37,103 nucleotides of DNA from Actinomycetota bacterium (lineage in GTDB: Bacteria; Actinomycetota; Acidimicrobiia; Acidimicrobiales; Ilumatobacteraceae), in the NCBI GenBank assembly GCA_009701715.1, contig WLJO01000024.1, positions 1 through 37,103 on the forward strand, written 5' to 3'. Below the pieces are notes generated by a model, which saw only the letters and a program-made list of their open reading frames with translations, searched no databases and was not told the origin of the DNA. Position numbers and translations under genes: made by a program. This document shows positions 1 through 37,103 of this stretch, piece after piece. Every line of letters begins with the position of its first letter. Position 1 is the first letter of the stretch.

Positions 1-501
1 ACAGCGCCGACCCTCCGGTTCCACGATGACGTGACCGACCCGCCCTGCATGGGAGAGCCCCCCGTCGAGCAGGCGCCCGTCGAGCACCACGCCGCCGGTG
101 ACCGAGTCGTCAATATTCAGGGCGGCGAAGTGTTCTGACCCGCGTGCCGATCCGACCCAGCCCTCGGCAAGCGCGAACGCCCGCCCGGCCGTGTCGACGA
201 ACACCGGCACGTCCACGGACTCGGCAACGATGAGACCGGCCTCGGCGAGCACGTCCCGGGTGGAACCACCCGCAAGCTCCTCAACCGCCGGTCCGACTGA
301 TACCCCACACGCAGTCAGCGAACCGCCCACCTGGGTGACGCGGTCCGGGACCTGCTCCAGATACACCTCAATCTGCTCCCAGAGGCCATCAAGGGCCTCC
401 GGTGGATCGAGAACCCCTGAGTCGACAACCTTGCCGTCCCGGTTCACCAGCCCGACGGAGTTCTTCGTACCGCCGAGTTCAATTGCCAGAGCTACTTCCA
501 C
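1..501 (-). CDS. ROK-family protein (sugar kinase/regulator fold), C-terminus cut by window edge
   Basis: The first 167 codons are present and the gene runs off the left edge. The GTG start is preceded by AAGGAG at good spacing. The N-terminus has the ROK phosphate-1 signature (ELGGTKNSVGLV), and the later segment LDGRLLDGG...AGRVGHVIVEPEGRRC matches the ROK substrate loop leading into the zinc-binding cysteines. ROK proteins are usually glucokinase-like kinases or sugar-responsive repressors; no N-terminal DNA-binding domain is present here. Key residues are altered. Where kinases have VENDAN the sequence reads VDTAGR, so the catalytic Asp is Ala. The GTG of phosphate-2 is DDS. The Glu of AGEIGH is Arg. 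The fold assignment is firm, but sugar kinase activity is doubtful. It is divergent from the sigma factor gene. Confidence 0.8.
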   Translation of the reverse strand, partial: MEVALAIELGGTKNSVGLVNRDGKVVDSGVLDPPEALDGLWEQIEVYLEQVPDRVTQVGGSLTACGVSVGPAVEELAGGSTRDVLAEAGLIVAESVDVPVFVDTAGRAFALAEGWVGSARGSEHFAALNIDDSVTGGVVLDGRLLDGGLSHAGRVGHVIVEPEGRRC

Positions 502-562
502 GGTCGCGTTACTCCTTCCGGTTCCTACAGCGCCGTCACAGTAGCGACACACAATCGCAACA

Positions 563-596
563 TTGGTGGATACCCACACGCAGAGTGCACCACCAA
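563..596. repeat. 7-bp inverted repeat in the ROK/sigma-factor divergent intergenic region
   Basis: TTGGTGG (563-569) and CCACCAA (590-596) are perfect inverted copies separated by 20 nt. They lie in the 216-bp region between the divergently transcribed ROK gene and the sigma factor gene. This could be an operator or a weak hairpin. Short repeats of this size also occur by chance in GC-rich DNA. The remainder of the intergenic region holds no gene that I can support. Confidence 0.3.
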
Positions 597-717
597 CCTC
601 CCAGTGCGGTGTGCCCTGCGCTACGGTTACGGCCAAGGCGTTCACACTCCGACAGGAGATGAACGCCGGGAGTGACCTTTTTCTCCGACCAAACCACGGG
701 GCGTGTTGCAGCGTGTC

Positions 718-1245
718 ATGGTCGGTGTTGACCATCACGATTGGAACGCTGGCACGTTGCGGACGGACATTGAGTCGTACTTCCGCGCCCACTACGGGCG
801 CCTTGTCCGCGCGCTCACGCTTGTCGGTGGCAGCGAGGAAGCGGCTGCCGACGCCGTGCAGGAGGCCTTCGTGAAGGCCCACCAGAAGTGGCGAACGGTC
901 AGCCAGTACGACGACCCCGTCGGCTGGATCCGTCGGGTTGCCATCAACCGACTCCACGACGAGCACCGCCGCAACACCCGCAAGGACCGGGCGGTTGCCC
1001 GCCTTGGGGCCGGGGAGACCTGGACGGTCGATGCCCCCGAGGCCAGCACGTCCGAGCCGCTGGCCGCAGCGCTTGCTGGTCTTCCGCGGCAGCAGCGACT
1101 TGCGGTTGCCTTGTTCTATCTCGAAGGTCTAAGCGTCGCCGAGACCGCCTCAGCGCTCGAGATCAGCGAGGGGGCAGTGAAGTTCCACCTGCACCAGGGC
1201 CGCGAACGGCTGCGTGGGCTGCTCGACGAGGAGTGGCGGCCATGA
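718..1245 (+). CDS. ECF-subfamily RNA polymerase sigma factor
   Basis: The protein is 175 aa from ATG 718; GTG 703, five codons earlier in frame, is an alternative, and neither has a clear Shine-Dalgarno. Region 2 covers roughly residues 10-75, with the helix running through EAAADAVQEAFVKAHQKW and the DNA-melting segment PVGWIRRVAINR. Region 4 covers about 105-165, with LPRQQRLAVALFYLEGLS and the helix-turn-helix EISEGAVKFHLHQGRERL. The order of sigma-2 and sigma-4 without sigma-3 defines the ECF class, which directs RNA polymerase to a small stress or envelope regulon. The stop codon overlaps the next start in an ATGA, so the membrane protein that follows is probably co-translated and is the obvious anti-sigma partner. 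Confidence 0.9.
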   Translation: MVGVDHHDWNAGTLRTDIESYFRAHYGRLVRALTLVGGSEEAAADAVQEAFVKAHQKWRTVSQYDDPVGWIRRVAINRLHDEHRRNTRKDRAVARLGAGETWTVDAPEASTSEPLAAALAGLPRQQRLAVALFYLEGLSVAETASALEISEGAVKFHLHQGRERLRGLLDEEWRP

Positions 1246-2006
1246 CCGACGACTTCGACGACCCCGACCTCGCAGCAGCGCTTCGCAACATCGCTGGTCC
1301 GGTGCCCAGCGTGGATGCTGCTCTGCCCGTGTTCCACCGCCGGGTCCGGGTGGCACGTATCCGGCGTGTCTCGGTTGCGGTATCGGGCGCCGCGGCGGTT
1401 GCGCTCATCGCCGTAGGTGCAGTGGCACTGACCGGCAACGAGCGGGGCAACAGCATCACGCCGATGGACCCATCGATCACCCTCGACACCGTCGCCGACC
1501 CCTCCACCGGGGTGGGTCCGAGCACCACCACAACGCCGACCACCACGCGTGTCGACGACGGGGACACGGGGCCCAGCAGTGGGTCCGGCGCTGGCACCGC
1601 AGGGGAATCCGGGAGTGGAGGCACCGCGTCGATCCCTTCCAGCGGATCCGCCTCGACCACCGTCGGCGACTCCGACAACCCGGACGACCCAGATGGGTCA
1701 GACGACTCCAGCAACGCAGACGACTCCGAAGACGGCCACAACGAGGGATCGGGCAACAGCAGGACCACCACCACAACAGGTGGACGGGCCGTGACCAAAC
1801 GGTGCTCCTCGGCTGGCGGATCCTTCACTGCGAGCCACCTCATCAAGAACTCGGTGACCAACGTGTCGCCGGCCCCCGGTTTCTCCAAGACCGACCAGGA
1901 GATCGAGAGCGAAAAGATCACGGTGGTCTTCGGGGACAACGAGGTCGAGTACCACGTGGTCGCACGCTGGACGGGCGAGTCGTTCTCGTGCTCCGTCGGA
2001 TCCTGA
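1242..2006 (+). CDS. single-pass membrane protein, candidate anti-sigma factor
   Basis: The protein is 254 aa; its ATG overlaps the sigma factor stop by 4 bp. It has a short acidic cytoplasmic N-terminus (residues 1-42), one hydrophobic segment (about 43-64, preceded by a cluster of Arg), and a long extracytoplasmic part. Residues 72-180 form a low-complexity Ser/Thr/Asp/Gly linker, ending in a folded C-terminal domain of about 70 residues with two Cys that could pair. Topology and position fit an anti-sigma factor that binds the ECF sigma at the inner face and senses a signal outside. No HxxxCxxC zinc anti-sigma motif is present, so this is not the common ZAS type. Function is inferred from context; no homologous family is recognised by sequence. 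Confidence 0.7.
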   Translation: MTDDFDDPDLAAALRNIAGPVPSVDAALPVFHRRVRVARIRRVSVAVSGAAAVALIAVGAVALTGNERGNSITPMDPSITLDTVADPSTGVGPSTTTTPTTTRVDDGDTGPSSGSGAGTAGESGSGGTASIPSSGSASTTVGDSDNPDDPDGSDDSSNADDSEDGHNEGSGNSRTTTTTGGRAVTKRCSSAGGSFTASHLIKNSVTNVSPAPGFSKTDQEIESEKITVVFGDNEVEYHVVARWTGESFSCSVGS

Positions 2007-3100
2007 TCCTCTTCGCAGCCCTCGCAGCACCGCTCGCGGCCGGTGCGTGCGGCGACGATAGAAAGGGCACCATCGAACCCGATCGCTTTGACCTTCGCGG
2101 CCCCCACGCCGTCGGTGTCACCACGCTCAACCTCGGCGACCGCCAGGTGGAGGTGTACTACCCCGTTGACGCCATGTCGGTGAGCGGTCGCCCAACGGAC
2201 TCCTACGAGGCCGCCGACGCGTTCCCCGAGGCGTTCCGGGCGATGGTGCCACCGGCGATGAACGGATCGTTCGACGTGGGGGCGGTTCGTGACGCATCCG
2301 GATCCGGAAAGGGGCCGTTCCCTGTCGTGATCTACAGCCACGGATTCGGCGGCTACCGGCAGGTGGCAACGTTCTACCTCGCTCACCTCGCGTCGTGGGG
2401 CTTCGTCGTCGCATCGACGGATCACCTCGAGCGCGGCATCGTTGCACTCGCCAGCGGCAAGCTGGACAACGCGAACAAGGGCATCGACCTCGACGACGTC
2501 TCACGTACCATCGCCCTGCTCCGCGCGGAAGGGGCGAGCAGCACGAGCCCCCTCGAGGGAACCGTGAACGCCGACCTCGTAGGGATCGCCGGCCACTCCG
2601 CGGGGGCCCAGACGGCCCTCCGGGCGGCGGGGTCGAACGGCGACATCGACGCGTTCGTCTCGATCTCCGGTGGCCTGTCCCTGATGGGCGAGCCGAGCCC
2701 ACCCATGCCTACCAAGCCGGCGCTCGTCGTTGCCGGGGCCGATGATCAGGTGGTGATCGCGAGCAAGAGCGCCGCGCTCTTCGCGGCTCTCGGCTCCCCG
2801 AAGTACCACGTCGAGATCGAAAATGCCGGGCACAATTCGTTCACCGACTCCTGTCCGGTGATTCTCGAGCGGGGTGGTCTCGAGTCCCTCCGGCCGATGC
2901 TCGGCACGCTCATCGACCTCGCCCAGGACGGCTGCAACGCCGGACAGGCCGACCCCTACGCCGTCCAACTCGTGCTCGGGCACTACTCGACGGCGTTCTT
3001 CCTCACCTATCTGACCGGAGAGGATCACCGCGCCACCCTGCTGGCCGGGCCTCCTGCCAGTGTCGGCTCCCTCAGCCTCTCGGTGCTCGCCCACGCCTAG
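1988..3100 (+). CDS. alpha/beta-hydrolase lipoprotein (dienelactone hydrolase/PAF-acetylhydrolase-like)
   Basis: The GTG start at 1988 lies inside the end of the anti-sigma candidate (19-bp overlap). It is the start that gives a complete lipoprotein signal: LRR followed by a hydrophobic stretch and Cys21 in LAAGAC. The 370-aa product would be exported and lipidated. The hydrolase core shows the oxyanion segment IYSHGFGGYR, the nucleophile elbow GHSAG, an acid residue in VAGADDQ, and a catalytic His in ENAGHNSF. Pfam-type relatives are dienelactone hydrolases, PAF-acetylhydrolases and polyester-cleaving cutinase-like enzymes; the substrate is unknown. Third gene of the sigma unit, so expression probably follows the sigma/anti-sigma pair. 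Confidence 0.85.
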   Translation: MLRRILILFAALAAPLAAGACGDDRKGTIEPDRFDLRGPHAVGVTTLNLGDRQVEVYYPVDAMSVSGRPTDSYEAADAFPEAFRAMVPPAMNGSFDVGAVRDASGSGKGPFPVVIYSHGFGGYRQVATFYLAHLASWGFVVASTDHLERGIVALASGKLDNANKGIDLDDVSRTIALLRAEGASSTSPLEGTVNADLVGIAGHSAGAQTALRAAGSNGDIDAFVSISGGLSLMGEPSPPMPTKPALVVAGADDQVVIASKSAALFAALGSPKYHVEIENAGHNSFTDSCPVILERGGLESLRPMLGTLIDLAQDGCNAGQADPYAVQLVLGHYSTAFFLTYLTGEDHRATLLAGPPASVGSLSLSVLAHA

Positions 3101-3187
3101 TTGGCGGTAGGTGCCGAGCCCTCCCTGACCGCCCTTGACGTGCAGGGGTGGCCAGACCCGGTCCGGAGCGGGCACACTTTGCCCCGC

Positions 3188-5074
3188 ATGCAACTGCTCA
3201 GTCCTTTGGCCCTCGGCCCCGTCACCGCACCCAACCGTGTGATGTTCGGCCCCATCGTCACGAACCTCGGCGACGACGACCGCCGCTTCACGCCCCGGCA
3301 CACCGCCTTCTACCGCAGACGGGCACAAGGCGGGTGCGGCGTCATCGTGACCGAAGGCGCGAGCGTGCATGCCTCGGACTGGCCGGCGGAGCGCCTCCCC
3401 CTCGCCGAGCGCTGCGGCCCCGGCTGGGCGGAGATTGTCGCTGCGTGCCACGCACACGGATCGCTCGTGATCGCCTCGCTCGACCACTCCGGTGGGCAGG
3501 GTTCCTCCGCGTACAGCCAGGCCCCCCTGCTCGCCCCGTCGCGCGTGCCCGAGGTGAACAGCCGGGAGGTTCCCAAGTGGATGGAGCCCGAGGACATCGC
3601 CGCAGTCGTTGCCGCGTTCGGGGCGTCGGCACGCATCGCCGTCGAGTCGGGCTGTGACGGCGTGGAGATCAACGCTGGCCAGCACAGCCTCGTGCGCCAG
3701 TTCCTCTCGGGACTCACCAACCACCGCGGCGACGAGTGGGGTCAGGACCGTCTTCACTTCGCGCGAGACGTGATCGCTGCGGCGAGAGCCGCAGTCGGCC
3801 CGGACAAAGCAGTTGGGTTGCGCCTGTCCTGCGACGAACTCGCCCCGTGGGCCGGCATTACCCCGGAGATGGCCCCCGGAATCGCGGCAGACCTGTGCGC
3901 CATAGGTGTCGACTACCTCGTCGTCGTGCGAGGATCGATCTTCTCGGCCGAGAAGACCCGGCCGGACTTCCACGAACCGACCGGCTTCAACATCGGAACC
4001 TGCAGGGCAGCGAAGGCCGCCGTCGGTGTACCCGTGTTCCTCCAGGGGTCTGTCATCGACAGCGGCCAGGCCGAGTGGGCGATCGGTGACGGTGTGTGCG
4101 ACGCCGTCGAGATGACGCGGGCCCAGCTCGCGGACCCGGACCTCGTCTCCAAGCTCGTGGCAGGAACGCCTGAGCAGATCCGCCCCTGCACGCGCTGCAA
4201 CCAGACGTGTCAGGTCCGTGACGCGCGCAATCCGATCATCACGTGCGTGGTGGAGCCGACGACGGGCCGCGAGACCGAGGACCCGCGCTGGGACCAGCCC
4301 TCATCGCACCCGCGCGATGTACTCGTCATCGGAGGTGGGCCCGCCGGACTCGAGACCGCGCGCGTCGCGCGTTTGCGCGGTCACCGGGTCCGTCTCGTCG
4401 AGCGCGAACCAGAAGTTGGTGGGCTCGCCCGCGTTGCTGGCCCGGCCGCCGTGTTCGTCGACTGGCTAGTGGCCGAGTGCGAACGGCTCGGGGTCTCCAT
4501 CGAGCGCGGCCAGAGTGCCGAACCGCAGCCGAACGAGACGGTGATCGAGTGCACCGGCTCGATCCCCGGCACGCGCCCCTATCGCACCACTGGTCATCCC
4601 ATGATCGTCGACATCGCCGACGTCCGGCGGGGCGTGGCATCGCTTCCCGCTGACGGCGCTGTCCTCGTGTACGACCCGATCGGCGGCCCGATCGGGGTGG
4701 CGATCGCGGAGGAACTCGGCGACCGCGCTGTCCTTGTCACCCAGGACAACATCGCCGGCAATGAACTGTCCCGCAGCGGGGACCTCGCGCCCGCAAACGT
4801 CCGGCTCCAGCAACGAGGGGTGAGGATCGAGCGTCGCTGCATCCTGCGTGAGGTGCACGAGGACCACGTGGTGCTCGAGGATCGCTTCGGCGCCGGCCTG
4901 CGCCGCGTTGATGCAGTTGCGGTTGTTGACTGCGGCTTCCGCCTGCCCGCACCGCCCATCAGCGACAGCAGCGGCAGGGCCGGGGACTGCGTCGCACCGC
5001 GGACCGTTCACGAGGCCGTGCTCGAGGGTCGCCGCGCGGCGGTCGCCGTCGACCGCTCACCCGTCGACCATTGA
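3188..5074 (+). CDS. FadH/Old Yellow Enzyme family iron-sulfur flavoenzyme
   Basis: The protein is 628 aa, and MQLLSPLALGPVTAPNRV is the usual family start. An FMN-binding TIM barrel (about 1-330) is followed by a 4Fe-4S cluster motif with Cys334, 337, 341 and 353 (C-x2-C-x3-C-x11-C). A C-terminal FAD/NAD(P) domain follows, with GGGPAG at about 382. This is the architecture of 2,4-dienoyl-CoA reductase and trimethylamine dehydrogenase. In the active-site loop the sequence reads NAGQHSLVRQFLSG rather than the HGYL form of classical FadH. From memory that loop resembles the mycofactocin-associated OYE-2 subgroup, but no mycofactocin genes lie in the window. It may reduce unsaturated acyl-CoAs or enones. 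It is read 87 bp after the lipoprotein gene. Confidence 0.88.
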   Translation: MQLLSPLALGPVTAPNRVMFGPIVTNLGDDDRRFTPRHTAFYRRRAQGGCGVIVTEGASVHASDWPAERLPLAERCGPGWAEIVAACHAHGSLVIASLDHSGGQGSSAYSQAPLLAPSRVPEVNSREVPKWMEPEDIAAVVAAFGASARIAVESGCDGVEINAGQHSLVRQFLSGLTNHRGDEWGQDRLHFARDVIAAARAAVGPDKAVGLRLSCDELAPWAGITPEMAPGIAADLCAIGVDYLVVVRGSIFSAEKTRPDFHEPTGFNIGTCRAAKAAVGVPVFLQGSVIDSGQAEWAIGDGVCDAVEMTRAQLADPDLVSKLVAGTPEQIRPCTRCNQTCQVRDARNPIITCVVEPTTGRETEDPRWDQPSSHPRDVLVIGGGPAGLETARVARLRGHRVRLVEREPEVGGLARVAGPAAVFVDWLVAECERLGVSIERGQSAEPQPNETVIECTGSIPGTRPYRTTGHPMIVDIADVRRGVASLPADGAVLVYDPIGGPIGVAIAEELGDRAVLVTQDNIAGNELSRSGDLAPANVRLQQRGVRIERRCILREVHEDHVVLEDRFGAGLRRVDAVAVVDCGFRLPAPPISDSSGRAGDCVAPRTVHEAVLEGRRAAVAVDRSPVDH

Positions 5075-5112
5075 ACCGCTGACCACTCAGCAGCCGAGCG
5101 TCTCAACGACGG

Positions 5113-6276
5113 TCAGTGGTGTGACCGAAGGTGCTCGCCGAGGACGTCGTGGCCGAAGTCGCCCATCGGGTCGCGCCAGACGGAGTGCACGTGGTTCACG
5201 CCGTTCTGGGCGTTGTCGTACTCCACCATCAAGCGTGGCCCACCGATGCGGTAGTAATGGGGTTCGCCCTTCTCGAGCCCACCCGCCCACGCGAAGTGCA
5301 GGCCGTGCAGGCCGTCCCCGGCATACTTCGCCGCCTCCACGCCCGCCACGTCGTCAGGCATCCTGCCAAGGTAGGTGTCGAGCAGTGAACGGAGCAGTTC
5401 CTGTTGTGCGGGCGAGAGAAGATCCGCGCGGACGCCGTTCGGCGACGCTGGCATGCGCACGAGATCCACATGCTCTGCGCCAAAGCCGATCCTCAACTCC
5501 TCGGCCCGCGTGCGCGCCATGATCACGTCGTGAACCTCTGCCGGGAACGCGTCGCGCCAGATCTCGGCGAGATGCATCGGCGTGTCGCCGAGTCTCGTCT
5601 CGGGCCGGTTCCCGCTCACCAGATCGAGCGGCGCGCGCGGGCTGATGAGCGCGCGGCCCAGTTGCTCCATATCAAGGGAGCGCACCAGTTCGCGGCCGAG
5701 GTCCTCGACGGCTCCGAGCGGGCGAAGGAAGTGCGGGCCGAGCAACGCGGACTCCGCAGGGTCCGCCCCGAGAAAGCAGGGGGTGGTTGCTGCGAGGACA
5801 CCGTCGACGACGAGATGGTTGACCGAGACGTGGTGCCCGCCGAACCGCCACGCCCAGGTTGCCCCCGCTGCCGGGATGCCGAACACCCGGACGAAGTAGA
5901 CATCGGGATCACGAGCCCGGTCCCGGCCGGCCACCTGCAACCGGAATCCCTCGTTGAGGTCGAGCACGTTCTCGAGCCCCATGATCGTCGCAACGGTCAC
6001 GTAACCAGCCTGTGACAGCCCGGTCGAGAGCAGGCGCAGGGCTAGGCGTTGCTGCGCACCGGTCATGGTGCGCAGCGTCAGGCCACCGTGATCGGTGGGC
6101 GTGTAGAACCAGCGACGGCGCTCGTCGTCACCGGCCGGGCTTCCCGGTGCGGCCGCCCAGTGCGCCAGTCGTCGCTGATCAGCATCGAGGGAGTCAAGCC
6201 ATGCTGTCGCCGCCTCCGTCATTCGCCCGGCAGCAGCGTGGTGCGCACCCGGGGCCGATACCGCACCCGTTCCCAT
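5113..6276 (-). CDS. DUF3500 family protein
   Basis: About 387 aa from ATG 6276, chosen for a GAGG-like ribosome site. In-frame ATGs at 6321 and 6222 are also possible, and the family core begins at about the latter (EAATAWLDSLDADQRRLAHW). The sequence shows the DUF3500 pattern: an N-terminal WLDSLDADQRR segment, a Trp/His-rich centre (WAWRFGGHHVSVNHLV), and a C-terminal region (HYYRIGGPRLMVEYDN, then NHVHSVWRDP). No signal peptide or membrane segment is convincing. The biochemical function of DUF3500 is not known to me. The many conserved His, Asp and Glu residues in GGHHVSVN and NHVHS would suit metal binding. It converges with the flavoenzyme and diverges from the enoyl-CoA hydratase. Confidence 0.85.
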   Translation of the reverse strand: MGTGAVSAPGAHHAAAGRMTEAATAWLDSLDADQRRLAHWAAAPGSPAGDDERRRWFYTPTDHGGLTLRTMTGAQQRLALRLLSTGLSQAGYVTVATIMGLENVLDLNEGFRLQVAGRDRARDPDVYFVRVFGIPAAGATWAWRFGGHHVSVNHLVVDGVLAATTPCFLGADPAESALLGPHFLRPLGAVEDLGRELVRSLDMEQLGRALISPRAPLDLVSGNRPETRLGDTPMHLAEIWRDAFPAEVHDVIMARTRAEELRIGFGAEHVDLVRMPASPNGVRADLLSPAQQELLRSLLDTYLGRMPDDVAGVEAAKYAGDGLHGLHFAWAGGLEKGEPHYYRIGGPRLMVEYDNAQNGVNHVHSVWRDPMGDFGHDVLGEHLRSHH

Positions 6277-6380
6277 GCGGAGAGCCTCGCATGCCGGCGA
6301 TGCCGCGGGGATGACCGGCATCGCGATGTTGGGTGGCGGTTCGACAGCAGCAGTAATAGACCGCGAACGGGGGCGCGGCG

Positions 6381-6386
6381 TAGTGT
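6381..6386 (+). promoter_or_regulatory. -10 box TAGTGT, leaderless-type promoter of the enoyl-CoA hydratase gene
   Basis: TAGTGT fits the actinobacterial TANNNT -10 consensus and sits 7 nt before GTG 6394. Transcription would therefore begin at or next to the start codon. No Shine-Dalgarno is present upstream, which agrees with leaderless initiation. Confidence 0.5.
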
Positions 6387-6393
6387 CGGCACC

Positions 6394-7170
6394 GTGGGGA
6401 AAACACTGGTTCGGGTTGCTGTCTCGCGGGGCATTGCAACAATCACGCTGGACTCGCCGGAGAACCGCAATGCGCTCTCCATGCAACTCGTCGAGGACCT
6501 CCATAGCGCCCTCGACCGGGCCGAGCAGGACGACGTGCGCGTGATCGTGCTCGATCACATGGCGCCGGCGTTCTGCGCCGGGGCGGATCTCAAGGAGCGC
6601 ACGGCGGCGGGGGGCAACCCGGCAGCGAGCTCGACGGGGCCGAACCGGATGTCGCTCGCGATGTCCAGGCTGCGCAGCGCCAAACAACCGACGATCGCTG
6701 CGGTGAAGGGTCCGGCACGCGCCGGAGGCATCGGGCTGATGGCCAGTTGTGACCTCGTCGTCGTGCAGCCAACCGCCGATTTTGCGTTTACCGAAGTCCG
6801 CATCGGTGTTGCACCGGCGGTGATCTCCGTGCCGATCCTCCGTCGCGTCGGATGGTCCGCCGTCGCAGGACCGTTCCTCACCGGGGAGCGCTTCGACGCC
6901 GCCGAGGCCCGCCGGATCGGGCTCGTCACCCACGTGTCCGATGATGTCGATGCCACGGTCATGAGCCTCTGCGAGGGCGTGCTGAGGGGTGGCCCCATCG
7001 CCGTTGCCGCCACCAAGGCGATGTTGCACCGCAGCATGTCGGAACCCTTCGACGATGCACTCGCCACGATGTCCGTCCTCTCCGACGCTCTCTTTGCCTC
7101 GCCCGAGGGGCAGGAGGGGATGCGCTCGTTCCTCGAGAAGCGTCCGCCCAGTTGGGTTGAGGAAGCCTGA
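6394..7170 (+). CDS. enoyl-CoA hydratase/isomerase (EchA7/LiuC/AtuE-like)
   Basis: The protein is 258 aa, full length for a single-domain crotonase. The GTG start follows a leaderless-type promoter. The oxyanion-hole segment is FCAGADLKE and the second crotonase signature is ARAGGIGLMASCDLVV. The position that is Glu in classical two-Glu hydratases (GGGxEL) is Gly here, while the second catalytic Glu is retained in FTEVRIGV. This single-Glu form also occurs in some hydratases working after an acyl-CoA carboxylase (family knowledge). It lies directly upstream of the carboxyltransferase gene with a 3-bp gap, so the two are very likely co-transcribed. The expected reaction is hydration of a branched enoyl-CoA such as a glutaconyl-type product; the substrate is not proven. 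Confidence 0.88.
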   Translation: MGKTLVRVAVSRGIATITLDSPENRNALSMQLVEDLHSALDRAEQDDVRVIVLDHMAPAFCAGADLKERTAAGGNPAASSTGPNRMSLAMSRLRSAKQPTIAAVKGPARAGGIGLMASCDLVVVQPTADFAFTEVRIGVAPAVISVPILRRVGWSAVAGPFLTGERFDAAEARRIGLVTHVSDDVDATVMSLCEGVLRGGPIAVAATKAMLHRSMSEPFDDALATMSVLSDALFASPEGQEGMRSFLEKRPPSWVEEA

Positions 7171-7173
7171 CCC

Positions 7174-8772
7174 GTGGCCATCCTGGCGGACCGCGTTGAC
7201 GAGCGTTCCGACGCGTACCGGGCCAACCGAGCCGCGCTGCAGACCCTGATCGATCAGCACGACGAATTGCTTGCGCAGTTGCTCGTCGGCGGTGGCCAGC
7301 AGTACGTGGACCGACACCGAAAGCGCGGCAAGCTGCTCGCCCGCGAACGCATCGAGCTCCTCCTCGACCGGGACTCGCCCTTCCTCGAGCTCTCACCGCT
7401 CGCCGGTTGGGGAACCGGCTTCCCGACCGGTGCCAGCATGGTGACCGGCGTGGGGGTGGTGGAGGGCCACGAGTGCATGATCGTTGCGAACGACCCCACG
7501 TCCCGGGGCGGTGCGATCAACCCGATCACGCTCAGGAAGAACCTCCGCGCGATGGAGATCGCCCGGGAGAACCGGCTCCCCTTCATCAACCTCGTCGAGT
7601 CCGGCGGCGCGGACCTGCCCACACAGTCCGAGATCTTCATCCCGGGCGGCCGCACCTTCCACGACATCACCGAGATGTCGAGCCTCGGCATCCCCACCAT
7701 CGCGCTCGTGTTCGGCAACTCGACGGCCGGCGGTGCGTACGTACCCGGCATGAGCGACTACGTGGTGATGATCAACCAACGGTCCAAGGTGTTCCTCGGC
7801 GGTCCGCCGCTCGTGAAGATGGCCACGGGCGAGGAAAGCGACGACGAATCGCTCGGCGGTGCCGAGATGCATGCGCGTGTCAGCGGGTCCGCGGACTACT
7901 TCGCGCTCGACGAGCGGGATGCCATCCGTCTCGGGCGCCAGATCGTGCGCAGGCTCGGGCACCGAAAGCTCGGCCCCGGGCCCAGGGGGCCGGGAAGCGC
8001 CCCCCGCTACGACCCCGAACAACTGCTCGGCATCCCGTCGTCGGACCTTCGCATTCCGTTCGACCCGCGGGACGTGCTCGCCCGCATCATCGACGACTCG
8101 GACTTCGACGAGTTCAAGCCGCTCTACGGCACTTCGCTCGTCACGGGCTTCTGCGAGATCATGGGCTATCCGGTAGGTGTGCTGGCGAACCACCACGGCG
8201 TGCTCTTCAACGAGGAGGCCGACAAGGCTGCGCAGTTCATCCAGCTTGCGAACCAGTCGGACACGCCGCTGGTGTTCCTGCAGAACACGACGGGCTACAT
8301 GGTGGGCAAGGATTTCGAGCAGCGGGGCATCATCAAAGACGGTGCCAAGATGATCAACGCCGTCGCCAACTCCTCGGTGCCGCACCTCACCGTGAACCTC
8401 GCTGCTTCATACGGGGCCGGCAACTACGGCATGTGCGGCCGGGCCTACGGGCCCCGGTTCCTGTTCACCTGGCCGAATGCCCGCACTGCGGTGATGGGGC
8501 CTGCCCAACTGGCCGGCGTGATGTCGATCGTCGCCCGCGAGTCCGCCGCGTCGATGGGGAGGCCGTTCGACGAGGAGGCAGACGCCGCGATGCGCGCCGG
8601 CGTCGAGGAGCAGATCGAGCGCGAGTCACTCGCTCTGTTCATGACCGGCAAGCTGTACGACGACGGCCTCTTGGACCCGCGCGACACCCGCACTGCCCTC
8701 GGCATGGGCCTCTCGGCAGTCCACACGAACGAGATCGCCGGCCAGCGTGGCTACGGCGTGTTCCGGATGTAG
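7174..8772 (+). CDS. acyl-CoA carboxylase carboxyltransferase (beta) subunit, AccD2/MCC/GCC-like
   Basis: The protein is 532 aa from GTG 7174, with GAGGAAG upstream inside the end of the hydratase gene. The N-half has ARERIELLLDRDSPFLE and the CoA-binding GNSTAGGAYVPGMSDY. The C-half has FLQNTTGYMVG and GAGNYGMCGRAYGPRF, both typical of methylcrotonyl-/geranyl-CoA-type carboxyltransferases rather than propionyl-CoA ones. It transfers the carboxyl group from carboxybiotin to an enoyl-CoA in the cytoplasm. From memory it resembles mycobacterial AccD2, whose neighbours are also an EchA and an AccA. The matching biotin subunit is at 9964, beyond an oppositely oriented gene that ends 1 bp after this one. 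The exact acyl substrate cannot be told from sequence. Confidence 0.92.
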   Translation: MAILADRVDERSDAYRANRAALQTLIDQHDELLAQLLVGGGQQYVDRHRKRGKLLARERIELLLDRDSPFLELSPLAGWGTGFPTGASMVTGVGVVEGHECMIVANDPTSRGGAINPITLRKNLRAMEIARENRLPFINLVESGGADLPTQSEIFIPGGRTFHDITEMSSLGIPTIALVFGNSTAGGAYVPGMSDYVVMINQRSKVFLGGPPLVKMATGEESDDESLGGAEMHARVSGSADYFALDERDAIRLGRQIVRRLGHRKLGPGPRGPGSAPRYDPEQLLGIPSSDLRIPFDPRDVLARIIDDSDFDEFKPLYGTSLVTGFCEIMGYPVGVLANHHGVLFNEEADKAAQFIQLANQSDTPLVFLQNTTGYMVGKDFEQRGIIKDGAKMINAVANSSVPHLTVNLAASYGAGNYGMCGRAYGPRFLFTWPNARTAVMGPAQLAGVMSIVARESAASMGRPFDEEADAAMRAGVEEQIERESLALFMTGKLYDDGLLDPRDTRTALGMGLSAVHTNEIAGQRGYGVFRM

Positions 8773-8773
8773 T

Positions 8774-9901
8774 TCAGGCGAGCGCCGCGTACGCCGCCAT
8801 CAGCAGCCCGCCACCGCGCTCGTCGCCCACCGTTCCGTTGCCCATGCGGTTCATCACGTAGGCGACAGTCATGCGGTGATCGAGGTCGTTCACGACGAGC
8901 GATCCACCCCAACCACCCCAGAAACATGAACCGGGGCCGCCAACCGGCAGATCGGGAGAGGGCAGCGCATAGCCCATGCCAAACGTGATCGGCAGGCCGA
9001 GCACCATGTCCACTCCGGACGTTTGCGGCTCGAAGACACGGCGACACGTCGCCTCGCTCAGGAAGCGGCGGCCGCCGACCTCACCCCCGTGCGACACGAT
9101 GGACTGCGTGCTGGCGAGTGAACGGGCATTGCCCTGACCGTTGGCAGCAGGACTCTCGCATCGCCGCCACTCCGTAGTGAGCGCCATCGCCGGGTCCATC
9201 GGCGGGTTCCCAAAGACGCGTATCGGGATGCCGGTGGGGTCGAGCCCCGGCGGCAATGCGGCAGCAGGCGGGATGATCGGCACGATCCGAGCGTCGTGCT
9301 CGGGCCCGGTCCCGATGTGAAAGTCGGCACCGAGCGGCTCGGCTACTTCCTTGCGGAAGAAGGTGCCGAGTGACTGCCCCGCCACGCGTCGCACCACTTC
9401 CCCGATGAGGTACCCCTGGCTGATGGCGTGATAGCCCGACGCTGTCCCCGGCTCCCACCATGGCGCCTGACGCGCAAGCGAGGCAGCACACTTGTCGTGG
9501 TCCCATAAGTCCGACTGCTCGAGCGGCTCGTCCCAGCCGGGAAGACCCGAGGAATGCGACAGGAAGTGACGCACCTCTACTCCGCCCTTGCCGTTTGCCG
9601 CGAACTCGGGCCAATACTTCGCGACCGGGGCGTGCAGATCCAGTTCACCCCGGTCTGCGAGCATGAGGCACACGAGGTACATCTGTGTCTTCGTGCTCGA
9701 CCAGACGTTGGTGATCGTGTCAGAACCCCACGGTCGGGTTCGTTCGACGCCCGCATGGCCTGCCCACAGATCCACCTCCGTCTTGCCGTCGACTACGACA
9801 CAGACACTTGCGCCGACCTCGAGGCCAGCGTCGAAATTGGCGGCAAACGCCTGCTGTACGCTGGAGAAACGATCGGTACAGGTTCCCTGAATGTCGGTCA
9901 T
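8774..9901 (-). CDS. beta-lactamase-fold serine hydrolase (EstB-like esterase)
   Basis: The protein is 375 aa from ATG 9901. The class C fold motifs are present: SSTK (SxxK nucleophile), YHAISQGYLIGEVV (the Tyr motif, in the YHA form of family VIII esterases), and a Gly/Trp-rich WGGWGGS at the position of the KTG box. No signal peptide is seen, so it is probably a cytoplasmic esterase, not a periplasmic beta-lactamase. It sits head-on between the beta and alpha carboxylase subunit genes: its stop is 1 bp from the beta-subunit stop, and its start is 62 bp from the alpha-subunit start. It could release an acid or alcohol that feeds the adjacent CoA pathway, but that is inference from position. 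Confidence 0.87.
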   Translation of the reverse strand: MTDIQGTCTDRFSSVQQAFAANFDAGLEVGASVCVVVDGKTEVDLWAGHAGVERTRPWGSDTITNVWSSTKTQMYLVCLMLADRGELDLHAPVAKYWPEFAANGKGGVEVRHFLSHSSGLPGWDEPLEQSDLWDHDKCAASLARQAPWWEPGTASGYHAISQGYLIGEVVRRVAGQSLGTFFRKEVAEPLGADFHIGTGPEHDARIVPIIPPAAALPPGLDPTGIPIRVFGNPPMDPAMALTTEWRRCESPAANGQGNARSLASTQSIVSHGGEVGGRRFLSEATCRRVFEPQTSGVDMVLGLPITFGMGYALPSPDLPVGGPGSCFWGGWGGSLVVNDLDHRMTVAYVMNRMGNGTVGDERGGGLLMAAYAALA

Positions 9902-9951
9902 GGCCACACTCTCGCACAGCGCCGGACAGCGTGCCCCGGGCCGCACCGGTC

Positions 9952-9957
9952 TACAGT
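9952..9957 (+). promoter_or_regulatory. -10 box TACAGT, promoter of the biotin carboxylase subunit
   Basis: TACAGT lies 6 nt before GTG 9964, the leaderless spacing seen repeatedly in this window. The alternative is an 18-nt leader ending at ATG 9982 with GGGGAA as ribosome site. An internal promoter here would let the alpha subunit and AtuA-family gene be expressed despite the reversed gene upstream. Confidence 0.5.
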
Positions 9958-9963
9958 CGCAGC

Positions 9964-11907
9964 GTGGGGAACGGGTCGACCATGATCAACCGTGTACTCG
10001 TCGCCAACCGGGGTGAGATCGCCCGCCGCGTGGCGCGGACCTGTGCAGCACTCGGCATCGAGACCGTCGCCGTCTTCAGCGACGCGGACGAGGATGCCCT
10101 GTTTGTCCGCGAGGCCACACGAGCCGTGCGGCTACCGGGGACGTCATCGGCGGACACCTACCTGCGGATCGATCTGGTCGTTGCCGCTGCGCTCAAGTCC
10201 GGAGCCGATGCCGTGCACCCCGGTTACGGCTTCCTCGCCGAGAACCCCGCATTCGCCGAGGCCGTGATCGACGCGGGGCTCACGTGGATCGGACCCCCGC
10301 CGTCGGCAATGCGCTCGATGGGCTCCAAGATCGAGGCGAAGCGGCTCATGCGATCCGCTGGCGTACCCGTTCTGCCCGAGGGCGACGAGGCCGGCTTCCC
10401 TGCCCTCGTGAAGGCGTCCGCAGGCGGTGGAGGCCGTGGCATGCGGATCGTGCGATCGGAAGCGGAACTGGCCGGGGCCGTGGAAGCCGCAGCGCGTGAG
10501 GCCGAATCGGCCTTCGGCGACGGGACCGTATTCGTTGAACGTTACGTCGAGCGCGGCAGGCATATCGAGATCCAGATGTTCGCGGACCAGCACGGCAACT
10601 GTGTGTCGCTGTTCGAGCGCGAGTGCTCGATCCAGCGGCGCCACCAGAAGATCGTCGAGGAGTCCCCCTCCCCGGCCGTCAACGAGGTGCTGCGCGCCGA
10701 GATGGGTGCCGCTGCCGTGGCGGCTGCCCGCTCCGTCGGGTACGTCGGTGCGGGCACCGTGGAGTTCCTGCTGGCGCCGGACGGCCGCTTCTACTTCCTC
10801 GAGATGAACACCCGACTGCAGGTGGAGCACCCGGTCACGGAACTCGTGACAGGCCTCGACCTCGTCGCCCTCCAGATCGCCGTCGCCGAGGGCTCGCCGC
10901 TGCCCCCTGCTGCGCTGCACCCCACCGTCAATGGGCACGCCATCGAGGTCCGTCTCTGTGCAGAGGACCCCGCTGCGGGCTACCTCCCGCAGTCCGGCCG
11001 TGTCGTCGACTTCGACATCCCCGCACTGGCGAACGTGCGGGTGGACACCGGCGTGATGAGCGGTGACGACATCCCGCCGTACTACGACTCCATGTTCGCG
11101 AAGGTGATCGCGTGGGCGCCGACACGGTCTGGCGCAGCACGGTTGCTCGCCTTCGCCCTCTCCTCGTCGCGGGTGCACGGTGTTGCCACGAACCGAGACC
11201 AACTCGTACAGGTACTGCGCCACCCAGAGTTCCTTGCCGGCGACATCGACACCGGGTTCCTCGAACGCAACCCGTGCACCGAACGCGTCGACGGCACCCA
11301 TCGGCTCGCGGCGGTTGCTGCGGCACTCGTGGGCCAGGCTCGCTCGCGTGAGCAGGTTGCCGTGCTGCCGCTCGTTCCGTCCGGCTGGCGCAACGTGACC
11401 TCCCAGGACCAGACCGTCGAGTTCGACATCGTCGGGATCGGTCTCGTCTCGGTCGGCTATCGGTTCGACCGCAACGGTGCCGTGGCACGGCTCACGGTCG
11501 ACGGCGAGCCGCTCGGGGTCACCGCCGGCACACCACTGACCGGATCCGTGCTGCTGACGGAGAACGGGGTGTCAACCCGCTTCCACGTCCGCATCGGCGA
11601 CCAGCACGCCTACGTCGACAGCCTGGAGGGGTCCTGGACACTCCGGCTCGTCGACCGCTTCCCCCTCCCCGACTCCGCCGGTCTGGCGGGTTCGCTCGTC
11701 GCCCCCATGCCGGGATCCATCCTGCGCGTACTCGTCGAGACCGGACAGCAGGTGATACCCGGCCAACCGCTCGTGGTACTCGAGGCGATGAAGATGGAAC
11801 ACCAAGTCGTGGCCCCGTCGGGCGGTACCGTCACTCAGGTGCTCGTCGCACCGGGTAACCAAGTATCAACCGGGCAGGCCCTGCTCGTGCTGGAGGACAA
11901 GTCATGA
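9964..11907 (+). CDS. acyl-CoA carboxylase biotin carboxylase/BCCP (alpha) subunit, AccA2/AtuF-like
   Basis: The protein is 647 aa from GTG 9964 (chosen for the -10 box 6 nt upstream) or 641 aa from ATG 9982. It begins MINRVLVANRGEIARRV, the biotin carboxylase N-terminus. An ATP-grasp domain follows with the glycine-rich loop KASAGGGGRGMR and the signature EMNTRLQVEHPVTE. A linker/BT domain follows, then a C-terminal biotinyl domain with EAMKMEHQV; the Lys (about residue 610) is the biotin site. It carboxylates its own biotin with ATP and bicarbonate and passes it to the beta subunit at 7174. The stop overlaps the next start as ATGA, so the AtuA-family protein is translationally coupled. Confidence 0.93.
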   Translation: MGNGSTMINRVLVANRGEIARRVARTCAALGIETVAVFSDADEDALFVREATRAVRLPGTSSADTYLRIDLVVAAALKSGADAVHPGYGFLAENPAFAEAVIDAGLTWIGPPPSAMRSMGSKIEAKRLMRSAGVPVLPEGDEAGFPALVKASAGGGGRGMRIVRSEAELAGAVEAAAREAESAFGDGTVFVERYVERGRHIEIQMFADQHGNCVSLFERECSIQRRHQKIVEESPSPAVNEVLRAEMGAAAVAAARSVGYVGAGTVEFLLAPDGRFYFLEMNTRLQVEHPVTELVTGLDLVALQIAVAEGSPLPPAALHPTVNGHAIEVRLCAEDPAAGYLPQSGRVVDFDIPALANVRVDTGVMSGDDIPPYYDSMFAKVIAWAPTRSGAARLLAFALSSSRVHGVATNRDQLVQVLRHPEFLAGDIDTGFLERNPCTERVDGTHRLAAVAAALVGQARSREQVAVLPLVPSGWRNVTSQDQTVEFDIVGIGLVSVGYRFDRNGAVARLTVDGEPLGVTAGTPLTGSVLLTENGVSTRFHVRIGDQHAYVDSLEGSWTLRLVDRFPLPDSAGLAGSLVAPMPGSILRVLVETGQQVIPGQPLVVLEAMKMEHQVVAPSGGTVTQVLVAPGNQVSTGQALLVLEDKS

Positions 11908-13637
11908 ACACTGAGCGCGGCACCCGAGCAGTCCGTATCGCGAACTGCTCCGGCTACTTCGGAGACCGGATCACTGCAGCCAAAGAAATGGTGGAGGGCG
12001 GCCCGATCGACTTTCTCACCGGCGACTGGCTCGCGGAACTCACGATGCTCATCCTCTGGAAGCAGCGACGCCGCAACTCCGAGGCCGGCTACGCAAGCAC
12101 GTTCCTGACCCAGATGGAACAGGTGCTCGGCACCTGCATCGATCGTGGCATCAAGGTGGTCACGAATGCCGGTGGGCTCAACCCTGCCGGCTGCGCCGAG
12201 AAGGTCCGTGAGATCGCCACGAGGCTCGGCCTGAGTGTGAACGTTGCCCACGTGGACGGCGACGACCTCATGAGCCGGATCGATGGGTTGCGACCGCATC
12301 TGAACCACCTCGACACCGGCGCGCCGTTCACCGTTGACCCCGTGTCGGCGAACGCATACCTCGGCGGCTGGGGGATCGTCAGCGCACTGGATTCCGGCGC
12401 CGACATCGTCGTCTGCCCGCGTGTCACCGATGCCTCGGTGATCGTCGGGCCTGCCGCGTGGTGGTGGGGCTGGGACCGCACCGATTGGGACCGTCTCGCA
12501 GGCGCCGTTGCTGCTGGCCACGTCATCGAGTGCGGGTCACAGGCAACGGGCGGCAACTTTGCGTTCTTCCAGGAGATCCCCGATCTCAGCAAGCCACTTG
12601 CATTTCCGTTGGCCGAGGTGGACCAGGACGGTTCGTGCGTGATCACCAAGCACCCAGATACCGGGGGAACGGTGTCGGTTGGCACCGTTACCGCACAGTT
12701 GCTGTACGAAATCGGCGCGCCCGGCTATCTCAACCCGGATGTCGTCACCCGCATGGACACGATCTCGCTCTCGCAGGAGGGTCCCGACCGGGTCCGCATG
12801 AGCGGCGCCCGCGGAGAGCCCGCTCCCGACACCACAAAGGTGTGCATCAACTTCGAGGGTGGCTTCCGCAACCGGATGACGTTCTGCCTCACGGGCCCGA
12901 ACCAGAAGGCGAAGGCGGACTGGATTACCGAGCAGCTTTTCACTCGCCTCGGGGGCCGCGATCGCTTTGCCGAGTGTGACGTGCGTTTCGTCGAGGCACC
13001 TTCCGACGCCCGCACGCAGGAACAGGCAACAGGCCGCCTACACGTCACGGTGAAGGACCCCGACGAGCGCAAGGTCGGTCGCGCGTTCTCGAGTGCAGCA
13101 GCAGAACTCGCGCTTTCCAGCATCCCCGGCTTCTTCACCACCACGCCTCCCGGTGAGGCACAGCCGTACGGTGTGTACTGGCCTGCACTCGTGCCGTCCT
13201 CTGACGTGGCGCACGTAGCCGTGCTTCACGACGGCAAGCGCGTCGCCATCACTCCGTCGCCCACCGGGCCGGCCGCGTCGCCCGCGGTTGCTCCTCCCGT
13301 TGCACCGAAGATCGCCGCACGCGCCCTCGAGAGCGGTCACGAACTGGGTGAGCGCTTCGGGGCTCGCTCGGGCGACAAGGGCGGCAACGCCAACGTCGGT
13401 GTTTGGGCACGCGAGGACGCCGACTACGTGTGGCTCGCCGAATGGCTCACCGTCGACCGCTTCAAGCAACTCGTCTCGGACAGTGCCGTTCACGAGATCC
13501 GCCGTTACGAGTTGCCGAACCTACGCGCACTGAACTTCGTGCTCGTGGGTTACCTCGGCGAGGGTGTTGCGTCGACGACTGCATTCGATACACAGGCCAA
13601 GGGGCTCGGCGAGTTCCTCCGCAGCCGTCGCGTGTAA
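11904..13637 (+). CDS. AtuA-family protein (DUF1446) with C-terminal AtuA-like domain
   Basis: The protein is 577 aa; its ATG overlaps the carboxylase stop by 4 bp. The N-terminal DUF1446 domain (about 1-450) has the family pattern IANCSGYFGDR, DFLTGDWLAELTM and VVTNAGGLNPAGC. The C-terminal domain (about 470-577) has the AtuA-like pattern ARSGDKGGNANVGVWA. In Pseudomonas, atuA is the first gene of the acyclic terpene utilisation cluster that also encodes geranyl-CoA carboxylase, but its catalytic role is not established as far as I know. Here it is coupled to the carboxylase alpha subunit, which supports a role in the same CoA pathway, for example in handling the carboxylated or hydrated intermediate. 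No signal or membrane segments are seen. Confidence 0.9.
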   Translation: MNTERGTRAVRIANCSGYFGDRITAAKEMVEGGPIDFLTGDWLAELTMLILWKQRRRNSEAGYASTFLTQMEQVLGTCIDRGIKVVTNAGGLNPAGCAEKVREIATRLGLSVNVAHVDGDDLMSRIDGLRPHLNHLDTGAPFTVDPVSANAYLGGWGIVSALDSGADIVVCPRVTDASVIVGPAAWWWGWDRTDWDRLAGAVAAGHVIECGSQATGGNFAFFQEIPDLSKPLAFPLAEVDQDGSCVITKHPDTGGTVSVGTVTAQLLYEIGAPGYLNPDVVTRMDTISLSQEGPDRVRMSGARGEPAPDTTKVCINFEGGFRNRMTFCLTGPNQKAKADWITEQLFTRLGGRDRFAECDVRFVEAPSDARTQEQATGRLHVTVKDPDERKVGRAFSSAAAELALSSIPGFFTTTPPGEAQPYGVYWPALVPSSDVAHVAVLHDGKRVAITPSPTGPAASPAVAPPVAPKIAARALESGHELGERFGARSGDKGGNANVGVWAREDADYVWLAEWLTVDRFKQLVSDSAVHEIRRYELPNLRALNFVLVGYLGEGVASTTAFDTQAKGLGEFLRSRRV

Positions 13638-13652
13638 CCCACTGGGGCAGTC

Positions 13653-15143
13653 CTACGCGCCCGGCTTGCGTTCGTAGATCGGCACGCCATTGATCACGAT
13701 GAGTTCGGTGTAGCGGGTATCAAGTACCTGCTGCATGATCCCCGACGGGTCACATTCGTCCGGTGGTTGGAATACAGCGATGAACTTGGGAATGTCCGGA
13801 CCAGAGAGGAACGCGCGGTACTCATTGGCCGCGCCCTCAACACCATCGATGTGGCGGGCCCAGAGATACTTGAATGGCGGATCAGCGGGAATCTGTGCGT
13901 AGAGAGCTGGGCTGGTGCACTGAGCGAGGACCTTGTCGCCCGGGCCTGCTGTGCGCTTGAACCAGGCCGCAATCTGCTCATTCGCCACCTGACGCGGGTC
14001 CTTCTCTGTCTCCCTCGCGGTCTTTGCGATCCCGAAGATGGTGAAGAGGAGTGGCGCGATCATGGCCAGTCCGAACAGGAACCGTTGGAACCGGCTTGAT
14101 TCGACTCCATCAACGAACACAGCAACGGCGGTCCCCAGCGGGAACATCAGGATCAGCCAGTAGTGGACGAAGAAAAGGCCACCAAGGAGAAACGCCAACG
14201 AGCCGAAAAGCACCCAGACGACGAACAAGACCACGGCGTCTGGTTGCTTGCGCCGAAGGGCATGCAGCATCAGCAGAACCACGACAGCCACGGCGAGAAT
14301 GACAACTGGTCCGACCACCCGCGCACTCCACCGCAGGCGGCCCCATTCCGCACCGGCGAACAGCCCAAGCTTGCTGCTTCGGTAGCCGATGAGGGCATAC
14401 CTCCAGCGCTCCCAACCCGTGAGTGCAGCGTGGAGCAGCATCAGACCGATCGGCACGAGGGCTCCTGCCGCTACCGACACAGTTCCCCGCGCCCGGTCCC
14501 GCCACGACCAACGATTGCGGATACTCACGAACAAGAGAGCAAGGACGCCCGCTCCGAGCGCGTCGAATCCGCTCTGTTTGAGGATGATCGCGAGCCCGCC
14601 GGCCAACCCGCCGAGGAAGGCCCAGCTTGCCTGAGGCCTCACCCGTCCCCAACAAGCGCGCAGCACGCACGCAAGTCCAACAGCGCCAACCGAACAACTG
14701 AGAAGCTCACCGTTGACGGGAAACCCATCAAGCCTCGGCACGCTCAGCAATAGGCCAACCCCGAACGCCGCCATCGCCGCGGACGACTCGCTCCCCAGCC
14801 GGGCTGCAATGCGGCCACATCCAGCACTTCCCACCAGACACAGGACGAGTGCAAGGAGTCGAAGCCCGAACCGATTGCCGAGACCAAGCCAATACATCGC
14901 CCGAAAGAGCGCCATCATGCCTACAGGCCGGTCGATGAAAATGTCTTTGTAGAGAACAGCACCGCGGCTCCAGGTCCGCGCAATCACCATCTGCCCGCCT
15001 TCGTCCGCCGTCATCGGCGTGAAGAAGAAGCGCAGGCGGAGCAACACGGTCGCCACGAGTGCCGGAACAAACCAGCGTGAGCGTGCCCAACAAGCGGTCA
15101 TTCGGCTGACGGACCCCTGCGGCGCTGTCCCTTGCTGTTCCAC
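13653..15143 (-). CDS. GT-C-fold membrane glycosyltransferase (PMT/ArnT-like), paralog 1
   Basis: The protein is 496 aa from GTG 15143, chosen because TACTGT lies 6 nt upstream and because the length and N-terminus then match the paralog at 16485. About ten hydrophobic helices are visible. The first extracytoplasmic loop carries TADEGG, the acidic DE pair typical of GT39/GT83-like GT-C enzymes that use a polyprenyl-phosphate sugar. A conserved IFIDRPVG segment follows. The soluble C-terminal domain has two Cys, in AQCTSPALY and DECDPSG, also present in the paralog and possibly a disulfide outside the membrane. Likely adds a sugar to an envelope glycan, lipid or protein; donor and acceptor are unknown. 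It converges on the AtuA-family gene. Confidence 0.78.
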   Translation of the reverse strand: MEQQGTAPQGSVSRMTACWARSRWFVPALVATVLLRLRFFFTPMTADEGGQMVIARTWSRGAVLYKDIFIDRPVGMMALFRAMYWLGLGNRFGLRLLALVLCLVGSAGCGRIAARLGSESSAAMAAFGVGLLLSVPRLDGFPVNGELLSCSVGAVGLACVLRACWGRVRPQASWAFLGGLAGGLAIILKQSGFDALGAGVLALLFVSIRNRWSWRDRARGTVSVAAGALVPIGLMLLHAALTGWERWRYALIGYRSSKLGLFAGAEWGRLRWSARVVGPVVILAVAVVVLLMLHALRRKQPDAVVLFVVWVLFGSLAFLLGGLFFVHYWLILMFPLGTAVAVFVDGVESSRFQRFLFGLAMIAPLLFTIFGIAKTARETEKDPRQVANEQIAAWFKRTAGPGDKVLAQCTSPALYAQIPADPPFKYLWARHIDGVEGAANEYRAFLSGPDIPKFIAVFQPPDECDPSGIMQQVLDTRYTELIVINGVPIYERKPGA

Positions 15144-15149
15144 GAACGT

Positions 15150-15155
15150 ACAGTA
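15150..15155 (-). promoter_or_regulatory. -10 box TACTGT of GT-C paralog 1
   Basis: Read on the minus strand, TACTGT is followed by six bases and then GTG 15143. The match to the other leaderless starts decided the start codon of this gene. Confidence 0.5.
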
Positions 15156-15230
15156 CCGACCGTTCCCCACCAGTCCGGCGACCACAGCACCCGTCGCCTC
15201 CGGTCCTCGGGGGTGTCGTTGTGCCGGGAC

Positions 15231-15236
15231 TAGGGT
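15231..15236 (+). promoter_or_regulatory. -10 box TAGGGT of the polytopic membrane protein gene
   Basis: TAGGGT lies 6 nt before GTG 15243 on the plus strand. There is no other ribosome-binding signal, so leaderless initiation is likely. It is about 75 bp from the divergent promoter of GT-C paralog 1. Confidence 0.5.
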
Positions 15237-15242
15237 TTTCCC

Positions 15243-16475
15243 GTGACCACACCGTCAAGCGCACACACAGGTCACCCAGACAACGACACCGGCACTCGCG
15301 GTTTGCGGCCCAGCGCTCGACAGGTGCTCGCCCTCTTCCTGAGCGGAGCAATTGCCCTGCAAATCGCCCAGGGACTTGTGTACCAACGCCGGATCACGCC
15401 GTACAAGGCGTCCTACTGGCTGGTGACCTACGAGCATGGCTTCGTGCGCCGGGGCCTTGCCGGCGAAGTGCTCCGCCGGGTTGCAGGAACCGCTCCCTCG
15501 CTCGTCACCATCGAGGTGGTCCAGTACCTGCTCACCGCTGCCCTGCTCGCAGCGCTCTGTCTCCTTGTTCGGGCCCTGTGGCAACGGAACGACCCGTCGC
15601 TCGACCTCGCGGCGATCGTCCTGTGCTGCTCCCCCTTCGTGTTCGACTTTGTGGCCTTCCAGCGTCGGCCCGATCAGATCGGCTATCTCGTAGTCCTTGC
15701 GATCGGGTTCATGCTCTGGAAGCAGCCGGCGAGCAGCACCGTCACCACGCTTGTGGGTGGACTGCTCCTCGCGGTGGCAGTCCTCGTGTCGGACTCCGCG
15801 TTCCTGGCGTGCACCGGCTGGGCCGCAGTACTCGTAGTGCTCGCGCCCAGCCAGAGCAGCCGGAGTCTTCGCACACTCGTGCGGCTTGCGCTACTCACCG
15901 TCCCACCGGCAGCCATGGCCCTCGTTTCTGCCACCGCAGGTCGTCTCGATGCCGCTCACGTACAGGCGTTGGCCGCAACGGCGTCCCGCTATCGATGGAC
16001 CGACGTGGTGGTGTTCCCCTACCTGTCGGACAGCCTGCGAACAAGCCTGCACCGTGTTGGGGACATGCCGCGCACCATGATGCTCGGAAGCGTGCTGGTG
16101 GGCGGGTTCCTCGTCCTGCTCCAGGGCTGGCTCATGACGGGGCTCGGTTCACCTCAATCGGTTGCTTCCCGCAGACCGCAACGCACGACTGTTCTCGTGG
16201 CCGGCCTGTGCGCAGTCGGACTCGTCGTTCTCCTGTGCCTCGGCATCGACTGGTTCCGGTGGATCAGCGGCTTCGGCCTGATGGCCACCGTTGCGTTCGC
16301 CTTCTCCCGGCTCATGCGGAAACCGACAACCTCTGTCGCCAGTGGCGGGTACCCACCCCGCGGGGTCATCGTGGTGAGCGCCTATCTCCTCGCTGTCGCT
16401 GCCTTCCCGAACATGATCAGCGTGAGCGAGGGCTTCCTCCAGTTGCTACTCGCCTATAACAGCGCGAAACCCTGA
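15243..16475 (+). CDS. polytopic membrane protein with YEHGFVRRGLAG motif, function unknown
   Basis: The protein is 410 aa, beginning at GTG 15243. A hydrophilic N-terminus of about 30 residues is followed by roughly nine to ten hydrophobic helices. After the first helix the loop reads SYWLVTYEHGFVRRGLAGEV. I have seen the FVRRGL-type loop in uncharacterised bacterial membrane proteins associated with surface polysaccharides, but I cannot name a family with confidence. It is enclosed by two minus-strand GT-C paralogs, divergent from one and convergent with the other (9-bp gap), which suggests a shared role in making or exporting an envelope glycan. It shows no ATP-binding, soluble catalytic or transporter signature that I can recognise. 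Confidence 0.75.
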   Translation: MTTPSSAHTGHPDNDTGTRGLRPSARQVLALFLSGAIALQIAQGLVYQRRITPYKASYWLVTYEHGFVRRGLAGEVLRRVAGTAPSLVTIEVVQYLLTAALLAALCLLVRALWQRNDPSLDLAAIVLCCSPFVFDFVAFQRRPDQIGYLVVLAIGFMLWKQPASSTVTTLVGGLLLAVAVLVSDSAFLACTGWAAVLVVLAPSQSSRSLRTLVRLALLTVPPAAMALVSATAGRLDAAHVQALAATASRYRWTDVVVFPYLSDSLRTSLHRVGDMPRTMMLGSVLVGGFLVLLQGWLMTGLGSPQSVASRRPQRTTVLVAGLCAVGLVVLLCLGIDWFRWISGFGLMATVAFAFSRLMRKPTTSVASGGYPPRGVIVVSAYLLAVAAFPNMISVSEGFLQLLLAYNSAKP

Positions 16476-16484
16476 TAACTCGGC

Positions 16485-17975
16485 CTAACGGCCACTCACC
16501 CGGCGGTACATCGCTATTCCCTCAATGGTGCCGATGCGCTCGTATCGATTCGCCATCGACTGCTCAACGGAACCCGACGGATCGCACAGACTCGCCGTTT
16601 GGAACATCGCAACAAAGGTGGGAGCGTCATTACCAGCCATCAGTGACACCAGGTTGCCCCTTGCCCCAGGCACCTGTGGGATGAGCGCGAACCACAGGTA
16701 CGGATAGGGCGGGTCGGTATCCACGTTCCCGTACAGCGCCGCACTCGCGCACATCGCATAGATGTTCTCGCCCGGTTGTCTGTTTTCCTCGAACCATTGG
16801 CCGATCTTCTCGCTCTTCACCAGTCGCACATCGTCCGAGAGCAGCGGACCAACCCGGTCCCGCGGGATCGTGAGACTGTTCGCGGTGCTCCACAGCGGCA
16901 CTAACAGCATCCCGGCAAGCATCACGAGACGTGGAGCGCGCTGGCGCACCAGCGAGGCGAGCGCTCCACATGCCGTACCGAGAGGGAAGGCGAAGATCAC
17001 CCAGTAATGCCGGAAGAATTGACCCCCGAGCAGGAACGCCAGGATCGCGAGAGCAGACCACAGCACCAGCAGTCCCGCGGCGCCCAACTGTCGGCGGCGC
17101 GCCCCCCAGAGCATTGCAACAACACACAGCACAATCGCCGGCCAGAGCTTGGGCATCATGAGTGCCGCTGTCTGGTGATAGCGATCCCACTCGGCATTCC
17201 TCAGCGCGCTGCGCTGATCGAGTCGATAGCCCGCGAACGCGTACCACCACCGCTGCCAACCGGTAACCGCCCCATGGATCATCAGCGCAACAATCGGAAG
17301 GGCCATGCCGCCGAGTGCTGTCGGGATCGCCAGTAGTCGATCCCGGGTCGTCCAGCGGCGCCCGAGCACGACGACAAGCAGCATGACAAGGCCCGCGAGG
17401 AACGCGTCGAACCCGCTCTGCTTGACGGAGAGGGCACACCCCTCGATCACACCTGCGAAGGCAAGGATGCGGTACCAAGGGCGATCGCGGTTCCAGAAAC
17501 CGGCAAGGAGTACCGCAAGCGCAGCGATACCGAGGGCGCTGCTTAACAGTTCGGCGTTCGCGATGAATCCCTCGTACTGCGGAACACTTGCGAGCACACC
17601 GATCGCCAGTGCCGCCATCCACGCGGCACCCGGGCCGGCGAGGCGGCGGGCGACAGAACCACCAGTTACCGCGCCGAGGAGACACGCGACGAAGGCGAGC
17701 AGGCGCACCCCCACCGGGGAGCCCAGCCCGACGTCGTTCCAGATACGGAACAGCAGCAACAGCCCCTGTGGACGATCCACCCAGACATCCCGGTAGAGCA
17801 CCGAGCCACGGCCCCACGCACGTGCGATCGCGAGGTACCCGCCCTCGTCGGCCGTGATCGGCGTGAACAGGTAGCGGAGCCTCAGGAGCACCACGACCAC
17901 TGCTGCCGGGACGAACCAGCCTCCTCGTCCCCACCACCGGTGGAGGGCGGGACGAGGTGGGGAAGCGGGAGTCAC
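16485..17975 (-). CDS. GT-C-fold membrane glycosyltransferase (PMT/ArnT-like), paralog 2
   Basis: The protein is 496 aa, the same length as the gene at 13653 and clearly its paralog. Shared features are RWFVPA/GWFVPA before helix 1, TADEGG in the first loop, KQSGFDA, GWxRWxYAxxGYR, an FLLGGxFFxHYW helix, DPPxxYLW, and two Cys in AMCASAALY and SLCDPSG in the soluble C-terminal domain. It is predicted to have about ten membrane helices, with the catalytic acidic pair in the first outer loop. The GTG start sits 6 nt after TATTCT. Similar length but extensive sequence divergence argues for an old duplication, with the two enzymes likely acting on successive or different acceptors. Confidence 0.78.
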   Translation of the reverse strand: MTPASPPRPALHRWWGRGGWFVPAAVVVVLLRLRYLFTPITADEGGYLAIARAWGRGSVLYRDVWVDRPQGLLLLFRIWNDVGLGSPVGVRLLAFVACLLGAVTGGSVARRLAGPGAAWMAALAIGVLASVPQYEGFIANAELLSSALGIAALAVLLAGFWNRDRPWYRILAFAGVIEGCALSVKQSGFDAFLAGLVMLLVVVLGRRWTTRDRLLAIPTALGGMALPIVALMIHGAVTGWQRWWYAFAGYRLDQRSALRNAEWDRYHQTAALMMPKLWPAIVLCVVAMLWGARRRQLGAAGLLVLWSALAILAFLLGGQFFRHYWVIFAFPLGTACGALASLVRQRAPRLVMLAGMLLVPLWSTANSLTIPRDRVGPLLSDDVRLVKSEKIGQWFEENRQPGENIYAMCASAALYGNVDTDPPYPYLWFALIPQVPGARGNLVSLMAGNDAPTFVAMFQTASLCDPSGSVEQSMANRYERIGTIEGIAMYRRVSGR

Positions 17976-17981
17976 CCCGGA

Positions 17982-17987
17982 AGAATA
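17982..17987 (-). promoter_or_regulatory. -10 box TATTCT of GT-C paralog 2, inside the purU upstream region
   Basis: On the minus strand TATTCT is followed by six bases and then GTG 17975. Only 17 bp separate this start codon from the divergent purU ATG, so the -10 box lies just upstream of the purU start and the two transcripts must compete for or share this segment. Confidence 0.5.
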
Positions 17988-17992
17988 GGGGA

Positions 17993-18838
17993 ATGCCCCA
18001 GTACGTGATCAGCGTTCAGTGTGCGGACGGCCCCGGAATCGTCCATGCCTTCTCCGCCGCCCTCCTCGAGGCGCAGGGCAACATCGTTGACAACAGCCAG
18101 TACGGCGACCCGATCACCTCCCAGTTCTGCATGCGCACCACGTTCACCTCGCCGATCGAGGACATTGACGAGGTGCGGTCCCTCCTCCAACCCGTCGCCG
18201 ATCGCTTCCACGCCCACCTTCACCTGCGCAACGAGGCATCGCACCAGCACGCGCTCGTCCTCGTGTCCCAGTACGACCACTGTCTCCTCGACCTGCTGTA
18301 CCGCTGGGAGGCCGGAGAGCTCGCCATCGAGATCCCGGTCGTCGTCTCCAACCACCAGGCCTGCCGCACCCTCTGCGAGCGCTACGGCGTCCCGTTCCTC
18401 CACCTCCCCGTCACGAAGGAGAACAAAGCCGAGCAGGAAGCGCTCCTGCGGGGACTCATCGCCGAGCACAGCATCGACTTCGTCGTGCTCGCCCGTTACA
18501 TGCAGATCCTCAGCCCAGAGTTCTGCGCAGACCTGTCGGGCCGCATCATCAACATCCACCACTCCTTCCTGCCGGGGTTCAAGGGTGCACGGCCGTACCA
18601 GCAGGCATACGAGCGGGGCGTGAAAATGATCGGCGCCACCGCGCACTACGTCACCGCAGACCTCGACGAGGGTCCGATCATCGATCAGGGGGTCGTATCG
18701 GTGGACCACAGCATGAACGCCCAGACCCTGTCCGTCATGGGTCGGGATGTGGAGCGCCAAGTGCTGTCACGCGCCGTGAAGATGCAGGCCGAGGATCGGC
18801 TGTTCCTCATGGGGCACCGGGTGGTGTCGTTCCAGTGA
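17993..18838 (+). CDS. purU: formyltetrahydrofolate deformylase
   Basis: The protein is 281 aa, the usual PurU length. The ATG at 17993 has GGAAG 9 nt upstream. An N-terminal ACT-type domain (about 1-80) begins QYVISVQCADGPGIVHAF. The formyltransferase-fold catalytic domain (about 85-281) carries VVLARYMQIL, the Asn/His motif NIHHSFLPGFKGA, and the catalytic Asp in DLDEGPIIDQ. PurU hydrolyses 10-formyl-THF to THF and formate, which balances one-carbon pools and can supply formate for purine synthesis. The ACT domain is the known site of methionine/glycine control in E. coli PurU. It is divergent from the glycosyltransferase gene with almost no intergenic space. Confidence 0.96.
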   Translation: MPQYVISVQCADGPGIVHAFSAALLEAQGNIVDNSQYGDPITSQFCMRTTFTSPIEDIDEVRSLLQPVADRFHAHLHLRNEASHQHALVLVSQYDHCLLDLLYRWEAGELAIEIPVVVSNHQACRTLCERYGVPFLHLPVTKENKAEQEALLRGLIAEHSIDFVVLARYMQILSPEFCADLSGRIINIHHSFLPGFKGARPYQQAYERGVKMIGATAHYVTADLDEGPIIDQGVVSVDHSMNAQTLSVMGRDVERQVLSRAVKMQAEDRLFLMGHRVVSFQ

Positions 18839-18862
18839 GGGCGGAGCAACCGCGCTGATGGG

Positions 18863-19246
18863 TCAGGGGCTCTTGATGGCCGCGACCAACATCGCCCGGA
18901 TACCGAGACCCATGACGAAGATGCCGCCGAAGCCGTACAGCAGATACAGCTTGTGCTTCAGCTGCACCCGGTACGAGTACAGGATCGTGATGGCGATGAG
19001 GCCCACGAAGCCGTAGAACATGTGGAACTTCGGTGCCTGCAGCTTGTACTTGTTGAGCATGATGACGCCGAGGATCACCTGGACGAGCACCGTGGCCTGC
19101 GACGCCGCGGTGAACCACCAGAGCGCGCGGGACCGCAGCGCCGGCCACCGGTGGGCCGTGAGCGACCAGATACCGGCGAGCCCGTTACTGACCACCACGA
19201 ACCACGCCCACGCGGTATGGACATCGAGGATCATCAGGGCGTTCAT
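18863..19246 (-). CDS. small four-helix membrane protein, function unknown
   Basis: The protein is 127 aa with four hydrophobic helices at about residues 10-30, 41-64, 75-93 and 100-123. Histidines occur at 10, 32, 75 and 98, near membrane interfaces on all sides of the bundle. A four-helix protein with interfacial His recalls heme-binding cytochrome b-type or DUF-type quinol-linked proteins, but I do not recognise the family and there is no clear heme motif. A TACCGT box lies 9 nt upstream, giving a very short leader if used. It follows the histidine phosphatase in the same direction (25-bp gap) and converges on purU. Confidence 0.75.
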   Translation of the reverse strand: MNALMILDVHTAWAWFVVVSNGLAGIWSLTAHRWPALRSRALWWFTAASQATVLVQVILGVIMLNKYKLQAPKFHMFYGFVGLIAITILYSYRVQLKHKLYLLYGFGGIFVMGLGIRAMLVAAIKSP

Positions 19247-19255
19247 GCGTGGTCC

Positions 19256-19261
19256 ACGGTA
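19256..19261 (-). promoter_or_regulatory. -10 box TACCGT upstream of the four-helix membrane protein
   Basis: Minus-strand TACCGT is 9 nt before ATG 19246, slightly longer than the 6-8 nt spacing of the other cases. It overlaps the gap between this gene and the histidine phosphatase gene, so readthrough from upstream is an alternative. Confidence 0.35.
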
Positions 19262-19271
19262 GCCGCAGGGT

Positions 19272-19823
19272 TCAACGGATCAGGGTGTCGGCCTCGTGGC
19301 CGCCCTCGACGAGCCTCAGCCGGCCGCTCTCGACCTCGAGGATCGTCACCGAACAGTTGTCGAGGGCACGGACGACCAGTCGGTCATCGCCGACCGCCAC
19401 GCCGATCGCTGCGTTGATCGCGATGTAGTGGCTGAACACCACGGTGTCGACCGGGCAGCAAAGCAGTCGCTCCACGATCGCGTCCCGAAAACCGGTGTAG
19501 AACGGACCGAGAGCCGCCCATTCCCCGGCCATTGCGTTGCGCAGCCACTCGACACGCTCCTGCAGGGGATACCCGTCCGGCGAGGGGATCTCGGTAACCG
19601 CCGGCTCGATGGTTACCTGCGCACCCCACCGCCCGGCGAGCGGCGCGCTGGTCTCTCGACAGCGCAGCATCGGGCTGGAGAGCACAGCAAGCGGGCCGAG
19701 CGGGAACAGGCGGTCGGCAACGTCGAGTGCCTGTTGCTGGCCGACGGGGTCGAGACCGGGATCCGGGTCGACATCCCATCCGCCGGTAGCGCGGCCGTGC
19801 CGTACGAGATAGAGCCTGGTCAT
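19272..19823 (-). CDS. histidine phosphatase family protein (phosphoglycerate mutase-like)
   Basis: The protein is 183 aa. The N-terminus LYLVRHGRATGGW has the RHG motif with the phosphorylated His9. LSSPMLRCRETSAPLA provides the second phosphate-pocket Arg, AVTEIPSP the acid residue, and VVFSHYIAINAAIG the second catalytic His. Short single-domain members of this family are phosphatases on small metabolites or phosphoproteins; the substrate cannot be told. An AGGA site precedes the ATG, only 3 bp after the PIG-L gene stop. It is therefore the third gene of an apparent operon with the racemase and PIG-L deacetylase. Confidence 0.9.
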   Translation of the reverse strand: MTRLYLVRHGRATGGWDVDPDPGLDPVGQQQALDVADRLFPLGPLAVLSSPMLRCRETSAPLAGRWGAQVTIEPAVTEIPSPDGYPLQERVEWLRNAMAGEWAALGPFYTGFRDAIVERLLCCPVDTVVFSHYIAINAAIGVAVGDDRLVVRALDNCSVTILEVESGRLRLVEGGHEADTLIR

Positions 19824-19826
19824 GTC

Positions 19827-20630
19827 CTAGAAAATCCAACCGTGCTGGGGCGCATCGGTGGATACGCCGCGTTCGATAAACCACTCCGTGCCGAAGGCGA
19901 GCGCGAACACCTCTTCGGGCATCTGGGCGAAGAAGGACGCCTCGGAGATCTGGCTGCGGTGACAGCCGAGTGCGGCACGCTTCTGGGCGAGGTACTCCTT
20001 CACGTCAACGGCGAGCGTGATCTCGTGGGCGAGCGACCCGAACGGGTTCCCGTCGTCGGCCGGTGCCTCGGGGTCGAAGTCCTGATCGACGGTCGCGCCG
20101 TTGTCTGCCATCTGTGCTGCTGCTCGCTGAAGCTCAACAATGAGCTCTCGGTTCATCGTTGCCTCGAGCACCTTCGCGGTGCCGGCAATCTCGGCTGCGC
20201 GAACGCCCACCCGGTACACCTTGACGTGATCGGGGTGCCCGTACACGCCGTGCCAGTCGTAGATGGTGAGGACGTCCGCATCCTCCTCGCGCAGCACGGC
20301 AGCAAGCCGTTCCGCCGCCTCGTCCAGGGGGGCGAGGTGGAACGAACCCGCGTTCGCGTTCTGGTCCCAACCGGTCATCCCCGAGTCCTCGTAGCCGAGC
20401 CACGCAACACGACGGATGCCAAGTGCGCGGGCGGAGTCGTCGGTCTCCCGTCGACGGCGGTCGGCGAGCGTCTCGCCGTCGGCGAGGTCCGCCGGTGTCT
20501 CGCCCCACTCACCACCGGTCGCCACCACGAGCACCACACGGTGCCCCTCTGCCGCCGCGCGGGCGATTGTGCCGCCCGTGCTGATGGCTTCGTCGTCGGG
20601 ATGCGCGTGGAAACAGACCAGGGTGCTCAT
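19827..20630 (-). CDS. PIG-L/LmbE family zinc deacetylase
   Basis: The protein is 267 aa from ATG 20630. It begins LVCFHAHPDDEAISTGGT, with His10 and Asp12/Asp13 of the HPDDE zinc and catalytic motif. It continues with VVLVVATGGEWGE and the second zinc motif YGHPDH. LmbE-type enzymes remove acyl groups from GlcNAc moieties. In actinobacteria, MshB and Mca work on mycothiol precursors and conjugates, and this protein is of that general type. Mca-like detoxification is possible but not shown. It lies 23 bp downstream of the racemase gene and 3 bp upstream of the phosphatase gene. Confidence 0.88.
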   Translation of the reverse strand: MSTLVCFHAHPDDEAISTGGTIARAAAEGHRVVLVVATGGEWGETPADLADGETLADRRRRETDDSARALGIRRVAWLGYEDSGMTGWDQNANAGSFHLAPLDEAAERLAAVLREEDADVLTIYDWHGVYGHPDHVKVYRVGVRAAEIAGTAKVLEATMNRELIVELQRAAAQMADNGATVDQDFDPEAPADDGNPFGSLAHEITLAVDVKEYLAQKRAALGCHRSQISEASFFAQMPEEVFALAFGTEWFIERGVSTDAPQHGWIF

Positions 20631-20653
20631 GTGCTTCGGAGTCTGCCAGCGGA

Positions 20654-21808
20654 TCAGGCTTGCTTGACTGCGCCCTTGTCGATGAGGGCGTCCACCTCGC
20701 CTGCCGGGATACCCCATGCAGTGAGCACCTCGCGGGTGTTCTGGCCGGGGTGGGCACCGGGCGTGGGCGTGGCCGGCACCGTGCGCGAGAAGCGCGGTGC
20801 GGGTGAGGGCTGCGTGAGGCCGTCGATGTTGAGGAACGCGTTGCGGGCGACGTTGTGCGGATGCTGCGCCGCCTCGCTCATCGTGAGCACCGGGGCGTAG
20901 CACACGTCGGACATCTCGAAGATCGCGTTCCACTCCTCACGCGTCCTACCCGCGATGATCTCGCGCATACGCTTCTTCAGGTTCGGCCACGCGCTCTTGT
21001 CCATCTGGCGGGCGAACTCGGGGTCGTTCTCTAGACCCAGTTTCTGCAGCATCTCGGCATAGAACTGCGGCTCGATCGAGCCGAAACTCACGTACTTGCC
21101 GTCCTTGGTTCGGTACGCGTCGTAGAAGTGCGCGCCGGTGTCGAGCAGGTTTGTGCCCGGGCGGTCCTCGTCGTACACACCGGCCTGCTTCATGCCCCAG
21201 AACATGCTCATGAGGATGGCCGTGCCGTCCACCATCGCCGTGTCCACCACCTGGCCCTTGCCGCTCTTTTGCGCCTCGAGCAGCGCACACACCACGCCGT
21301 AGGCGAGGAACATGCCACCACCACCGAAGTCGCCCACCATGTTGAGCGGCGGGGTGGGGTCCTGACCCTCACGGCCGTAGTGCGCCAGCGCACCGGCGAG
21401 GGAGATGTAGTTGATGTCGTGACCCGCCGCCTGCGCGTACGGCCCATCCTGCCCCCAACCAGTCATGCGTCCGAAGACGATCTTCGGGTTGCGTGCGAGG
21501 CACGCATCGGGACCGACACCGAGGCGCTCCATCACGCCGGGGCGGAAGCCCTCGATAATGGCGTCGGCCTTCTCGACGAGCTTGAGCAGCGCCTCGACGC
21601 CCTCGGGGTTCTTCAGGTCAATCGCAATGTTCTTCCGACTGCGGACAGAGACGTCCATGATCGTTCCAGAGGCGCCGGGACGAACGGCCTGAGCACGCTC
21701 CACACGGATGACCTCGGCGCCCATGTCGGCAAAGAGCATTGCGCAGAACGGGCCGGGCCCGATCCCTGCGATTTCGATGATGCGGTACCCGGAGAGCGGT
21801 CCAGCCAT
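20654..21808 (-). CDS. alpha-methylacyl-CoA racemase (CaiB/BaiF family III CoA-transferase fold)
   Basis: The protein is 384 aa; the ATG has AAAGGA at good spacing. It starts [20 protein letters not shown], the family III N-terminus. The three residues known as catalytic in the mycobacterial racemase appear in the expected contexts: His130 in [13 protein letters not shown], Asp160 in [10 protein letters not shown], and Glu246 in FGSIEPQFY. The last segment is what separates racemases from most CaiB transferases. It interconverts 2R- and 2S-methylacyl-CoAs, which is needed to degrade methyl-branched and isoprenoid-derived acyl chains and sterol side chains by beta-oxidation. It is first gene of an operon with the PIG-L and phosphatase genes. 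Confidence 0.93.
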
Positions 21809-21876
21809 GACAAGTCCTTTTCGTCGTTGAGGTCGATTCTGACAGAAAGGGCTGCTGCGGGCCCCAGCCGGCGTCG

Positions 21877-22764
21877 CTACCGGGCGTCGGCCCAGCGCAT
21901 GTGCGACGACATCACGTCGAAGTAGATGGGGTGCAGCTGCTTCGGCAGGTCGTGGCCCATGTCCGCCATCAGCAGCAGGTGCGCGCCGTCGATCACTTCG
22001 GCAGTGCGTACACCACCGGAGGGCCCGATGAGCGTGTCGTCACGGCCGTGGATGACGAGCGTGGGCGCCTTCACCGAGCGGAGGCGTTCCGTCCGGTCAC
22101 CGGTGGCGAAGATGGCCGCGAGCTGGCGCGAGCCGCCCTCTGGGTAGAAGGAACGGTCGTAGGACTCCGCAGCGCGCACCCGCGCCTCGCCGGGGTCTCC
22201 GTACTTCTTGGAGGCCCAGATACCCCAACGGTCCGCCGACTCGATGTAGGCATCACGCTCAACGGGCGGGGCGGCCAGCAGTGCACCCATCGCCTCGGGT
22301 GATGCCTGCCCGTACTCCGGATCACCGGTCATCGACATGATCGAGATCATCGACCGGAGCCTCGTGGGATGCTCGATCGCCATCATCTGCACGATCATCC
22401 CGCCCATCGAGGCACCCACAACGTGTGCACGGGCGATGCCGAGGTGATCGAGCAGGCCGATCCCGTCTGCCGCCATCTCCGACAGCGTGTAGGGGACGGG
22501 TGGGAGCGGCTCGTTCGAGAGTGCTGCCGCCATCACGGCCATCGGGTCCACTGCGGCGCCGTCGAACTTCGTCGACAGACCGCAGTCACGGTTGTCGTAG
22601 CGCACGACGAAATAACCCCGCTCGGCGAGACCGCGACAGAAGTCCACGTCCCACGCCGTCATCTGCGCGGTGAATCCCATCACGAGGAGCAGCGCTGGGT
22701 CCTCCGACGAGCCGAACGTGTCGAACTCCAACTCGACCCCGGTAGATACCGCTGCACGTGCCAT
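21877..22764 (-). CDS. alpha/beta-fold hydrolase
   Basis: The protein is 295 aa. [21 protein letters not shown] leads into the oxyanion region. The nucleophile is Ser119 in [10 protein letters not shown], the acid lies in IHGRDDTLI, and the catalytic His in [10 protein letters not shown] cap region lies between about residues 140 and 215. The N-terminal [10 protein letters not shown] pattern is that of RdmC/aclacinomycin methylesterase-like and related esterases. No secretion signal is seen. The ATG is preceded by GAGGGG. It is upstream of and in the same direction as the racemase, with a 68-bp gap, and divergent from the LLM oxidoreductase gene. The substrate is unknown; an ester or thioester in the same lipid pathway is possible. 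Confidence 0.88.
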
Positions 22765-22889
22765 TACTGGGCCCCTCTTCTGTGCCTGCCCCCGAGCAGC
22801 ACCAGAAAATCACTGTACTCGGTGGCGTCTTGTGTTGGGCGGGCCCCGCCGCACCCTGCGCAGAACGGCAGCCCGCACCCTGTGCGCGC

Positions 22890-22895
22890 TACGGT
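22890..22895 (+). promoter_or_regulatory. -10 box TACGGT of the LLM oxidoreductase-galK-like unit
   Basis: TACGGT is 7 nt before ATG 22903, with no ribosome site in between. Leaderless initiation is the simplest reading. It faces away from the hydrolase gene across a 138-bp intergenic region that otherwise holds nothing I recognise. Confidence 0.5.
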
Positions 22896-22902
22896 CCGAA
22901 CC

Positions 22903-23802
22903 ATGACCGTCTTTGGAGTCCACACCGGCTTGCAGCACATCACGATGCCCGAACTTCGGAGGCTGTGGCGCCGCATCGAGGACCTCGGCTACGGCTGGAT
23001 CTCCATCTGGGACCACTTCTACTCGGCTACGTTCAAGCCGGACGACGCGTACTGTCAGGAAGCCATCGCCGCCCACGCAACCCTCGCCGCGGACACCTCG
23101 AGGGTCCGAGTCGGTTCGCTCGTGTACTGCGCCGGGTACCGCCACCCCGCCGTGCTCGCGAACGCCATGTGCACGATCGACCAGATCTCCAATGGGCGAT
23201 GTGACTTCGGCATTGGCGCGGGCTGGGCGCAGGTGGAGTACGAGGCGTACGGAATCCCGTTCCTGCCGATCAAGGACCGGATGGACATGCTCGAGGAATC
23301 CATCCAGTGCACGAAGATGCTCATGAACGAGGAGATCTCGAACTTCACGGGCAAGTTCTTCAACCTGAACGATGCCCGTTGCGAGCCCAAGCCCGTACAG
23401 GACAGGCTGCCGATCTGGGTGGGTGGTGGCGGTGAGCAGCGCACGCTGAAGATCGCTGCGAAGTACGCAGACGCGTGGAACGTACCGTTCGTGAGCCCCG
23501 AAGAGTTCGCTCATAAGCGAACCGTGCTCCACCGGCACTGCGAGACCATCGGGCGCGATCCCGCCGAACTGAGATGTGCTGTCAACCTCGGCATCGCGTG
23601 GACCGAAGACAGCCTCGTTTCGCAGTTCGGGGGGCTGACCGAGCGCGTACGCCCCGGTGTGCTCACCGGTTCCGAGCAGCAGGTCGTCGACCGCATCGGC
23701 GAGTACGTAACGGCCGGAGCGGACCAGGTGAACCTTGCCCTCCGCGCGCCCATCCAGGTGGACGACATCGAGCGATTCGCTGCGGTGCTCAAGCTTGCGT
23801 GA
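22903..23802 (+). CDS. LLM-class (luciferase-like) F420- or flavin-dependent oxidoreductase
   Basis: The protein is 299 aa. A luciferase-like TIM barrel is seen from LRRLWRRIEDLGYGWISIWDHF. RVRVGSLVYCAGYRHPAVLAN follows, then the conserved GRCDFGIGAGWAQVEYEAYG and RLPIWVGGGGEQRTLKIAAKYADAWN. Actinobacterial members of this group mostly use coenzyme F420, while others use FMN; the sequence alone does not settle which. No named substrate is apparent. The last four bases (GTGA) overlap the possible start of the GHMP kinase gene, so the two proteins are made together. It has its own leaderless-type promoter. Confidence 0.88.
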   Translation: MTVFGVHTGLQHITMPELRRLWRRIEDLGYGWISIWDHFYSATFKPDDAYCQEAIAAHATLAADTSRVRVGSLVYCAGYRHPAVLANAMCTIDQISNGRCDFGIGAGWAQVEYEAYGIPFLPIKDRMDMLEESIQCTKMLMNEEISNFTGKFFNLNDARCEPKPVQDRLPIWVGGGGEQRTLKIAAKYADAWNVPFVSPEEFAHKRTVLHRHCETIGRDPAELRCAVNLGIAWTEDSLVSQFGGLTERVRPGVLTGSEQQVVDRIGEYVTAGADQVNLALRAPIQVDDIERFAAVLKLA

Positions 23803-24812
23803 CCGCAATGGGTAGCCCCACATTGGTGACCGCCCGTGCCCCGGGCAGGGTGGTGCTCATCGGGGACCACACGGACTACACCGGCGGGCTCGTGTGCCCG
23901 ATGGCAATCGACCGCTGGACAACCGCGTCGGGGGTGCGCGGCGGGTCCGGACTCTCGCTCGCCAGCGCCGACGAGCCCGAACCCCTCGACGTCGGACTGC
24001 CGGTCACACGCCCCGATGCGATCACCCCGACGTGGGGCCGGTACGCGGCCGGTGTTGCCGCCGAACTCGGCGTTGTCGAGGGACTGCAGGGAACCGTGAG
24101 CACCACCATCCCGATCGGTGCCGGTCTGTCCTCGAGCGCTGCGCTCGAACTGGCCGTCGCCCTCGCGCTCGGGTTCGACGGGACGCCAAGGGAACTCGCC
24201 CGACTGTGTCAGCGCGCGGAAAACACCGCCACCGGCCTGCCCTCAGGGATCCTCGACCAATTGACCTCTGCCTGCGGGGTCGACGGCCACGCACTCGTGA
24301 TGGATTGCACAACGCTCGACATCGAGCCGCTCCCAGTGCCCGACCACGCTGTTGTGCAGGTGCTCTTCGTGACACAGAGACGGCTCGTTGGGTCCCCGTA
24401 TGCGGACCGTGTGGCGCAGTGCGCCGCTGCAGAGGCGGTGATCGGGCCACTGCGAACAGCAGACATCGGAACCCTCAACGCCATCGAGGACGCGATGCTC
24501 AGTCGACGGGCGCGTCACGTCATCACCGAGAACCGCAGGGTGCGCGACTTTGCCGGTGCGCTGCGCGCCGGCGACCTGAACGACGCCGGCGCGCTCATGC
24601 TCGAGGGCCACGAATCGCTCCGCGTTGACTACGAGACCTCAACCGCCGCGATGGACGAGGCCGTTCGCTCCCTGTCCGCGCTGCGCGGGGTCTACGGCGC
24701 GCGCATGACCGGGGGCGGCTTCGGCGGATGCGTCGTGGCGCTCACGGAGCCCGGAACCCAAATCCCGAACGCCTGGGTCGTCCGGCCCACAGCCGGGGCC
24801 TCGCGGGCCTGA
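23799..24812 (+). CDS. galK: galactokinase-like GHMP kinase
   Basis: The protein is 337 aa from GTG 23799 (GTGA overlap with the preceding stop) or 334 aa from ATG 23808. Three GHMP signatures are present. APGRVVLIGDHTDYTGG is the galactokinase signature. IPIGAGLSSSAALELA is the ATP loop. ARMTGGGFGGCVVAL is the C-terminal motif. The catalytic Asp is in GILDQLTSACG. It phosphorylates galactose or a related sugar at C1. Two features are unusual: the sugar-binding motif has GDHTDY where galactokinases have GEHTDY, and the protein is about 45 residues shorter than E. coli GalK. No other Leloir-pathway gene is in the window, so a different sugar is possible. It is coupled to the LLM oxidoreductase gene. 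Confidence 0.85.
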   Translation: MTAMGSPTLVTARAPGRVVLIGDHTDYTGGLVCPMAIDRWTTASGVRGGSGLSLASADEPEPLDVGLPVTRPDAITPTWGRYAAGVAAELGVVEGLQGTVSTTIPIGAGLSSSAALELAVALALGFDGTPRELARLCQRAENTATGLPSGILDQLTSACGVDGHALVMDCTTLDIEPLPVPDHAVVQVLFVTQRRLVGSPYADRVAQCAAAEAVIGPLRTADIGTLNAIEDAMLSRRARHVITENRRVRDFAGALRAGDLNDAGALMLEGHESLRVDYETSTAAMDEAVRSLSALRGVYGARMTGGGFGGCVVALTEPGTQIPNAWVVRPTAGASRA

Positions 24813-24832
24813 CGCACGTCCGCACCGTGATC

Positions 24833-24838
24833 TAGGTT
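24833..24838 (+). promoter_or_regulatory. -10 box TAGGTT of the SMP-30-like gene (leadered)
   Basis: TAGGTT predicts transcription from about position 24845, giving a leader of about 25 nt that contains GGGGGAAG just before ATG 24870. This gene therefore looks conventionally leadered, in contrast to its neighbours. Confidence 0.4.
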
Positions 24839-24869
24839 GGGCGACGCTCACCGGGAACTGGGGGAAGAC

Positions 24870-25745
24870 ATGGCCAAGACAACTGTGCTCGCCGAAGGCA
24901 TCTACTTCGGGGAGGGACCGCGATGGCACGGTGGAACGCTGTGGTTCTCCGACTTCTACGAGACAGCAGTCAAGACCTGCACCGTGGAGGGCAAGGTCAC
25001 CATCGAGTTCACCACCCCCGTACGCCCGAGCGGTCTCGGCTGGACACCGGACGGAACGCTGCTCGTCGTGCAGATGCAGGACCGCAAGGTGATGCGACGC
25101 GGCGCGGACGGTGCGCTGGTCGACCACGCGGACCTCTCGCACCTCGCCGCCTGGTACTGCAACGACATGGTCGTCGATGCCGTCGGGCGCGCGTACGTGG
25201 GCAACTTCGGGTTCAACCTCGAGGAGGCGTTCCACACCCGTCCCATCGAGGACATCATCGCCAACCACCCCACCGCCAATCTCATGATCGTTGACCCCGA
25301 TGGATCCACACGCATCGGCGCGCCGGACATGCACTTCCCGAACGGTTCGGTCATCACCCCGGACGGCAAGACCCTGATCGTGGGGGAAACGTTCGGTTTC
25401 GCGCTCACCGCATTCGACATCGCTGCCGATGGTTCCCTGTCGAACAGGCGCGTGTGGGCCCCACTCGGCAACCGCCCGCCCGACGGGATCTGCCTCGATG
25501 CCGACGGCCAGATCTGGGTGGCCAATCCGCTCGCCCACGAGGTGTTCCGGGTGAGAGAGGGCGGCGAGGTGACCGAGGTGGTGGAGACCTCGCAGCCGTG
25601 CTTCGCCTGCATGCTCGGCGGCGACGACGGTCGGACACTCTTCGCACTCACCGCTGCCTCCTCGGAGGAAACGATCGCCGGCGGTAGCCGTACCGGCAGG
25701 ATCGAGACCCACCGCGCTGCGGCACCCCGGGCCGGCCGCCCCTGA
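24870..25745 (+). CDS. SMP-30/gluconolactonase/LRE family protein
   Basis: The protein is 291 aa from ATG 24870, with GGGGGAAG close upstream. It is a six-bladed beta-propeller. EGPRWHGGTLWFSD carries the first metal-ligand Glu (about residue 15), YCNDMVVDAVGRAYVGN the Asn ligands, and RPPDGICLDADGQIWVANP the catalytic Asp. Family members hydrolyse sugar lactones or related esters with a divalent metal. The position just after a galactokinase-like gene makes sugar metabolism plausible, but the gene has its own promoter and the substrate is not known. No signal peptide is seen. It ends 7 bp from the convergent receptor gene. Confidence 0.9.
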   Translation: MAKTTVLAEGIYFGEGPRWHGGTLWFSDFYETAVKTCTVEGKVTIEFTTPVRPSGLGWTPDGTLLVVQMQDRKVMRRGADGALVDHADLSHLAAWYCNDMVVDAVGRAYVGNFGFNLEEAFHTRPIEDIIANHPTANLMIVDPDGSTRIGAPDMHFPNGSVITPDGKTLIVGETFGFALTAFDIAADGSLSNRRVWAPLGNRPPDGICLDADGQIWVANPLAHEVFRVREGGEVTEVVETSQPCFACMLGGDDGRTLFALTAASSEETIAGGSRTGRIETHRAAAPRAGRP

Positions 25746-25752
25746 GCAGGGT

Positions 25753-26436
25753 TCAGGCCAGCGCTGCGGTAATCCTCACGAGCGCACCCGGCGTGCGCGC
25801 ACCCCACCAGAACAGATCACGCCCGTCCAGCAGACGGACGTCCGGTACCACGGCGCTCACCTCTGCCATGTGGCGCTCGGCGAACGCATAGGGCTCGCTC
25901 GGCAGGATCACGAGGTCTGCACGCATCCCGCTCGCCTCGGCGATCGTCACTTCCGGGTACCGGTCGGGGTGTCCCGAGAACACGTTGTGCACCCCGCATG
26001 CGCGCAGCACGGTCGAGCCATAGGTGTCGCCGTTGATGGTCATCCATGGCCGCCGCCAGATGGGGACGAATGCCCGGCGGGAGATCGGCGGCGCCGCCGG
26101 AACCTCGTCCGACGGCCACGGGTTCACGTCAGGTTTCCCCACCGCGGCCCAGAGTGCCCACAGGGTTGCCTCCACCTCAGCGAGGTGCACCACGTGCGTC
26201 ACGTGCAGGCCGAGGCCCGCTGCAGCGATTGCCTCTGCGTCCTCCTTGCGATTCTCCTCACGGTCGACCACCACGAGGTCCGGTGCGAGCGCTGTGATCG
26301 CCGCAATATCGGGATCCTTCGTCCCGCCCACGTGCGGGAGTCCGGGTTGCTCGCAGAAACGCGTGCACGCAACCGGTTCGATTCCCCAGGCAAGCAGGGT
26401 CTCGGTCACCGAGGGGACGAGCGACACGACGCGCAC
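25753..26436 (-). CDS. BtuF/TroA-like helical-backbone metal receptor, no signal peptide
   Basis: The protein is 227 aa from GTG 26436. It begins directly with RVVSLVPSVTETLLAWGI, the first strand and helix of class III periplasmic binding proteins (BtuF, FhuD). IAAITALAPDLVVVDREENRKED and ADLVILPSEPYAFAERH match both lobes. The family usually binds cobalamin or iron chelates outside the membrane, but here the fold begins at residue 1 with no signal sequence or lipobox, so it should stay in the cytoplasm. No ABC permease or ATPase is nearby. It lies 12 bp after the PH-domain gene in the same direction and is probably co-transcribed with it. Confidence 0.85.
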   Translation of the reverse strand: MRVVSLVPSVTETLLAWGIEPVACTRFCEQPGLPHVGGTKDPDIAAITALAPDLVVVDREENRKEDAEAIAAAGLGLHVTHVVHLAEVEATLWALWAAVGKPDVNPWPSDEVPAAPPISRRAFVPIWRRPWMTINGDTYGSTVLRACGVHNVFSGHPDRYPEVTIAEASGMRADLVILPSEPYAFAERHMAEVSAVVPDVRLLDGRDLFWWGARTPGALVRITAALA

Positions 26437-26448
26437 GGTGATCGCTGC

Positions 26449-27069
26449 TCAGCCGAGCATGCGGCGCTTCTGCGCCTCGAACTCGTCCTGGGTGATGGAC
26501 CCACGGTCCCGCAGTCCCTCAAGGCGCTCCAACTGCTCGGTGAGATCCCCCGCCTGACCAGCCAACGCCCCACCTCCCGAGCGATTCTGGTTGCGGTACT
26601 CCTCGATTGCCTCGTGGATGATGTTTGCCACGCGGTCGGGGTGCGAAATATCGGTGAAGCGTTCCTGGCCGGCCTCGCCGCCCGACTCGATGAGGAGATC
26701 GCCCGCCCCAAGGACACGCTCGAAAACGGTCTGGTTGAAGTTCACGTTGTTCACGCGCTCCAGTGGGATCTGCACACCGGTCTTGCGGAGCACCCCCTGA
26801 CGAAAGATGACGCGGTGCGAGGTGACGACGAAGTGCGAGTAGTACCAGGCCGAGTACTTGCGCAGCATCCAACCACCGGAGATCACGAGCAGGATGAGCG
26901 CAACGATCTTGACCGCCTTGCCCACGCCCCCGTCGAGGGTCAGTGCATAGATCGTGAGGATGAGCGCAGCAAGCGTCGCCGCACCGGGGGGCGCCAGGAA
27001 CCACCAATGGGGACGGAGGTCCACACGAATCGTCTCGAACGAGTTGAGCAACTTCCGCGGGAACGCCAT
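26449..27069 (-). CDS. membrane protein with bacterial PH domain and C-terminal SHOCT domain
   Basis: The protein is 206 aa. Two membrane helices (about 24-47 and 51-69) are followed by a PH-like domain (about 76-150). Its conserved run is FVVTSHRVIFRQGVLRKTG, VQIPLERVNNVNFNQT and GAGDLLIESGGEAG, as in the YdbS/YdbT (bPH_2) family. After a Gly-rich linker, the last 33 residues (LEGLRDRGSITQDEFEAQKRRML) form a SHOCT module, a short oligomerisation helix pair. The role is probably membrane-associated scaffolding or stress protection; the exact function is unknown. The ATG follows TAATCT at 6 nt. It shares a 44-bp divergent region with the helicase gene. Confidence 0.88.
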   Translation of the reverse strand: MAFPRKLLNSFETIRVDLRPHWWFLAPPGAATLAALILTIYALTLDGGVGKAVKIVALILLVISGGWMLRKYSAWYYSHFVVTSHRVIFRQGVLRKTGVQIPLERVNNVNFNQTVFERVLGAGDLLIESGGEAGQERFTDISHPDRVANIIHEAIEEYRNQNRSGGGALAGQAGDLTEQLERLEGLRDRGSITQDEFEAQKRRMLG

Positions 27070-27075
27070 GGGGGC

Positions 27076-27081
27076 AGATTA
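27076..27081 (-). promoter_or_regulatory. -10 box TAATCT of the PH/SHOCT gene
   Basis: Minus-strand TAATCT is 6 nt before ATG 27069. Only 20 bp away on the other strand is the -10 box of the divergent helicase gene, so the two RNA polymerases would occupy overlapping DNA. Confidence 0.5.
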
Positions 27082-27101
27082 CCCACGCTTCACCGTGCCA
27101 G

Positions 27102-27107
27102 TAGCGT
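27102..27107 (+). promoter_or_regulatory. -10 box TAGCGT of the UvrD2-like helicase gene
   Basis: TAGCGT is 6 nt before GTG 27114. Another GTG follows two codons later, but the spacing favours 27114 as the leaderless start. Confidence 0.5.
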
Positions 27108-27113
27108 GACGAT

Positions 27114-29159
27114 GTGACAGTGGAAGGTTCGGTCGACGAGGGGGAAGGTGTCGACCTCGCCCGCCTGCTCGTGCGGCTTGACCCGGACCAACGCGCCGCC
27201 GTCACGGCCCCGCCAGGCCCCGTTGCCGTCATCGCCGGTGCCGGTTCCGGCAAGACCCGGGTGCTGACGAACCGGATCGCGTACCGCATCGCCACGAAAT
27301 CGGCCGAGCCCTCGCACACGGTGGCCTTCACGTTCACGCGTCAGGCCGCAGCGGAGCTACAGCGTCGGCTTGCCCGCGAGGGCGTGGAACAATCCGTCGT
27401 GGCGGGAACGTTCCACAGCGTTGCGTACCGCATCCTGCGCAGGCGATGGGAGGACCGTGGGCGCCACGAGCCGCCGACACTGTCCACCAACCGCATCGAG
27501 GTGCTCACCGAACAGCTCAGAGGCGACCGGCGCCTCGCTGCCGTCACTGCCACCGAGATCGAGTGGGCGCGGGCCCGCCTCATTGGCCCCAAGGACTACC
27601 CGCGCGCTGCCACCTCAGCAGGGCGCCGGCCCGGGGCCGATGTTGAGCAGGTGGCGAAGCTGTTCGCAGACTTCGAGGCATACAAGCGCAAGCGACGCAT
27701 CCTCGACTTCGACGACCTGCTCTCGGAGTGCACAGCCGAGATCCGTCGACCCGGCGTCGCCGACGCGATCTCGTGGTGGCACCGTCACCTTCACGTCGAC
27801 GAGTTCCAGGACATCAACCCGCTGCAGTACGAGTTCCTCGAGGCGCTTCGCAACGGTGGGGACGACCTCTTCATCGTCGGCGACCCGGCGCAGGCGATCT
27901 ACGGCTGGAACGGGTCAGACTCAGGGTTGCTCGATGCCGTCCGCAACGGCCCACTGCGGCCGATCACGATCGAGCTGACCACCAACTACCGCTCAACGCC
28001 CGAGGTGGTCGATGCCGGCGACCGAGTGCTTGCCTCAAACCGCGTGGGCGGCGTGCACCGGGCCGACCGACCGAGCGGCCGGCAGATCATCACGGTGTCG
28101 TGTCGCGACGAGGCCGAGGAGTCACGCCGCCTTGTCGTGCTCGCCAACGAACTCCGCCCTCCGGGGGCGCGGTGGTCATCGGTTGCCGTGCTGGGGCGCA
28201 CCCACGAGATTCTCCGGCAGGCAGCCGTCGCGTTCGCCGCCGCAGGCATCCCGACGCGAACGGTCACGAGGCGCGGCATTGCGGGCGCGGCAGGCAACGA
28301 CCCGCTCCGGCCGGCGCGGTCAGCCGGGGACAGCCATGACCTCCATGCATGGGCGATTGATCTCGCGTGGCCGGGTGCAGGAACGGAAGGGTCCGACACG
28401 GTGGGGGACGACGGTCCGGGGCGAGGCGAGACCGACCCCGACGACGGCTCCACCCCAGCCGGAGACCCGCTCGACCCGGTCCGCCGGGCGATCGACACAG
28501 TGCGCGCCTTCGAGGAGACGGGCGGAGGTGATGGCCGGGCGTTCGCAGCGTGGATGGACCTGAACAACGTCGAATCGGCCGTCGAGGGCGATGCCGTCGA
28601 GCTCGTCACCATGCACGCGGCCAAGGGACGTGAATGGTCCACCGTGATCGTCGCGGGCATCGACTCTGTCGGCATGCCGGCACCGATCGCCTCACGGTCC
28701 GCTGCCCGTGCTGAGGAGGCTCGCCTGCTGTACGTGGCACTCACCCGTGCGGCAGACCGTCTCGCCATCACGTGGGCGGAAAAGCGCGGGGGCAAGAAGG
28801 CGGGGCGCAGCCCCCTGCTCCCGGACCTCGCACTGCGGGAGCCCGACGCCTCGGACGTCCCAGTACTCCTGCCCGAACGGCCACGGCCTGCCGCTGCGGC
28901 AGCACCGACGGCGGACCCGGGCGCAGCCGTGATGGCCCGGTTGAGGAACTGGCGTGCGGCAGCGGCACGCGCAGCCGGGGTCCCGGCCGCATTCCTGCTC
29001 GACGATCGCTCGCTCGACCGGATCGTGGCCACAATGCCCGTCACACAGGACGACCTTGCGGCAATCGACGGCATCGGGCCCCTGCTTGCCCGGCGCTTCG
29101 CCGGGCGAATCCTGCCGCTGCTCAGCGAGCCCGGTGGTTCTCGCCCCGCAGCGCAGTGA
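27114..29159 (+). CDS. uvrD2: UvrD/Rep superfamily 1A DNA helicase with C-terminal HRDC domain
   Basis: The protein is 681 aa, close to mycobacterial UvrD2. Helicase motifs run in order: LDPDQRAAV (Q), AGAGSGKTR (Walker A), AFTFTRQAAAELQRR (Ia), VDEFQD (Walker B), VGDPAQAIYGWNGS (III), TTNYRSTPEVV (IV), VTMHAAKGREWSTVIVAG (V) and LLYVALTRAADRL (VI). An HRDC domain closes the protein (about 610-675). It unwinds DNA in repair or replication. Between motif VI and HRDC, where mycobacterial UvrD2 has a four-Cys zinc module, this protein has an Ala/Pro-rich linker with no Cys. A Gly/Asp-rich insertion lies at about 420-460 in the 2B region. The last 38 bp overlap the opposing thioesterase gene. Confidence 0.9.
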   Translation: MTVEGSVDEGEGVDLARLLVRLDPDQRAAVTAPPGPVAVIAGAGSGKTRVLTNRIAYRIATKSAEPSHTVAFTFTRQAAAELQRRLAREGVEQSVVAGTFHSVAYRILRRRWEDRGRHEPPTLSTNRIEVLTEQLRGDRRLAAVTATEIEWARARLIGPKDYPRAATSAGRRPGADVEQVAKLFADFEAYKRKRRILDFDDLLSECTAEIRRPGVADAISWWHRHLHVDEFQDINPLQYEFLEALRNGGDDLFIVGDPAQAIYGWNGSDSGLLDAVRNGPLRPITIELTTNYRSTPEVVDAGDRVLASNRVGGVHRADRPSGRQIITVSCRDEAEESRRLVVLANELRPPGARWSSVAVLGRTHEILRQAAVAFAAAGIPTRTVTRRGIAGAAGNDPLRPARSAGDSHDLHAWAIDLAWPGAGTEGSDTVGDDGPGRGETDPDDGSTPAGDPLDPVRRAIDTVRAFEETGGGDGRAFAAWMDLNNVESAVEGDAVELVTMHAAKGREWSTVIVAGIDSVGMPAPIASRSAARAEEARLLYVALTRAADRLAITWAEKRGGKKAGRSPLLPDLALREPDASDVPVLLPERPRPAAAAAPTADPGAAVMARLRNWRAAAARAAGVPAAFLLDDRSLDRIVATMPVTQDDLAAIDGIGPLLARRFAGRILPLLSEPGGSRPAAQ

Positions 29160-29850
29160 GCTGCTCAAAGAACTCGGGCTTCATCGCGATGAACAGTCCC
29201 TCGGCCTCCGCACACAGCGTGTCCCCGGCGTGCAGCGTTGCCTCCACGAATACCTTGCGGCCGTCCTTGCGGATGAAGCGGGCCCGATAGACGATCTCGC
29301 GGAAGAGCGGTGTTGGCGAGCGGTAGCTGATGGTCAACCGGCCAGTCATGCCGACCTGGCCGGAGAGCCCCTGCGAGAGCCCGAGGATCTCGTCGAACCC
29401 TGCAGCGATGAACCCCCCGTGCAGGCACCCGGGAGGGCCCTCGTACACGAGGCCGTACGTTGCGCGCCCGACGACGAAATCCTCGCCCCACTCGATCGTC
29501 ATCGGCGGCGCGATCGGGTTCATCAGACCGATGAACGGGCTGTAGCTCGGGAACGGGCGCACCTGTGACGGCTGCAGCGAGCCCTCGGCCGGCTCGTCGT
29601 ACGGGCGTCCGTGCTCGCGACCAGCGAGAAGGTCCGCTGCGCGCTTCACGAGTTGCTGCGCCTCACGTATCGCGGCTGCGTCAGCAACCGTGGTGACCTG
29701 CTCATCGATGATCCGTCGGGTCGCGTCCGCGAGGTCCGCCTTGGCCTGCTCCACCGGCGTGAACTCGGCCGGGGCCGTGAACCCCTCCCGCATAAGCGGG
29801 CTCGGTCGTTCCGGGTCCAGATAACCCGCATCGAGAACCGCGTCAGCCAT
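29122..29850 (-). CDS. hotdog-fold thioesterase (PaaI-like)
   Basis: The protein is 242 aa from ATG 29850. The N-terminal 110 residues are mostly helical, with a possible coiled coil around EQAKADLADATRRIIDEQ. The hotdog domain occupies about 125-235: GLVYEGPPGCLHGGFIAAGFDE contains the HGG turn and the acidic residue of the PaaI/4HBT class, followed by GRLTISYRSPTPLFREIVYRA. It hydrolyses acyl-CoA thioesters. The start overlaps the exonuclease stop by 8 bp, so translation is coupled. The 3' end overlaps the helicase gene by 38 bp on the opposite strand. The substrate is unknown. Confidence 0.87.
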   Translation of the reverse strand: MADAVLDAGYLDPERPSPLMREGFTAPAEFTPVEQAKADLADATRRIIDEQVTTVADAAAIREAQQLVKRAADLLAGREHGRPYDEPAEGSLQPSQVRPFPSYSPFIGLMNPIAPPMTIEWGEDFVVGRATYGLVYEGPPGCLHGGFIAAGFDEILGLSQGLSGQVGMTGRLTISYRSPTPLFREIVYRARFIRKDGRKVFVEATLHAGDTLCAEAEGLFIAMKPEFFEQLTALRGENHRAR

Positions 29851-30616
29851 CGAGGTCCACCAACACGGGTGCGTGGTCCGACGGCTGCTGCCTCTTGCGC
29901 GCGTTGCGATCGATGATCGAGAACGAACAGCGCTGCGCAGTGCTCGCCGTGCCCAGCACGAGGTCGATCCGCATGCCGTGGCCCTTGTGAAAATCCCCGT
30001 TGCGGTAGTCCCACCAGGAAAAGAGCCCTGCCTCGTCGTGCTGCTCGCGGAACAGGTCCACCATGCCCCAGTCCACGAGCGCACCCAGCACATCGCGCTC
30101 GGGTTGAGAGATATGGGTGCCGCCCTCGTACGCACTCGCATCCCACACGTCGCGATCGTCAGGGGCAATGTTGAAGTCGCCCATCACGATCACGTCGTCC
30201 GACGGTGTGCTCTCGGCCGCCACGTGCTCCCTCAGCCGTGCCATCCAGTCGAGCTTGTAGCGGTAGTGGTCATTGTCCAGCGATCGCCCGTTGGGGACGT
30301 ACACAGAACTCACGCGCACACCGCCGCAGGTTGCCGACACGATGCGGGCCTCGTGATCGGGGGTGATGCCCGGCGCGAAGTTGTAGACCGGGCGCTCGAG
30401 GCCGACGCGGGACAGGAGTGCCACACCGTTCCACTGACCCTGGCCGTGATGGACCGAGTCGTACCCCATGGCCTGGAACGCGAGCCCGGGAAACGCGTCG
30501 TCGGCGAGCTTGGTCTCCTGCATCGCCAGCACATCGGGCTGCACCTCAGCGAGCCATTCCTCCACCCGAGGCAAACGGACCTTCAGCGAGTTGACGTTCC
30601 AGGTGGCGAATCGCAC
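29843..30616 (-). CDS. xthA: exodeoxyribonuclease III (AP endonuclease)
   Basis: The protein is 257 aa from GTG 30616, giving the canonical start RFATWNVNSLKVRLPRV. Further motifs are LAMQETKL (metal-ligand Glu), SVYVPNGR, VMGDFNIAPDD (Asp/Asn active site), GMRIDLVLG, and the C-terminal SDHAPVLVDL with the catalytic His. It cuts at abasic sites and removes 3'-blocking groups in base excision repair. The start is 7 nt after TACCGT, so it is likely leaderless. The thioesterase gene overlaps its stop. Confidence 0.95.
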   Translation of the reverse strand: MRFATWNVNSLKVRLPRVEEWLAEVQPDVLAMQETKLADDAFPGLAFQAMGYDSVHHGQGQWNGVALLSRVGLERPVYNFAPGITPDHEARIVSATCGGVRVSSVYVPNGRSLDNDHYRYKLDWMARLREHVAAESTPSDDVIVMGDFNIAPDDRDVWDASAYEGGTHISQPERDVLGALVDWGMVDLFREQHDEAGLFSWWDYRNGDFHKGHGMRIDLVLGTASTAQRCSFSIIDRNARKRQQPSDHAPVLVDLDG

Positions 30617-30623
30617 GTGACGA

Positions 30624-30629
30624 ACGGTA
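30624..30629 (-). promoter_or_regulatory. -10 box TACCGT of the xthA-thioesterase unit
   Basis: Minus-strand TACCGT is 7 nt before GTG 30616, within the 23-bp gap after the ribonuclease fusion gene. No ribosome site is visible. Confidence 0.5.
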
Positions 30630-30639
30630 ATCGGGGCGT

Positions 30640-32073
30640 TCAGCGGCGAGCACCCCGGGGGGCCGCAGCCTTCTTCGCCGGAGCCTTCTTGGCCGGAGCA
30701 GCAGCCTTCACGGGGGCCTTCGCCACAACCTTCTTCGCCGGAGCCGCAGCCTTCGGGGCAACCTTCTTCACCGGGGCCTTCGCCACAGCCTTTGTCACCG
30801 GAGCCGCAGCCTTCACCGGGGCCTTCGCCACAACCTTCTTCGCCGGAGCCGCAGCCTTCACCGGGGCCTTCGCCACAACCTTCTTCGCCGGAACTGCCTT
30901 CTTGGCCGGAGCAGCAGCCTTCACCGGGGCCTTCGCCACAACCTTCTTCGCCACAACCTTCTTCGCCGGAGCAGCAGCCTTCACGGGGGCCTTCGCCACA
31001 ACCTTCTTCGCCGGAGCCGCAGCCTTCGCAGCAACCTTCTTGGCAGCAGCGGCAGGTTGCTTAGCCACAGGTTCCTTCTGTGCCGGGCGCTTGGCTCCCC
31101 GTCGTGCACCCGTTGTCTTCGTCGGGCCGGCAGCCTCGCCCGACGCCGGCACCATGCCGGGCAGTGCGAGGTCGATGCCGCGACGCCCCGGGTTAAACCC
31201 TGCAACCACGAGCGGCACCGCGTCGCTCATACCGATCATCTCCCGCGCGCTGCGCGGCGGCGGGTTCGACATCAGTCGCATGGGCACGTAGCCGAACACG
31301 TCACCGACCGCCACGTAGGCACCGTGCGACGAGTACGAGACCACGGTGCCGTTGACCGTGGATCCCACCGGATGGTGCTCCACGAACCCGAGGAAGGAGA
31401 GCAAGTCGTTGGTGTGCTGCGGCGGGGTCGACACGCTGGTCGAGGTGGCCGAGGGCACGAGTGCAGGAGCGACCTCCTTGGCAGCACCCCTTCCGCTCCC
31501 CCGACGACGGCCCTTGGTCCCACGATCGCCGAGTGTTGCTCCCGGCGGCGGCGCCTTGGGAACCGGCATTGGCTGGTTCGCTTCCTTGCTCGCCTTGGTG
31601 GGGCGTACGTCGCTGCGCTTGCGCTTGGCGTCCTTGACCGACTGGCGACTCTTGGGGCCGCGCACCGGGACCCGGTTGATGAACACCCATCCGATATTGG
31701 GAACCGGCTTGCCGCCGATGAGGCGGCCCTCGTCGAACAGCCAGTCGTACTGGCCGTGGAACTCCTGGTACGAGTCGTTCGAAAGGATCGTTGCGCTCTT
31801 CTTGTCGGCGATCGCGAGCACAAACCCGTCACCACGGCCGACGGCCCCTGCGGGGGGCGCCACGATCTCGTTGTTCTCGACAGCCTCGTTGAAGTCGTCG
31901 ATCTCCTTGGGGTCGATCCGGTGCCCGAAGGTCGCGTCGACGACGACGCTGATCTTGTCGCCCGGGTTCTCCTCCATAAAAGCGAGAACAGCCTCGTTCA
32001 ACTGCCTGAGACTCGGCATCGTCCGCCCTTCGGTGGCGATGTTCGAACCGTCTACCACGACCAATCTGGACAT
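30640..32073 (-). CDS. NYN/Zc3h12a-like ribonuclease fused to an S1-like domain and a histone-H1-like tail
   Basis: The protein is 477 aa with three parts. Residues 1-140 form a NYN/PIN-type nuclease resembling the Zc3h12a group: VVVDGSNIA (Asp8), VVVDATFGHR (Asp46), GRGDGFVLAIADKKSATILSND (Asp82, 90, 100), then WLFDEGRLIGG. Residues 141-220 are a basic linker (KRKRSD, KGRRRGSGRG). Residues 236-306 look like an S1-type OB fold (VGSTVNGTVVSYSSHGAYVAV). From about 320 the chain is a Lys/Ala/Pro/Val tail built from repeats of KVVAKAPVKAAAPAK, like histone H1 or HupS tails. The likely role is a metal-dependent RNase held to RNA or the nucleoid by S1 and tail. No leaderless -10 is seen before the ATG. 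Confidence 0.85.
   Translation of the reverse strand: MSRLVVVDGSNIATEGRTMPSLRQLNEAVLAFMEENPGDKISVVVDATFGHRIDPKEIDDFNEAVENNEIVAPPAGAVGRGDGFVLAIADKKSATILSNDSYQEFHGQYDWLFDEGRLIGGKPVPNIGWVFINRVPVRGPKSRQSVKDAKRKRSDVRPTKASKEANQPMPVPKAPPPGATLGDRGTKGRRRGSGRGAAKEVAPALVPSATSTSVSTPPQHTNDLLSFLGFVEHHPVGSTVNGTVVSYSSHGAYVAVGDVFGYVPMRLMSNPPPRSAREMIGMSDAVPLVVAGFNPGRRGIDLALPGMVPASGEAAGPTKTTGARRGAKRPAQKEPVAKQPAAAAKKVAAKAAAPAKKVVAKAPVKAAAPAKKVVAKKVVAKAPVKAAAPAKKAVPAKKVVAKAPVKAAAPAKKVVAKAPVKAAAPVTKAVAKAPVKKVAPKAAAPAKKVVAKAPVKAAAPAKKAPAKKAAAPRGARR
30650..31055 (-). repeat. tandem degenerate repeats coding the Lys/Ala/Pro tail
   Basis: A unit of about 45 bp coding KVVAKAPVKAAAPAK recurs five times nearly intact, together with shorter variants (KAVAKAPVKKVAPK and KAVPAKK). 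On the plus strand it reads as repeats of ccggagccgcagccttcacc. Near identity between units at the DNA level suggests recent expansion by slippage or unequal exchange, so copy number may vary between strains. Confidence 0.9.
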
Positions 32074-32132
32074 ACCGTCTCAGAGTCAACCACCCCGGAG
32101 CCCCCAAACTGGGGATTGCCACGAGGTGCCCC

Positions 32133-32138
32133 TACCAT
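32133..32138 (+). promoter_or_regulatory. -10 box TACCAT of the HAD hydrolase gene
   Basis: TACCAT is 8 nt before ATG 32147. A G-rich run directly abuts the ATG and is too close to act as a normal ribosome site. Confidence 0.4.
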
Positions 32139-32146
32139 CGGGGGGT

Positions 32147-32794
32147 ATGCGTACCGTGATTTTCTGGGATTTCGGCGGGGTCATCCTGTCCAGTCCCTTC
32201 GAGGCCTTCAACCACTACGAGGTGGCAAAAGACCTGCCCAAGGACTTCATCCGCACGGTGAACGCCACCAATCCGGACTCCAATGCGTGGGCCCTGCTCG
32301 AGCGTTCGGACATCACCCCGGACCAGTTCGACAAGAAATTTGCCGCCGAGGCCGCCGAGAAGGGCCATCACGTGCCCGGGGCAGACGTGCTCGCCCTCCT
32401 TCAGGGCGACATTCGGCCCGCAATGGTGCAGGCACTCCACCGCATCAAGGCTGCAGGGCTACCCCAGGCATGCCTCACGAACAATGTGGTCAGCCACGGC
32501 GATGGGGTGACCGACCGGGCCCGCACCGACCGTCAGCGGGCAATCAACGACATCATGGCGATCTTCGACACGGTTGTCGAGTCCAGCAAGGTGGGCTGCC
32601 GCAAGCCGGAAACCCGCTTCTACGAGATCGCCTGCGAGGCGATGAAGGCCGACCCGAACAACGTCGTGTTCCTCGACGACCTCGGAATCAACCTCAAGCC
32701 AGCAGCGGCCCTCGGGATGCACACCATCAAAGTTGTCGACCACATCGAGGCGCTCCGCCAACTGGAGTCTGCGATCGGGCTCGAATTGCTGTAA
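32147..32794 (+). CDS. HAD-superfamily hydrolase
   Basis: The protein is 215 aa. Motif I is IFWDFGGVI: the nucleophile Asp8 is present, but the residue two positions on, usually Asp, is Gly, as in the ACAD10/YihX-like DxG subgroup. Motif II is the CLTNNV segment. Motif III Lys lies in CRKPETRFYEIAC and motif IV acids in VVFLDDLGINLKPAAALGM. An alpha-helical cap lies between about residues 18 and 90. The likely role is a phosphatase or dehalogenase on a small molecule; the substrate is unknown. It diverges from the ribonuclease fusion gene (73-bp gap) and converges on kgd. Confidence 0.87.
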   Translation: MRTVIFWDFGGVILSSPFEAFNHYEVAKDLPKDFIRTVNATNPDSNAWALLERSDITPDQFDKKFAAEAAEKGHHVPGADVLALLQGDIRPAMVQALHRIKAAGLPQACLTNNVVSHGDGVTDRARTDRQRAINDIMAIFDTVVESSKVGCRKPETRFYEIACEAMKADPNNVVFLDDLGINLKPAAALGMHTIKVVDHIEALRQLESAIGLELL

Positions 32795-32814
32795 TACCCA
32801 CCGAGAGTTGAGCG

Positions 32815-32844
32815 CACGGCGGCGAGGGATCGCCCAACGCCGTG
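32815..32844. terminator. nested hairpin between the convergent HAD and kgd genes
   Basis: An outer stem CACGGC (32815-32820) pairs with GCCGTG (32839-32844), and an inner stem GGCGA (32821-32825) pairs with TCGCC (32830-32834) around a GGGA loop, with a small bulge on the 3' side. It lies in the 145-bp gap between two convergent stops. No T-tract follows on either strand, so Rho-independent termination is uncertain. Confidence 0.35.
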
Positions 32845-32939
32845 AGCGTCGCTGCGCCAGCAGCAGCGAACAAGAGCCCTACACCAGAGCGAAGCGGCGG
32901 CTATGGGCGACCATCGGCACGAGGCTATGTCGGCGAGTA

Positions 32940-35900
32940 TTAGAGCCCGGCGAAGGTTTCGTCCATCAGTTCGGCGAGTTCCTGGTCGTGGACAACCTTG
33001 GAGCCCGTCGCCGGGCTGCCGGTTGCCACGCGCGCCACGTGCCAGAGGTCGTAGCCACGCTGCTTGAGCCTCCACGAGCGGTGCTCGAAGAAGGTCCAGG
33101 CGCCCATGTTCTCGGGCTCCTCCTGCAGCCAGACAACTTCCTTGGCGTTCGGGTAGGTGGCGAGCACCTGGTCGATCTGCTCCTGCGGGAACGGATAGAG
33201 CTGCTCGACGCGCACGACGGCTGCCGCGGCGTTGCGCTTGGCCCGCTCGGCCATGGCGTCCCAAACCACCTTGCCGCTGCAGAGCACGACACGACGGACC
33301 TGCTCCTTCGGGACAACGAGGTTCGGATCGTCGAGAACCTCCCAGAAGTGACCGGCGGTGAGGTCGTCCACGTGGGACATGCTCTCCTTCATGCGCAGCG
33401 GCGCCTTCGGGGAGAAGATCACGAGTGGACGGAGTACCTCGAGCTGGGTCTGACGGCGCAGCAGGTGGAAGTACTGGGCGGCCGTGGTGGGGTTGGCCAC
33501 CTGCAGGTTGTCCTCCGCGCAGAGTTGCAGGAAGCGCTCGATCCGGGCGCTCGAGTGCTCGGGGCCCTGTCCCTCGAAGCCGTGCGGCAGGAGCATGACG
33601 AGGCCGTTGTGCTGGCCCCACTTGTCCTCTGCTGCAACGAGATACTGGTCGATGATGATCTGAGCACCGTTGACGAAGTCGCCGAACTGGGCCTCCCAGA
33701 GCACCAGCGCGTCGTGGTTGGCCTGTGAGTACCCGTACTCGTAACCGAGTGCGGCGTACTCCGACAGCAGTGAGTCGTAGACCCAGAGCCGGTTCGGTGC
33801 CCCCGGGATGTGCGCGAGCGGCGTCCACCGCTTCCCGTCCTCGTAGTCGGTGAGCGTGGCGTGGCGGTGGCTGAACGTGCCCCGTCGCGAATCCTCGCCG
33901 GCGAGGCGAACGGGCACACCCTCCATGAGCAGCGAGCCGAAGGCGAGCGCCTCTCCGATGGCCCAGTCGACGGTGCCGTTGTTGTTGTAGGCAGCAGCCC
34001 GCAGTTCAAACTGCTTGGCGAGCTTCGGGTGGACGCGGAAGTCCTCGGGATATGCCGTGAGCGTGTTGAACACCGTGTCGAGCGCGCCGCGCTCCACACC
34101 CGTCTGGATCCACGGAAGGACCCCGACAGGCGTCGGCGGCTTGGGTGCCTTGACGTGGGCGGGCAGATGCGCCCGCGTGTCGTCGAGGACGGACTGCAAG
34201 CGGCCCTGGTATTGGTTGAGCATCTGCTCGGCCTCGTCCAGTGTCAGCACGCCCCGGCTGATGAGTTCCTCGACGTACAACTTGGCCACCGGGCGGTGCT
34301 GCGCAATGGCCTTGTACATCTGCGGCTGCGTGTACGACGGGTCGTCGCCCTCGTTGTGGCCGTGACGGCGGTAGCAGACGAGGTCGATGACAACGTCCTT
34401 GTGGAATGCCTGGCGGTACTCGAACGCGAGCCGGGCGACACGGAGGCACGCCTCGGGGTCGTCGGCGTTCACGTGGAAGATCGGGGCCTGAACGGTCTTA
34501 GCCACGTCGGAGCAGTACGGCGACGAGCGAGAGTACTCCGGCGACGTGGTGAAACCGATCTGGTTGTTGATGATGATGTGCATCGTCCCGCCGATGCGGT
34601 AGCCGGCGATATCGCACATCGCGAGACACTCGGCGACGATGCCCTGACCTGCGAAGGCTGCATCACCGTGGATGAGGATGGGAAGTATGGGGTATGACAG
34701 CGGCGGGTCGATCTGGTCCTGACGGGCACGGACGATGCCCATCACAATCGGGTTCACGGTCTCGAGGTGGCTCGGGTTGGCCGCTAGTTCGACAGCGATG
34801 TCCGCGCCCTGCGGGGTCACGTACTTGCCGGTAGCACCGAGGTGGTACTTCACGTCGCCGGAACCCTGGAACAGGTTCGGTCCGAGGTGGCCCTCGAACT
34901 CACGGAAGATCTGGTCGTAGCTCTTGCCGACGATGTTCGCGAGCACGTTGAGGCGACCGCGGTGGGCCATACCGATGACGGCGCCCTCGAGGTGCTCCTC
35001 GGCAGCCGAGGACAGGATGCCGTCGAGCACCGCAATGGTGGACTCGCCGCCCTCGAGGCCGAACCGCTTGGTGCCGACGTACTTGGTGGCGAGGAACCGC
35101 TCGTACGCGTCGGCCGTCGTGAGGCGCTCGGCGAGCCAGCGCTTCTCGTCACGTGTGAACTGGGTGGGTACACCCTCGAGACGGGACTGGATCCACTCCT
35201 GCTCGTGCAGATCATGGATGTGCATGTACTCGATGCCGATCGTGCGGCAGTAGGTGTCGCGGAGCACCTCGAGCAGTTCCGCAAGCTTCATCCGGTCCTT
35301 GCCAGCAACACCGCCGACGAGAAACTCACGCTCGAGGTCCCAGATGCTCAGCCCGTAGTGCTCCGGGGCCATCTCGTCGAGCAGGCGCGGTTCTTTCCAG
35401 CGCAGCGGGTCGAGATCGGCCATGAGGTGCCCACGGACGCGGTGCGAGCGGATGAGGCTCGAGATGGCCATCTGCTTGCGCAGCATGGACTCCTCGCGGT
35501 TGACGGGGCTGGAGTCGATACCCCAGCGCACCGGCTCATAGGGCACTCCGAGGCTGCGGAAGACGAGGTCGTAGAAGCCGTTCTCGCCGATGAGGTTCTC
35601 GTGCAGCCGCTTCAGGAACATGCCGCTCTCGGCACCCTGGATAATGCGGTGGTCGTACGTGCTCGTGACCGTGACAACCTTCGACACGCCGAACTCCACG
35701 AGCGCGCTCACGTCTGCGCCCTGGAACTCGGCCGGGTAGTCGATGGATCCGACGCCGACGATGACGCCCTGACCGGGCATCAGGCGCGGAACCGACTGAA
35801 CGGTGCCGATGGTGCCCGGGTTGGTGAGGCTGATCGTTGCGCCAGCGAAGTCGGACACCGCCAACTTGTTCGCCTTGGTCTTGCGGATGAGCGCGTCGTA

Positions 35901-36530
35901 GGCATCGAGGAACTCGACGAAACTCAGGGCCTGCGCGTCACGCAGCACGGGCACCATGAGTGTGCGCGTTCCGTCGCCCTTGTCCACATCCACGGCGAGG
36001 CCCATGTTGATCGACGAGCGCCTGACGAGCAGCGGCTTGCCGTCGGCGCCCTCGGCGAACCCGTTGTTCATGTTGGGCACGGCATCAGCGATGGCGCGCA
36101 CGATGGCAAACGCAATGATGTGGGTGAAGCTGACCTTGCCCATACCGACCCGCGAGCGGTACGAGTTGATGCCTTGGCGGTTGACCTCGAGGAGCCGCGC
36201 CGGGATATTCCGGAAGCTCGTCGCCGTGGGAACCTCGAGGCTCCTCGTCATGTTTGCGGCGATGGCGGCCGCCGTGCCACGGATCGGTTCACCCTCGGCG
36301 GGTGCCGCCGCAGCGGGCGCTACGGCCGCCGGAGCTGCGGCGGGGGGTGCCGCAGGGGCGGGCGCGCTCACCGCGGCGGGTGCCGGGGCAGCGGGCGCAA
36401 CCGGCAGCACGTCGGTCTGGAAAAATGCGCGCCAGGCGTCGCTTACCGAGTTGGGGTCTGCGAGGTACTGGGCTCGAAGCTCGTCGACGAGCCAAGCGTT
36501 CGCGCCGAACTGTTCTTGTTCAATGGCCAC
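32940..36530 (-). CDS. kgd: multifunctional 2-oxoglutarate decarboxylase/dehydrogenase E1-E2 (Kgd/OdhA)
   Basis: The protein is 1196 aa in one chain, the actinobacterial form. An N-terminal E1-type helix (NAWLVDELRAQYLADPNSV) is followed by an Ala/Pro linker (about 43-80). Next is an E2-type acyltransferase domain (about 83-325) with His294 in TYDHRIIQGAESG. The thiamine-dependent E1 domain follows (about 340-1196), with HGDAAFAGQG and the NNQIGFTT thiamine-site segment and a conserved CRRHGHNEGDDP. There is no lipoyl domain, as is usual for Kgd. It decarboxylates 2-oxoglutarate and, with lipoylated E2 and E3 from elsewhere, makes succinyl-CoA. The GTG start follows TAGGGT at 6 nt. Palindromes lie upstream. 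Confidence 0.97.
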   Translation of the reverse strand: MAIEQEQFGANAWLVDELRAQYLADPNSVSDAWRAFFQTDVLPVAPAAPAPAAVSAPAPAAPPAAAPAAVAPAAAAPAEGEPIRGTAAAIAANMTRSLEVPTATSFRNIPARLLEVNRQGINSYRSRVGMGKVSFTHIIAFAIVRAIADAVPNMNNGFAEGADGKPLLVRRSSINMGLAVDVDKGDGTRTLMVPVLRDAQALSFVEFLDAYDALIRKTKANKLAVSDFAGATISLTNPGTIGTVQSVPRLMPGQGVIVGVGSIDYPAEFQGADVSALVEFGVSKVVTVTSTYDHRIIQGAESGMFLKRLHENLIGENGFYDLVFRSLGVPYEPVRWGIDSSPVNREESMLRKQMAISSLIRSHRVRGHLMADLDPLRWKEPRLLDEMAPEHYGLSIWDLEREFLVGGVAGKDRMKLAELLEVLRDTYCRTIGIEYMHIHDLHEQEWIQSRLEGVPTQFTRDEKRWLAERLTTADAYERFLATKYVGTKRFGLEGGESTIAVLDGILSSAAEEHLEGAVIGMAHRGRLNVLANIVGKSYDQIFREFEGHLGPNLFQGSGDVKYHLGATGKYVTPQGADIAVELAANPSHLETVNPIVMGIVRARQDQIDPPLSYPILPILIHGDAAFAGQGIVAECLAMCDIAGYRIGGTMHIIINNQIGFTTSPEYSRSSPYCSDVAKTVQAPIFHVNADDPEACLRVARLAFEYRQAFHKDVVIDLVCYRRHGHNEGDDPSYTQPQMYKAIAQHRPVAKLYVEELISRGVLTLDEAEQMLNQYQGRLQSVLDDTRAHLPAHVKAPKPPTPVGVLPWIQTGVERGALDTVFNTLTAYPEDFRVHPKLAKQFELRAAAYNNNGTVDWAIGEALAFGSLLMEGVPVRLAGEDSRRGTFSHRHATLTDYEDGKRWTPLAHIPGAPNRLWVYDSLLSEYAALGYEYGYSQANHDALVLWEAQFGDFVNGAQIIIDQYLVAAEDKWGQHNGLVMLLPHGFEGQGPEHSSARIERFLQLCAEDNLQVANPTTAAQYFHLLRRQTQLEVLRPLVIFSPKAPLRMKESMSHVDDLTAGHFWEVLDDPNLVVPKEQVRRVVLCSGKVVWDAMAERAKRNAAAAVVRVEQLYPFPQEQIDQVLATYPNAKEVVWLQEEPENMGAWTFFEHRSWRLKQRGYDLWHVARVATGSPATGSKVVHDQELAELMDETFAGL

Positions 36531-36536
36531 CCCGTG

Positions 36537-36542
36537 ACCCTA
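36537..36542 (-). promoter_or_regulatory. -10 box TAGGGT of kgd
   Basis: Minus-strand TAGGGT is 6 nt before GTG 36530, so kgd appears leaderless. A possible -35, TTCGCC (36561-36566), is 18 bp further upstream and sits in the spacer of the palindrome at 36548-36574. Confidence 0.55.
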
Positions 36543-36547
36543 CCTAT

Positions 36548-36574
36548 TCCGGTGCGTCCGGGCGAAGCACCGGA
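36548..36574. promoter_or_regulatory. palindrome TCCGGTGC/GCACCGGA, candidate operator over the kgd -35 region
   Basis: Perfect 8-bp arms at 36548-36555 and 36567-36574 are separated by 11 bp, so arm centres are 19 bp apart, about two helical turns. The element begins 6 bp upstream of the kgd -10 box and brackets the predicted -35. This position suits a dimeric repressor or activator. No regulator gene is nearby. Confidence 0.45.
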
Positions 36575-36609
36575 GGCCGCTATGGGCTGCCCCGAAACCC
36601 CGCCTCCGG
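36570..36609. repeat. second inverted repeat CCGGAGGC/GCCTCCGG sharing bases with the first
   Basis: Perfect 8-bp arms lie at 36570-36577 and 36602-36609 with 24 nt between. The left arm shares CCGGA (36570-36574) with the previous palindrome, so the two stems could not form together as RNA. If both flanking genes are leaderless the region is not transcribed from their promoters, and the repeats act as DNA sites. Confidence 0.4.
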
Positions 36610-36692
36610 GAAACCCCCCTTGAGCCCTGTGGCGCGGCTGAGAGTGGCCATCGACACGGGGTGCGCGCGTTGTCGGGATCGGATGGCCTACT

Positions 36693-36698
36693 TAGGCT
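36693..36698 (+). promoter_or_regulatory. -10 box TAGGCT of the cupredoxin gene
   Basis: TAGGCT is 7 nt before ATG 36706 with no ribosome site between, the same layout as the other leaderless starts in the window. Confidence 0.5.
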
Positions 36699-36705
36699 CC
36701 ACATC

Positions 36706-37101
36706 ATGAAGCGACGCCTCTTGGTCCCCGCAGCAGCACTCTCGGCCCTCGCCGGTCTCACGTTCACCGTTGCCGCCTGTGGCGGCGGAGGAACCGCCAA
36801 GCCTGCCCCCACCATCCCGACGGGGGCCCTCGAGGTAGACACAGTGGCGGGCTTGAAGTTCGACAAGTCGGAGTACACCGCCGCCGCTGGCACCGTCACG
36901 ATTGCCTACCTAAACAAGGACAGTCAGCGCCACACCCTCGTGGTGAAAGACGCTGCCGGTGTCCTCGTGGGCGACAAGCTTGAGGTGGTCAGGAACAACG
37001 ACCTGGCAAGCGGCACGTACCAACTGGCGGCGGGCACCTACACGGTCTACTGCGACGTGCCCGGCCACGGCACGATGAAAGCAACGCTCGTCGTCAGCTG
37101 A
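36706..37101 (+). CDS. cupredoxin-domain lipoprotein
   Basis: The protein is 131 aa. A lipoprotein signal (KRRLLVPAAALSALAG, then VAAC with Cys25 as the lipid site) is followed by a Gly/Pro linker and a small beta-sandwich. Type-1 copper ligands are visible as His76 (QRHTLVV), Cys116 and His121 (YCDVPGHGTM), and Met124. It is probably an extracytoplasmic electron carrier anchored to the membrane, of the sulfocyanin/plastocyanin-like class that can hand electrons to a terminal oxidase. It is divergent from kgd across 175 bp. Complete: the stop codon is two bases before the window end. Confidence 0.88.
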   Translation: MKRRLLVPAAALSALAGLTFTVAACGGGGTAKPAPTIPTGALEVDTVAGLKFDKSEYTAAAGTVTIAYLNKDSQRHTLVVKDAAGVLVGDKLEVVRNNDLASGTYQLAAGTYTVYCDVPGHGTMKATLVVS

Positions 37102-37103
37102 CC

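Follow-up and report, generated by a model that had tools for sequence, protein, structure and literature searches.

A protein of 477 aa that joins an NYN ribonuclease domain, a basic linker, an S1 domain and a Lys-rich tail is encoded in an Ilumatobacteraceae (Actinomycetota) genome (GCA_009701715.1, contig WLJO01000024.1, positions 1 to 37,103; this whole analysed stretch of 37,103 nt is hereafter the window). It is a conserved protein in part of Acidimicrobiia, a class name taken from the taxa of 14 related loci. We regard it, at somewhat better than even probability, as a class-specific housekeeping endoribonuclease, metal-dependent, which would act in RNA turnover while tethered via its S1 domain and tail. 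The architecture, the folds, the conservation of the acidic residues, the single PF11977 gene of each tested carrier, the synteny and the vertical signal were observed computationally; we infer its catalytic activity, the RNA substrate and the tether partner.

Domain architecture

The gene, its parts and its neighbours in the window are the following:

29843..30616, minus strand: xth, exodeoxyribonuclease III, 23 bp downstream (TIGR00633)
30640..32073, minus strand: whole gene of the 477-aa NYN-linker-S1-basic tail protein (ORF and Pfam)
30643..31149, minus strand: Lys/Ala/Pro/Val-rich tail, residues 309-477 (composition, DNA repeats)
31150..31416, minus strand: S1 (OB-fold) domain, residues 220-308, of the kind found in ribosomal protein S1 (PF00575, fold match)
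31417..31608, minus strand: basic linker, residues 156-219, with a conserved PMPxPxxPPP motif at 168-177 (A1 alignment)
31609..32073, minus strand: NYN / Regnase-type PIN nuclease domain, residues 1-155 (PF11977, fold match)
31774..31776, minus strand: codon of D100 (Regnase D244 position), invariant (alignment)
31828..31830, minus strand: codon of D82 (Regnase D226 position), invariant and preceded by Gly81 (alignment)
31936..31938, minus strand: codon of D46, an additional Asp, also invariant, that follows the second strand (alignment; putative role)
32050..32052, minus strand: codon of D8 (presumed Regnase D141 position), invariant (alignment)
32147..32794, plus strand: HAD hydrolase, divergent neighbour (PF00702)
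32940..36530, minus strand: kgd, multifunctional 2-oxoglutarate decarboxylase/dehydrogenase, upstream syntenic neighbour (NF008907)

The ORF runs from 32073 to 30640 on the minus strand with an ATG start and an uninterrupted frame. Pfam places RNase_Zc3h12a (PF11977) at residues 2-108 (E 1e-7, 32.3 bits against a curated cut-off of 23) and S1 (PF00575) at residues 234-303 (E 7.6e-7, 29.9 bits against a curated cut-off of 22), and NCBIfam has no full-length model for the protein, giving partial matches to ribosomal S1 models alone. With both domains over their cut-offs and a Lys-rich tail of 168 residues behind them, the nuclease-linker-S1-tail order proposed by the first-pass annotation is confirmed. 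Within the linker motif, P170 is invariant and P168, P172, P176 and P177 are found in at least 90% of the 26 rows of the A1 alignment.

The tail (residues 310-477, 168 aa) contains 63 Ala, 40 Lys, 24 Val and 21 Pro, with 46 Lys and Arg against 2 Asp and Glu, and its DNA is made of imperfect repeats with periods of 15, 21, 33, 45, 60 and 105. Residues 1-146 have a calculated pI of 4.9, the S1 part one of 6.4 and residues 309-477 one of 12.0. There is no cysteine among the 477 residues, so the protein has no CCCH zinc finger. Promoter/terminator and Rfam scans of the window gave nothing useful.

Distribution and conservation

In the same family, 56 of 61 genomes have a match, one of them (G049) being a 35-residue fragment. 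At the level of the order, the NYN part was found in 72 of 118 sampled genomes, with two more matching in S1 only; 46 are without NYN, and the gene is dispensable in these. The class sample has 68 NYN carriers among 197 genomes (6 of them outside the order; six more with S1 only) and the phylum sample 16 among 246, all inside the class (ten more with S1 only). Matches restricted to S1 (2 in the order, 6 in the class and 10 in the phylum) were not counted as carriers. One copy of PF11977 over the cut-off was found in each of 30 carriers tested and in none of 26 non-carriers (20 from the order and 6 from the rest of the class); since PF11977 itself is unmatched there, those 26 genomes at least are without the gene. 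A short NYN relative, unflagged by PF11977, is also present in some carriers.

A single-protein scan of 84,980 species genomes, which finds close relatives only, returned 14 loci, assigned to Acidimicrobiia, Acidimicrobiales, Acidimicrobiaceae and Ilumatobacteraceae, the others to Actinobacteria, Actinomycetes or Actinomycetota. The nearest relative is on an Acidimicrobiales MAG contig (CANIBN010000057.1), 97.5% identical over the first 160 residues.

Among the 88 distinct NYN ORFs, which represent the fetched loci only and not every matching genome, S1 is in frame with NYN in 87, and the exception (L043) runs off its contig. The survey of relatives thus shows that the domain order first read from the window recurs. 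Outside this set, NYN and S1 of G126 are split between two contigs and lie at or close to their ends, and in G094 the two domains are out of frame with each other, owing to either a frameshift or an assembly error. Eight incomplete ORFs were dropped for the tail count, leaving 80, and the alignments, with sequences picked for diversity, contain 75 of the 88 (A2) and 26 sequences (A1).

The nuclease domain

On its own, the sequence has a weak match to ZC3H12A among PDB entries (E 0.24), and with a profile built from 75 relatives the matches to ZC3H12A/B/C and KHNYN reach E 5e-5 to 1e-3. At a threshold of E 0.1, every one of the 75 aligned relatives matches PF11977; the 75 match 12 families in all, and PF05991 (NYN_YacP) is absent from these. 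In an AlphaFold2 model of residues 1-308 (26 sequences) the nuclease is partly weak, with pLDDT below 50 at 103-123 and 129-143, and the model of residues 1-180 (75 sequences) has pLDDT 87.7 and pTM 0.76. Foldseek matched the 1-308 model with Regnase at E 1e-4, and all 29 matches of the 1-180 model with E up to 1e-3 are Regnase, ZC3H12B, ZC3H12C, KHNYN or PRORP, the PRORP matches starting from E 1e-5. In VIA, the latter model gave Z 14.0 with MCPIP1 3v32 (rmsd 2.6 A, 128 residues), Z 13.2 with PRORP2 (PRORP1 and PRORP2 both being at about 13) and Z 8.1 with Rae1 (rmsd 3.8 A, 110 residues). The position of Rae1, well under Regnase, is a ranking and not proof against kinship. The modelled PIN-type fold is of the Regnase type, and the kinship with Zc3h12a-type nucleases is stronger than was claimed at first pass.

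With Regnase-1, ZC3H12A-C and KHNYN the protein shares the nuclease fold (Z about 13-14), PF11977, the DGSN motif and Asp at the D226 and D244 positions. Unlike Regnase/ZC3H12, it is bacterial, has Gly at the D225 position and carries an S1 domain and a charged tail instead of the CCCH zinc finger. PRORP has the NYN fold in common (Z about 13), and its first signature motif, in a simplified form, is found in all 75 relatives; in contrast to PRORP, the second signature is absent from all 75, and RNase P RNA is kept in the genomes. Rae1/YacP, where Rae1 is a bacterial RNase working with the ribosome, is alike in its NYN/PIN-type fold, but the fold is farther, PF05991 is unmatched, and a separate YacP-type gene is present in the same genome.

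The alignment with ZC3H12A places D8 and N11 within the DGSN motif, D82 at D226, D100 at D244 and Gly81 at D225. We take D8 to be at the Regnase D141 position, which follows from the 3v32 chain numbering if that is ungapped and is otherwise our assumption. D8, N11, D46, Gly81, D82, N99 and D100 are identical in all 75 aligned relatives. In the NYN model, strand 1 ends at D8, D82 is at the start of a helix and D100 comes after a strand, a placement of Asp that is expected in a PIN site. Judged by fold and alignment, the acidic residues are predicted to cluster as in a PIN-type site. The first-pass statement that the acidic residues are intact stands for the three-Asp set D8/D82/D100 (75/75) and fails at the D225 position, which is Gly81 in all 75, so that three of the four Asp of the Regnase set are present.

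According to passages of PMC11346440, the three-Asp set is the active-site core of the Bacteroides fragilis NYN protein, MARF1 and VPA0982, and D13A abolished cleavage in the B. fragilis enzyme. For Regnase-1, passages of PMC4772114 state four catalytic Asp, with D225, D226 and D244 named, and report inactivity upon the D226N/D244N double change. In PRORP1 all four Asp are essential, as excerpts of PMC5039416 put it. Because three invariant Asp are present as in the active B. fragilis NYN, and the Regnase D226 and D244 positions are kept, we think that the NYN-S1 protein is probably catalytically active, as judged from its sequence. D46 could possibly be the fourth carboxylate ligand of the site.

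The S1 domain

From residue 221 on, the S1 part of the 1-308 model has pLDDT block means of 92-97. The best Foldseek match of this model is Mycobacterium tuberculosis S1 (E 2e-6), and VIA superposes the S1 region on residues 280-367 of that protein, which we take to be its domain 4, with Z 14.5 and rmsd 1.4 A over 85 residues. The predicted S1/OB folding of residues 236-306, proposed at first pass, is thus borne out by the model. In contrast to bS1, the window protein has a single S1 domain, fused to a nuclease. In the alignment of the S1 face with Escherichia coli S1 187-259, Tyr, Phe and His are replaced by His250, Tyr253 and Pro264.

The cationic tail

A Lys/Arg-rich, low-complexity Ala/Pro stretch is present in all 80 complete relatives. 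It is C-terminal in 75, many of which have a rich linker too, and restricted to the interval between NYN and S1 in 5 (L079-L083), so the stretch is kept by presence more than by position. The charge rule is not absolute, since in the protein of one locus (L061) linker and tail together have a net charge of -4. A K/R-rich low-complexity window of 30 residues occurs in 41/41 NYN proteins, against, for seven families of neighbouring genes, none in xth (0/35), ettA (0/25), 4HBT (0/21), bPH (0/18) and HAD (0/31) proteins, 6/49 in kgd and 5/31 in uvrD. The K/R-rich stretch in the NYN proteins exceeds chance.

The tail had been called histone-H1-like. The resemblance in composition holds, but the HC2 model of Pfam (PF07382) has no match to the whole window protein at E up to 1. 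Two other proteins encoded in this genome do match PF07382 (E up to 1e-4), one of them above the curated cut-off. A DNA pattern for Pro-Ala-Lys-Lys-Ala gave 33 matches in this genome versus 2 for its reversed control, and PAKKA-like repeats are found on HU (PF00216), topoisomerase I (PF01131) and a stand-alone H1-like ORF (PF07382). Two further ORFs with N-terminal repeats (L165, L166) match no Pfam family, and the 'DksA/TraR-like' label for them was dropped for that reason. The pattern places C18 and C77 have no ORF by our filter, and the list of repeat ORFs leaves out C3:65150 and C70:8174.

Passages of PMC7398561 describe actinobacterial lysine repeats for TopA, HrdB, Ku and HupS; Ku and HupB require theirs for DNA contact, and the lysine-repeat domain of TopA raises processivity. 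The repeats on TopA, HupB/HupS, Ku and HrdB, as these passages describe them, resemble H1, as in the window protein, where in contrast they stand on a predicted ribonuclease, an arrangement for which we found no report in the open-licence literature. Given the lysine repeats on HU and TopA of the same genome and the known actinobacterial DNA-contact tails, a tether to DNA or RNA is plausible by analogy, the evidence not saying which. Coupling of the enzyme to the nucleoid or to nascent RNA, by the same analogy, would be possible.

Gene neighbourhood and inheritance

The locus survey comprised 41 carrier loci (40 fetched and the window), with counts made within the stretches fetched. In most carriers the gene lies in a syntenic kgd-HAD-[gene]-xth/ettA locus: kgd is upstream on the same strand in 33/41 loci, the divergent HAD gene is the next upstream among the probes in 27/41, and xth is downstream on the same strand in 25/41. 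An ABC-F gene resembling ettA is downstream on the same strand in 7/41, at a gap of 98-264 bp in all 7, and in 12 loci such a gene lies on the opposite strand, upstream of kgd; loci of the ettA type do not have xth as the gene that follows. Of 23 loci in which the distance from the stop codon to the start of xth was measured, 8 have -1 to 23 bp (23 bp in the window), and co-transcription of the NYN-S1 gene with xth is likely.

Of 20 non-carriers, 16 have kgd, and the gene was found in none of their 16 fetched stretches (those of L170 and L185 are short). Three non-carriers have empty sites, as defined by alignment ends: about 170 and 94 bp between HAD and ettA (L171, L177) and about 42 bp between kgd and ettA (L174). 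Five loci from outside the order are in a different place, near rhodanese and FAD-dependent glycerophosphate-oxidase-like genes. Most neighbours belong to metabolism or DNA repair (kgd, xth, UvrD-like), and, given also the different neighbours in the five loci outside the order, the gene context names no pathway. With two locus types, we set it aside as a weak guide to function.

The median distance is 0.45 for NYN versus 0.48 for kgd (33 loci). Distances correlate at r 0.59 between NYN and kgd (n 33), 0.60 between NYN and xth (n 31) and 0.41 between NYN and ettA (n 20), with r 0.62 for the kgd-xth control (n 33), and for each of the four correlations none of 2000 permutations was as high. We read the history of the gene, as its sequences suggest it, as mainly vertical inheritance with repeated loss.

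Proposed function and alternatives

In the preferred reading, the Regnase-type NYN domain would cut single-stranded RNA through D8, D82, D100 and perhaps D46, with Mg or Mn. The S1 domain, like ribosomal protein S1 domains, would select or hold RNA, and the cationic stretch would keep the acidic nuclease (pI 4.9) near polyanions, be it RNA, ribosomes or the nucleoid. Working alongside RNase E/G, the enzyme would most likely serve mRNA turnover or quality control, either on polysomes or on nascent transcripts. RNase E/G itself was found in 29/30 carriers and 26/26 non-carriers (55/56, the one miss being the carrier G172), which led us to reject its replacement; present in carriers and non-carriers alike, it would be supplemented by the NYN-S1 enzyme. 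The Gly at the D225 position, the three substitutions on the S1 face, the absence from 46/118 genomes and the uninformative neighbours are points against this reading, as are the charge of -4 in L061 and the differing NYN and S1 frames of G094.

Two of the alternatives, one Rae1-like and one tethered to the nucleoid, are narrower versions of the RNA-turnover reading. Rae1 is a ribosome-associated A-site endoribonuclease, according to passages of PMC6613710, and a similar dependence on the ribosome is a real possibility here, leaning to the unlikely side: the S1 domain and tail would attach the enzyme to the small subunit or the mRNA channel, and NYN would cut the mRNA of slowed ribosomes. This would agree with an S1 domain closest to those of ribosomal protein S1 and with the ettA-like ABC-F gene, downstream in 7/41 loci and upstream of kgd in 12, but the ettA link is regional and missing at the other locus type, and the nuclease is nearer Regnase and PRORP (Z 13-14) than Rae1 (Z 8.1). 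Replacement of Rae1/YacP was also discarded, since the Rae1-family (YacP) matches, found in 17/30 carriers, including the window's own genome, and in 9/26 non-carriers (one under the curated cut-off), have no such pattern. It is somewhat unlikely that the H1-like tail sits on DNA and that the enzyme trims nascent or R-loop RNA at the nucleoid or during transcription. The similar PAKKA repeats on this genome's HU and topoisomerase I would fit a DNA tether, as would the effect of such repeats on TopA processivity and on DNA contact of Ku and HupB (passages of PMC7398561) and the presence of xth within 23 bp in 8/23 measured loci. Cationic tails, however, bind RNA as well as DNA, the stretch is internal only in 5/80 proteins, xth is not the next gene in ettA-type loci, and PF07382 is without a match to the tail. 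We also consider, tentatively and as unlikely, that a Regnase-type RNase moored by HU/TopA-like repeats reads RNA via S1 and cuts nascent or translating RNA in place at the nucleoid-polysome interface, which, if true, would be one bacterial class's own RNA-decay route beside RNase E/G.

The other alternatives depart from the RNA-turnover reading. The best fold matches include PRORP1 and PRORP2 (Z about 13; Foldseek E from 1e-5), and the PRORP-like fold might suggest processing of stable RNA (tRNA or rRNA), which is nevertheless quite unlikely: RNase P RNA (RF00010) is present in 23/23 genomes, 19 of them carriers, and for this reason a PRORP-like replacement of RNase P was rejected; the second PRORP signature, DDx15-39(S/T)xDx3DH in an excerpt of PMC5039416, is found in 0/75 relatives; and the Pfam scan of the window protein contains no PPR family. 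That catalysis was lost through the Gly at the Regnase D225 position, leaving a non-catalytic RNA-binding protein, is very unlikely. Gly81 is indeed present in 75/75, and all four Asp are needed in PRORP1 (excerpts of PMC5039416), but the minimal three-Asp NYN set is invariant in the 75 aligned relatives, an NYN enzyme with three Asp is active (passages of PMC11346440), and D46 could supply the fourth carboxylate. The first-pass annotation had also mentioned defence, and a CRISPR-associated NYN ribonuclease in B. fragilis (passages of PMC11346440) and NYN domains in animal immunity-type proteins (passages of PMC8195603) give some precedent for an antiviral or abortive-infection nuclease. We found no match in PHROGs, PADLOC, 50,697 phage records, 72,556 plasmid records and IMG/VR contigs, which leaves a defence or mobile origin unsupported; taken together with the core syntenic locus, the vertical signal and the single copy per tested carrier, this disfavours defence, and we consider it scarcely probable.

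For the NYN-S1-tail protein we found no description in the open-licence literature, in agreement with the first-pass remark that no characterised bacterial protein is known to have this combination. The domain combination, its spread and its locus are new, whereas the kinds of domain are already known. Regnase-type nucleases have been studied mainly as animal immune regulators and PRORP mainly as a eukaryotic tRNA-processing enzyme; here a structural relative is conserved through much of a bacterial class, together with RNA-binding and H1-like parts. It gives a named candidate for the RNA-decay biology of these bacteria and a simple system for studying how a cationic tail contributes to a nuclease. 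Both domain names would already come out of automatic annotation.

Basic repeats in the family and in the genome

In five family members (fetched loci L079, L080, L081, L082 and L083), the basic repeats are confined to the interval between the NYN and S1 domains, being of Lys/Ala/Pro composition in L079-L082 and of Arg/Ala/Pro in L083, and the proteins end at S1 or just past it. This arrangement is a natural relocation of the tail.

PAKKA (Pro-Ala-Lys-Lys-Ala) repeats are also borne by other ORFs of the window's own genome (L163, L164, L165, L166 and L168), including an H1-like HC2 ORF, HU and topoisomerase I. The remaining two, similar ORFs without a Pfam family match, have N-terminal repeats and are truncated at contig ends.

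Linker, neighbouring gene and split member

31543-31572 (-), residues 168-177: PMPxPxxPPP motif
27114-29159 (+): short UvrD/PcrA-like helicase with HRDC domain, far under equivalog cut-offs

According to the alignment, the motif is conserved within an otherwise variable linker and is perhaps a docking motif. The helicase gene is a convergent neighbour in many family loci. In G094:C3:78191-79218 (L188), the NYN and S1 matches lie on one contig in separate frames, a frameshift or an assembly error.

Other NYN genes

Some carrier genomes contain additional short NYN relatives, with open frames of 153-267 aa aligning with the first 77-94 positions of the family profile (E 1e-9 to 1e-14). A YacP-type NYN was matched by profile in the window's own genome.

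G076:C36, G068:C1:187152, G115:C130, G172:C1:3995088, G287:C28: short NYN relatives, family-profile match
G000:C3:45037-45393: YacP-type NYN
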